A stretch of DNA of 64,000 nt from positions 124,001-188,000 of the forward strand of contig NZ_CP116009.1 of NCBI RefSeq assembly GCF_027941915.1, given 5' to 3'. The notes below the pieces were generated by a model. That model ran no database searches, was not told the origin of the DNA, and saw nothing but the letters and a program-made list of their open reading frames with translations. Positions 1-64,000 of this stretch are shown here, one piece after another; position 1 is the stretch's first letter, and every line of letters starts with the position of its first letter. This DNA comes from Ramlibacter tataouinensis (GTDB lineage: Bacteria; Pseudomonadota; Gammaproteobacteria; Burkholderiales; Burkholderiaceae_C). The translations under genes and the position numbers were made by a program.

Positions 1-2
1 TG

Positions 3-554
3 GACAAGACCTTCGAGGAGCGCGACATCATCAACGTGCAAGTGGTGCAGGCCATCGACGAGGCGGCGCTGAACTGGGGCGTGAAGGTGCTGCGCTACGA
101 GATCAAGGACCTGACGCCGCCGGCCGAGATCCTGCGTGCCATGCAGTCGCAGATCACCGCCGAGCGGGAAAAGCGCGCCCTGATCGCCGCCTCCGAAGGC
201 CGGCGCCAGGAGCAGATCAACATCGCCACCGGCGAGCGCGAGGCCTTCATCGCCCGCTCGGAAGGCGAGAAGCAGGCCGAGATCAACCAGGCCCAGGGCG
301 AGGCGGCGGCCATCCTGGCGGTGGCCGAAGCCAAGGCCGAAGCCATCCGCAAGGTCGCCGAAGCCATCCGCCAGCCCGGCGGCGACCAGGCGGTGCAGCT
401 GGAAGTGGCGGAGAAGGCGGTGGACGCCTTCCGCAACGTGGCCAACGAGTCGCAGACCACGCTGATCGTGCCGGCCAACATGAGCGAGGTCTCGACCCTG
501 ATCGCCTCGGCGATGCGCATGATCCAGGCGGGCAAGCCCGGGGCGTCGGCCTGA
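3..554 (+). CDS. SPFH/band 7 (stomatin-like, paraslipin) protein, C-terminal part
   Basis: The reading frame is open from the window edge, so only the C-terminal part of about 183 residues is visible. It begins inside the SPFH core (DKTFEERDIIN) and passes through the conserved segment NWGVKVLRYEIKDLTPP. A long charged Ala/Glu/Lys/Arg helix follows (roughly residues 50-130 of the visible part), typical of stomatin/QmcA/paraslipin coiled-coil regions that form membrane-attached oligomeric rings. The hydrophobic N-terminal anchor would lie upstream of the window. Family role is membrane microdomain scaffolding, often beside an NfeD protein; no NfeD gene follows here. The stop is TGA at 552-554. 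Family assignment is secure; exact function is not. Confidence 0.9.
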   Translation, partial: DKTFEERDIINVQVVQAIDEAALNWGVKVLRYEIKDLTPPAEILRAMQSQITAEREKRALIAASEGRRQEQINIATGEREAFIARSEGEKQAEINQAQGEAAAILAVAEAKAEAIRKVAEAIRQPGGDQAVQLEVAEKAVDAFRNVANESQTTLIVPANMSEVSTLIASAMRMIQAGKPGASA

Positions 555-581
555 GGGGCCTTGCCGCCGCCCTGACGCCAT

Positions 582-603
582 CGTCGGCCTGGGAAGGCCG
601 ACG
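582..603 (+). other. Stem-loop downstream of the SPFH gene
   Basis: A 9-bp perfect stem (CGTCGGCCT / AGGCCGACG) with a 4-nt loop lies 28 bp after the SPFH stop codon. No T-tract follows, so it is either a weak or Rho-assisted terminator or simply an mRNA 3' end structure. Confidence 0.35.
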
Positions 604-703
604 CCTCAGTTCCACTGTGCCGAGGCCGCTTCCGCCTGGCACATCGCTTGCCCCGGTTCCCTTGCCGGCGTCCACCCCGGGCGCCTCAACCAGGAGTGAA
701 TCG

Positions 704-1069
704 ATGCAAGGTACCGAGTTGAAGCAGCGTGTCGACCAGATCGAGCAGTGCACCGACGACGCCAAGCGCGCGGTGACCAGTGGTTCGGCCACGCCCGAGC
801 TGCGCCAGTGCGTGCAGGACATGCACCAGCAAGCCCGCCAGTTGCAGCAGGCCTGCAGCGGCGGCCAGCAGCAGATGGGGCAGCAGCAGATGGGCCAGCA
901 GGGCGGCCTGGACAGCGGCTTGCGCCAGCAGGTGGCCCAGCTCGAGCAGACGGCCGACCGCGCGATGCAGGCCTGCCGCCAGGCCGGCAGCAACGTCGAC
1001 CAGCAGACGCAGCAGGCCGTGCAGCGGGCGCACCAGGAAATCTCCAGCGTGAAGAAGCAGATGCAGTAG
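704..1069 (+). CDS. Small Gln-rich coiled-coil protein, unknown function
   Basis: A 121-residue protein. The start at 704 is chosen because AGGAG lies 8-12 bases upstream; an in-frame start further upstream has no such site and would add a Pro-rich stretch that looks non-coding. There is no signal peptide or membrane segment. Two predicted helical coiled-coil halves (about residues 1-50 and 70-121) flank a low-complexity Gln/Met/Gly segment near residues 55-70 (repeats of GQQQM). Four cysteines occur (CTDD, QCVQ, ACSGG, ACRQ). The composition suggests a cytoplasmic oligomerising protein. I do not recognise the family. It stands alone between the SPFH gene and the pyruvyl-transferase pair. Confidence 0.6.
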   Translation: MQGTELKQRVDQIEQCTDDAKRAVTSGSATPELRQCVQDMHQQARQLQQACSGGQQQMGQQQMGQQGGLDSGLRQQVAQLEQTADRAMQACRQAGSNVDQQTQQAVQRAHQEISSVKKQMQ

Positions 1070-1129
1070 CGGCATCCGCCCTCGCCCGAGACCAAGGACA
1101 CCTCCAGCAGCGAGTGACAGGGGCCGCCC

Positions 1130-2203
1130 ATGCAAGTCGGCCTGCTCACCCTGCACCGCTGCATCAACTACGGCTCCTATTGGCAGGCCCGCTGCCTGCT
1201 GGAAGGACTGCAGGCGCTGGGCCATGACGCCCGGCTGCTGGACCATCGCACGCCGCGCATCGAGCGGGCCGAGTACCGCTGTGCACTGAATCCGCTGCTG
1301 CCGCTGCCGTCCCCCGCCGCGGACCGCCCGGCCTACGCCCGCAAGCTGCGGCGCTTCGCCGAGGCGGCGGACGCACTGCCCCGCACCGCCCCCTTCAGCC
1401 TGGACGGCCCCTGCGCCATCGAGGACTTCGACGCTGTCGTGGTCGGCAGCGACGAGATGTGGAACTTCCACCATCCCTGGTACGCGGCCTGCCGGCTGTT
1501 CTTCGGCGAAGGCATCCGGGCGGGCCGGCTGGTGGCCCATGCCTGCACCTTCGGCAACTACCCGGCGGCGCGCGGCCTGCAGCCGGAATGGGTGCGCCGG
1601 CTGCTGCGCTTCGACAGCATCTCGGCGCGCGACCACAACACGCAGGACCTGCTCGAGCAGGCCACCGGCCGGCCCAGCCCGCTGGTGCTGGACCCCTGCC
1701 TGCAGTTCGCGCCGGCGCTGCCCGAGACGCCCGCCGCCGACCCCCACACCGCCGCGCTCTATGGCCACAGCTTCAGCCCCTGGTTCCGCCAGGCGGCGCG
1801 CGCCTGGGCCGGGCGGCGCAGCGTGCGCCTGGTCAGCATCGGCTATCGCAACGACTGGGCCGACGAGCAGTGGCTGGATGCCGGGCCCGATGACTTTGCC
1901 GGCTTCATCGGCGAGACCGGCTTCCTGCTGACCAACTTCTTCCACGGCTGCGTGTTCGCGCTGCGCCACGGCAAGCCCTTCGCCTGCGAGGACTCGCCCT
2001 ACCGGTCGATCAAGCTGCGCTCGCTGCTGCTGCACCTGGGCTGCAGCGAGCGCCTGGTGCTGGAGTCGGCCGGCCCCGATGCGATCGCCCGCGTGCTGGA
2101 CACCCCCCTGCCTGCCTCGCTGCGCCGGCGGCTGGCCGAGTGCCGCGCAGCCTCGCACGCCAGCCTGGCCGACGCCCTGCAAGTGGACCGGGCGGTGGCA
2201 TGA
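1130..2203 (+). CDS. Polysaccharide pyruvyl transferase family protein
   Basis: A 357-residue protein of the CsaB/WcaK pyruvyl transferase superfamily, which adds ketal-linked pyruvate from phosphoenolpyruvate to sugars of exopolysaccharides or cell-wall polymers. The N-terminus (MQVGLLTLHRCINYGSYWQA) has the family pattern of a beta strand followed by an N-Y-G-S/A nucleotide-side loop. Later typical pieces are VVVGSDEMWNF, SARDHNTQDLL and TNFFHGCVFALRHGKPF, where the FHG segment corresponds to the conserved catalytic-side histidine region. It overlaps the next gene by 4 bp (ATGA), so the two are translationally coupled. No glycosyltransferase is adjacent, so the acceptor is unknown. The main polysaccharide locus begins about 4 kb away. 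Confidence 0.85.
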   Translation: MQVGLLTLHRCINYGSYWQARCLLEGLQALGHDARLLDHRTPRIERAEYRCALNPLLPLPSPAADRPAYARKLRRFAEAADALPRTAPFSLDGPCAIEDFDAVVVGSDEMWNFHHPWYAACRLFFGEGIRAGRLVAHACTFGNYPAARGLQPEWVRRLLRFDSISARDHNTQDLLEQATGRPSPLVLDPCLQFAPALPETPAADPHTAALYGHSFSPWFRQAARAWAGRRSVRLVSIGYRNDWADEQWLDAGPDDFAGFIGETGFLLTNFFHGCVFALRHGKPFACEDSPYRSIKLRSLLLHLGCSERLVLESAGPDAIARVLDTPLPASLRRRLAECRAASHASLADALQVDRAVA

Positions 2204-3606
2204 ACCCGGGGCCGGCCGGCGCCGCACCTCGACTTGCGCCCCGCGACGTGCTGCGCGGCGGCCTGTGCGTGGGCTGCGGCAACTGCGCCGCCCAGCCCGG
2301 CGCGCCCGGGCGCCGCATGGCCTGGGACCGCGACGGCCAGCTCAAGCCGGCCGGGCGCCGCGCCGACCTAGCGCGGGCCGATGCGCAGCTCGCCCGCCTG
2401 TGCCCGTCGTCGCCCTGGGCGGCGAACGAAGACGAACTGGCGCGGGCGCTGTACCCGCAGGCCGCCCACGTCGATCCGCTGGTGGGCCGCTACGAAAGCG
2501 CCTTCGTCGGCTCCGTGGCTGAAGGGCACTTCCGCGCTCAGGGCAGCTCCGGCGGCATGGTGTCCTGGGTGGCCACCGAGCTGCTGCGGCGCGGCCTGGT
2601 GGACGCAGTCGCCCACGTGGTGCCCACGGCCGACCCCGCCGCCGACGGCCGCTTCTTCCGCTACCGCCTGTCGCGCACGCCCGCGCAACTGGCGGCCGGG
2701 GCCAAGTCGCGCTACTACCCGGTGGAGCTGTCGCAGGTGCTGGAGGAGATCCGCGCCACGCCCGGCCGCTATGCCGTGGTCGGCATTCCCTGCTTCACCA
2801 AGGCCGTGCAGCTGCTGCGGCGCCACGACCCGCTGATGCGCGATCGGATCCGCTTCACCCTGGGCCTGTTCTGCGGCCACATGAAGAGCGCGCGCCTGCT
2901 GGACAGCTTCGCCTGGCAGTTGAGCGTGGACCCGGCCGAGGTGGTGGGCGTGGAGTACCGGCTGAAGAGCCCGGACCGCCCCGCCAACTGGTACACCGCC
3001 CAGCTGCGCCTGCGCGACGGCCGGCTGGTGCAGCGCGACTGGTTCCACCTGGCCGAGGGCGACTGGGGGTCGGGCTTCTTCCAGAACGGCGCCTGCAACT
3101 TCTGCGACGACGTCGTGGTCGAGACCGCCGACATCTCGTTCGGCGACGCCTGGGTCGAGCCTTACGCGCAGGATGGCCGGGGCACCAACGTGGTGCTGGT
3201 GCGCTCGCCGGAGCTGCACGCGCTGGTCAGCGAAGCGATCGGGCAAGGCCGCCTGGCGCTGGCGCCGGTCGATGCCGATTTCGTGCGCCGCACCCAGGCC
3301 GCCGGTTTGCGGCACCGGCGCGAAGGGCTGGCCTACCGGCTCACGTGGGCCAGGCGGTCCGGCCTGCAGCCGCGCAAGCGGGTGGCGGAGGGGGCCACGG
3401 AGCTGCCGCGGCCGCGCAAGCTGCTGTACCGGATCCGGGCGCATGTCACGCGCTGGAGCCCGAAGGCGTTCCGGGTGGCGAGGGTGCTGCGATGGCGGGG
3501 GCTCTACCTGGCCTGGGCGCACGGGGTGGTGGCGCTGTACCAGGGGCTGGCGTACGCGCGCGGGCGGCTGGGGGCGGCGCTGGCGCGGATGGGGTGGCGG
3601 GGCTGA
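2200..3606 (+). CDS. Coenzyme F420 hydrogenase/dehydrogenase beta subunit (FrhB)-like iron-sulfur protein
   Basis: 468 residues from the ATG that overlaps the upstream stop codon. The N-terminus has a ferredoxin-like cysteine cluster (CVGCGNCA). The FrhB core follows: SGGMVSWVATELLRRG, the sugar-cluster FrhB signature VVGIPCFTKAVQLL, LGLFCGH, and a second cysteine patch NGACNFCDD followed by DISFGDAW. Family knowledge: in bacteria that do not use F420, FrhB-like proteins next to pyruvyl transferases sit in polysaccharide clusters and probably perform flavin/Fe-S redox chemistry on the glycan or its precursor. The last 100 residues are very basic with short hydrophobic helices, suggesting membrane association. 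Function beyond the family is not known. Confidence 0.8.
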   Translation: MNPGPAGAAPRLAPRDVLRGGLCVGCGNCAAQPGAPGRRMAWDRDGQLKPAGRRADLARADAQLARLCPSSPWAANEDELARALYPQAAHVDPLVGRYESAFVGSVAEGHFRAQGSSGGMVSWVATELLRRGLVDAVAHVVPTADPAADGRFFRYRLSRTPAQLAAGAKSRYYPVELSQVLEEIRATPGRYAVVGIPCFTKAVQLLRRHDPLMRDRIRFTLGLFCGHMKSARLLDSFAWQLSVDPAEVVGVEYRLKSPDRPANWYTAQLRLRDGRLVQRDWFHLAEGDWGSGFFQNGACNFCDDVVVETADISFGDAWVEPYAQDGRGTNVVLVRSPELHALVSEAIGQGRLALAPVDADFVRRTQAAGLRHRREGLAYRLTWARRSGLQPRKRVAEGATELPRPRKLLYRIRAHVTRWSPKAFRVARVLRWRGLYLAWAHGVVALYQGLAYARGRLGAALARMGWRG

Positions 3607-3622
3607 ACTCGGCCCTGGCATC

Positions 3623-3670
3623 AACTGTCCGGCTCGATTTGGACAGCGTGCTGGACAGTTAATTAGACAG
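3623..3670 (+). repeat. Three 12-bp-spaced RGACAG direct repeats plus one inverted copy
   Basis: GGACAG at 3641, GGACAG at 3653 and AGACAG at 3665 are exactly 12 bp apart (just over one helical turn). An inverted copy (AACTGTCC, 3623-3630) pairs with GGACAGTT at 3653-3660. Looser half-sites continue towards the promoter (GAGACAC near 3699, TAGACAC near 3736). They sit between the FrhB-like gene and the HTH/cyclase-like gene, as expected for a cooperative operator, possibly the binding site of that HTH protein. That assignment is inference. Confidence 0.55.
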
Positions 3671-3721
3671 ATCCTTGGCAGCGTTGCGTCTCGCAAATGA
3701 GACACTCCGGCCTACACTGTC

Positions 3722-3750
3722 TTGACATCTCTATCTAGACACTTAAACAT
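3722..3750 (+). promoter_or_regulatory. Sigma70-type promoter candidate for the HTH/cyclase-like gene
   Basis: A perfect TTGACA -35 box at 3722-3727 is followed 16-17 bp later by TAAACAT (3744-3750), a fair -10 match. It lies 32 bp before the preferred GTG start and just downstream of the RGACAG repeats, so those repeats would be upstream of the promoter (activator or co-operator position). Its position also argues against starting the protein at the TTG of the -35 box. Confidence 0.5.
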
Positions 3751-3781
3751 AGTCCAAGACTGTTCAAGCAGAGACCCTCCC

Positions 3782-4960
3782 GTGCTCACCAGCAAGGAAG
3801 TTCTGGAGCGGACCGGCATCTCCCGGGCCACCCTGAACAACTACATCGCCACCGGCCTGATCCCCAGGCCGGACGTGCAGCCGCCCGGCCCCGAGCATGG
3901 GGCGGCGCCGCGCATCGGCTACTTCCCGGATGGCACGGCGGAGCGCATCGCGGAGATCCAGCGCCTCAAGCGCGAAGGCTGGACGATCGCCCGCATCGCC
4001 GCCCATTTCGGTGGCACGCCAGCGCACCTCGGCGCGGCGAGCGGGATCGGCGGCCTGCCCCGATCCGACGCACCCGAACCCGCGGCAAGGCCCGATCTCC
4101 TGCCGGCCACCGCCGTGCCGCAGGTCGGCGCCGCCGCAACCGAACGGCCCGACGGCGACCCCGCCGCAAGCACCCAGCCGCACCGCACCACGCCCACTCC
4201 CGGACATCCGCCCCTCGCCCTGGCCACCCCGCCCCTGCCCTCGCGCCAGTCTCCCGCCCCGATCCTCACGCCCGTCGTCGTCCTGGTCAGCACCCTGCAG
4301 GACGCCGGCGACCTGTGGCTGCAACTGCCGGCCGGCGAGTACTTCGAGCTGGTCAACGAGATCTGGACCGAGCTCGATCGCATCTTCGTGCGCCACGGCG
4401 GCCGCCACGGCAGGCACCCGGGCGAAGGCATGGTCTGCCACTTCCTGCCGCAGCCGCCGGCCAGCTACCTGTGGAACGCACTGGCCGCCGCGCACCAGGC
4501 GCGCCAGGCGATGCGCCAGGTCAGCAGCCGCTGGCAGGCGCGCAAGGGCTGGGACCGGGAGTTGTGCATGAACACCGGCATAGACGAGGGCCAGGAGTGG
4601 CTGGGCCCCCTGCGCCTGTCCGAGCCGCTGGAGCTGACCGTGGTGGGCGGCGCCGCCGACCATGCGGCGCAGCTCTCGCGCAGCGCCCGGGGCGGCGCGA
4701 TCTGGATCACCCGCAACCTGGCCGGCAAGCTGGCGCCGCAGGAGCGCTCGCGCATCGATTTCGGCGTGCCGGGCCACGCGGCCGGCCCCGAGCCGCGCCG
4801 CCTGCTGGCCAGCTTCGCGCGGCTGGAGGAACTGGCCGCCCTGCAACCCCACCCTGCCGCCGTCCCGCCGGCGCTGGCCTTGCTCGCCGTCACCGAACTG
4901 CTGGACCTGCGCGACGGGCCGGCAACCCCACCTGGATCACCCCGCGAGGGCGCCGTCTGA
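3782..4960 (+). CDS. MerR-like HTH protein fused to a degenerate class III nucleotide cyclase-like domain
   Basis: 392 residues from GTG 3782; an in-frame TTG at 3722 is rejected because it lies in the -35 box. Residues 1-80 form a MerR/DNA-binding-like winged HTH (TSKEVLERTGISRATLNNYI, then RIGYFPDGTAERIAEIQRLK). A Pro/Ala-rich linker of about 80 residues follows. The C-terminal 210 residues have the layout of class III adenylate/guanylate cyclase homology domains: VVVLVSTLQDAGDL, YFELVNEIWTELDRIFVRHGG, GEGMVCHFLP in place of the usual GDG motif, MNTGIDEGQEWLG in place of the usual HxG, and ELTVVGGAADHAAQL. The metal-binding aspartates are not preserved, so it is probably a ligand sensor rather than an active cyclase. 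It is followed 19 bp later by a small gene. Confidence 0.65.
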   Translation: MLTSKEVLERTGISRATLNNYIATGLIPRPDVQPPGPEHGAAPRIGYFPDGTAERIAEIQRLKREGWTIARIAAHFGGTPAHLGAASGIGGLPRSDAPEPAARPDLLPATAVPQVGAAATERPDGDPAASTQPHRTTPTPGHPPLALATPPLPSRQSPAPILTPVVVLVSTLQDAGDLWLQLPAGEYFELVNEIWTELDRIFVRHGGRHGRHPGEGMVCHFLPQPPASYLWNALAAAHQARQAMRQVSSRWQARKGWDRELCMNTGIDEGQEWLGPLRLSEPLELTVVGGAADHAAQLSRSARGGAIWITRNLAGKLAPQERSRIDFGVPGHAAGPEPRRLLASFARLEELAALQPHPAAVPPALALLAVTELLDLRDGPATPPGSPREGAV

Positions 4961-4979
4961 GCGCCCCAGAGGAGCAACC

Positions 4980-5339
4980 ATGCGCTGGTACAAGCCCAAT
5001 CTCCGCAACAGCCTGCACGCGATCTTCAGCGCCAGCCTGGGCGCACGGCGCGAGGAGGACGACCCCGTCACCCTCGTGACCATCGAAGACATCCGCGAAG
5101 GCATGCTGGAGCTGCTGCAGGCAGAGACGTCCGAACGCGCCACCACCGTGCGGCGGCGCATCCGCTACGCCGTCAGCGTCGAGTCGCTGTGGTTTCTGCG
5201 CGGCGAGCTGATGGCCGTGCTGTCGCGAAGCCGGGGCGAATCCGCGGCGCTGGAGCAGATCGCGGCGATCAGCGACATGTTCGATGGGCTGCTGCCGGAG
5301 GGGTTGCGGTCGCGGCCGAGTCCGCTCGGGCGCGGCTAG
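4980..5339 (+). CDS. Small hypothetical protein paired with the HTH/cyclase-like gene
   Basis: 119 residues from ATG 4980, preceded by a good AGAGGAG site at 4968-4974. It follows the HTH/cyclase-like gene by 19 bp and is probably cotranscribed. The protein has no signal peptide or transmembrane segment. The middle (residues 30-95) is predicted helical: IEDIREGMLELLQAE, then a basic RRRIRY segment and LWFLRGELMAVLSRS. The end is Pro/Arg/Gly-rich. I do not recognise a family. It may be an accessory or effector partner of the regulator, but nothing in the sequence proves that. Confidence 0.6.
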   Translation: MRWYKPNLRNSLHAIFSASLGARREEDDPVTLVTIEDIREGMLELLQAETSERATTVRRRIRYAVSVESLWFLRGELMAVLSRSRGESAALEQIAAISDMFDGLLPEGLRSRPSPLGRG

Positions 5340-5354
5340 GTTCAAGGGCACCAA

Positions 5355-5392
5355 CAAAAAAAAGCCCGGCAGGGGCAAGCCCCTCGCTTAAC
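5355..5392. repeat. Left copy of a 1-kb-spaced inverted repeat (terminator-like)
   Basis: The segment has an A-tract then GCCCGGC, then AGGGGCAAGCCCCT (itself a palindrome), then CGCTTAAC. Its reverse complement recurs at 6364-6406: 14 bp (A7-GCCCGGC) and 16 bp (CAAGCCCCTCGCTTAA) are identical, separated by 4-7 variable bases. Read on the minus strand it ends in a T-tract, so it can also act as an outward-facing terminator. The two copies enclose the VOC gene. Confidence 0.7.
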
Positions 5393-5795
5393 TTACAGGG
5401 GCCGAAGAATGTCTTTTCCAGGGCCCAATCCAGAGCGCCGCTCGGCCGACTCGAGCCCCTCCCGCTTCGGCCCGGGGGCTTCGCTTTGGGCGACGGTGTT
5501 ATGCAGCAGACGACCCAAGAGGGAGTCTGAGTCCTGAAACCTCCGGTGGGGGGGAAAGGCTCTTAGGTTCCCAAGGAGCTCTGGCTGCCTGGAGCTCGGT
5601 AGAATGGAGGGGTCGAAAAAGACAGGCCGGTATGGTTAGTCCGGCCATTCTCCCCGGGAGAATTCTGCGCCGGCTTGCCGGACCCGCGACCTTCACCTGA
5701 AGTGGCAACACTTAGGAGGCGGGTCGTGCTGTCGAGTGCTATACGGCTCCATCAGGTGATGTGGAAATCACACCTTCACTTTTATGGAGTACGTC
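5393..5795. other. Non-coding stretch inside the inverted-repeat-bounded segment
   Basis: About 400 bp without a convincing gene on either strand. It contains a GC-rich part (5395-5500), a 17-bp palindrome ATTCTCCCCGGGAGAAT (5648-5664), and a less GC-rich 130 bp just before the VOC gene with a short hairpin TTCACCTGAA (5691-5700). The promoter of the VOC gene presumably lies in 5700-5780, but I see no clear -35/-10 pair. Confidence 0.5.
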
Positions 5796-6218
5796 ATGAA
5801 GCCACGAATCACCGTCATTACCCTCGGCGTCCAAGACCTGGAGCGAGCAGTCGCTTTTTATCGCGATGGGCTCGGGCTGCCTACCAGCGGAATCGTCGGG
5901 CAGGAGTTCGAGAACGGGGCGGTGGCATTTTTCGACCTGGAAGGCGGGCTCAAACTCGCGGTGTGGCCTCGGGTGAGCATGGCCGCTGATACGGGCATCC
6001 CGCTGGGAGCAGGAGGTCCGCTCGAATTCACCCTCGGTCACAACGTTCACTCGAAGAGCGAAGTGGACGCCGTGTTGCAGCGAGCCACGAGAGCAGGCGC
6101 CACCTTGGTGAAGGCCGCGGGAGAAACCTTCTATGGGGGCTACGCTGGCTACTTCATGGACCCTGATGGACACCTTTGGGAGGTGGTCTACAACCCCGAG
6201 ATGCTGCCGCCCAATTAG
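5796..6218 (+). CDS. VOC family (glyoxalase/bleomycin-resistance fold) protein
   Basis: 140 residues from ATG 5796, chosen because GGAG lies 6 bases upstream; an ATG 12 bp earlier lacks such a site. One full vicinal-oxygen-chelate unit of two beta-alpha-beta-beta-beta modules: ITVITLGVQDLERAVAFYRDG at the start, FENGAVAFFDLEGG, and the closing GGYAGYFMDPDGHLWEVV, whose final Glu is the usual metal ligand. Members are metal-dependent isomerases, dioxygenases or drug-binding resistance proteins; the substrate cannot be read from sequence. Its base composition is clearly less GC-rich than the neighbours, and it sits alone between two inverted repeats, which suggests acquisition as a cassette. 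Confidence 0.85.
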   Translation: MKPRITVITLGVQDLERAVAFYRDGLGLPTSGIVGQEFENGAVAFFDLEGGLKLAVWPRVSMAADTGIPLGAGGPLEFTLGHNVHSKSEVDAVLQRATRAGATLVKAAGETFYGGYAGYFMDPDGHLWEVVYNPEMLPPN

Positions 6219-6302
6219 GGTTACGCCTAGAGTCGGTCGCCTCCTCCGGAATCCGAGGCGTCGGAGTTGCCGGCGGCGACGCGATTGGAAATACCAAGAA
6301 AA

Positions 6303-6334
6303 CTGCCCCGTAAGTCGTTGAACTTACGGGGCAG
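6303..6334 (+). terminator. Perfect 13-bp hairpin after the VOC gene
   Basis: CTGCCCCGTAAGT (6303-6315) pairs perfectly with ACTTACGGGGCAG (6322-6334) around a 6-nt loop. No T-run follows directly. It lies 84 bp after the VOC stop, inside the inverted-repeat-bounded segment, and could be a transcript end or a recombination hairpin. AACTTACGGGGC of its right arm resembles AACTTACAGGGGC at 5390-5402 beside the left repeat. Confidence 0.5.
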
Positions 6335-6363
6335 CGTGCCGAATCAGGCCCTGCTTTTCAACA

Positions 6364-6406
6364 GTTTAAGCGAGGGGCTTGCGGCAGAGGCCGGGCTTTT
6401 TTTCGC
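6364..6406. repeat. Right copy of the inverted repeat flanking the VOC segment
   Basis: GTTTAAGCGAGGGGCTTG, then GCGGCAGAG, then GCCGGGCTTTTTTT: the reverse complement of the left element at 5355-5392 apart from the variable centre. On the plus strand it ends with seven T, so it can terminate transcription leaving the VOC segment rightwards. Confidence 0.7.
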
Positions 6407-6423
6407 AAGTCGAAACCGAACGA

Positions 6424-6996
6424 TCAGCTCGCGCCGGTGGGGGTCTTCACCGAGACGGTGCCCACGGTCTGGCCACCGATCTGGATCGAGCCACTGCTGG
6501 TGATCACCACCGAAATCGAGACCGGCGTGGACGTGGAGCCGCCGATCGTGATGGTGGACTGCACGGTCGTGGAGCTGCCGTTGGCGGGCTGGTTGGCCGT
6601 GTCCAGGTCGATCGCAAACGGCAGCGCAGGCGCCGGCCCGGTGGGCACGGGGGTGCCGCCCGCGTCGGTGACGTCGAAGATGATGCTGCTGAAGGTCACG
6701 GTGCCGGTAATGGTGTTGTTGTTGCCGTCCTTCAGCGTGAAGCCGTTGCCGGCCGTGAACGTCAGCGTCACCGGGCCCGGCAGGGGCACGCCACTGAGCG
6801 TGAGGCCATTGGGGAGGGTGATGGTCTGGCCGACGAGCGCCTGGGCCACCAGGGGACCGGTCGTTGCACTCAGTGTGATGGCGCCGATATCGACCGCCAC
6901 CGGCGTCGCCGGAGCGCCGCCACCACCACCACCGCCGCACGCCACGAGCACCGCCACCAGGCAGGCGCCAGCAGCCAACTTCCAAGAACGCTTCAT
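6424..6996 (-). CDS. Gly/Thr-rich secreted lipoprotein, unknown function
   Basis: 190 residues from ATG 6996 (GAGGAAC just upstream; in-frame ATGs at 7005 and 7011 are alternatives). A lipoprotein signal peptide ends in LVAC with Cys20, followed by seven glycines as a flexible tether. The mature part is rich in Thr, Ser, Val, Ile and Gly and has a strand-rich pattern with repeated ITL/TVTF/ITIGG stretches, suggesting a beta-sandwich. It has no catalytic motif that I recognise. It is divergent from the YjbH-like gene with 134 bp between them, so the two may share a control region at the left end of the polysaccharide export genes. Confidence 0.7.
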   Translation of the reverse strand: MKRSWKLAAGACLVAVLVACGGGGGGGAPATPVAVDIGAITLSATTGPLVAQALVGQTITLPNGLTLSGVPLPGPVTLTFTAGNGFTLKDGNNNTITGTVTFSSIIFDVTDAGGTPVPTGPAPALPFAIDLDTANQPANGSSTTVQSTITIGGSTSTPVSISVVITSSGSIQIGGQTVGTVSVKTPTGAS

Positions 6997-7130
6997 GTTC
7001 CTCATCCCCATTTGATCGATCCAGCTGTAGAGCTTACCGTTATTCGTATCAGAACGTAAATAGGGGTGAGCGCGGCACGGGGGCAAGACGGCCGAAATGT
7101 GACTCATCGGTAACAATCACGGCCTTCGCC

Positions 7131-9359
7131 ATGCGCGTACCGAAAAGAAGTCAGCTCACTGCGATCGCGCTTGGCCTGGTGGCCCTGCGCGCGGCTGCCG
7201 CCGTGGACACCACGATGACGCCGGCCGGCTACACCGGCCTGGGCATCACCCCCAACGCCCACCTGCTGGGCTGGGGCCGCCTCGAGGCCACGTACGACAA
7301 CCAGTTGCCCGGCGTAGTGGCCAACACCCGGGGCCACAACTACGTCGTCGGCTTCGGCTTGATGCCGAACCTGGAGATCAGCGGGCGCCTCGCCACCAAT
7401 ACGCTTGATTCGAATTGCTTCATTGCGCCAGGCTGCGGCGTGCGTGACCTGTCAGGCTCCGGCAAGGTGGCGATCGGCCTCGATGCAGCCAACCGCTTCC
7501 GTATCGCCGCGGGTGCAACGGACGTCGGCGGCGCCGCCACCAACTTTCGTACGTATTACGGCGTCCTTACGTACAACGAAGGCCCTGTAGAAGCCAGCGT
7601 GGGATGGGCGCGTCGCTCCGGTGCCCGCGCCGGCGGACCGCGCTCGCCGCTGGATGGCCCCTTCGCCGCCGCGGCCTGGCAACCCTTGCCGCTGGTGCGC
7701 GGACACGTGGAGTACGCCGACGGCAATGCCTGGGCGGGCGTGCGAGTGTTCGCCCCGAGCGAGTGGCTGCCGGAAGGCTGGTCGCTTTCCGCCGGTGCCA
7801 ACTTCCGGTTGAACGAGAACCGGCTGACCGAACGCGCGTGGTGGACCACCTCGCTGTCGATCCCGCTGTACAAGGTGCCGGCCTTGCCGGGCACTCGCAA
7901 GGCGCCGCTGCCGCCCCTGCAGCCAGGACAGCACCCGCTGCCGGCGTACGAGGCGCGTATCGCCGCTCCCCTGGACGCCGAGCGGACCGAGGCGCCCTCC
8001 TCTCGTGCCCAGGCCGATGCCCCTGCACAAGCGCCGTCGGTGCCTGGCCCAAACCCCCAGCCCCTCACCGACGACCGCCTCCACGCCCTGGGCGAAGCCC
8101 TGCAGGCCAAGGGCCTGGAAGACATCTGGGTCGGCCGCATGCCCGATGGCACGGTGGCCGTTCGCGCCAACAACGCCAGCTACGCCTGGAACGCGCTCGA
8201 TGCCCTGGGCGCCGCGCTCGGCGCCATTGCCCGCGGCCTGGGCGACAGCAAGGCCGGTTATCGCCTGGTGCTCACCCAGCGCCAGTTGCCCATCGTGGCC
8301 GTGACCGGCCAGGCCGACTGCCTGCGCGAATGGATCGAGCAGCCCACCAACAGCTGCACGGCCGGCCAGCTTTCGACGCCCGGCACGATGCCGCTGGACC
8401 CCCTGCACGAAGGCGCCAGCTGGGTGGTGCAGCGGCAGAAGCCCGCGTGGCAGACGGTGCGCGTCAGCGTCAGCCCGGTGCTGCGCACCACCGTCGGCAC
8501 GGAGGTCGGCGCCCTGGATTACCAGGTGGGCGCCAACGTGAACGCCCTGCTGCCGCTGTGGCCCGGCGCCAGCGTGGACTGGGGTGTGAACATCCCGCTG
8601 GCCCACTCCGACGATTTCGAGGCGCGCGGCGTCTTCGCCAACCGCCGCATTCCGTCCGGTACGGAGCGGCTGGCGTTCACGCAGACGGCCCGCATTCCGC
8701 TGGAGCGCTGGCTGGCGGCCGGCGAGCAGCGCCGCTGGGGCGGCGGCGCCCTGACGGCGCAGGCCACGGTGGGCCGCATCGGCAGCTTCTATGACGGCGC
8801 GCTGGGCGCCCTGCGCTGGGAGCCGGGCGAAGGCCGCCACCGGCTGGGCGCCGAGGCCGGCCTGTTCCGCAACAACGCCTTCGACAACGGCCGTGGCCCG
8901 CTCGGCACGCTGCGCCGCGCCGCGCCGGTGCTGGGCAGCTACCGCTACAGCTTCATGCCCACCCGCACGGACCTCGAAGCCACCGCCGGGCGCTTCATGA
9001 ACAACGACCGCGGCTTCCAGGTCGGATTGCGCCAGTGGTTTGCCGACACCGCTGTCAGCATCTATTACCGGCGCACTTCATTCCCCGGCCAGTCCCTGCG
9101 CCAGATGGTCGGCATCACCCTGTCGCTGCCGATCGGGCCGCGCCGCGACTGGCAGCCCATTCCGCACGTGCAGGTGGGCGGCACGCCGCGATTTACCCAT
9201 CGCGTAGAAACCGTGATTCGCGACAAGGCCAACCCCCTGTCGTTTGGTCACGGAATGCACCCCCCCACCTCCGGTCTGGACGCTGTCTTCAACTCCGACC
9301 GCGCCAGCCTTGTCTACTTCGAAGACAACATGCGCCGCATCCGCGATGCAGCCCGTTAG
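7131..9359 (+). CDS. YjbH/GfcD-like outer-membrane polysaccharide protein
   Basis: 742 residues with an N-terminal signal sequence (RSQLTAIALGLVALRAAAA). The N-terminal domain has the YjbH pattern: GYTGLGITPNAHLLGWGRLE, GLMPNLEISGRLATN, the DLSGSGKVAI strand and ASVGWARRSG. A Pro/Ala linker near residues 255-305 separates it from a second part with alternating amphipathic strands up to the end, consistent with a large beta-barrel. YjbH (GfcD in the E. coli group 4 capsule operon) is needed for exopolysaccharide or capsule secretion and lies in the outer membrane. The gene is followed by wza-, wzb- and wzc-type genes, the order of gfcD-gfcE-etp-etk. The two-domain structure is at the long end of the family. 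Confidence 0.85.
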   Translation: MRVPKRSQLTAIALGLVALRAAAAVDTTMTPAGYTGLGITPNAHLLGWGRLEATYDNQLPGVVANTRGHNYVVGFGLMPNLEISGRLATNTLDSNCFIAPGCGVRDLSGSGKVAIGLDAANRFRIAAGATDVGGAATNFRTYYGVLTYNEGPVEASVGWARRSGARAGGPRSPLDGPFAAAAWQPLPLVRGHVEYADGNAWAGVRVFAPSEWLPEGWSLSAGANFRLNENRLTERAWWTTSLSIPLYKVPALPGTRKAPLPPLQPGQHPLPAYEARIAAPLDAERTEAPSSRAQADAPAQAPSVPGPNPQPLTDDRLHALGEALQAKGLEDIWVGRMPDGTVAVRANNASYAWNALDALGAALGAIARGLGDSKAGYRLVLTQRQLPIVAVTGQADCLREWIEQPTNSCTAGQLSTPGTMPLDPLHEGASWVVQRQKPAWQTVRVSVSPVLRTTVGTEVGALDYQVGANVNALLPLWPGASVDWGVNIPLAHSDDFEARGVFANRRIPSGTERLAFTQTARIPLERWLAAGEQRRWGGGALTAQATVGRIGSFYDGALGALRWEPGEGRHRLGAEAGLFRNNAFDNGRGPLGTLRRAAPVLGSYRYSFMPTRTDLEATAGRFMNNDRGFQVGLRQWFADTAVSIYYRRTSFPGQSLRQMVGITLSLPIGPRRDWQPIPHVQVGGTPRFTHRVETVIRDKANPLSFGHGMHPPTSGLDAVFNSDRASLVYFEDNMRRIRDAAR

Positions 9360-9484
9360 CAGCGTGGCCGCCACCATGAAAAAGTCCTCATCTGCGTCGC
9401 ACCTCCCCCGCACGGACGGCGACTTACCTCATCCGTAAGCTAAAGTCCGTTCTTGTAACCAGATCATTCAAGAGATTTCCTGAC

Positions 9485-10645
9485 ATGCGCAAAGCTGCAT
9501 TCGCCGCGGCCGGCCGGCGCGCGGCGCTCGTGCTCATGGCAGCCTTGTACGGCTGCGCCGTGGTCACCACCCCCGGCTTCGACTACGCCGACCCGAAGAC
9601 GCGCACCAGCGTCACGCTGGGCCAGTACGTGCCGGGCGACGTTGACAACCCGCCGCAAGGGGTGGTGATGCCGATCACCCAGGCGCTCGTGCGCGCGCAG
9701 GCTGAGGCGGGACCCAAGACCGTTTCTGAAAACGTGCAACGGCTATTTGCCAATCCGAAACCCTACACGATCGGCGAGCGCGACGTCATCGCGATCATTG
9801 TCTACGACCATCCGGAATTGCTGCCTGCAGGCGGCACGGTAATCAATCAGCAGCCCGATCCCACCGGGTTAGCCGCGGCGCCCGGCTTCATAGTGAGCGC
9901 CGACGGTGAAGTGACTTTCCCTTACGTAGGCCGGGTGAAGGTCGCAGGCCTGACGGAAATCGAGGCCTCCGAGCTTTTCGCGAAGCGGCTGGCCAAGTAC
10001 ATCAGGGATCCCCAGATCACGGTGCGGCTTCAGTCTTTCCGCAGCCGCCGTGCGTACGTAGACGGCGAGGTTCGCACGCCGGGACCGCAGATTTTCACGG
10101 ATGTTCCACTCACGCTGCCGGAGGCGATCAATCGGGCCGGTGGGATTACAAGCGCAGGAGATCGATCGAACATACTACTGACCCGCCAAGATCAGTCGAC
10201 CGTCATCGACTTAAAGCGATTGCAGGAGCTGGGCGTCAATCCCAACCGCATCCTTCTGCAGCCTGGCGACATGGTCACTGTAGCCAGCCGCGACGAAAAC
10301 AAGGTTTATGTGATGGGTGAGGTGCTGCGGCCCTCTGCTTTGCCCATGCACAGCGGCCGGCTGAGCCTGGCGCAAGCGCTCGGCGATTCCGGCGGGCCCA
10401 ACCTGGCAACTGCCAACACGGCCCAGATATATGTGATCAGGAAGAACGTGCAGGGCCAGCCCGTGCTTTTTCACTTGAACGCCTCAGCACCCACAGCCTT
10501 AGCGTTGGCCGACATGTTTCAGCTGCAGCCACGCGACGTGGTGTACATCGATCCCGTACCCCTGGTTCAATGGAATCGGATCATCAGCCTGATCCTGCCA
10601 ACTGCCCAGACCGTCAACATTGGGCAGCGGATTGGGGGCCAGTGA
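9485..10645 (+). CDS. wza: Polysaccharide export outer-membrane lipoprotein, Wza/GfcE family
   Basis: 386 residues. The signal peptide ends in ALYGC (Cys24 lipidation). The Poly_export domain starts near residue 90 (YTIGERDVIAIIVYDHPEL) and continues to GEVTFPYVGRVKVAG. Two SLBB domains follow (RRAYVDGEVRTPGPQ and NKVYVMGEVLRPSALPMHSG). The C-terminus has the hydrophobic helix (WNRIISLILPTAQTVN) that forms the outer-membrane pore in the Wza octamer. The protein would be the exit channel for the polymer made by the minus-strand genes. It overlaps the phosphatase gene by 4 bp (GTGA). Confidence 0.93.
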   Translation: MRKAAFAAAGRRAALVLMAALYGCAVVTTPGFDYADPKTRTSVTLGQYVPGDVDNPPQGVVMPITQALVRAQAEAGPKTVSENVQRLFANPKPYTIGERDVIAIIVYDHPELLPAGGTVINQQPDPTGLAAAPGFIVSADGEVTFPYVGRVKVAGLTEIEASELFAKRLAKYIRDPQITVRLQSFRSRRAYVDGEVRTPGPQIFTDVPLTLPEAINRAGGITSAGDRSNILLTRQDQSTVIDLKRLQELGVNPNRILLQPGDMVTVASRDENKVYVMGEVLRPSALPMHSGRLSLAQALGDSGGPNLATANTAQIYVIRKNVQGQPVLFHLNASAPTALALADMFQLQPRDVVYIDPVPLVQWNRIISLILPTAQTVNIGQRIGGQ

Positions 10646-11088
10646 ACTCAATACTTGTCCTGTGCGAAGGAAACATCTGCCGAAGCCCAATGGCCGAGGG
10701 GCTGTTGGCGCGGGCGCTGCCCGAACTCAGGATCCGATCTGCTGGTCTGGGCGCGCTTATCGGTCACCGGGCTGACGAAACCGCGATTCACCTGATGGCG
10801 GAACGACAAATCGACATCTCCTCGCACATCGCGACTCAGGTCACCCGAGAGCTCTGCCTGGCGGCGGAACTGGTCCTTGTCATGGACCACACCCAGCGCC
10901 GGCGCGTCGAGGATCTGTATCCGCAAGCTCTTGGGCGCGTGTACCGGATCGGAGAGTTCACCAGGCAGGACATACCCGACCCCTATCGGCAGCATCAAAG
11001 CACCTTCCGTCTCGTGCTGTCGATGCTGGAGGCCAGCATCGACTTGTGGCTTCCACGTATCCAGAAGATTTCCAGAGTTCGCTCATGA
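10642..11088 (+). CDS. wzb: Low-molecular-weight protein-tyrosine phosphatase, Wzb/Etp family
   Basis: 148 residues from GTG 10642, which overlaps the wza stop; a longer in-frame start would lie inside wza. The catalytic P-loop CEGNICRS is at residues 8-15, followed by PMAEGLL. The general-acid region is RQDIPDPYRQ near residue 112 and the segment VLVMDHTQRRRV is typical. The role is dephosphorylation of the C-terminal tyrosines of the Wzc kinase, which cycles polymer synthesis and export. It overlaps the downstream kinase by 4 bp (ATGA), so wza-wzb-wzc are tightly coupled. Confidence 0.93.
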   Translation: MNSILVLCEGNICRSPMAEGLLARALPELRIRSAGLGALIGHRADETAIHLMAERQIDISSHIATQVTRELCLAAELVLVMDHTQRRRVEDLYPQALGRVYRIGEFTRQDIPDPYRQHQSTFRLVLSMLEASIDLWLPRIQKISRVRS

Positions 11089-13340
11089 ACGCACCGCTTT
11101 CACTGACCAAGCCGCTGCACGTCGGCCAGCCGCAGCCGAGCCCCGAAGACGACGAGATCAATTTTTCTGAGTACATCGATGTCATCGTCGACAACCGATG
11201 GCTGGTAGCGGCTATCACGGCGCTCATCGTCCTCATCGGAGCTGCCTATGCGACCCTCGCCAGTCCGGTGTACCAAGCCGATCTGGTCGTGCAGGTCGAA
11301 GACGGAAGTTCGGCCAAGAGTCTGCTCGGCGACGCTGCCAGCGTTTTTGAAGCTAAGACGGGCGCCAGTGCGGAAATGGAAATCCTTCGCTCTCGCCTGG
11401 TGATCGGCCAAGCGGTTGATACCAGCCTGCTCTATATCCTGGCCAAGCCAAATTACCTCCCGCTCATCGGCGAGTGGCTCGCCAAACGCGCATCCGGACT
11501 TTCCGATCCAGGCTTTGCCGGAATGCGAGGCTATGTGTCGGGCAAAGAGCGAATCGCGGTCGACGTTTTCGAGGTCCCGACCGCACTGGAGGGCACGACA
11601 TTCAAGCTGACTGCCGTCGAGGATGGTCACTACGTGCTCTCGCACCCCAGGATCGACGGTGAAATCCGCGGGAAAACTGGAGCCCTGACGACCGTCACGA
11701 CGCCGCAGGGTGCCGTCAAGCTGCTGGTGCGGGAGTTGCATGGCAAACCCGGAGCAGGATTCACGGTCCTGAGGCGGTCGCGGCTCGCCACTGTCGAAGA
11801 CCTCCAGCAGCGCCTCAGGCTCGCCGAAAAAGGTCGCCAGTCGGGCGTCATCGAAGCGACCCTGGAGAGTGCAGATCCGCAGCTGCTGACGGTCATTCTC
11901 AATGAGATCGGCCGCCAGTATGTGCGGCAGAACGTGGAGCGCAAGGCAGCGGAGGCACAGAAGACGCTCGCGTTCCTCGACGCACAGCTGCCCCAACTCA
12001 AGAAACAGCTCGATCAGGCGGAAGATGCCTACAGCAGGTATCGGAACCAGCAGGGCACCGTCGCCCTCGATGAGGAGGCCAAGGTCATCCTCGGCAGAGG
12101 AGTCGAACTCGGAACAAAACTCCTGGAAGCCCAGCAAAAGCGGCGCGAGCTGATCGGACGGTTCATGCCTGAGCATCCTGTTGTTCGCACGCTCGATGAG
12201 CAGATCGCTGCCTGGAACCGGGAGATCGCTGCGTTGAACGACCGGGCACGCAAGCTGCCGTCGGTTCAGCAGGATGCGGTTCGGTTGGAGCGCGACGTCC
12301 GGATCAACGGCGAGCTCTATCAGCAGCTGCGCAACAACGCGCTGCAGCTGCAACTCGTGCGCGAAGGCAAGACCGGCAACGTGCGGATCATCGACGAGGC
12401 CGTTGTGCCGGAGCGGCCCATCAAACCCGCCCGGGCCCTGGTACTTGCCCTCTCAGTCGCTGTCGGGCTGCTGCTCGGCGTGACGGCCGCCCTGGTACGC
12501 AGCGCCATGTTCCGGGGGATTCGCGACCCGCAGGAGATCGAAGCGCACTCCGGAATGAATGTCTACGGCTCCATTCCGCTGAGCGCGCTGCAAGGCGCAA
12601 TCTCCGAAAAGATCGCGCGCGGCTCGCCCGGCATCCATGTGCTCGCTCAGTCCGCTCCCCATGATTCCGCGGTGGAAGGTCTTCGCAGCCTGCGGACCGC
12701 TCTGCAGTTCGCCACTCTTGATGCCGGCAACAATCGAATCCTGGTGACAGGCGCCACCCCCGGAGTCGGCAAGAGCTTCATTTCCACGAACTTGGCTGCT
12801 GTCTTCGCAGCAGCAGGCAAACGCGTGCTGCTGATTGACGCAGACATGCGCAAGGGCTACGTGCACTCCTACTTCGGCCTGTCGCGCGGCACTGGCCTTT
12901 CAGAGGTGCTGGCCGGTCAGGTCTCTGTGACAGAGGTGATCCACCGCGCAGTCATGCCGGACCTCGATCTGCTCACCACCGGTGCGATGCCGCCCAATCC
13001 GGCCGAGTTGCTGGTTCGGCCCACGTTCGCTCAGATGCTGGACGCCGTGTCCGCGGACTACGATCTTGTCATTGTCGACACGCCGCCCGTTCTCGTTGCG
13101 TCGGACACCATGTCGATCGCTCCCCACGCGGCCACGGTGCTCCTTGTCGCACGCGCGGACCAAACGCAACTCGGTGAACTCAATGAGAGCGCACGACGCC
13201 TGCGGCAGGTCGGCACACCCGTGAGCGGCGCTCTCTTCAACGCCATGGACCTGTCGCGGCGGCACTATGGAAGCTACGGGTATCGCTACGGCGGCTACAA
13301 GTATCGCCAGTACAAGTACGAATCGGTGCAGCAAAACTGA
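11085..13340 (+). CDS. wzc: Polysaccharide co-polymerase / tyrosine autokinase, Wzc/Etk family
   Basis: 751 residues. The N-terminal Wzz domain has a first transmembrane helix (WLVAAITALIVLIGAAYATL, about residue 43) and a long periplasmic coiled coil (about residues 270-430). A second helix follows (ALVLALSVAVGLLLGVTAAL, about residue 450). The cytoplasmic BY-kinase has Walker A GATPGVGKSF near residue 555, Walker A' LLIDADMRKG near 583 and Walker B DLVIVDTPP near 662. The C-terminus is a tyrosine cluster (YGSYGYRYGGYKYRQYKY), the autophosphorylation tail acted on by Wzb. The gene ends 56 bp before a convergent glycosyltransferase gene. Confidence 0.94.
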   Translation: MNAPLSLTKPLHVGQPQPSPEDDEINFSEYIDVIVDNRWLVAAITALIVLIGAAYATLASPVYQADLVVQVEDGSSAKSLLGDAASVFEAKTGASAEMEILRSRLVIGQAVDTSLLYILAKPNYLPLIGEWLAKRASGLSDPGFAGMRGYVSGKERIAVDVFEVPTALEGTTFKLTAVEDGHYVLSHPRIDGEIRGKTGALTTVTTPQGAVKLLVRELHGKPGAGFTVLRRSRLATVEDLQQRLRLAEKGRQSGVIEATLESADPQLLTVILNEIGRQYVRQNVERKAAEAQKTLAFLDAQLPQLKKQLDQAEDAYSRYRNQQGTVALDEEAKVILGRGVELGTKLLEAQQKRRELIGRFMPEHPVVRTLDEQIAAWNREIAALNDRARKLPSVQQDAVRLERDVRINGELYQQLRNNALQLQLVREGKTGNVRIIDEAVVPERPIKPARALVLALSVAVGLLLGVTAALVRSAMFRGIRDPQEIEAHSGMNVYGSIPLSALQGAISEKIARGSPGIHVLAQSAPHDSAVEGLRSLRTALQFATLDAGNNRILVTGATPGVGKSFISTNLAAVFAAAGKRVLLIDADMRKGYVHSYFGLSRGTGLSEVLAGQVSVTEVIHRAVMPDLDLLTTGAMPPNPAELLVRPTFAQMLDAVSADYDLVIVDTPPVLVASDTMSIAPHAATVLLVARADQTQLGELNESARRLRQVGTPVSGALFNAMDLSRRHYGSYGYRYGGYKYRQYKYESVQQN

Positions 13341-13351
13341 GCCGACTCGCC

Positions 13352-13384
13352 GGCCACACGCGCAAACGCACGTGTGCCGTGGCC
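13352..13384. terminator. Hairpin between convergent wzc and glycosyltransferase genes
   Basis: GGCCAC (13352-13357) pairs with GTGGCC (13379-13384) and CACACG with CGTGTG inside it, giving a stem with an internal offset. There is no T-tract. It is the only structure in the 56-bp gap between the two convergent operons and may be a Rho-independent-like or attenuating terminator. Confidence 0.35.
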
Positions 13385-13396
13385 TCGATCTGAGAG

Positions 13397-14515
13397 CTAG
13401 CGAACGCCGAGTTCTTGCAGCATGCGCGCGTTCACCTGATGCACGTCGTACTTCGACTCGGCGATTTGCCGTGAGCGCTGCCCCATTCGTGATGCGAGTG
13501 TCGGATCCCCGATGAACTTGAGCATCGCAAACTCCAACGCATCCACCGATTTCACGGGAACCAGAAAACCGTTGTCGCCGTCGGTCACGGTCTCCCGACA
13601 GCCTGGCGCATCCGTCGTAATGATAGGACGCCCCATGGCCATCGCTTCCAGCACAGTCCGCGGCGTTCCCTCCCGATAGGACGGCAGCACGTAGACCGTG
13701 CATTCTCCAATTGCCGGCCGGACATCACTGAGCCGGCCGGGAAATTCGATGATGCCGTCAGCAATCCAGGCTTTCAGCTCGTCTTGTTCTATGGCGTCGG
13801 GACTCTCGTCTATCCAGCCGACGATAGTGAAACTGACGTCCGGGTTGTGTACCTTCACTCGGGCCGCGGCATTCGCGAACTCCCGCACGCCCTTGTCACC
13901 GAGCAGACGAGCAATGAGCAGGAAGCGTACCGGCCCGGACGGAAGCGGCACAACGGAAAATTTCGCAGTATCGATTCCCGAACCGTTGACAACGCACGTC
14001 GGCACATGGGACGGCACTATTCCTATTTGACTGAAGAGAAGCCGATCATCGGAATTCTGGAAGATGACGCAGTGGACTCGTGATAAAGCCACGGCGTACA
14101 TGCGCTTGACTAGGGAGTGAAGTCGCCCCCGGCGCCCCTCGCCCATGAATGCGTAGCCAAGTCCGGTGATGAGCGCAAGACGCCGGGGAACTCGCGCCAA
14201 CCACGCCGCAAGGGTGCCGTATATGACGGGTTTGATCGTGTAGGAAAGAACGCAATCGGGGCGGATGCGTCTGAACAAGGACCAGAGATCCACCAATGTC
14301 CGCAAGTCGGCAACCGGCTCCGTACCCGTGCGGCGCAAGCGATAGTCGTGCGCAACCACTCCCATGCGATCAAGAGCGTTGCGAATGGGCGTTCCCAACG
14401 CCAGCCCAGGGGCGGCCACATGCACTTCGACTCCGCTTTCGAGAAGCGCGCTGATGAGCGCCCCCCGGAAGTCGATGATGGAGTCCGGGAAGCTGGCAAC
14501 CAGGATAATCTTCAC
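13397..14515 (-). CDS. Glycosyltransferase family 4 protein
   Basis: 372 residues with the GT-B layout. The N-terminal half begins MKIILVASFPDSIIDFRGAL and has the acceptor-side CVLSYTIKPVIYGTLAAW motif, common in lipid-linked-oligosaccharide transferases such as PglA- and WbpT-like enzymes. The C-terminal half carries VRFLLIARLLGDKGVREF and the nucleotide-sugar binding E-x7-E region (YREGTPRTVLEAMAMGRPI). It probably transfers one sugar of the repeat unit from a UDP-sugar at the inner membrane. It is the last gene of the minus-strand arm and overlaps the CapK-like gene by 4 bp. Sugar specificity is unknown. Confidence 0.88.
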   Translation of the reverse strand: MKIILVASFPDSIIDFRGALISALLESGVEVHVAAPGLALGTPIRNALDRMGVVAHDYRLRRTGTEPVADLRTLVDLWSLFRRIRPDCVLSYTIKPVIYGTLAAWLARVPRRLALITGLGYAFMGEGRRGRLHSLVKRMYAVALSRVHCVIFQNSDDRLLFSQIGIVPSHVPTCVVNGSGIDTAKFSVVPLPSGPVRFLLIARLLGDKGVREFANAAARVKVHNPDVSFTIVGWIDESPDAIEQDELKAWIADGIIEFPGRLSDVRPAIGECTVYVLPSYREGTPRTVLEAMAMGRPIITTDAPGCRETVTDGDNGFLVPVKSVDALEFAMLKFIGDPTLASRMGQRSRQIAESKYDVHQVNARMLQELGVR

Positions 14516-15903
14516 GGCGCCGCGTCCGGTGCGACGAGCGCTTCATCGGCGACTCTCGCCGGCATGGTGTTCTTCACAATGCGGAACTTGCCGCTGCGTT
14601 CCCGCGGAATATCGTCAACGCACTCCAGCGTGACTTGCATGGTGTCGCCCAAGCGCAAGCGCATTTCCTGCAGAAAGCGCGTCCGCTGCTCGCTGTCAAA
14701 GCGCTCATTGGCCACGACCTTGACGTGAACTGCTGACTCAGAGTCCTGCAACACCTGGAAGCAGACGATGCCCGCTACGTCCTTCGTGCAATTACTGACA
14801 TTGCCCAGATTGACCCGACCGGTGTCAGGTGACCAAATGAAATCGCTCGTGCGGCCTTCAATCCACTTCACGATCGGGGATGACGATCCGCAAACACAAC
14901 GCACGTCTGACGGAGCCAAGGCAATCCGATCCCCGATGCGGTATCGAATCAGGGGCGTGCCGTGCGTGGTAAATGAAGTCACAAGCATTTCCCCCTCAAT
15001 GGAAGGGCGCAGGCTCTCGTCAACAACCTCAAAAATACCGGTGAGCGGCTGAATGTGGAGACGTCCTTCGGGGCACTCCAGTATGAATGGCGCCCCCTCC
15101 GAAGAGGCATACTGATCGACCAGCCTGCAACCCAGCACTTCGCCGATCACCGCACGGTGAACGGGCAGGACTGTCTCCGCGGTCGGAAAGAACACACGCA
15201 CGGCATGTTTAGCCTTCAGTCCGCGCTCTTTTGCGACCCGGCAGATCTCGTACACACTTGATGGAAAACCGACAATGAATTCCGGCGCAAACGCCTCGAG
15301 TGCGCTCCAGTAACTCTCGAAATTGGCTTGGTTGATATGGAACGTCGAGAAGAACCTGATCTTATTGATCAGATCGTCGCGATAGCAGCGACCCCTCTGG
15401 ACGTCTTTGTCAGAGGCCAAGGATTTACCGCTGAACCACGCAGTCTTGGACCCGAGCCTGCACCCATAGCTCTCCCGAAACAGATCCAGTATGGCGAACC
15501 GCTCACGGGTATCGTCGTACGTGTAGAAAACCTTCATAGAGGCCCCAGTCGTCCCTCCGGTAAGACTGACGACGGCATCCTTGGCATCAATTGTCGCGAT
15601 CTGATCCAGATGCTCGATCAGCATCTTTTTCTCCAGCACCGGGAAATCCGCGAGCGAAACGCCGTTCACTGCTCGATACCAGGCTGCTTTATTCTTCGCG
15701 AACAAAAGAAAGCGATTCAGGCGCGCCCTTGACTCCGCCTGGACATGCTCAGAAGATGCCTCCGCCATCCTGGCGTGGTACTCACGAGAAGCTCGGTACG
15801 ATCCGGCTCTACGCATCCTGTGCAGCTTGGCGTTGTAAATGCTGATCGCAACGTCTTGCAACCAATAGGGCGCAACGCGTAAGAAAATGGCTTTAAAGCT
15901 CAT
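14512..15903 (-). CDS. CapK/phenylacetate-CoA ligase-like adenylating enzyme
   Basis: 463 residues of the ANL superfamily, CapK type. The ATP-binding motif VVSLTGGTTGASMKVF is near residue 115, where the usual P-loop reads TGGTTG. YASSEGAPFILEC is the adenine-side motif. The hinge region LIRYRIGDRIAL and the C-terminal lid (GRTSDFIW, GKFRIVKN) are present. CapK homologues occur in capsule and O-antigen loci, but their substrates are mostly unknown; activation of an acyl or amino-acid group for glycan decoration is a reasonable inference. It sits beside a GNAT/FemAB-like gene, a possible acceptor-side partner. Moderately less GC-rich than the export genes. Confidence 0.8.
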   Translation of the reverse strand: MSFKAIFLRVAPYWLQDVAISIYNAKLHRMRRAGSYRASREYHARMAEASSEHVQAESRARLNRFLLFAKNKAAWYRAVNGVSLADFPVLEKKMLIEHLDQIATIDAKDAVVSLTGGTTGASMKVFYTYDDTRERFAILDLFRESYGCRLGSKTAWFSGKSLASDKDVQRGRCYRDDLINKIRFFSTFHINQANFESYWSALEAFAPEFIVGFPSSVYEICRVAKERGLKAKHAVRVFFPTAETVLPVHRAVIGEVLGCRLVDQYASSEGAPFILECPEGRLHIQPLTGIFEVVDESLRPSIEGEMLVTSFTTHGTPLIRYRIGDRIALAPSDVRCVCGSSSPIVKWIEGRTSDFIWSPDTGRVNLGNVSNCTKDVAGIVCFQVLQDSESAVHVKVVANERFDSEQRTRFLQEMRLRLGDTMQVTLECVDDIPRERSGKFRIVKNTMPARVADEALVAPDAAP

Positions 15904-15955
15904 CGACCTTGACCCCGCGGATTGTTCCGCACCACCACCTCAAGCACGGCCTCAT

Positions 15956-16858
15956 TCATCCGTTCGCCTGCTTGCCGTGCCGCCGCCTGCGAGCCTTGTT
16001 GGCTGCCCGAACCAGCAAGTACACGAGATACGCCAACGGGCGACCCAGCCATCCGGTGCCGGCGACGGCAATAAACAGTGGATAGGACTCCACGCTGAAG
16101 CGGCTCTTGTAGTCCGCCGCACCCTTCCCCAGATCCAAGACGCCCCCCCGCAGAACACAAGCGTCGGCAATATCGAGCAGAAGCTGCATACCGGGAGAGT
16201 ATTTTTGATACGCGCTGTCGTAGGTTGGCGTCATGTACACCAAACGGTTTCCGTCAACAATATGGCAGTGCGCCATTGCGATTGGACGGCCATCCAATCG
16301 CAACTCGTAGACAACGGAATCCGGAGCACGCACGACCTCGTCCAGTCGTGCCCGCAAGCGAGACCGGTGCCAGCGGGCACTCTTGCCTGCTAGCATGAAA
16401 GAAGCGTCGAGCATGCCTCGAAAATCCTCGAAGGAGGAGACGCTCATCTCACGACCTGCATACGAAACGCACTCGACCTTCCCAAGCTCATTGAGTTGGT
16501 TGCGGGCGCGCCGCAGGTTGTAGCGGGACTTGCCCTTCAGAAAAGAGCCCTGCTCATTGGTGGTCGCCGCGTAGCAGTCATAGAGAACGTCTGCGTACGC
16601 TCTAGGTGTTGCCTGCGAAAGGATGACTTCCTTGCCGCGCTCCGTCAGATCCAGAATGACGCTGAGGGTCGATCCCCTTACGAGCTCGAAAACACGCGCG
16701 GCAGTGCGCTCATTATCCATTTGCAAGTAGGGCAATAGGCGTTCCGAATTCACCAGCGTGAGGAGAGTATTGCTCGTGCCGATTACCCCGTAACTCTTCG
16801 ACGTTGCCAGTTGATGCCTCTCTTCATCAACGAGGTTCAGTGTATGTTTCCAAAACAT
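15956..16858 (-). CDS. GNAT/FemAB-like acyl or aminoacyl transferase
   Basis: 300 residues. The core has the layout of the CelD/BcsL-type acetyltransferase (Acetyltransf_6) and FemAB folds: KGKSRYNLRRARNQLNELG in the middle, then YELRLDGRPIAMAHCHIVDGNRLVYMTPTY split over strands, then SPGMQLLLDIADACVLRG and LDLGKGAADYKSRF, the classical closing motif with D-x-G-x-G. The C-terminal 40 residues are basic with a hydrophobic stretch (WLGRPLAYLVYLLVRAANKARRR), suggesting membrane attachment. It starts 1 bp after the deacetylase-like gene ends. A role in N-acylation of an amino sugar or amidation of a uronic acid is inferred from context only. Confidence 0.7.
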   Translation of the reverse strand: MFWKHTLNLVDEERHQLATSKSYGVIGTSNTLLTLVNSERLLPYLQMDNERTAARVFELVRGSTLSVILDLTERGKEVILSQATPRAYADVLYDCYAATTNEQGSFLKGKSRYNLRRARNQLNELGKVECVSYAGREMSVSSFEDFRGMLDASFMLAGKSARWHRSRLRARLDEVVRAPDSVVYELRLDGRPIAMAHCHIVDGNRLVYMTPTYDSAYQKYSPGMQLLLDIADACVLRGGVLDLGKGAADYKSRFSVESYPLFIAVAGTGWLGRPLAYLVYLLVRAANKARRRRHGKQANG

Positions 16859-16859
16859 G

Positions 16860-17756
16860 TCAAAAGTCCAGCGTCAAAGGAGAAACCACGCTCACCCCAT
16901 CCTGCACAGGCGCCATCCGGAGCAACGTCTGCAGAAAATCCATCAGCTGTGGGTGAAAAACAATGTTTTCGGGATGAAGCCATATGTGACTTGTCTCTCC
17001 GCGCTGTGAAGCCTCTGCAATCGAACGAGCCAAATAGTCCGAGTAAAGACCGAAGGCTACGGACGAATACTTCGGCGGAAAAAGCGGAATCGAGCCGCCA
17101 AAAAACCAGACCACCCCTTGAGCGTCACGCCGCCATGGGTTTAGCGAGGAAAAAGTGGACGCCCTCAGGCGCCTAAACGTTCGGATCAGACGGTTAATTC
17201 CATGTTCGGGGCTCTCGCGAGTTAGTCCAAGCTTAACAGCATGCAGCACACTGGCGCTCGCTGCTTCGTTTCGCGGAAAAATGATCCCAGGCTCATACTT
17301 AGATAGCCTGGAAAGCACGCGGGCCGCCTCCGTATACTCGTATATCAGCAAATCCTCAGGAACGTCTCTCCCTGCAGGCATGTGCGTGAGTCCGTGTTGC
17401 CAAACCTTGTTTCTCGGGTTCTTGCAAACGAGATCACCGATCTCGGGAAGATGAAATCCCTCGCCGTGCCTCCGCTTCCATTCCCTGAGAACAAATCCGT
17501 ACCATCCGGCGGACTGTGGGGTGAAGCGGATTAAATGCTCCTCATACTCTCCAAAACACTCGGCCGGCCTCGAGAACAGACCTGTTATTGCAAAGGTTGC
17601 CCCTGCTCCGTGCGGCATCAATAATGCAGCGAGTTCCTTATAGACACGGAAGAGCGTCGTTTGATTGATTGCGTCGAATTTTGGACCGAGCACATCACAA
17701 GAACCCCAAAGTCCTTCACAATCGAGCGACAGAAAGATCTTGCCCGGCAATGTCAC
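16860..17756 (-). CDS. Polysaccharide deacetylase-like protein (NodB fold)
   Basis: 298 residues. The start FLSLDCEGLWG corresponds to the catalytic-base/metal aspartate motif of NodB-like carbohydrate esterases. A histidine motif (QHGLTHM) sits at about residue 142, where H-x3-H is expected; here it is HGLTH. FPRNEAA fits the catalytic Arg/Asp motif and HIWLHPENIVFHP the closing His motif. It therefore keeps most metal and catalytic positions. The likely role is N-deacetylation of a sugar in the repeat unit or of a lipid-linked intermediate. No signal peptide is seen, so it should act in the cytoplasm. It overlaps the upstream glycosyltransferase by 4 bp. Confidence 0.75.
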   Translation of the reverse strand: MTLPGKIFLSLDCEGLWGSCDVLGPKFDAINQTTLFRVYKELAALLMPHGAGATFAITGLFSRPAECFGEYEEHLIRFTPQSAGWYGFVLREWKRRHGEGFHLPEIGDLVCKNPRNKVWQHGLTHMPAGRDVPEDLLIYEYTEAARVLSRLSKYEPGIIFPRNEAASASVLHAVKLGLTRESPEHGINRLIRTFRRLRASTFSSLNPWRRDAQGVVWFFGGSIPLFPPKYSSVAFGLYSDYLARSIAEASQRGETSHIWLHPENIVFHPQLMDFLQTLLRMAPVQDGVSVVSPLTLDF

Positions 17757-18967
17757 AGGACGCCCTCGAGAGATTGCGCTAGGATTGCCTCGCGCGTAAA
17801 CCTTCGCGCTACGTCAGCTTTGAGCCTGCAAAAGTCGTGCTTGGCAAGCAGCTCAGCCAGGGCCTCTGTTTTCTCCGGCGCGAGCGAGGCGCTCGTAGGA
17901 ATTTCCCGAACAATCTGGTGAATGTCGAACCCGTCCGGCGCCAGGGCAACCACCGGCAGACCTGCCGCGACATAGTCAAATAACTTTGTCGTCAATTCGC
18001 CTCGTGCTCGCGGATCCTTTCTGGTGATCACCAGCCCCGCATCCCAAGACGCACAAATGGAGAAGAATTTTTTCATCGAAACCGGAGCATGAACGCGAAT
18101 AGCATTCGTTACTCCAGCCCGCTCAACGAATTCAAGAATATCCTCGCGCTTGTCAGAGGTGTAAATATCAAATTGGACGCAAACGTTCGACCGAGCTTTC
18201 AGCACCTTGAGTGCCTCTATCACGGGCCCGAAATCACGCCCTGCACCAGTCAATGAGCCAAAATATCCGAAAACACGGACCCCTGGCTGTCGATCATCGG
18301 GAACGACTTCAACCTTGTCTGCGCCGTTTGTGATGAGCTTTGATAGGCCTTTCCTCTTAGAGAAATCAATTAGTTGAAGGGAAACACCAGTTGAAACAAA
18401 ACTCAGGACGTCGGCGCTCTTCACCAAATAACGCTCCAGCATTTTGGTGACAGGCGTAAAAACGTTGAAGCTGTAGTCCGCATCCAGTGTCCAGGCATCT
18501 CTGAAATCAACAAAAAGGACGCCCTTCAACATGAACTTGGCGCAAGCCGCTACAAATACATTGACGCCGCCAGGAAACGACCCCAAAACAATGCAACCTC
18601 GAAGCTCGGACCGGAGTCGCCACACCTTCGCCAAGAGCTTCAGTCCCGCGAGAAAATCTTTGTCAATCCCGCTGTACCTCAGAAAGGCACGCAACAAGCC
18701 AAGTCGGGACGAGTTGCGGTGTGCCGAAGCCCTGATCGCCCGCTTCGGGACTGGATCGCGGACGAAATGAACATGGACCCCTAGCTCTTGCCAGTTGCCA
18801 CGGAAACCTGGATCGACGTACAAGCTGTCCTGATTTTCCAGCGTTATAACGTGTACTTCTCGGTCATTGCTGAAGTAATTTGCGAACGCAACCATTCTGC
18901 GCGCACCTGGTGAACTCGTAGGTGGCCAAACTGTAGTGACGAGCAGAATCTTGGACGAATGTTGCAT
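17753..18967 (-). CDS. Glycosyltransferase (GT-B, family 4-like)
   Basis: 404 residues. N-terminus KILLVTTVWPPTSSPGARRM is the typical GT4 acceptor loop of WcaI/WbuB-like enzymes. The segment VRVFGYFGSLTGAGRDFGPV starts the nucleotide-binding half. The E-x-containing region reads TTKLFDYVAAGLPVVALAP, where KLFDY replaces the usual E-x7-E start. It probably adds a sugar to the growing lipid-linked unit. The gene lies in the AT-rich core, has a distinctly lower GC content than the export genes, and overlaps the deacetylase-like gene by 4 bp. Confidence 0.83.
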   Translation of the reverse strand: MQHSSKILLVTTVWPPTSSPGARRMVAFANYFSNDREVHVITLENQDSLYVDPGFRGNWQELGVHVHFVRDPVPKRAIRASAHRNSSRLGLLRAFLRYSGIDKDFLAGLKLLAKVWRLRSELRGCIVLGSFPGGVNVFVAACAKFMLKGVLFVDFRDAWTLDADYSFNVFTPVTKMLERYLVKSADVLSFVSTGVSLQLIDFSKRKGLSKLITNGADKVEVVPDDRQPGVRVFGYFGSLTGAGRDFGPVIEALKVLKARSNVCVQFDIYTSDKREDILEFVERAGVTNAIRVHAPVSMKKFFSICASWDAGLVITRKDPRARGELTTKLFDYVAAGLPVVALAPDGFDIHQIVREIPTSASLAPEKTEALAELLAKHDFCRLKADVARRFTREAILAQSLEGVL

Positions 18968-19048
18968 TACCGCTGGAACTCCCTCAATACTTCAAGGCCT
19001 ATTCGGCGGGCAGCGTGGGGCTCGGTGCCGATGAATGCTGACACAGAT

Positions 19049-20299
19049 TTATAGCACCCCAGCCTCATTCTTTTCTTCACCCGCCTTTTTCGCGTAGAAA
19101 TGCATTAGTACCAAAACAAAAAAAATGATCCAAAATTCTCTTTTCCGGAGATGATAGGTGTACGCCCACGAAACCAGCAGGCCCAAAAAAAGCGGAAGAC
19201 TGTACCGGAGATAGAGCCCAAATGCATTGCGAGTTCGCACTCTTAGCCACGGTGCGACGAGCAAAAGCATGAAAATCACATAGAGCAAGAAGCCAAGCAC
19301 CCCGCCATTGGCAAACATGGCAAGATACGTGCTATGAATTTCATATTTTTCAGTAATGTAACCTTGAACACCTCCAAGTCCAACTCCAAGAAACGCATTT
19401 TCTCTCAAGGCAAGAAACGTCGCGTGAATGTTCTCAGCCATGAATCCTTCAGAGAAATCATCAATCGCGTCCGAGTTGAATTTGCTGCTAAACCGCCATG
19501 CCATTCCAGAAACATTATCCATTCCCCACAGAAATGCCGGATAGCCAACGAGAAGCAACCCAGCGATCGCGAGCAACGTAGTAACTCCGTACTTCTTATC
19601 CCTCTTGCTTGTAGACGCCGCCATCGAAATCGTTAGCAAGAAGACGCCGAGCGCAATTCCTATCAGGGCCGCGCGCTTTAAGGTGAAAACCAGAGCAAGC
19701 ACAATAATGAATAATATTGCCAAATTTCTCTTGTTTGCCCTAAGCAGCTTGGACAAAAAACCTGGAATTAAAATGGCAAGATATACGCCAAAAAAGGAGC
19801 CTGCCTGACCCGTATTGCGAAATGTACCGATCAAGCCAAATGTAGGATTCTCAATCAGGGTGGGCCAAATAAGAAAGTCGACGAGTCCCACTCCTGCCAA
19901 GATGCCACCGCTATAGAGGACCATCTGCAGCAGCAGTCGGGTTGCCCGCTCCGCCTCAACCCGACAGTAGAGGTTGAACAGCGCCAAAGACACTAGAAAT
20001 CCGAACGCATGGACAACCAACTCCAGCGCGCCACGCGAAGGAAATCGAGAAAATACCACGCCGACCAGAAAGCAAAGCAAAAGTGGCAGAAACGCCAAAT
20101 ACTGGATCGGCATGCGCAATGTTGATTCACGCGCCAGCGATCGATCCGCGAACAAAAGGCCGATCAAGAGAAGACCAACGATATCCGCTACCGTTATTCG
20201 CCCTCCTGCGCCCGCCCCAGCTTCCCCGGCCACCCAAGTGACACCGGAAAACAAGAAGTAGATGAATGTCAAAAAAAGCAGGATGCTGCGGATTTTCAT
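19049..20299 (-). CDS. wzy: O-antigen/capsule polymerase (Wzy-like) membrane protein
   Basis: 416 residues from ATG 20299 (MKIRSILLFLTFIYFLF). Longer in-frame starts at 20332 and 20434 exist; the latter lies 2 bp after the upstream stop, but its extra residues are basic and look non-coding, and no site has a strong Shine-Dalgarno. About 10-11 transmembrane helices are visible, with a large loop near residues 260-310 (GMDNVSGMAWRFSSKFNSD) followed by the Wzy_C/ligase-type segment NAFLGVGLGGVQGYITEKYE and HSTYLAMFANGGVLGF. The role is polymerisation of flipped repeat units in the periplasm. It is among the most AT-rich genes of the window. Confidence 0.82.
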   Translation of the reverse strand: MKIRSILLFLTFIYFLFSGVTWVAGEAGAGAGGRITVADIVGLLLIGLLFADRSLARESTLRMPIQYLAFLPLLLCFLVGVVFSRFPSRGALELVVHAFGFLVSLALFNLYCRVEAERATRLLLQMVLYSGGILAGVGLVDFLIWPTLIENPTFGLIGTFRNTGQAGSFFGVYLAILIPGFLSKLLRANKRNLAILFIIVLALVFTLKRAALIGIALGVFLLTISMAASTSKRDKKYGVTTLLAIAGLLLVGYPAFLWGMDNVSGMAWRFSSKFNSDAIDDFSEGFMAENIHATFLALRENAFLGVGLGGVQGYITEKYEIHSTYLAMFANGGVLGFLLYVIFMLLLVAPWLRVRTRNAFGLYLRYSLPLFLGLLVSWAYTYHLRKREFWIIFFVLVLMHFYAKKAGEEKNEAGVL

Positions 20300-20436
20300 C
20301 TCATTATTCTGCGGTAGCAGTAGGTATGACATGCTGTCTTTAACATAATCGACTGCTGGCAAATTACCGCAAACGGCGCGTCTTCTTGATCCCGACCAGA
20401 TCCACCTAGATGCCTTGCGCGAACGCTTACTCATTG

Positions 20437-21021
20437 TCAACTGCAACCATCAACGCGTTCAATTAATTTTAATACCCGGGCAGGCGCTCCGCCGATTAAA
20501 CACGAGCCTTGAGCAAAGCTCGTATTCACTACGGCACCGGCTGCCACGATAGTTCCTGATCCCAGGACCACACCTGGCAATATCACCGCATTCATCCCAA
20601 TCCAGCAATTTTCAGATATGACCACATCGCGCCCGTCTTCATGCTCCGCCAAACTGCCGGCTCTATGATTGGCGGTGATAATCCCAACATTTGGCCCGAT
20701 GTAAGTTCCATGACCGATGTGAATACATGCCTTGAAATTCTGGAAGTAGGTGCCCGGTGACTGAAAATTGTTTAAATCATCGGGGTGAAAATATATATTC
20801 TCAGGAACGGATATGTGGCAAGTTAGCGCCGTCGGCCACGGCCTTGGTGGCGAGATTCTTAAAATGTTCTGAGTCCATATTGATCTGAGCGCCCAAACGA
20901 ACCCGCCGAGGCTCTGATCAAAGTATCGACCTCTGAGATACTTGCGATCAAAAAAAAATGAGAGCATCAGAATCAGGAGCGGCCGCACGGAGCGAGCGAT
21001 CTTCTTTAAAGCAGCTTGCAT
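20437..21021 (-). CDS. Hexapeptide-repeat O-acyltransferase (WcaF/LbH family)
   Basis: 194 residues. A hydrophobic N-terminal segment (VRPLLILMLSFFF) precedes a left-handed beta-helix: HIGHGTYIGPNVGIITANHR, DVVISENCWIGMNAVILPG, then VVLGSGTIVAAGAVVNTSF. The catalytic His region (ANHRAG) and the C-terminal IGGAPARVLK match sugar O-acetyltransferases of capsule and colanic-acid loci. It presumably O-acetylates a sugar of the unit. It lies 4 bp from the flippase stop codon. The alternative of an N-acetyltransferase for a 3-amino sugar (WlbB-like) is weaker because WlbB-type motifs are not evident. Confidence 0.82.
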   Translation of the reverse strand: MQAALKKIARSVRPLLILMLSFFFDRKYLRGRYFDQSLGGFVWALRSIWTQNILRISPPRPWPTALTCHISVPENIYFHPDDLNNFQSPGTYFQNFKACIHIGHGTYIGPNVGIITANHRAGSLAEHEDGRDVVISENCWIGMNAVILPGVVLGSGTIVAAGAVVNTSFAQGSCLIGGAPARVLKLIERVDGCS

Positions 21022-21025
21022 GATT

Positions 21026-22390
21026 TTATTTTGCCAGCATAACTGTCACCACTCCAGCCGCTCCCAGCCAACCAGCCAACCAAGGGAGTGAGCGCGTGGC
21101 GACAAGAAGTAGACTTCGCCAGGTGACCTCTGCCGCCCTAGCGAAAACAAACAGGCATACCAAATAGTAAGCGGCACTTGCCAGTGCATAGTATTCAGAC
21201 AAGCGCGCCGAGGCGACTTCCGCTGCAATTGCTATTGCACCGAGCCGCAAAAGTAGTCCCGAGATCGTCAAGGCTAGCATGGCTTGTTGGCGTGAGCGAA
21301 CATGCATCACCATCGAGATTGGCGAAGCCACGAACTGAAAGGCAAGCCAAGGCGTCATCCATGTGGCAATTTGGCCGGCACGGACCCACTCGTCGCCGAA
21401 GAGCTTAGGAAATACAGTTGGTGCGATGCAACCGACGAAAAGTATGGGACCGACACCAGTCTTGAGCAATCCCGACATGGTTTTCGCGGTGAAGGTGGCT
21501 AATCTTCCTGCCCGGGCCTCTTCCGCGGCCCGCGACAGATAAACCTGTGCGACTGCACCACCAACGAGGCCTATGGGTGCCTGCATCGAGCGCATGGCGA
21601 GCATTAGGAATCCCGCCTCAGGGCCAACTGCCATTGCGGCGATGATAACGAGGGGCAGTTGAACGCCAGCAGTGTTCGCCAATGCATCCAATGTTGAGTA
21701 CTTGGGGAACCGTTTATACTCAAGAAATACCTGCTTCATCCCGGGGCCAGATATCTCGCGAATTTCGCAATCATCGCGTTTCAGGAGCGCCCGCCCGAGG
21801 GTCACAACCCCCGCACCACTACTGATTAGATGCCCCAGCAAGAGTCCTAACGGGGCTAGTCCGAGATAACCTAATATCACTTGTGATGCTCCCCCGCCCA
21901 ATGCTTGGGTGAAGCGAGTTCGTGCGATTTGCTCGAAACGTTTCTTGCGAGTGGCCCAGTACTGCAAGGCCGCGTAAGAACTTATCAGCCAAACACCAAC
22001 GGGCAAGAGCCACAGGTAGGGCAACAGTTTGGGCTGAGAAAGCAGTGAAGAGGCCTGGGACGGATACAGCAGCACCAAAGTAGCGAGTGCCGCGCTAACA
22101 AGCGCGGAACTGCACAGCGCCAAGGCGAGCAGGTTTACCGCCGATCGCTCTTCAACCGGCAGAGGAATGGCGATCTCCAACCGCAGCCCCGCAGCAACGG
22201 ACGCAATCCCCACGATCGCAGCGTACACAGCCAGCACGCTGAAATCCTCGGGCGTGTAGAGTCGGGTGAGAATTGGCAGGAGCAGAATCATCAGTGCTTG
22301 GCCAGCGGCAGTTCCACCGACCAAAACACCTACTGACCTTAAGAACCCGTGCCTTGAAATACCACTCAAGAGATTTCGGATTCGTAACAT
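21026..22390 (-). CDS. wzx: Repeat-unit flippase (Wzx-like, MATE/MOP superfamily)
   Basis: 454 residues from ATG 22390 (MLRIRNLLSGISRHGFLRSV); an in-frame start 63 bp upstream adds a basic extension and is less likely. About 12-14 transmembrane helices occur in the polysaccharide-export-protein pattern: VGVLVGGTAAGQALMILLLP, then LTRLYTPEDFSVLAVY, which is a hallmark of Wzx/RfbX proteins. The role is moving the undecaprenyl-diphosphate repeat unit across the inner membrane. Followed by the acyltransferase (4 bp) and Wzy. A 268-bp upstream gap separates it from the WlbA-like gene, and the base composition changes there. Confidence 0.86.
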   Translation of the reverse strand: MLRIRNLLSGISRHGFLRSVGVLVGGTAAGQALMILLLPILTRLYTPEDFSVLAVYAAIVGIASVAAGLRLEIAIPLPVEERSAVNLLALALCSSALVSAALATLVLLYPSQASSLLSQPKLLPYLWLLPVGVWLISSYAALQYWATRKKRFEQIARTRFTQALGGGASQVILGYLGLAPLGLLLGHLISSGAGVVTLGRALLKRDDCEIREISGPGMKQVFLEYKRFPKYSTLDALANTAGVQLPLVIIAAMAVGPEAGFLMLAMRSMQAPIGLVGGAVAQVYLSRAAEEARAGRLATFTAKTMSGLLKTGVGPILFVGCIAPTVFPKLFGDEWVRAGQIATWMTPWLAFQFVASPISMVMHVRSRQQAMLALTISGLLLRLGAIAIAAEVASARLSEYYALASAAYYLVCLFVFARAAEVTWRSLLLVATRSLPWLAGWLGAAGVVTVMLAK

Positions 22391-22658
22391 GAAGCGTCTG
22401 ACAGATTTGATGTCAAGCTTTGCTGACAAAGTGCGGAGTCGTCTTCTGCTCAATTTCGCTCAGCTAGCCGCATGTCAGCAAACTGAGTTTTTTATTTAGA
22501 GCATCAATGGGATCTGGCAGCGGAAAATAACGGTGCAATCCAAAATGGGATTTTGCTCATTCGCACGTCGAACTTATCGCCCGACTCTCCTATGACCCAT
22601 CCGCAAGGAACTCGTCTTCGGCCGTCCACTGAGATCGCGCCTGAGCTCTAAATTAGAA

Positions 22659-24732
<2,074 letters not shown>

Positions 24733-24755
24733 TGCGCTATCCCGCTCCCTGGCTG

Positions 24756-26033
24756 CTAAAGCCTGCAATCGGCCGCCCCGAGAGGCAGGATGCCTTTGAC
24801 GTCGAACACGACGGCGTTGGGTTGGCCCAAGGCCCGGATACCGGACGCACCGAGTTCGACGAACTGCCGGTGTCCGACTGCGAGGACGATGGCTGCGTAC
24901 TCACCTCCTCCGGGTAGTTCAGACAGGCACCTGATTCCGTATTCGCTCTCGGCTTCTTCCAGGTCGACCCAAGGGTCGTAGACATCGACCTGTGCGTTGT
25001 AGCCACGCAGGGTTCGCACGATGTCCGCGACCTTGGTATTGCGCACGTCCGGACAGTTTTCCTTGAACGTCAGGCCCAGCACGAGGATCCTCTCGCCCAG
25101 CACCGGCAGCCCCTTGCCCAGCATGAGCTTGATGGTCTCGTTGGCCACGTGCGCTGCCATGTTGTCGTTGATCCGCCGCCCGGCCAGGATGACCTCGGGG
25201 TGGTATCCGACTTCCTGCGCCTTGTGCGTCAGGTAATAGGGGTCGACACCGATGCAGTGTCCGCCGACGAGGCCGGGTCGGAAGCGCTGGAAGTTCCATT
25301 TCGTTCCGGCCGCTTGAAGGACCTCGAGCGTATCAATGCCCAGCCTGTGGAAGATAAGACTGAGCTCGTTCATCAGCGCGATGCTGACGTCGCGCTGCGT
25401 GTTCTCGATCACCTTGGCGGCTTCGGCCACCTTGATGCTGCTCGCCTTATGGGTGCCGGCCGTGATGATCTGCGCGTACAACCGGTCCACCGCGTCGGCG
25501 ACTTCAGGCGTGCTCCCGCTGGTGATCTTCTTGATGGTGGGAAGCCGGTGCTCTTTGTCTCCGGGATTAATGCGCTCCGGGCTGTAGCCGCAGAAGAAGT
25601 CGACGTTGAACTTCTTGCCGCTGACCCTCTCGAGGACCGGGACGCACACCTCCTCGGTCGCACCCGGATAGACGGTTGATTCGTAGATGACTACCGCACC
25701 GTCGGGCATGTTCTTGCCGATGGTCTCGCTTGCCTTGACGAGTGGCGTCATGTCGGGGCGGTTGGCCTGGTCGACCGGCGTTGGCACCGTGACGATGAAG
25801 ATCTTGCAGGCCTGCAGTTCAGTGGGCTCGTTTGTGTACCGAAGGTGCTTGGCCTCCCCCAATTCATCGTCGCTCACTTCCAGCGTGTGATCCTTGCCGG
25901 AGCGAAGTTGCGAGATGCGGGAAGCATGGATGTCGAAGCCAAGCACGTTGCGTTTCTTGCCGAACTCCACGGCTAATGGAAGCCCGACATAGCCGAGACC
26001 AATGACGGCGATGTTTTCGTCTCTGAGGTTCAT
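24756..26033 (-). CDS. tviB: UDP-N-acetylglucosamine 6-dehydrogenase, TviB/WbpO-like
   Basis: 425 residues from ATG 26033. UDP-sugar 6-dehydrogenase family: [21 protein letters not shown] loop, [29 protein letters not shown], and the catalytic Cys motif [19 protein letters not shown] near residue 262. FRPG-x-V and [16 protein letters not shown] are also present. Length and the [13 protein letters not shown] version of the motif match the UDP-GlcNAc(/ManNAc) subgroup (TviB, WbpO, WbpA) rather than UDP-glucose dehydrogenase. The product, UDP-GlcNAcA, feeds both TviC-like and WlbA-like enzymes encoded next to it. Confidence 0.9.
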
Positions 26034-26040
26034 TGTTGAT

Positions 26041-27945
26041 TCATTGGGGCACCAGCACGGTCTGGCACTCGTGTGGAATGGCTTCAGGGCGATAGCCGCG
26101 AACGGCACCGGCCAGCAAGTTCCTGACAGTGTCCAGTCGGGATTCATCGAGAGACCTGTCAACAGCGGAGAGCACCTCGGCCAACTCTTGCCAGTCCAGG
26201 CACTCCTCGTGGCCTTTCATCACACGGGGATGCCCTGTCGCCAACGGGTTGTCTCCGATCAGCAGTTCTTCAAAGAGCTTTTCTCCGGGCCGCAGCCCTA
26301 TGACTTCGATGGCGATGTCTCCGTGGGGCTCCGATGCATCACGCACGGTCATCCCTGAGAGTTCCACCATTCGCCGGGCCAGGTCGGCGATTCGGACCGG
26401 CTCGCCCATGTCCAGCAGGAAGACGTCCCCGCCAGTGGCCATGGCGCTCGCCTGAATCACCAGCTGCGCGGCCTCAGGGATGGTCATGAAATAGCGCGTG
26501 ATCTCCGGGTGCGTCAGCGTGATCGGGCCGCCGGCCCGGATCTGGCGGCGGAACAGCGGCACCACCGATCCGCTGGAGCCGAGCACGTTGCCGAAGCGCA
26601 CCATTGAAAAGCACGTCGCCCCACCCTGCTGCGCGAAGGCCTGCAGCACCATCTCGGCCAGCCGCTTGCTAGCGCCCATCACGTTGGTGGGGCGCACGGC
26701 CTTGTCGGTGCTGATCAGGACGAAGTCGCTCACCCCGCACTCGCGCGCCAGGCGCGCCATGGTCAGCGTGCCGAACGTGTTGTTGCGGATGCCTTCGGCG
26801 GGGTTGTGTTCGACCAGCGGCACATGCTTGTACGCCGCGGCGTGGTAGATCGTGTCGGGGCGCCAGGCGTCCAGGATCTTGCGCATCTGCGACTCGTCCC
26901 GGACCGAGCCGAGGTTCGGCACGAGCGTGAAGTCGCGGCATTCGTCCAGGCGCTCCAGCTCCTGGTGGATGGAATAGAGGGCGAACTCGCTCACGTCCAC
27001 CAGGACCAGCGCCTTGGGTTGCAGGCGCGCGATCTGGCGGCACAGCTCGCTGCCGATCGAGCCGCCGGCGCCTGTCACCAGGACGACCTTGCCGGTGATC
27101 TTGGCGGTCAGCAGCTCCTGGATGGGCGCCACCGGCGGCCGCCCCAGCAGATCGTGCAAGTCGAGCTCGCGCACATGGTCGATCTGCACCCGGCCCTGGG
27201 CGATGTCCGCCAGATCGGGAAGCGTGCGCACGTGCAGTGGCAGGCGCAGCGCATGGATGTCGCGCACGATTTCCGTGCGGCGCGCCGCGCTGGTCGAAGG
27301 CATGGCCAGCAGGACATCGGTGATGCCGTGCTTGCGCATCACCTGCTCCAGGTCGCGAGGCGGTGACACGCGCAAGCCGCCGATGGTCGTGCCATGCAGC
27401 GAGGGGTCGTCGTCCACGAAGGCACAGACGCGCATCTCGCGGCTGCGCTCCAGGGCTTGCGTGAGCTGGTGCCCCGCGCTTCCGGCGCCGTAGACCAGCA
27501 CCCGCGGGGCGTTGGCCGCGCGCGGCGCGGAAGCGCCAAGCAGCCACAGCTGGGTTGTCTTGCGCACGCCCCAGGCACCCAGGCACACCAGCACGGGCAC
27601 CAGCACGCCCAGGCTGCGCGGCACCACTTCCGGGATGCCGATGACGACGAACACGAACATGTACGCCAAGGCGAAGCGGACGCAGGCGCGCAGCAGGGTG
27701 CGCCCGGTCGCGAAGCGCGCAACGGCGCGATAGACACCCGAAGCGTAGAAGACGGGCAACGCCAGGCCGATGGTCCACAGCACCGCCCACCACTGGACAC
27801 CCTCCGGGCCTGTCCACTGATCCACGCGGATGCCATACCCCAGCCACACGGCGACGATGCACAGGAAGGCGTCCGTCGCCGCCGCCACCGTCTGCTTGGC
27901 CGGGCGCGGCAGGCCCAGGAGCCCTTGTGTGAGCAGCGTGTTCAC
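26041..27945 (-). CDS. pglF: Membrane UDP-GlcNAc 4,6-dehydratase, PglF/WbpM/CapD-like
   Basis: 634 residues from GTG 27945, which overlaps the VanZ-like stop (GTGA). Four N-terminal transmembrane helices (residues 15-130) precede a CoA-binding-like Rossmann domain (VLVYGAGSAGHQLTQAL). The catalytic SDR domain follows: VLVTGAGGSIGSELCRQIAR, AAYKHVPLVEHNP, and DKAVRPTNVMGASKRLAE, in which Met replaces the usual Tyr, a hallmark of PglF/WbpM dehydratases. RFGNVLGSSGSVVPLF closes it. The product, UDP-4-keto-6-deoxy-GlcNAc, is the entry to bacillosamine-type sugars (next steps encoded by the DegT and NeuD-like genes) or to QuiNAc/FucNAc. Confidence 0.88.
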   Translation of the reverse strand: MNTLLTQGLLGLPRPAKQTVAAATDAFLCIVAVWLGYGIRVDQWTGPEGVQWWAVLWTIGLALPVFYASGVYRAVARFATGRTLLRACVRFALAYMFVFVVIGIPEVVPRSLGVLVPVLVCLGAWGVRKTTQLWLLGASAPRAANAPRVLVYGAGSAGHQLTQALERSREMRVCAFVDDDPSLHGTTIGGLRVSPPRDLEQVMRKHGITDVLLAMPSTSAARRTEIVRDIHALRLPLHVRTLPDLADIAQGRVQIDHVRELDLHDLLGRPPVAPIQELLTAKITGKVVLVTGAGGSIGSELCRQIARLQPKALVLVDVSEFALYSIHQELERLDECRDFTLVPNLGSVRDESQMRKILDAWRPDTIYHAAAYKHVPLVEHNPAEGIRNNTFGTLTMARLARECGVSDFVLISTDKAVRPTNVMGASKRLAEMVLQAFAQQGGATCFSMVRFGNVLGSSGSVVPLFRRQIRAGGPITLTHPEITRYFMTIPEAAQLVIQASAMATGGDVFLLDMGEPVRIADLARRMVELSGMTVRDASEPHGDIAIEVIGLRPGEKLFEELLIGDNPLATGHPRVMKGHEECLDWQELAEVLSAVDRSLDESRLDTVRNLLAGAVRGYRPEAIPHECQTVLVPQ

Positions 27946-28301
27946 GAAGCAGCCCTCTCCTTCCTGTCGCCTCGTGCCACCTGGATCACCAGCATTGCCA
28001 GGCCGATGCCGGCCGCGTCGGCCACCACGTCGCGCCATTCGGCAAAGCGATAAGGCGTGAGCGCCTGCAGCAGTTCGATGGCTATGCCATAGGCCAGCAA
28101 GGCAATGGCCACGCGGGACTTTCGCTGGGGGAACGCCCGCACCCCGAGCAGCGTGAGCACGACGAAGCCAAGCAGGTGATCGGACTTGTCCCAGCCGGTA
28201 CTGGGCAGCCGCTGGTCGATGGGCATCAGCGCCAGCGCCAGCACCACGGCCAGGCACGCGGCGAAGGCGAGGCGCCAGAGACGCAGCGACAAGGCAGGCA
28301 T
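27942..28301 (-). CDS. VanZ-like small membrane protein
   Basis: 119 residues with about four hydrophobic helices (LAFAACLAVVLALALMPID; HLLGFVVLTLLGVRAF; VAIALLAYGIAIELLQAL; VVADAAGIGLAMLVIQVA). The signature WDKSDHLLGFVVL and the later ELLQ-x-P-R-D-V-D-x-x-N-like segment (ELLQALTPYRFAEWRDVVAD) identify the VanZ family. In surface-polysaccharide loci VanZ-like proteins are frequent, but their role is unknown. It overlaps the pglF-like gene by 4 bp (GTGA) and starts 7 bp after the aminotransferase stop, so it is built into the bacillosamine-type operon. Confidence 0.78.
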   Translation of the reverse strand: MPALSLRLWRLAFAACLAVVLALALMPIDQRLPSTGWDKSDHLLGFVVLTLLGVRAFPQRKSRVAIALLAYGIAIELLQALTPYRFAEWRDVVADAAGIGLAMLVIQVARGDRKERAAS

Positions 28302-28308
28302 GGGACGC

Positions 28309-29481
28309 TCAGGCGCTTGCGGCGCGCAGGACTTCGCTTGCTACCGTGCAGGTCTTGTCGATCTCGCGGGCGGTGAGCGTGGGATGGACCAGGAACATCA
28401 GGCTGGTCTCTCCCAGCTCCCTGGCAACGGGCAGGCGTTCCGCGGGGCGGAAGCCCGACGACTCGAAAGCCTTCTCGAGGTACACCTCGGAGCACGAGCC
28501 GTGGAAACAGGGCACGCCTTCCTGGTTGATGGTTTCCACCACGCGGTCGCGCGTCCATCCCGAAGCGAGGGCCTCGGGACGCAGGTAGACGTAGCACTTG
28601 TATTGCGCGTGCACTGAATCAGGGGGAAGTTGCGGCACTCGCGCCGCCGCAATGGGTCTGCAGGCATTCCAGATCGCCTGCGCATGGCGGGTGCGGGCGG
28701 CAGTCCAGTCGGCCATCCGGCCCAGCTGGATCCGGCCGATGGCCGCCTGCATCTCCAGCATGCGCCAGTTGGTTCCGAAGCTCTCGTGCAGCCAGCGGAA
28801 CCCCGGAGCGTGCTTGCGTTCGTAGACGGCCGCGTAGCTCTTGCCGTGGTCCTTGTAGGCCCACATGCGGCGCCAGAGCGCTTCGTCGTTGGTCGTGACC
28901 ATGCCGCCCTCGCCGCCGGTGGTCATGATCTTGTCCTGGCAGAAGCTCCAGGCGCCCACGTGGCCGATGGAGCCGACGCTGCGGCCCTTGTAGCGGGCGC
29001 CGTGGGCTTGGGCGCAGTCCTCGATCACCACCAGTCCGTGCTGCCGCGCCAGGTCCATGATCGGATCCATGTCGCACGGCCAGCCGCCCAGGTGGACGCA
29101 GATGATCGCGCGCGTGCGCGGGGTGATCACTTGCGCGATCGTGGATGCGGAAAGGTTTCCGCTATCGGCCTCCACGTCTGCGAAGACGGGCACCGCGCCC
29201 GCATTGACCACGCAGGATGCCGTTGCGATGAAGGTGCGCGGGGGCACGACGACTTCGTCGCCGGGGCCGACGCCCAAGGCTTTGAGTGCCACGTCCAGGG
29301 CCAACGTCCCGTTGGCCAATGCCACGGCATGCCGGGTGCCGCACCATGCCGCGAACTCGGTCTCGAATGCGCGGCATTCGCTGCCGGTCCAGTAGTTAAC
29401 CTTGTTGGACAGCAGGACGGAGCGAACGGTGTCAGCCTCTTCGCTCGTGAAGCTTGGCCAGGGGGAGACCTGCGGGTTCAT
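28309..29481 (-). CDS. pglE: DegT/DnrJ/EryC1/StrS aminotransferase, PglE-like
   Basis: 390 residues, PLP-dependent. Typical pieces are YWTGSECRAFETEFAAWCG, ALANGTLALDVALKALGVG, VVVPPRTFIATASCVVNAG, VIEDCAQAHGARYKGR (Asp binding the pyridine nitrogen) and the Schiff-base lysine in SFCQDKIMTTGGEGG. Because it lies between pglF-like and pglD/pglC-like genes, it most likely aminates UDP-4-keto-6-deoxy-GlcNAc at C4 to give the bacillosamine precursor. The alternative is a WlbC-like role acting on the 3-keto product of the WlbA-like enzyme; it is the only sugar aminotransferase in the window. It overlaps the acetyltransferase gene by 4 bp. Confidence 0.85.
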   Translation of the reverse strand: MNPQVSPWPSFTSEEADTVRSVLLSNKVNYWTGSECRAFETEFAAWCGTRHAVALANGTLALDVALKALGVGPGDEVVVPPRTFIATASCVVNAGAVPVFADVEADSGNLSASTIAQVITPRTRAIICVHLGGWPCDMDPIMDLARQHGLVVIEDCAQAHGARYKGRSVGSIGHVGAWSFCQDKIMTTGGEGGMVTTNDEALWRRMWAYKDHGKSYAAVYERKHAPGFRWLHESFGTNWRMLEMQAAIGRIQLGRMADWTAARTRHAQAIWNACRPIAAARVPQLPPDSVHAQYKCYVYLRPEALASGWTRDRVVETINQEGVPCFHGSCSEVYLEKAFESSGFRPAERLPVARELGETSLMFLVHPTLTAREIDKTCTVASEVLRAASA

Positions 29482-30116
29482 GAATACGTGTAGCTAGGTT
29501 CCAGTACTCGGGCCGGGTTTCCGACGACCGTGACTCCATCGGCCACCTGCCGGATAACGACCGTGCCCGCACCGACCAGGACGCCGGTGCCGACCTTGGT
29601 GCCCTGCTTGATCACGGCGCCCGCACCCACCCAGGTCCGGGCGCCGACATTGACATTGCCCAGCAGGTGCGCACCGGGCGCAACGTGAACGGCGTCGCGA
29701 ACGACGCAGTCGTGATCGATGGTGGCGCGCGTATTGACGATGCAGGCGTCGCCGACCTGCGCATCGACATTGATCACTGCGCCGGCGATCACGACGCACC
29801 CGGCCCCCAGCTTGGCGCGAGGGCTCACCCAGGCGACCGGGTGGACGATGGTGGCCATGGTCGCGCCAGCGCTGACAAGCTCCTGGTGCTTCTCCCAGCG
29901 GATGTCGCAGTCGCCGATGGCCACGATCACGCCGTCATACTCGTGGCAGCGTTCTTTCAGCGTGGCGGTGTCTCCCACGACCGACCAGGAGCCGTGGGTG
30001 GAACGGGTAGGCCATGCGTCGTCGAAGAACTCGACCGCATCCCAACCCGCGGCCAACGCCGCGTCGGCCACCACCTTGCCGTGGCCGCCGCACCCGAGGA
30101 GTGCCAGCCGCTTCAC
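29478..30116 (-). CDS. pglD: Sugar N-acetyltransferase, PglD/NeuD family
   Basis: 212 residues from GTG 30116 that overlaps the upstream stop (GTGA). An N-terminal Rossmann-like subdomain (LALLGCGGHGKVVADAALAA) is followed by a left-handed beta-helix with hexapeptide repeats (AKLGAGCVVIAGAVINVDAQ, AWVSPR) and the catalytic histidine in ARATIDHDCVVRD, which matches the general base of PglD. The C-terminal coil is GVTVVGNPARVLEP. It should transfer acetyl from acetyl-CoA to the 4-amino group made by the PglE-like enzyme, giving UDP-di-N-acetylbacillosamine. Confidence 0.87.
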   Translation of the reverse strand: MKRLALLGCGGHGKVVADAALAAGWDAVEFFDDAWPTRSTHGSWSVVGDTATLKERCHEYDGVIVAIGDCDIRWEKHQELVSAGATMATIVHPVAWVSPRAKLGAGCVVIAGAVINVDAQVGDACIVNTRATIDHDCVVRDAVHVAPGAHLLGNVNVGARTWVGAGAVIKQGTKVGTGVLVGAGTVVIRQVADGVTVVGNPARVLEPSYTYS

Positions 30117-30784
30117 TGCTGGCTCCCGGTGAACCTGGACATGGTCGCTTCGCCCTCCGCGGCGATCCCGCTGCGCGCGAAGACGCACCCGACTGTCCTG
30201 GCGATGATCTTCGCGTCCAGCCAGAGGCTACGGTTGTCCGCATACCAGACATCGAGCTTCAGCCTTTGCTCCCAACTGATGGCATTCCGCCCGTTGACCT
30301 GCGCCCATCCCGTGATGCCGGGACGAACCTCGTGGCGGCGGGCCTGCTCGGGGGAATACAGGGGGAGGTACTCCATCAGCAGGGGCCGCGGGCCGACGAA
30401 GCTCATGTCGCCCTTCAACACGTTCCACAGCTCGGGCAGTTCGTCCAGGCTGGTGGCCCGCAACATGCGGCCGAAGGGCGGCAGGCGTTGCGCGTCCGGC
30501 AGGAGCTCCCCATCGGCGCCCCGTTCGTCCGTCATGGTCCGGAACTTCACCATCTCGAAGGGCACGCCGCCCTTCCCTGGCCGGGTCTGACGGAAGAGCA
30601 CCGGTCCGCCGAGCTTGAGGCGAATGACGACGGCCAGCAGCAGCATCAGCGGTGCGAACAGCAGCACCAGCAGCAAGGCAGCAACCAGGTCGGCGGCTCG
30701 CTTGAGCCGGTCTCTGGTTGGTTTCGTTCGAGCATCTTTTGCCAGCCTGCTTCCTTGAGCGCTGCCGGTGAGGTCTATTTGCAT
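30113..30784 (-). CDS. pglC: Initiating phosphoglycosyl transferase, PglC-like
   Basis: 223 residues, the small monotopic phosphoglycosyl transferase type. One re-entrant hydrophobic helix (LVAALLLVLLFAPLMLLLAV) is followed by the core: GPVLFRQTRPGKGGVPFEMV, KFRTM, LRATSLDELPELWNVLKGDM with the catalytic Asp-Glu dyad, SFVGPRPLLMEYLPLY, and RHEVRPGITGWAQVNGRN. It transfers phospho-sugar from a UDP-sugar, here probably UDP-diNAcBac, to undecaprenyl phosphate, starting each repeat unit. It is the first gene of the minus-strand arm and is followed by the acetyltransferase with a 4-bp overlap. Confidence 0.9.
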   Translation of the reverse strand: MQIDLTGSAQGSRLAKDARTKPTRDRLKRAADLVAALLLVLLFAPLMLLLAVVIRLKLGGPVLFRQTRPGKGGVPFEMVKFRTMTDERGADGELLPDAQRLPPFGRMLRATSLDELPELWNVLKGDMSFVGPRPLLMEYLPLYSPEQARRHEVRPGITGWAQVNGRNAISWEQRLKLDVWYADNRSLWLDAKIIARTVGCVFARSGIAAEGEATMSRFTGSQQ

Positions 30785-31539
30785 TAGGTCTTGCTCAATC
30801 TCGCTTGTGCTGCTGCCCCCGCCCCCTCTCCTGGCGCGCTCCTCGGGGCCCCTCAGGCTTGTTCCTCGATGCCCTCATTGATTGATGACAGCGACCCTCC
30901 GTCCGCACCTTCCATTTGCCTGATCTCGTTCTTGCCCAAGCACTTGCCGGACTGGCTCTCGGCCAGAACTACGAGTTGTTGGAGGAAGGCCTTGCGCGGG
31001 AGCGGCCGGAGCCGCGGCCCGACGACCACACAGATGACGGACTGGATGCTTGCTTGTCGTTCTAGAAATGAGGACGTGAAAACGTCAAGATACTAACGCA
31101 ACAAGTAGTTACGTTGCTGAGCCGTGAAGGTTCCATCGGGGAAATCACGAATGAAAAGTCACGTGTGTGCGCCGGTTGTGCCGCGGCTGCGATGCGGGCT
31201 GGCAACGGGAAGCAGACTGCGTTAGAACAAAAGTAGGCCGCGCCGCGAACGTGCTCGCGTGTGGTTGCTTGCGCACCGTGCACGCCATCGACTTGGCTGG
31301 TCACCTGGTCGCGCTCGGCCCCGTCCCGAGGCAGGCCGCTTCGCTGTGGCTGCATCGGTCCCTAGATCACACGGCCGGGCGGGTCATCAGGTAACCCACG
31401 GCGCGGCAATCTGCAGATCGGCGTCAACGGTCTGCCGAATTCACGCCTTGGCGCGAAATTCGCCGAGCTTCACGACGCTGGTTGAATCGAACCTCATTCC
31501 AAATGAGGTAAATTCCGCTCTCCAAATCACGGAGGCGAA
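30785..31539. other. Long intergenic control region between the polysaccharide operon and the H-NS-like gene
   Basis: About 755 bp with no convincing gene on either strand; the few open frames have non-coding composition. The region 31040-31160 is locally AT-rich. On the minus strand TTGACG (31083-31088) could be a -35 box for the polysaccharide operon, with a poor -10 near 31061. An inverted repeat GCAAC-N10-GTTGC lies at 31098-31117 just upstream, as an activator site would. The leader of the pglC-like mRNA would then be about 270 nt. Confidence 0.4.
31492..31508. promoter_or_regulatory. Palindrome before the H-NS-like gene
   Basis: CCTCATT (31492-31498) and AATGAGG (31502-31508) form a 7-bp inverted repeat around CCA, 31 bp upstream of the H-NS-like start. 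It is in an AT-rich patch and could be an operator or promoter element. A good GGAGGCG ribosome site follows at about 31530-31536. Confidence 0.35.
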
Positions 31540-31866
31540 ATGGCAACTTACCTTGAATTGAAGCAGCAAGCCGAGAAACTGATGGCGCAGGCGGAAGAAA
31601 TGCGTCAGCAGGAAACGCAACAGGCCATCGACGAGATCAAGGCCAAGATGAAAGCCTATGGCCTGACGGCGCAGGACTTGGGTTTTGGCGGTGGCGGCAC
31701 CCGGGCGCGTCGCGCCCCGCGGGCCAAGTCGTCCGGTACGGACAAGGCGGTGAAATATCGCGGGCCCAATGGCGAGACCTGGTCGGGCGGACGCGGGCGC
31801 AAGCCGCAATGGGTGCGGGATGCGCTGGCCAGCGGGAAGTCGCTGGAGGAATTCCAGGTCAAGTAA
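31540..31866 (+). CDS. H-NS family histone-like nucleoid protein (HvrA/Bv3F type)
   Basis: 108 residues. The N-terminal oligomerisation helix (ATYLELKQQAEKLMAQAEEM) leads through a flexible Gly/Arg-rich linker (GFGGGGTRARRAPRAK) into the C-terminal DNA-binding domain KYRGPNGETWSGGRGRKPQW. The GRGRKPQW segment is the AT-hook-like minor-groove motif of betaproteobacterial H-NS. Such proteins silence AT-rich, horizontally gained DNA; the nearest such DNA is the core of the adjacent polysaccharide locus, so it could repress that locus. Single gene with its own upstream region. Confidence 0.93.
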   Translation: MATYLELKQQAEKLMAQAEEMRQQETQQAIDEIKAKMKAYGLTAQDLGFGGGGTRARRAPRAKSSGTDKAVKYRGPNGETWSGGRGRKPQWVRDALASGKSLEEFQVK

Positions 31867-31902
31867 TTTGGCGAGCTTCTACCGTGATCACAGCCGTTTA
31901 GG

Positions 31903-31940
31903 CGCGTTGCGCTGGATCCTCCGCCTTCGCGGAGGATGAC
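31903..31940 (+). repeat. REP-like palindromic element, copy 1
   Basis: A 38-bp element: CGCGTTGCGCTGGA followed by hairpin arms TCCTCCGC and GCGGAGGA and a closing TGAC. The same layout recurs, with few changes, at 33414-33451 (opposite strand) and 33470-33504. It lies 36 bp after the H-NS-like stop. Confidence 0.65.
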
Positions 31941-31995
31941 AAAGGGCGGAAGATTGCACCCGGCGGACGATGGCCGAATGCGCGGACGCCAAAAG

Positions 31996-32022
31996 AAATG
32001 CGGGGCTCGAGGCCCCGCATTT
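31996..32022. terminator. Bidirectional terminator
   Basis: AAATGCGGGGC (31996-32006) pairs perfectly with GCCCCGCATTT (32012-32022), an 11-bp stem with a TCGAG loop and T/A-rich flanks. It separates the H-NS-like gene (plus) from the small membrane-protein gene (minus) that ends at 32043. Confidence 0.7.
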
Positions 32023-32042
32023 TCTTGGTTGCGCCGTCCGCG

Positions 32043-32210
32043 TCAGCGCGCGGCAGCCTGGATCAGATAGATCATTCCGGCCCAAATGGCCAAGCTGAGC
32101 ACGCCGCTGATCCAGAACGCGCGGCTGGCGAGCAAATTGTGCAGCGGCTCTTCGTCGATTTCGGGCAGTAACGCCACGTGCTCCGGCAGATCCCGTTTCA
32201 TGTCCAGCAT
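32043..32210 (-). CDS. Small single-pass membrane protein, unknown function
   Basis: 55 residues from ATG 32210 (or 52 from ATG 32201); short enough to be missed by length filters. The N-terminal half is acidic and soluble (LPEHVALLPEIDEEPLHNL). The C-terminal half is one transmembrane helix (FWISGVLSLAIWAGMIYLIQ) followed by a short AAAR tail. Coding evidence: it ends immediately before a strong bidirectional terminator, uses the GC-rich third positions of the neighbourhood and has the clean soluble-helix organisation of real small membrane proteins. No strong ribosome site is seen. Its role is unknown. Confidence 0.55.
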   Translation of the reverse strand: MLDMKRDLPEHVALLPEIDEEPLHNLLASRAFWISGVLSLAIWAGMIYLIQAAAR

Positions 32211-32443
32211 GATTGACGAGTTCTGCCGCTGGTTCGTAAGAGAAAAGCTCGTGCAGGTGTAAGTTTTTGCGCAGCCAGCGGTCGGTCGGCGGGCACTACC
32301 GCTGCCGCACGGGATTCAATGATGCGGGCACGAGCGCCGCAACCCAGCGCTCCTACAGCGCCGGAGGCCACCGCCTGACAGACGCCGGCGGACGCTTCGG
32401 CAGACTTCGGATCGAAGGCCATTCGCCGCCGCGGCGCAGCGCC

Positions 32444-32623
32444 ATGTCCAGCATCCCGACCTACGTCTATCCCTTCATGCTCGCCATCGTCGCGGCGGTC
32501 GCCGGACGCCTGCTGGGCGGGCCGCCCAGTGAGAAGTCGTTTCCGGGCTGGATCCTGTACGCCGTCGCGATCGCCTGCGTGATCATCGGCTTCGCCACGA
32601 TGTGGCTGGATCAGGCGGCTTAA
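32444..32623 (+). CDS. Small two-helix membrane protein, unknown function
   Basis: 59 residues from ATG 32444. Two hydrophobic helices (YPFMLAIVAAVAGRLL and WILYAVAIACVIIGFATMWL) are linked by a short loop (GGPPSEKSFPG). The frame extends further upstream, but the earlier residues are Arg/Thr-rich and look non-coding, and the hydrophobic start fits ATG 32444. It is 80 bp from the HAD-like gene. It is divergent from the 55-residue membrane protein, with 233 bp between them holding only presumed promoters. Function unknown. Confidence 0.55.
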   Translation: MSSIPTYVYPFMLAIVAAVAGRLLGGPPSEKSFPGWILYAVAIACVIIGFATMWLDQAA

Positions 32624-32703
32624 GGCAAGCCGGCGCTGCCCCGGGTGGGCGCAACCTCAATAGGGGCCGGGCAGCCCTCCTTTCGCCTGCTCGCAAGTGA
32701 GCC

Positions 32704-33120
32704 ATGCGCCGAGTGCTCTATCTCGATTTCGACGGCGTGCTGCACCCCGCCACCTGCGAGCCGCACCAGCGCTTCTCGCGCGCCGCGTCGCTCGCGCAGG
32801 CGCTGGCGCCGTTCGCGTGCGAGCTGGTGATCTCCTCCAGCTGGCGCTTCGCCGAGCCCCTGCCCGGGCTGCTGCGCCTGCTGCCGGCCGAGCTGGCGCG
32901 GCGCGTGACCGGCTGCACCGGCGAGGCCGTGCTTGGGCGCCATGCGCGCGAGCGCGAGATCCTGGCGCACGCGTGCGGCCCGGACGGCGCGGCCGACTGG
33001 CGCGCGCTGGACGACAGCAGCGGGGAGTTCAGCGATCACACACGGCTGGTCGCGTGCGATCCGGATACCGGGTTCAACGCCGAGCAGGCGCGCAGGCTGG
33101 CGGAGTGGCTGGGGGCTTAG
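32704..33120 (+). CDS. HAD-superfamily-like protein
   Basis: 138 residues from ATG 32704. It starts with the HAD motif I VLYLDFDGVLHP (nucleophile D and second D) and has VISSSWRF as a motif II-like Ser region; WRALDDSSGEF and VACDPDTGFN at the end provide the acidic motif IV. This compact version without a large cap domain is a small phosphatase-like family found in many proteobacteria, usually annotated only as HAD-domain protein. Substrate unknown. It ends 124 bp before the oppositely oriented tRNA-Ser gene. Confidence 0.85.
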   Translation: MRRVLYLDFDGVLHPATCEPHQRFSRAASLAQALAPFACELVISSSWRFAEPLPGLLRLLPAELARRVTGCTGEAVLGRHAREREILAHACGPDGAADWRALDDSSGEFSDHTRLVACDPDTGFNAEQARRLAEWLGA

Positions 33121-33243
33121 GTGGCTCGTTCGCGCCGCGCTGTTGGCGCGGCAAACGGCCGATGCGCGAGCTATCGGTCAGCTCGGCTGGTAGAGGTGAA
33201 AGCTTGGTGATCTCGAAGTTGCCCGATGAAGGGCGAAGATCAC

Positions 33244-33334
<91 letters not shown>

Positions 33335-33413
33335 TGCGAGCCGGCGATTGTACCTTGCCGCTGGTGCACTCCTTCACCAGCCACCGTGGTCGAAGTCGGG
33401 GGGCGCCCTCCCC

Positions 33414-33504
33414 GTCACCCTCCGCGCAGGCGGAGGGTCCAGCGCAACGCGCCCTGGCGCTTGCGCCAGCGCGTTGCGGTGGATTCCCGCGCCGCGGGAA
33501 TGAC
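33414..33504. repeat. Pair of inverted REP-like elements (BIME-like)
   Basis: Copy 2 (33414-33451, minus orientation) and copy 3 (33470-33504, plus orientation) of the element at 31903-31940 face each other with a CTGGCGC/GCGCCAG hairpin between them. Downstream to 33556 there are further TGACGG-spaced imperfect repeats of the GCGGGAATGACG end motif. The block lies between tRNA-Ser and the convergent end of a kinase gene. Confidence 0.6.
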
Positions 33505-33561
33505 GGAGAGGCGGGAATGACGGAGACGCGGGGGTGACGGGTACGCGGGAATGACGAAACC

Positions 33562-35642
33562 TCAGGCGACTTTGCGCCGCCGCGCTTCGCGCGGGTCGGC
33601 GATCATGGTCAGCAGCAGGTTCACGTCGGCGGGCTTGACCATGTGGAAGTCAAAGCCGGCCTGGGCCGAGCGCGAGCGGCTCTCGGCTTCGCCGTAACCG
33701 GTCAGCGCGATCAGCAGCGCGTCGCGCGAGGCCGGCTGCTTGCGCAGCTGGTGCGCGACCTCGAAGCCGTTCATGCCGGGCAGCCCGATGTCGAGCAATA
33801 CCACGTGGGGCCGGAAGTCCTGCGCGATCTGCAGCGCCGAGTGGCCTTCGTTGGCCACCTTGACTTCGAAGCCTTCCATCTCGAGCAGCGTCATCAGCGT
33901 CTCGGCCGAGGCCATCAGGTCATCGACCACCAGGATGCGCGACGGCGATGCGGCGGGCGCAGCCGCCGGCTTGCGCGGCTCGGCCGGCGCGGCCGTGGGC
34001 AGCGGCGCGGCCACGCGCGCCGGCAACACGACCCGCACCTCGGCGCCGTGGCCGATGCCCTCGCTGTGCGCCTCCACCGTGCCGCCGTGCATCTGCACCA
34101 TGTGCTTGACCAGCGTCAGGCCGATGCCCAGCCCGCCTTGGGCGCGGTCGAGCGACTGGTCGCCCTGGGCGAACAGGTCGAAGATGCGCGGCAGGAAGGC
34201 CGGGTCGATGCCGGCGCCCTCGTCCTTGACCAGGATCTCGACCTTGCCGTCGACGTAGGCGGCACGCAACTGGATGCGGCTACCCGAGGCCGAGAACTTG
34301 GACGCGTTGTTGATCAGGTTGGAGAGCACCTGCGCCAGCCGCACGGAGTCGCCATCGATCTCCACCGCCTCGGCCGGCAGCTCCAGCACCAGCTGCTGCT
34401 TGCGCGCCTCCAGCTTGGGCAGGCTCGACTCGGCCGAGCGCTCGACCAGCGATGAGAGCGAGAGCTTCTCCGGCTTGACCACCACCTTGCCCTGCACGAT
34501 GCGCGAGACGTCCAGCAGGTCGTCGATCAGGCGCGCCATGTGGTCGGCCTGGCGGCTGATGACGTCGCGCGCCCAGGTCAGCGTCGTCGCCGGAACGTCG
34601 GGCGACTGCATGATGTGCACGGCGTTGCGGATGGGCGCGAGCGGGTTGCGCAGCTCGTGCGCCAGCATGGCCAGGAATTCGTTCTTGCGGCGGTCGGCTT
34701 CCTGCACCGCGCTGTACAGGCGCGCGTTCTCCATCGCGATGGAGGCGCGGTCGGCCATCTCGCGCACCAGCGCCAGCCGCGCGGAGTCCATCTGCGCGGC
34801 CGGCCCCAGGGTGGCCAGCACGCCCAGCACCCGGTCGCCCGCCACCAGCGGGCACAGGATCGCCGCGCGGTCGCCCTCGCGCCAGAGCCTGGACTGCCGC
34901 TCGCGCAGCACATGGTGGGCCGAGTCGCGCAGGGCGGGCGTGAAGACCTCGTGGTCGTGGGCGCTGCTGGCCGGGTGCATCTCGATGCGGCGCACTGCGC
35001 CTTCGGCATCGGCCAGCGCGACGATGGCCCGGTCGCCGAGCATGGGCACGCACAGGTCCAGCAGGGCCGCCAGCGTGGCCTGCAGGTCCAGCGAGCGCGA
35101 CAGGCCCTGGCTGGCCTCGGCCAGGAAGTCGGCGCGGTGGATGGCCTCCTCGGCCGCGCTGCGGGCGGCTTCGGAACGGGCCAGCGCCTCGCGCTCGACG
35201 GCGCGCAGCTGCAACTGGCGGTTCATGCGCCACAGGTCGACGAACACCCGCACCTTGGAGCGCAACACCTCGGGCACCACCGGCGACGGGATGTAGTCCA
35301 CCGCGCCCAGCTGGTAGCCGCGCTTGGCCTGGACCTCATCGACGTACGCCGTGATGAAGACGATCGGCGTCTGCGCCGACTTCTTGTACTGGCGGATCAG
35401 CCCGGCGGTCTCCAGCCCGTCGATGTCGGGCATGTTGACGTCCAGCAGGATGACCGCGAACTCCATCTCCAGCACGTAGCGCAGCGCCTCCTGGCCCGAG
35501 CGCGCGCTGACGATGTTCTCGCCCAGCTCTTCGAGGATGGAGCGGAAGACGACGTGCTTTTCCTGGAGGTCGTCGACCACCAGGATGTTGGCCTTGTCGC
35601 GCGCATCCAGCGCGGCCTGGGCCTCGGGGTTGATGCGCGCAG

Positions 35643-35646
<4 letters not shown>
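33562..35646 (-). CDS. Hybrid histidine kinase: REC-GAF-HisKA-HATPase-REC
   Basis: 694 residues with no transmembrane segment. An N-terminal receiver (residues 20-135: [10 protein letters not shown], phospho-Asp in [11 protein letters not shown]) is followed by a short coiled coil and a GAF-like domain (about 170-310). HisKA has the phospho-histidine in [16 protein letters not shown] near residue 332. The HATPase carries [20 protein letters not shown] and [11 protein letters not shown] (residues 430-545). A C-terminal receiver follows (575-690: [24 protein letters not shown]). It starts within the last codons of the upstream giant kinase gene (ATGA overlap), so both proteins are made from one mRNA and probably signal together in a phosphorelay. 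Confidence 0.92.
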
Positions 35647-42254
<6,608 letters not shown>

Positions 42255-42544
42255 ACATGAAATGCCCGCCGGGTGGCGGGGAGAGGCGCAGCGTAGTGAC
42301 TGGCGACGGATGAGGCAACCTCGTCCATGCACGGATGGCCTGCAAAGCCAATGCCGGCGCGGTTTGTAGGCGCGCGCCTACAAAAAGACGGTGCGGTGTA
42401 CTACAGGCATCGGGCCGCCCGGATGTTGCGGCTTGCAGGGCTCTTCCAAGGCTGCGGACCGAACCTGGACCGGGCCCATGCCGGCCAGGGGGCTGCCGGT
42501 CAGAAAACCGGCTCAAGTCGCGACCCGGGGAGATGGCGGCAGCC

Positions 42545-43840
42545 CTACGACTTGTACTCGCAGACGGCGTCGAGCAGCGCCGCAGCAACGCTGCCTTCCG
42601 TGACGCTCTTCCACTCGGTTCTTGAATCGGAAAGGATCAGATCCGTGCCGTCCAGGTTGGCGTAGTACCTCTGCAAGCCGTCCATCATCTTCCGTACCTT
42701 GCAGTCGAAGGAGGAGTCTCTCACCGCGAGCTTTTCCCCGTACATGGGCTTCGAATCGCTGCTTTCCCACTTCACGATGGCGCGCGCGATGTCCCCCGAG
42801 CGGGAGTGGCTCCGGCGATCGAAAAAGACAGTGACTGTCGCGCCCTTGGCAGTCTGGGTCCAGCTGGGCTGCTGGAACCTGCGCCTGTCGCTGTCGGCGG
42901 CTGCCAGCACGGAACCCGCCTTGGCAGCCCCCCACGCGTCGGTGAGCAACTCGCGCAGGCCCGGATGGGATGCCCACTGGCCTCCTTCTATCCTTCGAGT
43001 GCGCATCGCGTCTTCGAGCAGGCCTTTGCGCTGCAGCGCCTTCAGTTGCGACTCGAACTGCGGCCAGGTCCCCGAAGTGGCGAGGTGATGCGCCAATGCA
43101 ATCTGGATGTCCGGATCGTCAGGATTCATTGCAATGGCCCGGTCGATCAGGAAACCCCGGTCGCTCGCGTTGCCAGACCGGACGGCTACGCGGGACCACA
43201 GGACCGCCGCCTTGTTCACGGCTGGACGCATGCGCGTCAACTCCGCTGTGGCCGTTGCCGCCGCTGCGGAGCCGGGAAAGCGCGCCTGCACCTGCCGCAG
43301 GATCCGCCACGCCCCGGTCACGTCGGACATCTTCTCTTCCAGCAGGCTCGCAGCTCGCAACCCGATCTCGGGTCGGCCGCCGGCGTCGAACGCGGCCTCG
43401 TACAGGCGCGCCGCCTTCGCGTGGAGCCCTTCTTCCAATGCCTTGTCGGCTTCGACGACACCCTGCTGCGCCTTGATCGCGGCGCCGAGGTCCGCCACGG
43501 CCTTCTTCTGCTCCTCGGACCCAGCCAGGGCAAGGCTCTGCTCCTGCGCATCAGTGGCGCCCGCGAGATCGCCCAGGGCCATCAAGGCCACGCCAATGTA
43601 ATAAAGCGGCTTGTAGCTCTCGGCATCGGCCCGGCGCGCGGCCTGTGCGATCGACAGCGCCTTGGTGGCATCGCCCGCCTCCAGGGCGGCACGGGCGCGC
43701 TCCACGAGCTTGGCCGCGCTGGCGGGCTGCTCCCGGGCAGGCGATGCAGCGGGACTCGCGGCAGGCTTGCGGGTCGCATTCTGCGCACCGGCGGGCAGCG
43801 CGACGACGACGAGGAGCAGCGATAACAACAAGGTATGCAT
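42545..43840 (-). CDS. Periplasmic TPR-like repeat protein, unknown function
   Basis: 431 residues from ATG 43840 (MHTLLLSLLLVVVALPAGAQ, a clear signal peptide cut after GAQ). An in-frame start 27 bp upstream gives a charged pre-sequence and is less likely. Residues 40-320 consist of helical-pair repeats resembling Sel1/TPR: VERARAALEAGDATKALSIA, YIGVALMALGDLAGATDAQE, AARLYEAAFDAGGRPEIGLR. The last 120 residues form a separate domain with strand-like segments (TQTAKGATVTVFFDRRS, IARAIVKWESS) and a short Cys pair. No family is recognised. It is divergent from the coiled-coil gene at 43917 with 76 bp between them. Confidence 0.7.
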   Translation of the reverse strand: MHTLLLSLLLVVVALPAGAQNATRKPAASPAASPAREQPASAAKLVERARAALEAGDATKALSIAQAARRADAESYKPLYYIGVALMALGDLAGATDAQEQSLALAGSEEQKKAVADLGAAIKAQQGVVEADKALEEGLHAKAARLYEAAFDAGGRPEIGLRAASLLEEKMSDVTGAWRILRQVQARFPGSAAAATATAELTRMRPAVNKAAVLWSRVAVRSGNASDRGFLIDRAIAMNPDDPDIQIALAHHLATSGTWPQFESQLKALQRKGLLEDAMRTRRIEGGQWASHPGLRELLTDAWGAAKAGSVLAAADSDRRRFQQPSWTQTAKGATVTVFFDRRSHSRSGDIARAIVKWESSDSKPMYGEKLAVRDSSFDCKVRKMMDGLQRYYANLDGTDLILSDSRTEWKSVTEGSVAAALLDAVCEYKS

Positions 43841-43916
43841 GGGACCATCCAGCGAACTTCCGCACAATTGGAAATGGTAACTTGCACTTGCGAACTTGAA
43901 CTCATGGAGAGCCCCG

Positions 43917-45101
43917 ATGCAGCCTCAGACCCGGCGTGCAACCCTGCGCGCGCTTTGCGCATGTACCCTGGCGACCGGCAGCGGGCAGCTGTTCGCGCAG
44001 GTGTTGCCCACCGCTTCGCTCGCAAGATCGCCGGCGGAGACCTGGCGCGGGGCTGGAGCCCACATCGAGCGCGCCATCAGCATGTCTTCCTCGGTGACCG
44101 CGTCGCTTGACTCGCTGACGCGGGAGGTGGCGCGCATCCTCGACTCGATCGGGCAGCTGCAGCGCAAGGCGAGTTCGCTGTCCGGTGAGATTTCCAAACT
44201 CAAGGAGCGCAGGCAATCGCTGCTGGAGGAGTATCGCAACGGCCTGTTCTGCAGCGGCTGCAGCCAGACGAAATCGCAGATCCTGGCCAAGGGCGAGACA
44301 TTTCCGCATCCCGGCCAGAAGATCATCCAGCCGACGCCCGAGCAGATCAAGGCGAAGGACCGCGAGCTGCAATCACCGATCGACGACGCCGTGCGGCGGC
44401 TCGGCCAGGTCGAGAAAGACTTGAAGAAGAACCAGGACCAGTCGGTGGTCGGCCTCGAGCAGGTGCGACTGGGCGTCCTGTTCTGGCGAACCGCTTCGAG
44501 CTACGCGCGGCTGTCGCAGGCCGCCGGCGCCGAGCTCTCGCTCAAGCAGCTGGAGATGCAAGCCAAGGACATGGAGGACCATCTTGCTGCCTCGCGCCAG
44601 CTGCTGCGGACAGCCCGCACCGAGCCCGAGCGCGAGAACGCCCGGCGCGAGATGGAAAGCTGGCAACGCCTGCTGGCCAAGAGCAAGGCCGACGCGCAGG
44701 AGCTGCAGGACCGGATTGGCACATCGTCCACGCGTGTGTCCGACCGGGTGGACGGCGAGTTCCGTCGCATCCAGGGCTTCGTCAACAGGGGCGAACTGTT
44801 CGCCCGCGTGGGCGGACCCTCGGAGGTCCTGGTGTTTCCGAGCGCGCCGGAGTTCGCGATGGGCGCCACCTACCTGATGGGGCGCCTGCCGGAGCCGGGG
44901 GTGCCGCCCAGCCCGCTGCCGTCGGTGCGCGGCTTTGCCTCCAGCTATCAGCGGTTCGGCGGCGAGTTCGGGCAAGCGCGTTCCGTGCTGTCCGCCGCGA
45001 CTGCAGCGCCGGTAGCCCCAGCCGTCTCCAGCGCTGCAAGCCCGGCGACGGCTGCGGCCGCTCCCGCCGCGCCATCCAACCTGCTCAAGGCCTTGCCCTG
45101 A
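43917..45101 (+). CDS. Secreted coiled-coil protein, unknown function
   Basis: 394 residues from ATG 43917, preceded by GGAGAG. A Tat/Sec-like start (QPQTRRATLRALCACTLATG) ends with a probable cut after LFAQ. Residues 50-280 are a long coiled coil (SLDSLTREVARILDSIGQLQ, RQSLLEEYRNGL, VEKDLKKNQDQ, LKQLEMQAKDMEDHL, AESWQRLLAKSK-like heptads) interrupted by a CSGC motif near residue 122, which could bind a metal or form a disulfide. The C-terminus is Ala/Pro-rich. I do not recognise a family. The divergent position next to a secreted TPR protein suggests they work together in the periplasm. Confidence 0.68.
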   Translation: MQPQTRRATLRALCACTLATGSGQLFAQVLPTASLARSPAETWRGAGAHIERAISMSSSVTASLDSLTREVARILDSIGQLQRKASSLSGEISKLKERRQSLLEEYRNGLFCSGCSQTKSQILAKGETFPHPGQKIIQPTPEQIKAKDRELQSPIDDAVRRLGQVEKDLKKNQDQSVVGLEQVRLGVLFWRTASSYARLSQAAGAELSLKQLEMQAKDMEDHLAASRQLLRTARTEPERENARREMESWQRLLAKSKADAQELQDRIGTSSTRVSDRVDGEFRRIQGFVNRGELFARVGGPSEVLVFPSAPEFAMGATYLMGRLPEPGVPPSPLPSVRGFASSYQRFGGEFGQARSVLSAATAAPVAPAVSSAASPATAAAAPAAPSNLLKALP

Positions 45102-45193
45102 CTTGGGGGGATGCTCACCAAGGGGAGTGACGCCCTCGCACACTCGGCGGCGCATCACAGCAGCCGTAGCGCCGAACTGCAAACTGCTGGCGT

Positions 45194-45220
45194 AAAAAAA
45201 GGCCGCCTTGCGGCGGCCTT
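45194..45220. terminator. Bidirectional terminator before the livK-like stop
   Basis: AAGGCCGCC (45199-45207) pairs with GGCGGCCTT (45212-45220) around a 4-nt loop. On the minus strand the stem is followed by seven T (45194-45200 complement), a good Rho-independent terminator for the binding-protein gene; the plus strand end is T-poor but usable. Confidence 0.8.
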
Positions 45221-45245
45221 TGCATACAGGGCACAGCCCCGGGAA

Positions 45246-46373
45246 TCAGTTCAGCGGCGTCTTCTTGCCGCCCTTGTACGTGTACAGGGTGGTCGCCGGG
45301 TTCTTCAGTTCGCCGTTCGGCTCGAACGCGATCGTGGCGGTCACGCCCTTGTAGTTGGACTTCTTCAGCTCGGGGATGTACTTCTTGGGATCGGCCGAGT
45401 TGGCGCGCTTCATCGCGTCGACCAGCAGGTAGGTGGCGTCGTAGGTGTACGGGCTGTAGACCTGGAACTGGCCGGGGTACTTGGCGTCGTACTTCTTCTT
45501 CCACTCGGTGCCGCCGGGCATCTTGGCCAGCGAGGAACCGCCCTCGGCGCAGATCACGTTCTCCAGCGTCTTGGCACCGGCGGCCAGCTTGATGATCTCG
45601 GACGTGCAGATGCCGTCGCCACCGAAGTACTTGACGTTGGACAGGCCGAGTTGCTCCATCTGGCGCAGCATCGGGCCGGCTTGCGGGTCCATGCCGCCGT
45701 AGAAGATGGCGTCGGGGCTCTTGGACTTGATGGCGGTCAGGATGGCCATGAAGTCGGTGGCCTTGTCGGTGGTGAACTGCTCGTCCACGACCTGCATGCC
45801 CTTTTGCTGCGCCGTCTTCTTGAACACCTCGGCGACGCCCTGGCCGTAGGCCGTGCGGTCGTCGATGATGGCGACCTTCTTCAGCTTGAGCGTGTCGGCG
45901 GCGTACAGGGCCAGCGCAGCGCCCAGGGCGTTGTCGTTGGCGATGATGCGGAACGTGGTGTTGTAGTTCGGCTTGGTCAGGTTCGGGTTGGTGGCCGCGC
46001 CGGTGACGTGCGGGATGCCGCAGTCGTTATAGACCTTGGAGGCGGGGATGGTGGTGCCGGAGTTCAGGTGGCCCACCACGCCGGCGACCTTGGAGTCGCA
46101 CAGCTTCTGGGCGGCCGCGGTGCCCTGCTTCGGGTCGGCCGCGTCGTCCTCGGCCTGGATCTCGAACTTCACCTTCTTGCCGCCGATGGTGATGTTCTGC
46201 GCGTTCAGCTCCTCGAGGGCCATGCGCACGCCGTTCTCGTTGTCCTTGCCGTAGTGGGCCTGGGCGCCGGAAACCGGGGCAACGTGACCGATCTTGATCA
46301 CCTCCTGGGCGGCCGCCAGGCCGCAGGCAGCTGCCAGTGCGGCGGCCACCGTCAACTTCAACTTCATCTGCAT
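45246..46373 (-). CDS. livK: Branched-chain amino acid ABC transporter periplasmic binding protein (LivK-like)
   Basis: 375 residues from ATG 46373, preceded by a strong CGGAGGTAAT site. Signal peptide KLKLTVAAALAAACGLAAAQ. The type 1 periplasmic binding fold starts EVIKIGHVAPVSGAQAHYGK and has the typical segments GTAAAQKLCDSKVAGVVGHL, VTGAATNPNLT, DDRTAYGQGVAEVF and YSPYTYDATYLLVDAM. The ligand is a branched-chain amino acid or a similar compound. No permease or ATPase gene is beside it, so it must use a transporter encoded elsewhere, a common arrangement in Comamonadaceae. Monocistronic with the terminator just downstream. Confidence 0.9.
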   Translation of the reverse strand: MQMKLKLTVAAALAAACGLAAAQEVIKIGHVAPVSGAQAHYGKDNENGVRMALEELNAQNITIGGKKVKFEIQAEDDAADPKQGTAAAQKLCDSKVAGVVGHLNSGTTIPASKVYNDCGIPHVTGAATNPNLTKPNYNTTFRIIANDNALGAALALYAADTLKLKKVAIIDDRTAYGQGVAEVFKKTAQQKGMQVVDEQFTTDKATDFMAILTAIKSKSPDAIFYGGMDPQAGPMLRQMEQLGLSNVKYFGGDGICTSEIIKLAAGAKTLENVICAEGGSSLAKMPGGTEWKKKYDAKYPGQFQVYSPYTYDATYLLVDAMKRANSADPKKYIPELKKSNYKGVTATIAFEPNGELKNPATTLYTYKGGKKTPLN

Positions 46374-46517
46374 GGATTACCTCCGAAAGTGGGGATGGGT
46401 TGAGATCTTTTGTCAGCTCAACGGCCGCGAACATAGCCGAATTTGATTGCTCAAGCCATAAGGGGAAACGCACGGGAGCAGCCGGTGCGGCGGCCCGTTG
46501 CAGGGGGTGCGGAGGGC

Positions 46518-46832
46518 CTAGCGGCCGGACGGCTGAGGCGTGGCGGCCGAGCGTGCTTCGGTCACCAGTTCATCGGCCAGCGCCTCGGCGACGACGGCGC
46601 CGACCACCGCCTCGACCTCTTCGCGCAACGCCGGCGCGAGCGTGCGGCTGTGCTCCAGCACCACGCTGGCGATCGCCTCGCGCAGCCGCTTGTCCAGCGT
46701 GAGGTCGATGCGCTGCATGATGCGATGGACCAACTCGTGCTGCGAGGGCGCTTCGCTCGCCGCGGGCGGCGCGGCGCCCGCCACCACCTCGGTCAGGGTC
46801 GGCACGTAGCGCGGCGGGGTGCGGTGGGCCAT
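46518..46832 (-). CDS. Small hypothetical protein downstream of holC
   Basis: 104 residues; its ATG overlaps the HolC stop (ATGA), so it is translationally coupled. The N-terminus is Pro/Ala-rich (TPPRYVPTLTEVVAG) and the rest is predicted all-helical and amphipathic (HELVHRIMQRIDLTLDKRLR, REEVEAVVGAVVAEALADEL), with an Ala/Pro tail. No cofactor motif is visible. Genes of this type follow holC in several Burkholderiales, but I cannot name a family with confidence. Confidence 0.62.
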   Translation of the reverse strand: MAHRTPPRYVPTLTEVVAGAAPPAASEAPSQHELVHRIMQRIDLTLDKRLREAIASVVLEHSRTLAPALREEVEAVVGAVVAEALADELVTEARSAATPQPSGR

Positions 46833-47263
46833 CAGCGCGCGGGCCCCACTTCGAACTGGTCGACGGCGTAGCCGCGATCCTTGTAGTGGCGCCAGCGGCG
46901 CCGCCCGTGCTGCCGGTCGTCCGGCTCGGCCGAAACGACTTCGATCAGGCGCTCGAAGCGTTCGAAGCCCTCGGGCACCGCGGCGCCCAGGTTCACCAGC
47001 ACCTGCTGGTGCGGCGCCGAACGCGGCGCCGATGCCAGCACGATGGGCGAGCGGGCCTGGACCCGCTGCCCCTGGGCGGCGTCATGGCAATGCGGCAAAA
47101 AGTCAAGCGGGCTGAACGACCACAGGGCGATGTCCAGCTCGCGCAGGACATCGTCCTCCCCGGTCACGACCACCTGCGCGCCCGTGCCCCAGGCCTTGCG
47201 CACCAGCCGGCACGCGTAGCCCAGCTTGTCGGGCGCGTTGAAGTGGAACGCGACCTCGGTCAT
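46832..47263 (-). CDS. holC: DNA polymerase III chi subunit
   Basis: 143 residues, the usual length. Typical chi features are EVAFHFNAPDKLGYACRLVR, VVTGEDDVLRELDIALWSFS and DFLPHC, then SPIVLAS and LVNLGAAVPEGFERFERLIE, and the closing HYKDRGYAVDQFEV. Chi links the clamp-loader complex to single-stranded-DNA-binding protein via psi. It lies 8 bp after the pepA stop, the pepA-holC order conserved in proteobacteria, and is coupled to the small downstream gene. Confidence 0.93.
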   Translation of the reverse strand: MTEVAFHFNAPDKLGYACRLVRKAWGTGAQVVVTGEDDVLRELDIALWSFSPLDFLPHCHDAAQGQRVQARSPIVLASAPRSAPHQQVLVNLGAAVPEGFERFERLIEVVSAEPDDRQHGRRRWRHYKDRGYAVDQFEVGPAR

Positions 47264-47270
47264 GACCGGT

Positions 47271-48818
47271 TCAGGCGGCCGCCTTGCGGCCCGCGCCGCC
47301 CGTGCGCCTGGCCATGGCGGCGCCGGCGGCAGGCTTGCGCTTGGCAGCGGCAGCCGGCTTGCGACCGGCAGCGCTGGGCGCCTGCTGGCCCAGCAGGTAC
47401 TGCACCAGGAGGCCGACCGGGCGGCCGGTGGCGCCCTTGGCCGCGCCGCCCTTCCAGGCCGTGCCGGCGATGTCCAGGTGGGCCCACGGGTAGCGGGATG
47501 CGAAGCGCTGCAGGAACTTGGCGGCCGTCACGGCGCCGGCCGGGCGACCGGCCACGTTGGCCATGTCGGCGAAGTTGGTCTTCAGGCCCTCGCCGTACTC
47601 GTCGTCCAGCGGCATGCGCCAGCAGGGATCGCAGGCCGCATCGCCCGCCTCCTGCAGCGCCAGGGCGAGATCGTCGTCGCTGGCGAACAGGCCGCTGCGC
47701 ACGGCGCCCAGCGCGATGACGCAGGCGCCCGTGAGCGTCGCGATGTCGACCACGGCGCGCGGCTTGAACCGCTCGGCATAGGTCAGCGCGTCGCACAGGA
47801 TCAGGCGGCCCTCGGCGTCGGTGTTCAGCACTTCGATGGTCTGCCCGCTCAGGCTGGTGAGCACGTCCCCCGGCTTGAGGGCGCGGCCGTCGGGCAGGTT
47901 CTCGCAGCTGGGGATGAGGCCGACGACGTTGATGGCCGGCCGGACCTCGCCCAGTGCGCGGAAGGTGCCCAGCACGCTGGCGGCGCCGCCCATGTCGAAC
48001 TTCATCTCGTCCATCTCGGGCGCCGGCTTGATCGAGATGCCGCCGCTGTCGAAGGTGATGCCCTTGCCGACCAGCACCACCGGCGCCTCGGAGGCCGCCG
48101 CACCCTGGTACTTCAGCACGATGAAGCGCAGCGGCTCCTCGGAGCCGCGTGCCACGGCCGCGAGCGCGCCCATGCCCAGTTTGGCGACTTCCTTCGGGCC
48201 CAGCACCTCGCACTGGAACCCATGCGCCTTGGCCAGCTTCTTCGCCTCCTCGCCCAGCCGCGTGGGCGTGGCCAGGTTGGGCGGCAGGTTGCCCAGCTCG
48301 CGGGCGAATTCGATGCCGTTGGCGGCAGCGCGGGCCGCATCGAAAGCGCCCTGGTGGGCCGCGACGTCACCCGCCACGGCAATCGTGACGCGCTGCAGTT
48401 CGCGGCCTTCCGGCTTGGATTTGGTGGCGACGAAGACGTAGCTGGCCTCGGCCGTGCCGGCGACGGCGGCGCGCACCGCGCCTTCGGGCGCGTCGGCCGG
48501 CAGGCAGACGACCAGGCGCTTGACGCCCTTGCTGCGCAGGGCGGCTACCGCGGCATGCACGGCGGCCTGGATGCGTTTGGCAGAACCGTCGCCCGCCCCC
48601 GCCAGCACCAGCCGGCTGGCGGCGACGCCCTCGAACCGGTAGGCCTGCAGGAGCTTGCCGGGCTTGCCTTCGAAGTCGCCGGCCTTGCGCGCCTCCTGCG
48701 CCAGCCGCGACACCGGGTCGGACCCGCCGGCGAAGTCCTCGCCCATCACCACCACCAGTGCATCGCACTTTTGCGCGGCCGCCTCGGCGAGCCCCAGTGC
48801 CTTGAGTTCGAAGTTCAT
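47271..48818 (-). CDS. pepA: Leucyl aminopeptidase (cytosol aminopeptidase, M17)
   Basis: 515 residues. The M17 catalytic domain has the two-zinc motifs VGKGITFDSGGISIKP (Lys and Asp ligands), MKFDMGGAASVLGTFRAL and the signature NTDAEGRLILCDALTYAE (Asp and Glu ligands). GLKTNFADMANVAGRPAGA and HLDIAGTAWKGG close it. It removes N-terminal amino acids from peptides; in some bacteria PepA also binds DNA at recombination or carAB sites. The last 35 residues after YLLGQQ are a Lys/Arg/Ala-rich tail (KPAAAAKRKPAAGAAMARR), an extension absent from typical PepA that could bind nucleic acid. It is divergent from lptF with 38 bp between them. Confidence 0.94.
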   Translation of the reverse strand: MNFELKALGLAEAAAQKCDALVVVMGEDFAGGSDPVSRLAQEARKAGDFEGKPGKLLQAYRFEGVAASRLVLAGAGDGSAKRIQAAVHAAVAALRSKGVKRLVVCLPADAPEGAVRAAVAGTAEASYVFVATKSKPEGRELQRVTIAVAGDVAAHQGAFDAARAAANGIEFARELGNLPPNLATPTRLGEEAKKLAKAHGFQCEVLGPKEVAKLGMGALAAVARGSEEPLRFIVLKYQGAAASEAPVVLVGKGITFDSGGISIKPAPEMDEMKFDMGGAASVLGTFRALGEVRPAINVVGLIPSCENLPDGRALKPGDVLTSLSGQTIEVLNTDAEGRLILCDALTYAERFKPRAVVDIATLTGACVIALGAVRSGLFASDDDLALALQEAGDAACDPCWRMPLDDEYGEGLKTNFADMANVAGRPAGAVTAAKFLQRFASRYPWAHLDIAGTAWKGGAAKGATGRPVGLLVQYLLGQQAPSAAGRKPAAAAKRKPAAGAAMARRTGGAGRKAAA

Positions 48819-48856
48819 AATCCCGTGTTTCTTCTCGCGAGCCGCGTTTCGCGCCG

Positions 48857-49963
48857 ATGTTATTCCATTCCTCCCTGCGCAGAGAGCTGGCCCGCAGCTT
48901 CGGCGCGACCCTCGTGGTGCTGGTGACCATCGTCATGACGATGACCCTGATCCGCACCCTGAGCCAGGCCAACCGCGGCAGCGTCAACCCCCAGGAAGTG
49001 CTGATGGTCATGGGCTATACGGTGCTGGGATACCTGCCGCCCATCCTGACGCTGTGCCTGTTCATCGCCATCGTGGGCACGCTCTCGCGCATGTACAGCG
49101 ACAGCGAGATGGTGATCTGGTTCTCCGCCGGGCGCGGGCTGTCGGCGCTGCTGCGGCCGCTGCTGATGTTCGCCTGGCCGATCCTGGCCGTGATCGCCGC
49201 CATGGGGCTGCTGGTCTGGCCCTGGGCCAACCAGCAGACGCAGGACCTGAAGGACCGCTACGGCAGCCGCGGCGACCTCGAACGGGTGGCGCCCGGCCAG
49301 TTCCAGGAGTCGGCCAGCGGCACCCGCGTCTTTTTCCTGGACAAGGACACGCCGGACAACAAGTCGGGCAAGAACATCTTCATCTCCACCGTCGAGAAGG
49401 GCAAGCAGACCGTCACCACGGCGCGCACCGGGCGGGTGGTGACCGAAGGCGAGACCCAGTTTCTGCTGCTGTCCAACGGCCAGCGGCTGGAGACCCAGGT
49501 GGAGGGCGGCAACCTCAAGATCAGCGAGTTCCATGAGCTGGGCAACAAGGTGGGCAGCACCCAGCTCGGTCCGCAGGACAACGCGCCGTCCAAGACGCTT
49601 TCGACCTATGCGCTGCTGGCCAGCCCCAGTGGCCCCAACCTGGGCGAGCTGGCGTGGCGCATCGGACTGGCGCTGGCGGCCCTCAATTTCGTGGTCATCG
49701 CCATCACCGTCTCCAGCGTCAACCCGCGCGCCGGCCGCAGCGGCAACCTGGTGTTCGCGCTGTTCGCCTTCATCGTCTACTACAACCTCCTGAACCTGGG
49801 CCAGAGCTGGATCAGCAGCGCGCGCGTGGGCTTCCTGCCGTTCATGCTCACCCTGCACGGCGGCACCTTCGCCCTGGCCGCCCTGTGGCTGGGCAAGCAG
49901 CACAACAACTGGGCATTGCCGCGGCTGCGGCGCCAGCAGCGGGCCGCAGGGGCGGCGGCATGA
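48857..49963 (+). CDS. lptF: LPS export ABC transporter permease LptF
   Basis: 368 residues from ATG 48857. YjgP/YjgQ family: three N-terminal helices (GATLVVLVTIVMTMTLIRTL, VMGYTVLGYLPPILTLCLFI, LLRPLLMFAWPILAVIAAMG), a large periplasmic beta-jellyroll (residues about 135-265) and three C-terminal helices. The signature SRMYSDSEMVIWFSAGRG is present. With LptG and LptB it extracts LPS from the inner membrane and passes it to the LptCA bridge. It overlaps lptG by 4 bp and is divergent from pepA, an arrangement shared with gammaproteobacteria. Confidence 0.95.
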   Translation: MLFHSSLRRELARSFGATLVVLVTIVMTMTLIRTLSQANRGSVNPQEVLMVMGYTVLGYLPPILTLCLFIAIVGTLSRMYSDSEMVIWFSAGRGLSALLRPLLMFAWPILAVIAAMGLLVWPWANQQTQDLKDRYGSRGDLERVAPGQFQESASGTRVFFLDKDTPDNKSGKNIFISTVEKGKQTVTTARTGRVVTEGETQFLLLSNGQRLETQVEGGNLKISEFHELGNKVGSTQLGPQDNAPSKTLSTYALLASPSGPNLGELAWRIGLALAALNFVVIAITVSSVNPRAGRSGNLVFALFAFIVYYNLLNLGQSWISSARVGFLPFMLTLHGGTFALAALWLGKQHNNWALPRLRRQQRAAGAAA

Positions 49964-51060
49964 AGACCATCCGCCGCCTGATCTACCGCGAGGTGCTCTC
50001 GGCCGTGGTGTTCGTGGCCGCCGGCTTCCTGGCTCTTTTCTTCTTCTTTGATTTCGTCGACGAGCTGCCCAACGTCGGCAAGGGCGGCATCGCCACCTAC
50101 AAGCTCACGCAGGCGCTGCTGTACGTCACGCTGCTGATGCCCAACCACCTGTACGAGCTGCTGCCGATCGCCGTGCTGATCGGCACCATCTTCGTGATGG
50201 CGCGGATGGCGCAAAGCTCCGAGTACACCATCCTGCGCACCAGCGGCCTCGGCCCGGGGCTGGCGCTGCGGACCCTGCTGCTGCTGGGCCTGGGCTTTGC
50301 CGCCCTCACCTTCGCGGTCGGCGACTACATCACCCCGGCCGCCGACAAGGCCGCGCAGTTGCTGCGGGCGCGCTACCAGGGGCGCATCAGCATCGGCCAG
50401 ACCGGCGCCTGGCTGAAGGAGCGCCAGGCCCAGTCCACCTGGAACGTCAACGTGGCGGCGCTCGCGCCCGACGGCTCCATGCAGGGCGTGCGCCTGTTCG
50501 AGGCGGACGACCGTGGCCACATGATCAGCACCACCACGGCTGCGCGCGCGGTCTTCGGCGACCAGGGCTGGGTGCTGCAGGACGCCCAGGTCACGCGCTA
50601 CCTCACGCGCACGCAGGCACCCACGGTGGAGCATGTCGTGCGCGCCGAGTTCGAATGGCCGACCCGGATCACGCCGGAAATGGTCTCGGTGGCGCTGCTC
50701 AAGCCCGACCGCATGAGCACCGTGGCCCTGTTCGAGTACATCCAGCACCTGGAAGACAACGGCCAGACCTCGCAGCGCTACGAGATCGAGTTCTGGCGCA
50801 AGGTGTTCTATCCGCTCAGTTGCCTGGTGATGGTGGTGATGGCGCTGCCCTTTGCCTACCTGCACTTCCGCGCGGGCGGGATCACCAGCTACGTCTTCGT
50901 CGGCGTGCTGATCGGCATCAGCTTCTTCCTGCTCAACAACGTGTTCGGCTACATGGGCAACCTGCGAACCTGGTGGCCGTGGCTGACGGCGGCCGCGCCC
51001 GGCCTGCTGTACAGCCTGCTGTCGCTGGGGGCGTTCACCTGGCTGGTGCTGCGGCGATGA
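49960..51060 (+). CDS. lptG: LPS export ABC transporter permease LptG
   Basis: 366 residues; ATG overlaps the lptF stop. The typical start is IYREVLSAVVFVAAGFLALF, followed by FFDFVDELPNVGKGG. The helix/cytoplasmic loop segment LIGTIFVMARMAQSSEYTIL matches the LptG signature, and the periplasmic jellyroll occupies residues about 120-255. The end has FWRKVFYPLSCLVMVVMALP and three helices. Function as LptF partner in LPS transport. The next gene starts within its last codons (ATGA). Confidence 0.95.
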   Translation: MKTIRRLIYREVLSAVVFVAAGFLALFFFFDFVDELPNVGKGGIATYKLTQALLYVTLLMPNHLYELLPIAVLIGTIFVMARMAQSSEYTILRTSGLGPGLALRTLLLLGLGFAALTFAVGDYITPAADKAAQLLRARYQGRISIGQTGAWLKERQAQSTWNVNVAALAPDGSMQGVRLFEADDRGHMISTTTAARAVFGDQGWVLQDAQVTRYLTRTQAPTVEHVVRAEFEWPTRITPEMVSVALLKPDRMSTVALFEYIQHLEDNGQTSQRYEIEFWRKVFYPLSCLVMVVMALPFAYLHFRAGGITSYVFVGVLIGISFFLLNNVFGYMGNLRTWWPWLTAAAPGLLYSLLSLGAFTWLVLRR

Positions 51061-51419
51061 CGCGCGGCATCGTCCTGCTGGGCCACGGCTCGCGCGATCC
51101 GGCCTGGCGCGAGCCCATGGACGCGGTGGCGGCGCGCATCCGCGCACGCGCGCCCGATGCGCTGGTGGCCTGCGCCTTCCTCGAGTGGCAGGCTCCCGAC
51201 CTCGCGGCGGCGATCGACCAGGTCGCGCAACAAGGGGCCACGTCGGTGGCGGTGCTGCCGGTGTTCGTCGGCGTCGGCCGGCACGTCCGCGAGGATCTCC
51301 CGGAGCACTTGGCCGCTGCGCGGCGCCGGCACCCGGCCCTGACGATCACCGCCCTGGCTTCGGTCGGCGAACAGGCGGCGGCGCTCGACTGCATGGCCTC
51401 GATTGCGCTCGGAGCTTAG
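51057..51419 (+). CDS. CbiX/SirB-like sirohydrochlorin chelatase
   Basis: 120 residues from ATG 51057, overlapping the lptG stop. The N-terminal metal-site histidine is in GIVLLGHGSRDPAWRE, and the second conserved part is VAVLPVFVGVGRHVREDLPE, with the second catalytic His in GRHV. This is the short single-domain form of the CbiX family that inserts Fe or Co into sirohydrochlorin. Next to cysB, a role in siroheme supply for sulfite or nitrite reductase is a sensible inference. Coupling to lptG is probably only transcriptional convenience. Confidence 0.82.
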   Translation: MTRGIVLLGHGSRDPAWREPMDAVAARIRARAPDALVACAFLEWQAPDLAAAIDQVAQQGATSVAVLPVFVGVGRHVREDLPEHLAAARRRHPALTITALASVGEQAAALDCMASIALGA

Positions 51420-51463
51420 TACGCTGCAGGCATAATAGGTTCCTGCTTAAGACCAAATTCGGC

Positions 51464-52408
51464 ATGAACCTTCACCAGTTCCGCTTTGTCCAGGAAGCGG
51501 TCCGCCGCAACCTCAATCTCACCGAGGCGGCCAAGGCGCTGCATACCTCGCAGCCGGGCGTGTCCAAGGCGATCATCGAACTCGAGGAAGAGCTGGGGGT
51601 GGAAATCTTCGCCCGCCACGGCAAGCGCCTCAAGCGCGTCACCGAACCCGGCTTGCACGTGCTCAAGAGCATCGAGCTGATCATGCGCGAGGTCGGCAAC
51701 CTCAAGCGCATCGGCGAGCAGTTCAGCGCCCAGGACAGCGGCACCCTGTCCATCGCCACCACCCACACCCAGGCCCGCTACGTGCTGCCGGGACCGGTGG
51801 CCAAGCTGCGCGAAGCCTACCCCAAGGTGAACGTCAGCCTGCACCAGGGATCGCCCGACCAGGTGGCCCGGATGGTGATCGACGAGGTGGTGGAGATCGG
51901 CGTGGCCACCGAATCGCTGACGGACTACCCCGAGCTGGTGACCCTGCCCTGCTACGAGTGGCAGCACATGCTGGTGGTGCCGCACGAGCATCCGCTGGCG
52001 CGCAAGGAACGCATCACGCTGGAGGACCTGGCGGCCGAGCCGATCATCACCTACCACCCGTCCTTCACCGGCCGCACCCGCATCGACGCCGCCTTCGCCC
52101 AGCGCAAGCTGAAGCCGCGGGTGGCGCTGGAGGCGATCGACTCGGACGTGATCAAGACCTACGTGCAGCTCGGCCTGGGCATCGGCATCGTCGCCGAGAT
52201 GGCGATCCGCGGCGATGGGCAGGACGGTTTGACCGCGCGCCCGCTGGGCGCGCTGTTCGGCCAGAACGTCGCGCGCATCGCCTTCAAGCGCGGGGTCTAC
52301 CTGCGCAACTTCGTCCTGCGGTTCGCCGAGCTGCTGTCGCCCGACCGGCTGAACCGCAACCTGATCGCCAAGGCCATGAACGGCCACGTGAACGACTATG
52401 ACCTTTGA
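51464..52408 (+). CDS. cysB: LysR-type regulator CysB (sulfur assimilation)
   Basis: 314 residues. The N-terminal winged HTH reads NLTEAAKALHTSQPGVSKAI, matching CysB/Cbl exactly in the recognition helix, followed by ELEEELGVEIFARHGKRLK. The co-inducer domain has DSGTLSIATTHTQARYVLPG and IGVATESLTDYPELVTLPCY, the CysB-specific inducer-pocket segments, and HPSFTGRTRIDAAF. It activates cysteine biosynthesis and sulfate/sulfonate uptake genes in response to O- or N-acetylserine under sulfur limitation. It overlaps the downstream aminotransferase gene by 11 bp. Confidence 0.94.
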   Translation: MNLHQFRFVQEAVRRNLNLTEAAKALHTSQPGVSKAIIELEEELGVEIFARHGKRLKRVTEPGLHVLKSIELIMREVGNLKRIGEQFSAQDSGTLSIATTHTQARYVLPGPVAKLREAYPKVNVSLHQGSPDQVARMVIDEVVEIGVATESLTDYPELVTLPCYEWQHMLVVPHEHPLARKERITLEDLAAEPIITYHPSFTGRTRIDAAFAQRKLKPRVALEAIDSDVIKTYVQLGLGIGIVAEMAIRGDGQDGLTARPLGALFGQNVARIAFKRGVYLRNFVLRFAELLSPDRLNRNLIAKAMNGHVNDYDL

Positions 52409-53567
52409 AACTGCGCCGCGCACGCCGGCCGTCCAGACCAAGCTGCCCAGCGTGGGCACGACCATCTTCACCGTGATGTCGGCCCTCGCCAGCGAGACCG
52501 GCGCCGTCAACCTGGGCCAGGGCTTCCCCGACTTCGACTGCGACCCGCGGCTGGTGCAAGCCGTGACCGACGCGATGACCAGCGGCTTGAACCAGTACCC
52601 GCCCATGGCCGGCGTGCCGGCGCTGCGCGAGGCGGTCTCGGCCAAGGTCGAGGCCCTGTATGGCCGCAGCTACGACCCGGGCGCCGAGGTGACCGTCACG
52701 GCCGGCGCGACCCAGGCCATCATCACCGCGATCCTGGCCGTGGTCCGGCCGGGGGACGAAGTGATCGTGCTGGAGCCCTGCTACGACAGCTACGTGCCCA
52801 ACATCGAGCTGGCCGGCGGCACCGTGGTGCGCGTGCCGCTGGTGCCCGGCAGCTTCCGGCCGGACTTCGAAGCGATTGCAGCGGCGATGACGCCGCGCAC
52901 CCGCGCGATCCTGGTCAACTCGCCCCACAACCCCAGCGCCACGGTCTGGACGCGCGAGGAGATGCTGCAGCTGCAGGACCTGCTGGCGCCCACCGACGTG
53001 CTGCTGATCAGCGACGAGGTCTACGAGCACATGGTGTTCGACGGCCAGCCGCACCAGAGCGCGGCGCGCTTTGCCGGCCTGGCGGCCCGCGCGTTCATCG
53101 TGTCGAGCTTCGGCAAGACCTACCACGTCACCGGCTGGAAGGTCGGCTACGTGCTGGCGCCGGCGGCCCTGTCGGCGGAATTCCGCAAGGTGCACCAGTT
53201 CAACGTGTTCACGGTCAACACGCCGGTCCAGCACGGGCTGGCGGCCTACATGGCGGACTCCCGGCCGTACCTGGAGCTGCCGGGGTTCTACCAGCGCAAG
53301 CGCGACCTGTTCCGCGAGGGCCTGGCACGCACCCGGCTGCGCATGCTGCCCAGCCAGGGCAGCTACTTCCAGTGCGTCGACATCTCCGCCGTCAGCGACC
53401 TGCGCGAAGACGAGTTCTGCCAGTGGCTGACGCGCGAGATCGGCGTCGCCGCCATCCCGCTGTCCGCCTTCTACGGCGACGGCTTCGACCAGCGCGTGGT
53501 GCGCTTCTGCTATGCCAAGAAGGACGAGACGCTGAACCAGGCGCTGCAGCGGCTGGCGCGGCTCTGA
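52398..53567 (+). CDS. Class I/II aminotransferase, methionine/kynurenine aminotransferase-like (YbdL type)
   Basis: 389 residues. Fold-type I PLP enzyme: VNLGQGFPDFDCDPRLV at the start, YPPMAGVPALREAVS, then LVNSPHNPSATVW, DEVYEHMVFDG (Asp and Tyr binding PLP) and SSFGKTYHVTGWKVGYV with the Schiff-base lysine. The YEHMVFDG and GFPDF pieces are characteristic of the methionine aminotransferase/kynurenine-aminotransferase-like subgroup. It starts inside the end of cysB, so it may belong to sulfur amino acid metabolism (methionine salvage). Confidence 0.88.
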   Translation: MTFETAPRTPAVQTKLPSVGTTIFTVMSALASETGAVNLGQGFPDFDCDPRLVQAVTDAMTSGLNQYPPMAGVPALREAVSAKVEALYGRSYDPGAEVTVTAGATQAIITAILAVVRPGDEVIVLEPCYDSYVPNIELAGGTVVRVPLVPGSFRPDFEAIAAAMTPRTRAILVNSPHNPSATVWTREEMLQLQDLLAPTDVLLISDEVYEHMVFDGQPHQSAARFAGLAARAFIVSSFGKTYHVTGWKVGYVLAPAALSAEFRKVHQFNVFTVNTPVQHGLAAYMADSRPYLELPGFYQRKRDLFREGLARTRLRMLPSQGSYFQCVDISAVSDLREDEFCQWLTREIGVAAIPLSAFYGDGFDQRVVRFCYAKKDETLNQALQRLARL

Positions 53568-53573
53568 GGAGCG

Positions 53574-54479
53574 TTACCGCTTGCCCTCGATCAGCTTCAC
53601 CAGGGCCCACAGCACCCGGTTGACCGGCGTCGCAATGCCCAGCGCCTGCCCACGCCGCATCACCAGGCCATTGAGGTAGTCGATCTCGCTGGGCTTGCCG
53701 CGGGCGAGGTCCTGTGCGGTCGACGAGAACTGGGCGGGCATGGTCTCGGCGATGCGGCGCACCGCGGCGTCGATGTCGCCGGGCAGCTGCACACCGTCGG
53801 CCGTCGCCACGGCCAGGCATTCATCCACCACGTCGCGCATCACTTTCTGGATGCCCTCGCCGCGCACGTTCTCGCCGTAGGGCCGCTGGGCAATCGCCGA
53901 CACCGCGTTGTAGGCGCAGTTCAGGATCAGCTTGGCCCAGAGGGCGCCCCGCACGTTGTCCGAGATCTCGGCGGGAATGCCGGCGGCCGCCAGGGCCTGC
54001 GCCGCTTCGGCGCTTCGCGCGGCCGGCTCGATCACCAGTTCGCCCCGGCCGTGGTGCCGGACGTGCCCCGGGCCGGCCATCTCCGTCGCCACATAGACCA
54101 CCGCCGCAGCGACCGAGTGGCCCGGCAGCACCGCGCGCAGGCGATCGGCGTTGTCCACGCCGTTCTGCAGGCACAGCACCAGGGCGTCGCGTTCGAGGTG
54201 CGGCGCGATCTGCGCGCCCGCCGACTCGGTGTCCATCGACTTCACGCAGAACAGCACCAGGTCCGCGCCGCGCACCGCCGAAGCATCGCTGCCTGCAGCC
54301 AGCCGCACGCGCTCGTCGAAGCTGCGTGTTTCCATGCGCAGGCCATCGCGCTCGATCGCCTCGGCGTGAACCGGACGCGCGATCAGCGCCACCTCGTGCC
54401 CGGCGCGGGCCAGCATGCCGCCGTAGTAGCAGCCGACCGCCCCCGCCCCCATCACCGCCACGCGCAATGCACCAGCCAT
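53574..54479 (-). CDS. 2-dehydropantoate 2-reductase family protein (PanE-like)
   Basis: 301 residues from ATG 54479. Rossmann start VAVMGAGAVGCYYGGMLARA, then VLFCVKSMDTESAG and LVLCLQNGVDNADRLR, the ApbA/PanE pattern. The catalytic lysine region is LWAKLILNCAYNAVSAIAQR and the second domain ends with KPSEIDYLNGLVMRRGQALG, the pantoate-binding signature. It reduces ketopantoate with NADPH for coenzyme A synthesis, or is one of the paralogues acting on similar 2-keto acids. It converges with the aminotransferase gene (6 bp between stops). Confidence 0.88.
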   Translation of the reverse strand: MAGALRVAVMGAGAVGCYYGGMLARAGHEVALIARPVHAEAIERDGLRMETRSFDERVRLAAGSDASAVRGADLVLFCVKSMDTESAGAQIAPHLERDALVLCLQNGVDNADRLRAVLPGHSVAAAVVYVATEMAGPGHVRHHGRGELVIEPAARSAEAAQALAAAGIPAEISDNVRGALWAKLILNCAYNAVSAIAQRPYGENVRGEGIQKVMRDVVDECLAVATADGVQLPGDIDAAVRRIAETMPAQFSSTAQDLARGKPSEIDYLNGLVMRRGQALGIATPVNRVLWALVKLIEGKR

Positions 54480-54616
54480 GCGCCCGATTGTAGGCAGGGC
54501 GCGGTGCCAGGCGATCGGCAACGGAGCGCTACACACGGGCGCGCCTGCTTACAGACGGCGGCGCCGGGCGACTTCCAGAATGCGGTGCTTTGAATCGCTT
54601 GCGGGAAGAAGGAAGC

Positions 54617-55312
54617 ATGAACCGCAGAGAAGCGGCCAGTCTGCTGGGGTCGCTGCTGCTGGCCGCATGCGGAGGCGGATCCGGACTCGATGCCACCCCC
54701 GAGGCGTCGGGTTCGGCGAGCCTGCGCACACCACCCACCCCCGATCTGGCCTTGTGGGGCGACTCCATGGTGCCGCCGCTGGCGCGCGCGCTGAGCCAGT
54801 TGCAGCCGGGGCGGCAGGTGTTCGACGGCGGCGTCGACGGCGAGACGTCCATGCAAGTGCTGGAGCGGCTGAGGGCGGCGCAGCCGGCGTTGCGCGACCG
54901 GATCACGATCTTCTGGTTCGGCCACAACAACTTCCGCCAGTCGGGCCCAGCGGCCGCCGCCCGGATCAAGTCGGACCTCGCGGCGGCGGTTGCCAGCCTG
55001 GCTCCCGGCAACGACGACTTCGTGGTGCTCGCGCTGGTGAACGACGCCGGCGCCGCACCGGCCGGCACGGCCGAACACGACGCCGTCGTCCGTCTCAACC
55101 AGGACCTGGCGGCTGCGTACCCGCTTCACTTCCTGGACATCCGCCGCTTCATGGTGGACCAGGCCGATCCCGCGACGGCGCAAGGCGCGAGCGACCTGCG
55201 CAACGACGTTCCGGCGTCCACCCTGCGCGCCGACAGCATCCACCTGAATGGCTTCGGCGCCGACGTGCTGGCCCGGCGCATCCAGGTGCTGCTGCAGGAC
55301 TTCGGCTGGTAG
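54617..55312 (+). CDS. SGNH/GDSL-hydrolase lipoprotein
   Basis: 231 residues from ATG 54617 with GAAGGAAG upstream. Lipoprotein signal SLLGSLLLAAC (Cys18) followed by a Gly/Ser tether. The SGNH blocks are visible: LALWGDSMVPPL (nucleophile Ser in block I), FDGGVDGETS (Gly block II), ITIFWFGHNNFRQS (block III Asn) and LRADSIHLNGFGADVL (Asp and His block V). It is therefore probably an active esterase or acetyl-hydrolase anchored to a membrane. It could act on acetylated envelope glycans. No operon partner. Confidence 0.87.
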   Translation: MNRREAASLLGSLLLAACGGGSGLDATPEASGSASLRTPPTPDLALWGDSMVPPLARALSQLQPGRQVFDGGVDGETSMQVLERLRAAQPALRDRITIFWFGHNNFRQSGPAAAARIKSDLAAAVASLAPGNDDFVVLALVNDAGAAPAGTAEHDAVVRLNQDLAAAYPLHFLDIRRFMVDQADPATAQGASDLRNDVPASTLRADSIHLNGFGADVLARRIQVLLQDFGW

Positions 55313-55395
55313 CGCCGTTTCCCGGCCTGGTGCCGCCACGGCTTCCTGGCCGCCGGCGGCCGCCCATAATCCGGCGCGACTGTCCTGGGGGAGCG

Positions 55396-55860
<465 letters not shown>

Positions 55861-55861
55861 A

Positions 55862-55885
55862 AAAGCCGCCCCAGGGGGCGGCTTT
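55862..55885. terminator. Bidirectional terminator between the EVE gene and clpA
   Basis: AAAGCCGCCC (55862-55871) pairs perfectly with GGGCGGCTTT (55876-55885) around CAGG, starting 2 bp after the EVE stop. It serves the plus-strand EVE gene and, with clpA ending at 55922, the minus-strand clpS-clpA mRNA. Confidence 0.8.
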
Positions 55886-55921
55886 CGGTCGCGGGGCGGC
55901 GGTTCGCCCTGCTCGGGCGCG

Positions 55922-58237
55922 TTACTCGGAAGAGATCTCTTCCGGTTCCGGCTTGGCCCTGCCCTCCTTCTTCGGCAGCGGCTGGATGTCGAGCAGGACC
56001 TCGTCCTTGTCGTCCAGGTCCACCGTCAGGCGCCCGCCTTCGGTCAGCCGGCCGAACAGCAGTTCGTCGGCCAGCGCGCGCCGGATCGTGTCCTGGATCA
56101 GGCGCTGCATCGGCCGCGCGCCCATCAGCGGGTCGAAGCCCTTCTTGGCCAGGTGCTTGCGCAGCTTGTCGGTGAAGGTGACATCGACCTTCTTCTCGGA
56201 CAACTGCTGCTCCAGCACCAGCAGGAACTTGTCGACCACGCGCAGGATGACCTGCTCGTCCAGCGCCTTGAAGCTGACGATGGCGTCCAGGCGGTTGCGG
56301 AACTCCGGCGTGAACAGGCGCTTGATGTCGGCCATCTCGTCGCCCGCCTCGCGCGGGTTGGTGAAGCCGATCGCCGCCTTGTTCATGGTCTCGGCCCCCG
56401 CGTTGGTGGTCATGATGATGATCACGTTGCGGAAGTCGGCCTTGCGCCCGTTGTTGTCGGTCAGCGTGCCATGGTCCATCACCTGCAGCAGCACGTTGAA
56501 GATGTCGGGGTGCGCTTTCTCGATCTCGTCGAGCAGCAGCACCGCGTGCGGCTTCTTGGTAATGGCCTCGGTCAGCAGGCCGCCCTGGTCGAAGCCGACA
56601 TAGCCCGGGGGCGCACCGATCAGGCGCGACACCGCGTGCCGCTCCATGTACTCGGACATGTCGAAGCGGATCAGCTCGATGCCCATGATGTAGGCCAGCT
56701 GCTTGGCCGCCTCGGTCTTGCCGACCCCGGTGGGGCCGGAGAACAGGAACGAGCCGATCGGCTTGTCGCCCTTGCCCAGGCCCGAGCGCGCCATCTTGAC
56801 GGCGCCCGCCAGCACCTCGAGGGCCTTGTCCTGGCCGAACACCACGGACTTGAGGTCGCGCTCGAGGTTCTGCAGCTTGCCGCGGTCGTCGTTGGACACG
56901 TTGGCCGGCGGGATGCGGGCGATCTTGGCCACGATCTCCTCGACCTCGGCCTTGGAGATCGTCTTCTTGCGCTTGCCCGCGGGCAGGATGCGCTGGGCCG
57001 CGCCGGCCTCGTCGATCACGTCGATGGCCTTGTCGGGCAGGTGCCGGTCGTTGATGTACTTGGCCGACAGCTCGGCCGCCGCCTGCAGGGCGTTGGCCGC
57101 GTACTTGACGCTGTGGTGCTCCTCGAAGCGCGACTTCAGGCCCTTGAGGATCTCAATGGTCTGCTCGACGGTCGGCTCGACCACGTCGACCTTCTGGAAG
57201 CGCCGCGACAGGGCCGCGTCCTTCTCGAAGATGCCGCGGTACTCGGTGAAGGTGGTCGCGCCGATGCACTTGAGCTGGCCGCTCGAGAGCGCCGGCTTGA
57301 GCAGGTTGGACGCGTCCAGCGTGCCGCCCGAGGCCGCGCCGGCCCCGATCAGGGTGTGGATCTCGTCGATGAACAGGATGGCGTTGGGCTTGTCCTTGAG
57401 CGACTTGAGAACGCCCTTGAGGCGCTGCTCGAAATCGCCGCGGTACTTGGTGCCCGCCAGCAGCGCGCCCATGTCGAGCGAGTAGACGTTGGAATCGGCC
57501 AGGATCTCGGGCACGTCCTTCTGGACGATGCGCCAGGCCAGGCCCTCGGCGATGGCCGTCTTGCCGACGCCGGCCTCGCCCACCAGCAGCGGGTTGTTCT
57601 TGCGCCGGCGGCACAGGATCTGGATGACGCGCTCGACCTCGTACTCGCGGCCGATCAGCGGGTCGATCTTGCCGTCCTTGGCCTGCTGGTTGAGGTTGAC
57701 GGTGAACTGCTCCAGCGGCGAGGCCTTCTCGTTCTTCTCGCCGCCTTCCTCGCCGTCGGCGCCCGACGACTCGCCGCTCTTGGCGGGCTCGGGCGGGTCG
57801 CTCTTCTTGATGCCGTGGGCGATGAAGTTGACCACGTCCAGCCGCGTGACGCCCTGCTGGTGCAGGTAGTACACGGCGTGCGAATCCTTCTCGCCGAAGA
57901 TGGCCACCAGCACGTTGGCGCCGGTGACTTCCTTCTTGCCGTTGCCGGTGGACTGCACGTGCATGATCGCGCGCTGGATCACGCGCTGGAAGCCCAGCGT
58001 CGGCTGGGTATCCACGTCGTCGGTGCCGGCGACCTGCGGCGTGTTGTCCTTGATGAAGTTGGACAGCGACTTGCGCAGGTCGTCGATGTTGGCCGAGCAA
58101 GCCCGGAGCACCTCGGCCGCGCTGGGGTTGTCCAGCAGGGCCAGCAGCAGGTGTTCCACGGTGATGAACTCGTGGCGCTGCTGCCGCGCCTCCACGAACG
58201 CCATGTGGAGGCTGACTTCCAATTCCTGGGCAATCAT
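55922..58237 (-). CDS. clpA: ATP-dependent Clp protease ATP-binding subunit ClpA
   Basis: 771 residues, standard length. The N-domain with two Clp repeats (residues 1-145: [20 protein letters not shown]) is the ClpS-binding site. A charged, Glu/Lys-rich linker follows. NBD1 has Walker [19 protein letters not shown] and [20 protein letters not shown]2 has [20 protein letters not shown] and [15 protein letters not shown]. The IGL-type loop that docks on ClpP is in [14 protein letters not shown]. It unfolds substrates for ClpP. It lies 54 bp downstream of clpS, the conserved adaptor-unfoldase operon. Confidence 0.96.
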
Positions 58238-58291
58238 GAACTTTCCTTTTGCCTTGCTTGCTGGGAACGCGGTGAGCGCTTGGACTGCGCG

Positions 58292-58660
58292 TTACTCGAC
58301 AGGTTCACTCACGCACTGCAGCGGGTGGCCTGCCTGGCGGGCGGCTTCCTGGACCTGCTCCACCTTGGTGGCAGCGACGTCGCGGGAATAGACCCCGCAG
58401 ATGCCTTTTCCGTCGAGGTGGATCTTGAGCATGATCTGGGTTGCCGTCTCGCGGTCCTTGTTGAAGAACTCCTGGATCACCACGACCACGAACTCCATCG
58501 GGGTGTAGTCGTCGTTGAGCATGACGACCTGGTACATCTGGGGCGGCTTCGTCTTCTGGGTCCGCCTCTCGAGCACCACGGAGCCGCCGTCGTCCTCCGT
58601 CGGCTGCGCGCGGGGCGCGACCGGTGCGGGCACGGGTGGTTTGCTGGCCATGAAATTCAT
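58292..58660 (-). CDS. clpS: ClpS adaptor of the ClpAP protease (N-end rule)
   Basis: 122 residues from ATG 58660, or 119 from ATG 58651; neither has a strong ribosome site. A disordered N-terminal Pro/Ala-rich tail leads to the core [20 protein letters not shown], the [10 protein letters not shown] signature that forms the N-degron pocket, then the helix [14 protein letters not shown] and [20 protein letters not shown]. It delivers proteins with Leu, Phe, Tyr or Trp at the N-terminus to ClpA. A divergent cold-shock gene starts 276 bp away, a common betaproteobacterial arrangement. Confidence 0.95.
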
Positions 58661-58936
58661 TCTATCGAGCAGGCTTTCGCGCTGCACCGCCAATCTGAAA
58701 TGGTGACGGGGGCGCCACATTCAAGCAGCGCGGCCGGAGCCAGCTGAGGGCCTTCCGCGCGCTCAGCCGGGTCGGCTGCGCGCCTCTCTAGTTTCCCCGC
58801 CGAGCGGGGCTCGCGGCCGATTGCATCGCCCGAAGGAGCCATCAAAACTTTAGTATGTGGAAATGTTGACAGCCCCGGGCCTGATCCGTGACACTCGCGC
58901 GCAGGAATTCGAGGGATTGGAGAGAGGGGCCCCGTC

Positions 58937-59254
58937 ATGGCGACCGGTACTGTCAAGTGGTTCAACGATGCGAAGGGATTCGGGTTCATAGAGCCCGACG
59001 GCGGCGGCTCGGACGTGTTCGCCCATTTCTCGGCCATTGCGATGGAGGGGTTCAAGACCCTCAAGCAGGGCTCGCGCGTGAGTTTCGAGATCACCGAGGG
59101 CCCGAAAGGCCAGCTCGCGCAGAACATCCAGACCGAGGCCCAGCCCAACGGCGCCGGCCCGGCAGCCGAAGACGAGAGGCCGCCGCGGCAGTCCAAGGTG
59201 CGGGCGCCGCAGTTCCATGCTTCCGGGCAGCGGGCGGATCTTCCGGCCGAGTAG
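58937..59254 (+). CDS. Cold-shock-domain protein with C-terminal tail
   Basis: 105 residues. Residues 1-68 are a full cold-shock domain: [20 protein letters not shown] with the RNP1 KGFGFI motif, DVFAHFSAI as RNP2-like, and [17 protein letters not shown]. The last 37 residues form an extra hydrophilic, Glu/Arg/Pro-rich tail that normal CspA lacks. It binds single-stranded RNA/DNA and melts mRNA structure. The upstream 140 bp could hold a structured leader typical for cold-shock mRNAs. Divergent to clpS; ends at a strong terminator. Confidence 0.93.
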
Positions 59255-59271
59255 GCGGCCTGGCCATGAAG

Positions 59272-59296
59272 AACAGCCGCCCCGTGGGCGGCTGTT
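59272..59296 (+). terminator. Rho-independent terminator of the cold-shock gene
   Basis: AACAGCCGCCC (59272-59282) pairs with GGGCGGCTGTT (59286-59296) around CGT, followed by TCGTTTC. It begins 18 bp after the stop codon. Confidence 0.85.
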
Positions 59297-59311
59297 TCGT
59301 TTCTGGGGCTG

Positions 59312-59346
59312 TGGATCCCCGCTTTCGCTGCGCTCGCGGGGATGAC
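59312..59346 (+). repeat. REP-like hairpin
   Basis: TGG then ATCCCCGC (59315-59322) pairing with GCGGGGAT (59336-59343) and the closing GATGAC. It shares the TGGAT...GGATGAC frame with the elements near 31.9 and 33.4 kb and is a further, more diverged member. It lies between the cold-shock terminator and the icd stop. Confidence 0.5.
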
Positions 59347-59377
59347 CTCGCGCGAGGGCCTTCGGCCCTCATGCAAG

Positions 59378-60631
59378 TCACATCTGGTCGATCATGACCT
59401 GGCCGAAGCCGGAGCAGGACACCTGGGTGGCGCCGTCCATCAGGCGGGCGAAGTCGTAGGTCACCTTCTTGGACAGGATGGCTTTTTCCATCGAGCTGAT
59501 GATCAGGTCGGCGGCCTCGGTCCAGCCCATGTGGCGCAGCATCATCTCGGCCGACAGGATCTCGGAGCCGGGGTTGACGTAGTCCTTGCCGGCGTACTTC
59601 GGCGCGGTGCCGTGGGTGGCCTCGAACATGGCGACCGTATCGCTGAGGTTGGCGCCCGGGGCGATGCCGATGCCGCCCACCTGGGCCGCCAGCGCGTCGG
59701 AGACGTAGTCGCCGTTGAGGTTGAGCGTGGCGATCACGCTGTATTCCGCCGGGCGCAGCAGGATCTGCTGCAGGAAGGCGTCGGCGATGGAATCCTTGAT
59801 GGTGATGTCCTTGCCCGTCTTCGGGTTCTTGAACTTGCACCACGGGCCGCCGTCGACCTCGACCGCGCCGAATTCCTTCTTGGCCAGCGCATAGCCCCAG
59901 TCACGAAAGCCCCCTTCCGTGAACTTCATGATGTTGCCCTTGTGCACCAGCGTGACGCTGGGCTTGTCGTTGTCGATGGCGTACTGGATGGCCTTGCGCA
60001 CCAGGCGCTCGGTGCCCTCGATCGAGACCGGCTTGATGCCGATGCCGGACGTCCCGGGGAAGCGGATCTTGGTGACGCCCATCTCCTCGATCAGGAACTT
60101 GATGACCTTCTGCGCCTTGTCGGACTGGGCCTCGTACTCGATGCCGGCGTAGATGTCCTCGGAGTTCTCGCGGAAGATGACCATGTTGGTCTTCTCCGGC
60201 TCCTTCAGCGGCGAGGGAACGCCCTTGAAGTACTGGATCGGGCGCAGGCAGACGTACAGGTCCAGCTCCTGGCGCAGCGCCACGTTCAGCGAGCGGATGC
60301 CGCCGCCCACGGGCGTGGTCAGCGGGCCCTTGATCGAGACGACGTAGTCGCGCACGGCGTGCAGCGTCTCCTCGGGCAGCCAGACGTCGGGGCCATAGAC
60401 CTTGGTCGATTTCTCGCCGGCATAGACCTCCATCCAGTGGATCTTGCGCTTACCGCCGTAGGCCTTGGCGACCGCGGCGTCGACCACCTTGAGCATGACC
60501 GGCGTGATGTCCATCCCCGTGCCGTCGCCCTCGATGTAGGGAATGATCGGCTGGTCCGGCACGTTCAGCGAAGTGTCGGCGTTGACGGTGATCTTCTGGC
60601 CCTGGCTGGGCACCTTGATGTGCTGGTACAT
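59378..60631 (-). CDS. icd: NADP-dependent isocitrate dehydrogenase
   Basis: 417 residues, the same length class as E. coli Icd. It contains [20 protein letters not shown], the isocitrate-site serine segment [17 protein letters not shown] (equivalent to the AceK-phosphorylated Ser113), [15 protein letters not shown] and [23 protein letters not shown] specificity is seen in [19 protein letters not shown] (Lys-Tyr contacting the 2'-phosphate). It makes 2-oxoglutarate and NADPH in the TCA cycle. Monocistronic, with a 213-bp region to the next divergent gene. Regulation by a kinase is possible because the serine is kept, but aceK is not in the window. Confidence 0.97.
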
Positions 60632-60843
60632 GGAGGAAAGCGTCCTTCGGGGAGGATGTGGAATGCTGGGTCGCCGCGGGCTGCGGCAAACCTCGGGATT
60701 CTAGCCGCCGGCACCGGCGCCCCCTCGCGCGCAGGCCGCCAGCCCGTCCGTGTCAACCGCCGGCCAGCCCCGCGCGTTGCGGCTGGAGCTTCCCGGCGAC
60801 GGGAGGTGCTTTTCGAAAATCATCATCCCAAAGGAAGAAAACC

Positions 60844-61050
60844 ATGACCAAGCTTCTCGGCTCCCTGATCGCCGCCCTGTTCGCCACCGCCGCCTTCGCG
60901 CAAGCCACCCCGGCCGCCGCCCCGGCTGCCCCGGCCAAGGCCGAAGCGAAGAAGGAAGAGAAGAAGGAAGCCAAGGCCGAAGCCAAGGCGGAGAAGAAGG
61001 AAGCCAAGGCCGAAAAGAAGGCCGACAAGAAGGAAGAAGCCAAGAAGTAA
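60844..61050 (+). CDS. Small secreted Lys/Ala/Glu-rich protein (copy A)
   Basis: 68 residues. Signal peptide TKLLGSLIAALFATAAFAQ with cleavage after FAQ, then ATPAAAPAAPAKAEAKKEEK and a chain of KKE/KAE units. The mature part should be highly charged, disordered or a single alpha helix with i,i+4 Lys-Glu salt bridges. A very similar gene lies 187 bp downstream (same start, same ATPA-PAAPAKAEAKKEEK core), so the two are tandem paralogues. Small alanine/lysine-rich secreted proteins like these are common in Comamonadaceae, but no function is assigned. A terminator follows directly. Confidence 0.75.
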   Translation: MTKLLGSLIAALFATAAFAQATPAAAPAAPAKAEAKKEEKKEAKAEAKAEKKEAKAEKKADKKEEAKK

Positions 61051-61070
61051 GGCCTTCCGGCCCCTGGAAG

Positions 61071-61095
61071 ATGCCCGCCTCGCGCGGGCATTTTT
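61071..61095 (+). terminator. Rho-independent terminator after copy A
   Basis: ATGCCCGC (61071-61078) pairs with GCGGGCAT (61084-61091) and is followed by a five-T run. Confidence 0.85.
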
Positions 61096-61237
61096 CATGG
61101 GACCGAGGCCGGCCCCGATCCGCCGGACAGGCACTGTCAACGGGCGCATCGGCCGCCCCGTTACGGGGGAGCCTTCCGCACCCCGGGAGGACAACCGAAA
61201 CCGGTTCCCTGCAAACTGACCCGAGAGGATCCTGATC

Positions 61238-61453
61238 ATGTCCAAGCTGCTCGCCGCCCTGACGGCCGCCCTGTTCTCCGCCGCCGTGTTCGCGCAGGCC
61301 ACCCCGGCCACGCCCGCCACGCCGGCGGCCCCGGCCAAGGCCGAAGCCAAGAAGGAAGAAAAGGCCGCCGCCAAGGAAGACAAGGCTGCCGCCAAGAAGT
61401 CCAGCAAGAAGACCGCGAAGAAGGCGAAGAAGGCCGAAGACAAGAAGGCCTGA
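61238..61453 (+). CDS. Small secreted Lys/Ala-rich protein (copy B)
   Basis: 71 residues with the same plan as the gene at 60844: signal peptide SKLLAALTAALFSAAVFAQ, an ATPATPATPAAPAKAEAKKE start of the mature part, then a strongly basic AAKKSSKKTAKKAKKAEDKK tail that resembles histone H1-like proteins but is exported. It is more basic and less acidic than copy A. It has its own ribosome site (CGAGAGGATCC region) and its own terminator at 61474, so the copies are separate transcription units after duplication. Confidence 0.75.
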   Translation: MSKLLAALTAALFSAAVFAQATPATPATPAAPAKAEAKKEEKAAAKEDKAAAKKSSKKTAKKAKKAEDKKA

Positions 61454-61473
61454 TTTCCGCGCCTTGGCGCCCG

Positions 61474-61493
61474 GTGCCCGCTTCGGCGGGCAC
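61474..61493 (+). terminator. Rho-independent terminator after copy B
   Basis: GTGCCCGC (61474-61481) pairs with GCGGGCAC (61486-61493) around a TTCG tetraloop and is followed by TTTCGTTTC. Confidence 0.8.
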
Positions 61494-61520
61494 TTTCGTT
61501 TCGGCCGCACAATCGTGCCC

Positions 61521-61958
61521 ATGAAAGCCCTGATTGCAGCCATCGCGCTGGGGGCCGCCGCCGCGGCCGCCGCGCAGGAGCCCCAGACCGACCTGCCGCG
61601 CGTGCACCTGGCCGCCGGCATGCACCAGATCGACGCCCAGCTCGCGCGCAGCCCCGACGAGCGCGCCACCGGTCTGATGTGGCGCCGCCAGATGCCCCAG
61701 CACGAAGGCATGCTGTTCGTGTTCGCTCAGCCCTCGGTCCAGTGCTTCTGGATGAAGAACACCCTGCTGCCCCTGTCGGCCGCCTTCCTGGACGATGACG
61801 GCACGGTCGTCAACATCGCCGACATGCAGCCGCAGTCGCTCGACTCCCACTGCTCCGCGCGCCCCGTGCGCTACGTGCTCGAGATGAACCAGGGCTGGTT
61901 CGCCAAGCGCGGCGTCAAGGCTGGGTCAAAGCTAACCGGCCAGCCTTTCCAGAAATAG
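61521..61958 (+). CDS. DUF192 secreted protein
   Basis: 145 residues from ATG 61521 with signal peptide KALIAAIALGAAAAAAAQ. DUF192 core: LARSPDERATGLMWRRQMPQ, GMLFVFAQPSVQCFWMKNTL and LPLSAAFLDDDGTVVNIADM, ending VRYVLEMNQGWFAKRGVKAG. The CFWMKNT motif (usually F-W-M-K-N-T) is the family hallmark. Members are small periplasmic or extracellular beta proteins of unknown activity. It lies 28 bp after the terminator of copy B and ends just before a strong terminator. Confidence 0.9.
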   Translation: MKALIAAIALGAAAAAAAQEPQTDLPRVHLAAGMHQIDAQLARSPDERATGLMWRRQMPQHEGMLFVFAQPSVQCFWMKNTLLPLSAAFLDDDGTVVNIADMQPQSLDSHCSARPVRYVLEMNQGWFAKRGVKAGSKLTGQPFQK

Positions 61959-61974
61959 CGGAACCACAAAAGGA

Positions 61975-62000
61975 CAAGGGCCGCGAAGCGGCCCTTGTTT
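61975..62000. terminator. Terminator between the DUF192 gene and sodB
   Basis: CAAGGGCCGC (61975-61984) pairs with GCGGCCCTTG (61988-61997) around GAA, followed by TTT on the plus strand and preceded by AAAAGG, which gives a short T-run on the minus strand as well. Confidence 0.8.
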
Positions 62001-62033
62001 CCTATTGGAGCGGAGCGGATACCAGCGTAGCGG

Positions 62034-62615
62034 TTACGCGAAGTTCTTCTGCGCGAACTCCCAGTTCGCCAGCTTGTCCAGGAAGGTCTCGACGAACTTC
62101 TGGCGCAGGTTGCGGTAGTCGATGTAGTAGGCGTGCTCCCAGACGTCCACCGTCAGCACCGCCTTGTCGGCCGTGGTCAGCGGGGTGCCGGCGGCGCCGG
62201 TGTTGACGATGTCGACGCTGCCGTCCGGCTTCTTGACCAGCCAGGTCCAGCCGGAGCCGAAGTTGCCGACGGCGGACTTGACGAAGGCTTCGCGGAACGC
62301 CGCGTAGCTGCCCCACTTGGACTGGATCGCCTGCGCCAGCGCACCGGTGGGCTCGCCGCCGCCGTTGGGCTTCATGCAGTTCCAGAAGAACGTGTGGTTC
62401 CAGACCTGGGCCGCGTTGTTGTAGATGCCGCCGGAGGACTTCTTGACGATGTCTTCCAGTTCCATCTTCTCGAACTCGGTGCCCTTCTGCAGGTTGTTCA
62501 GGTTCACCACGTAGGCGTTGTGGTGCTTGCCGTGGTGGTACTCCAGGGTTTCCTTGGAATAGTGCGGCGCCAGCGAATCGATCGGGTACGGGAGCGGGGG
62601 CAGGGTGTGTTCCAT
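62034..62615 (-). CDS. sodB: Iron superoxide dismutase
   Basis: 193 residues, standard length. Metal ligands: His in YHHGKHHNAYVVNLN, His in NNAAQVWNHTFFWNCM, and Asp and His in DVWEHAYYIDYRN. The AAQVWNH version (Gln before VWNH) together with GGxxG in SGGIYN places it in the Fe-SOD class rather than Mn-SOD. It removes superoxide in the cytoplasm. 49 bp downstream of the xseA start region in transcription order (xseA lies upstream of the sodB promoter at 62616-62664), an arrangement usual in Comamonadaceae. Confidence 0.96.
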   Translation of the reverse strand: MEHTLPPLPYPIDSLAPHYSKETLEYHHGKHHNAYVVNLNNLQKGTEFEKMELEDIVKKSSGGIYNNAAQVWNHTFFWNCMKPNGGGEPTGALAQAIQSKWGSYAAFREAFVKSAVGNFGSGWTWLVKKPDGSVDIVNTGAAGTPLTTADKAVLTVDVWEHAYYIDYRNLRQKFVETFLDKLANWEFAQKNFA

Positions 62616-62664
62616 GGTTCCTCGAGTTGGTTGTTGGTCTGTCAGAAGCGGACGATTCTAGGCA

Positions 62665-63957
62665 CTAAAGCAACCTCGGCTGGACCACCGCCAGATCAAC
62701 CTCTCCTTCCGACAGGGTTGCCCGCAGCACCTGGCCGGTGCGGGTCTGCGCCGCCCGGCAAACCACGTGCCCGTCCTCGTCGGTCAGCAGCGCATAGCCG
62801 CGCTGCAGCACCAGCCGCGGGTCCAGCAGTTGCAGCCGCAGGTCGGCGCGGTGCAGGCGCTCGTGCTGGCGCTGCAACTCGCGGGGCAGCGCGGCCGCGT
62901 GGCGGCTGTCGCGTGCGGCCAGTTCCGAGCGCGCCCGTTCGAGCCGCAGCCGCACCGCATGGCGCAGCCGGTCGCCGAGCTGGCCGAGGGCGCGCTGCTG
63001 CTGGGCGAGCCGCGACGAGGGCCGGCCCAGGCGTCCGCTGGCCTGGTCCAGCCGCTGCGCGGCCGTGTCCAGCCGGCGCATGACGGCGGCCCGCAGGCGC
63101 TCGTCCGTGCCTTGCAGGTCCTGCAGCCAGTCCGCACGCGGCCGGGTCACCAGCTCGGCGGCGGCGGTCGGGGTCGGCGCGCGCAGGTCGGCGCAGAAGT
63201 CGGCGATGGTGAAGTCGGTCTCGTGGCCGACGCCGCACACCAGCGGCACCGGACTGCGCACCACCGCACGGGCCAGCGCTTCCTCGTTGAAGGACCACAG
63301 GTCCTCGATCGAGCCGCCGCCGCGCACCAGCAGGATCACGTCGATGCGGCCCGCCGCCGCTTCGACGTACAGCGCCTCGAGCGCACGGACGAGCTCGCCC
63401 GCGGCCTGAGGCCCCTGCACCGGCGCGGGCGCCAGCACCACCGGGATGTGCGGCACGCGCCGCCGCAAGGCGGTGGCCACGTCGTGCAGCGCGGCGGCGC
63501 CGGTGGAAGTGACCAGGCCGATCGCGCGCGGCATCGCCGGCAGGGGCCTCTTGCGGTCGGCATCGAACAGGCCTTCGGCTTCCAGCCGGGCCTTGAGCTG
63601 GGCGAAGCGCTCGTACCAGGCGCCCTGCCCTGCCCGCCGCAGGCTTTCGACCACCAGCTGCAGGTCCCCGCGCGGCTCGTAGACCGTCAGCCGGCCCTGC
63701 ACCTCGACCAGGTCGCCGTCGCGCGGCACGAAATCGAGCAGGCCGGCCGCCCGGCGGAACATGGCGCAACGCAGCTGACCCTGCGGATCCTTGAGCGAGA
63801 AGTACAGATGCCCGCTGGACGGGCGCGAGCAGCCCGAAACCTCGCCGCGGACCGCCACCGGATTGAGTCGCGCGTCCAGGAAGTCCGCAACGGCGCGGCA
63901 CAGCGCGCCGACTTGCCAGATCCGCGGCGAAAACGCTGGGTCGGCCGGGCCGGTCAT
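62665..63957 (-). CDS. xseA: Exodeoxyribonuclease VII large subunit
   Basis: 430 residues from ATG 63957 (TGPADPAFSPRIWQVGALCR); an in-frame ATG at 63990 would add 11 residues. N-terminal OB-fold: FLDARLNPVAVRGEVSGCSR and SSGHLYFSLKDPQGQLRCAM. The catalytic domain has PAMPRAIGLVTSTGAAALHD, VILLVRGGGSIEDLWSFNEE with the essential Arg/Asp, and PLVCGVGHETDFTIADFCAD. A helical C-terminal part (MRRLDTAAQRLDQASGRLG) binds XseB subunits. It degrades single-stranded DNA in mismatch and recombination repair. The xseB gene is not beside it, as in many bacteria. Confidence 0.96.
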   Translation of the reverse strand: MTGPADPAFSPRIWQVGALCRAVADFLDARLNPVAVRGEVSGCSRPSSGHLYFSLKDPQGQLRCAMFRRAAGLLDFVPRDGDLVEVQGRLTVYEPRGDLQLVVESLRRAGQGAWYERFAQLKARLEAEGLFDADRKRPLPAMPRAIGLVTSTGAAALHDVATALRRRVPHIPVVLAPAPVQGPQAAGELVRALEALYVEAAAGRIDVILLVRGGGSIEDLWSFNEEALARAVVRSPVPLVCGVGHETDFTIADFCADLRAPTPTAAAELVTRPRADWLQDLQGTDERLRAAVMRRLDTAAQRLDQASGRLGRPSSRLAQQQRALGQLGDRLRHAVRLRLERARSELAARDSRHAAALPRELQRQHERLHRADLRLQLLDPRLVLQRGYALLTDEDGHVVCRAAQTRTGQVLRATLSEGEVDLAVVQPRLL

Positions 63958-64000
63958 CAGGCGCGACGCGGCTGGCCAGCACATCCGCAACGGGACTTAG

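Follow-up and report, generated by a model that had tools for sequence, protein, structure and literature searches.

The window, meaning the whole 64,000-nt stretch of Ramlibacter tataouinensis DNA analyzed here, corresponds to contig positions 124001-188000 of a 4.47-Mb genome assembled as a single contig, which holds three cold-shock-domain-like places at E up to 0.001. We focused on a small gene for a cold-shock domain (CSD) protein, csp, and its neighbors, whose features are listed below in window coordinates.

55922..58237, minus strand: clpA, after clpS (TIGR02639 above cut-off)
58292..58651, minus strand: clpS, divergent neighbor (alternative starts 58660 and 58720; PF02617 and NF000672 above cut-off)
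58866..58871, plus strand: TTGACA, likely -35 element of csp
58937..59254, plus strand: csp open reading frame, 105 aa plus stop, without internal stop
58937..59134, plus strand: CSD, residues 1-66 (from PF00313, dN/dS, and AlphaFold2 pLDDT)
59063..59068, plus strand: specificity-loop codons Lys43-Gln44, at the position of K43-A44 in E. coli CspD (PMC11648934)
59135..59176, plus strand: variable acidic linker, 14 aa
59177..59197, plus strand: basic stretch RPPRQSK
59198..59221, plus strand: conserved peptide VRAPQFHA
59222..59251, plus strand: variable C-terminal tip, 10 aa
59273..59295, plus strand: likely terminator, a strong hairpin downstream of the csp stop with the T-rich TTCGTTT behind it
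59378..60631, minus strand: icd, convergent, downstream of csp (NF005425 above cut-off)

In an alignment of 58 upstream regions, every base of the likely -35 element is conserved in 95% or more of the sequences; a consensus scan gave no full promoter. The scan did not list the terminator hairpin, which was assigned by folding against shuffles (z -2.53 for a 59-nt stretch, with 5 of 200 shuffles folding as well). If clpS starts at 58651, as we assumed, 285 bp separate it from the csp start; two ATGs farther upstream could also serve. The intergenic region contains another conserved block (58697-58727), which may be the minus-strand promoter of clpS. No Rfam family reached threshold between 54000 and 64000.

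The csp product matches PF00313 over residues 3-65 (E 5.9e-28; 97 bits versus a gathering score of 27), which together with the open reading frame and clpS bears out the first-pass annotation of a cold-shock domain protein adjoining clpS. Its comparison with CspA also holds: at 105 aa, the protein is about half again as long as the E. coli CspA chain (1mjc, 69 aa). The 37-residue charged tail that it described is indeed charged (11 residues: 2 D, 4 E, 1 K, and 4 R) but measures 39 aa counting from residue 67. Eleven NCBIfam models matched the protein, none reaching its own cut-off; the best was the CspE equivalog NF049933 (103.3 bits, cut-off 120), and the CspD equivalog TIGR02381, aligned over residues 1-66, scored 102.1 bits against a cut-off of 115.4. 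The best PDB match was 3cam, the Neisseria meningitidis Csp (E 1.1e-30), and all 50 rows listed from a Foldseek search were CSD or CSD-containing by title.

Csps of this kind from beta-proteobacteria fall into clade III with CspD, according to excerpts of PMC6719143 and PMC7074383. The Ramlibacter protein shares with the clpS-linked Csps of Betaproteobacteria (clade IIIb or K-E type; Paraburkholderia fungorum, N. meningitidis) the place beside clpS, the CSD sequence, Ala2, and loop Lys43; its N terminus reads Met-Ala-Thr-Gly, Ala at position 2 being a K-E type trait. The Paraburkholderia and Neisseria loci, however, encode tail-less Csps of 67-68 aa with a K-E loop, whereas the Ramlibacter protein has a tail and a K-Q loop. 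It has in common with E. coli CspD the divergence from clpS-clpA, i.e., the CspD-type gene order, and the TIGR02381 alignment; CspD itself is 74 aa by coordinates, with a K-A loop and a short C-terminal extension (excerpts of PMC11648934). Mycobacterium tuberculosis CspB (9xw3), Y-box, and Lin28 proteins share the CSD but carry other C-terminal parts; neither the 9xw3 match, which ends at query residue 78, nor the longest Lin28 match, which ends at 86, reaches the motif. The gene is hence best explained as the clpS-linked Csp of Betaproteobacteria, the positional counterpart of E. coli cspD, with an added disordered arm. A search of open-access PubMed Central literature, by title and abstract start, returned no paper on this tail or its motif.

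We collected 181 loci by similarity to the window protein, which yielded a non-random sample of 157 distinct complete csp genes with clpS in the same piece. In all 157, csp is divergent from clpS, and icd is convergent downstream of csp wherever it was found (67/67). E. coli K-12 has cspD divergent from clpS-clpA, with the small yljB between, and 42 of the 157 clpS-adjacent genes are tail-less (fewer than five residues past position 66). Because the same setting occurs in E. coli and in 42 tail-less orthologs, adjacency to clpS is uninformative about the tail: the csp-Clp neighborhood is old, older than the tail, and independent of it. The motif showed no link with an unusual extension at the N terminus of ClpS: among the 27 chosen loci compared (two of them blank), the GSVVLERR stretch was also present in motif-less relatives such as L090 and L163. 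One locus (L043) lies on a contig titled Mycobacteriaceae, yet its csp, clpS, clpA, and icd genes resemble those of Betaproteobacteria; mislabelling or contamination of the assembly is probable.

Excerpts of the work of Hasegawa et al. (PMC11648934) trace Csp specificity to a small number of residues in the loop and N terminus of the bare CSD, with loop residues 43-44 affecting target choice. In that account, K-A is widespread in gamma- and K-E mainly found in beta-proteobacterial members, A or E occupies position 44 in 98.8% of 427 K-X proteins, acidic loop residues impede action on some RNAs, and Csps of the K-E type are marked by induction of gdx and weak induction of baxL in E. coli. The loop here is K-Q and belongs to neither type: Lys43 is kept and Glu44 is replaced. 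Across the 157 genes, the loop residue was Gln in 103, all of which have a tail of five or more residues, Glu in 52, only 10 of which are tailed, and Pro in a single tailed gene; the shortened gene L165 could not be scored. Loop and tail both follow lineage, so they are not independent events and need not be causally linked.

Selection along the protein was estimated by the Nei-Gojobori method, pooled over all pairs of 58 distinct genes with [RV][AT]PQF in the tail, a choice that biases those motif columns. VRAPQFHA gave a dN/dS of 0.024. CSD residues 2-65 gave 0.086, an average within which many single residues are as invariant as the motif, and the seven residues preceding the motif gave 0.40. 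Two eight-residue linker segments (0.90 and 1.10) and four residues of the tip (0.89) gave values that are inflated by indels to an unknown extent, since these segments are anchored at one end only. dS ranged from 1.04 to 1.13 across segments except for the basic stretch (0.89). Given that dS of the motif is ordinary (1.13 versus 1.06 in the CSD), the motif is held as protein rather than as DNA or RNA, and a DNA- or RNA-level element inside it is unlikely. Its fixed residues vary synonymously, with CGC, CGG, CGT, CGA, and AGA all used for the motif Arg. Within the selection pattern, P, Q, and F are present in 58/58 rows; in columns outside the pattern, V is kept in 57, H in 52, and the last A in 56 of the 58, and an Arg five residues before the motif Arg in 57. 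VRAPQFHA is under strong purifying selection at the protein level, in line with the earlier suggestion that the tail matters. That suggestion missed the division of the tail into a variable linker and a conserved peptide; the lack of conservation that it named as a ground for refutation applies to the linker and tip and not to the motif.

The distance from residue 66 to the motif Arg varies from 18 to 33 residues among the 58 genes, in which mean net charge is -1.9 for the linker, +3.8 for a 15-residue segment spanning basic stretch and motif, and about -0.6 for the CSD. An AlphaFold2 model (59 rows) is confident for the CSD (pLDDT blocks of 70-92 for residues 1-60) and gives the tail neither strand nor helix, with blocks of 48-63 from residue 71 on. 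The tail thus has the makings of a short linear motif, namely a short conserved stretch in an otherwise diverged region, with disorder predicted.

A search of 60 genomes of the genus found any CSD match in 57. Among 55 genus loci, counted without selection for the motif (L164 is the same contig as L004), the exact VRAPQFHA occurs in 49, the shortened gene L165 included, and PQF beyond residue 66 in 52, L162 and L163 being without it. The peptide or a variant is present in 53 of the 55; L158 has a decayed form only. Outside the genus, VR[AT]PQF[HN] matched in 6 of 6 loci tested, and the motif was also found in two more genomes of g113. We then have two wider surveys. A profile built from 28 motif-bearing rows was run against 399 family genomes, which represent 141 genera, 106 of them giving a match; the best 14 genomes, at 157 bits or more, comprised six of the genus and eight others from five further genera (G132, G134, G164, G047, G064, G264, G113, and G335), and the tail of the next-best, G055 at 153 bits, is motif-less. 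In a search of 300 genomes of the order, only the window's own genome scored at that level, the next reaching 142 bits. These searches suggest that, among the genomes covered, the motif is restricted to Ramlibacter and a few related genera; lower-scoring tails may hold decayed forms. A CSD match to the profile was absent from 149 of the 399 family genomes versus 13 of the 300 order genomes, 8 of these 13 from g182 of family f42; Csp losses may be common in the family; the loose initial screen may also miss some Csps.

With either Arg codon family allowed, VR[ASPT]PQF is encoded at one place in this genome, the tail itself. As a DNA pattern it has matches in 98 of the 399 family genomes, and a control has matches in many genomes too; 13 listed pattern places coincide with tail coordinates. 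Thirty loci from the pattern search (L182-L211) included one CSD tail (L210), and the frames of the other 29, read as short text, showed none with the basic stretch and tail setting. VRxPQF frames recur among related genomes in L184-L186, in L187 and L191, and in L196-L198 and L211. The pattern can occur in other proteins by chance or for reasons of their own.

We used a quick ClpA tree of 150 rows rather than 157, rows with too little ClpA having been dropped; the motif-bearing L091 (from G064) and L165 are absent. A single 61-row branch (SH-aLRT 91) takes in all 57 motif rows, together with four motif-less tails. The tree is rough and requires five changes, which fits one gain and four losses. 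It also has several long branches and puts tail-less Burkholderiaceae within the tailed group, a placement that we distrust; we relied on this tree for no more than the clustering of the motif rows. The clpA pieces of three Neisseriaceae loci (L027, L042, and L058) sit on very long branches. Judging from the four motif-less rows and the decayed form in L158, the motif can be lost. The shortened gene L165 (G230:C53:690-3824, start near 1501) is an in-frame 54-codon csp beside clpS in which most of the CSD is missing but the start and the conserved peptide of the tail remain; it may be an assembly fault, its genome being 89% complete in about 170 contigs.

An arm that is predicted to be disordered, and that carries a motif held at the protein level and confined to related genera among those searched, would suit a tether. 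By family resemblance, the CSD would bind RNA or single-stranded DNA as in other Csps; the arm would consist of the flexible acidic linker and a near-terminal short linear motif, [KR]-V-R-[AT]-P-Q-F-[HNQ]-A; and the motif would dock on one fixed partner, bringing the chaperone to a chosen place, for which the ribosome, RNA polymerase, or a nuclease or helicase are candidates. We see roughly an even chance that the tail is such a disordered tether docking the chaperone on a partner. We prefer a protein partner to RNA, since conservation of the uncharged V, A, P, Q, and F equals that of the Arg, whereas the basic flank drifts. Several points temper this proposal. First, the motif segment is basic with one Phe, which also suits nucleic acid, and the AlphaFold2 model contains no bound form of the tail. 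Second, the motif has apparently been lost or has decayed in some relatives. Third, a match to [RV][AT]PQF was the criterion for the 58 rows and biases those columns, the unselected genus count being 53/55 with variants included, and the CSD average of dN/dS conceals residues that are equally invariant. More tentatively, and with somewhat less than even confidence, we suggest that VRAPQFHA is a new docking peptide by which the Csp of the Ramlibacter lineage is tied to a single fixed machine of the cell and that, with the acidic loop residue changed to Gln, a general chaperone became a two-handed, re-targeted one. If true, a Csp with a conserved tethered peptide would show how such a chaperone can be directed to a partner. 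With a motif this short, a synthetic peptide could be used to fish for the partner, which makes the question directly testable.

The strongest competitor, which we nonetheless hold to be unlikely, is that the tail makes a second nucleic-acid contact, the basic stretch and the motif Phe extending the RNA or single-stranded DNA surface and altering specificity together with the K-Q loop. The +3.8 charge of the segment, the tail on every loop-Gln protein but few loop-Glu ones, and the reported impeding effect of acidic loop residues on action on some RNAs (PMC11648934, in excerpt) are consistent with it. The fixed V, A, P, Q, and F nevertheless exceed the needs of a basic patch, and the covariation of loop and tail is one of lineage. 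Less probable again is that RNA binding is regulated by the tail folding back onto the CSD of the same chain or onto a dimer mate. A fixed motif on a flexible linker of the same chain would allow this, and strand exchange between two molecules has been described for the N. meningitidis Csp (excerpts of PMC11648934). Against it, the AlphaFold2 monomer leaves the tail unstructured at low confidence, and the G230 gene keeps the motif without most of the CSD, if that gene is not an assembly fault.

ClpS recognizes N-degrons with an N-terminal Leu, Phe, Trp, or Tyr, and ssrA-like substrates of ClpAP or ClpXP end in small hydrophobic residues. Neither signal is evident in the 58 motif-bearing genes: residue 2 is Ala in 55, Pro in 2, and Thr in 1, none of them destabilizing, and the C-terminal residues are variable, with an ssrA-like ending ([LIVAM]A with an optional A or V) in 0/58. 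The first-pass idea of a degradation signal for the adjacent Clp system is therefore unsupported, for want of a visible N-degron and of a conserved C terminus, and the adjacency predates the tail. In its broader form, a signal for ClpAP-ClpS or another AAA+ protease, it draws on the position beside clpS-clpA and on the turnover of E. coli CspD by Lon (PMC7566177, in excerpt, citing Langklotz and Narberhaus 2011); an internal degron or a protease-processed N terminus is possible, and overall we judge a degradation signal very improbable. A neutral extension of the frame into GC-rich DNA, which the near-unity dN/dS of linker and tip would fit, is refuted for the motif by a dN/dS of 0.024 with dS as high as elsewhere; it could stand only for the linker and tip and has next to no probability as an account of the tail.

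Beyond icd, the window encodes two small exported-looking proteins on the plus strand (60844-61050 and 61238-61453), very rich in Lys, Ala, and Glu after a signal-like start. They are mutually alike and, by appearance, a tandem duplicate.
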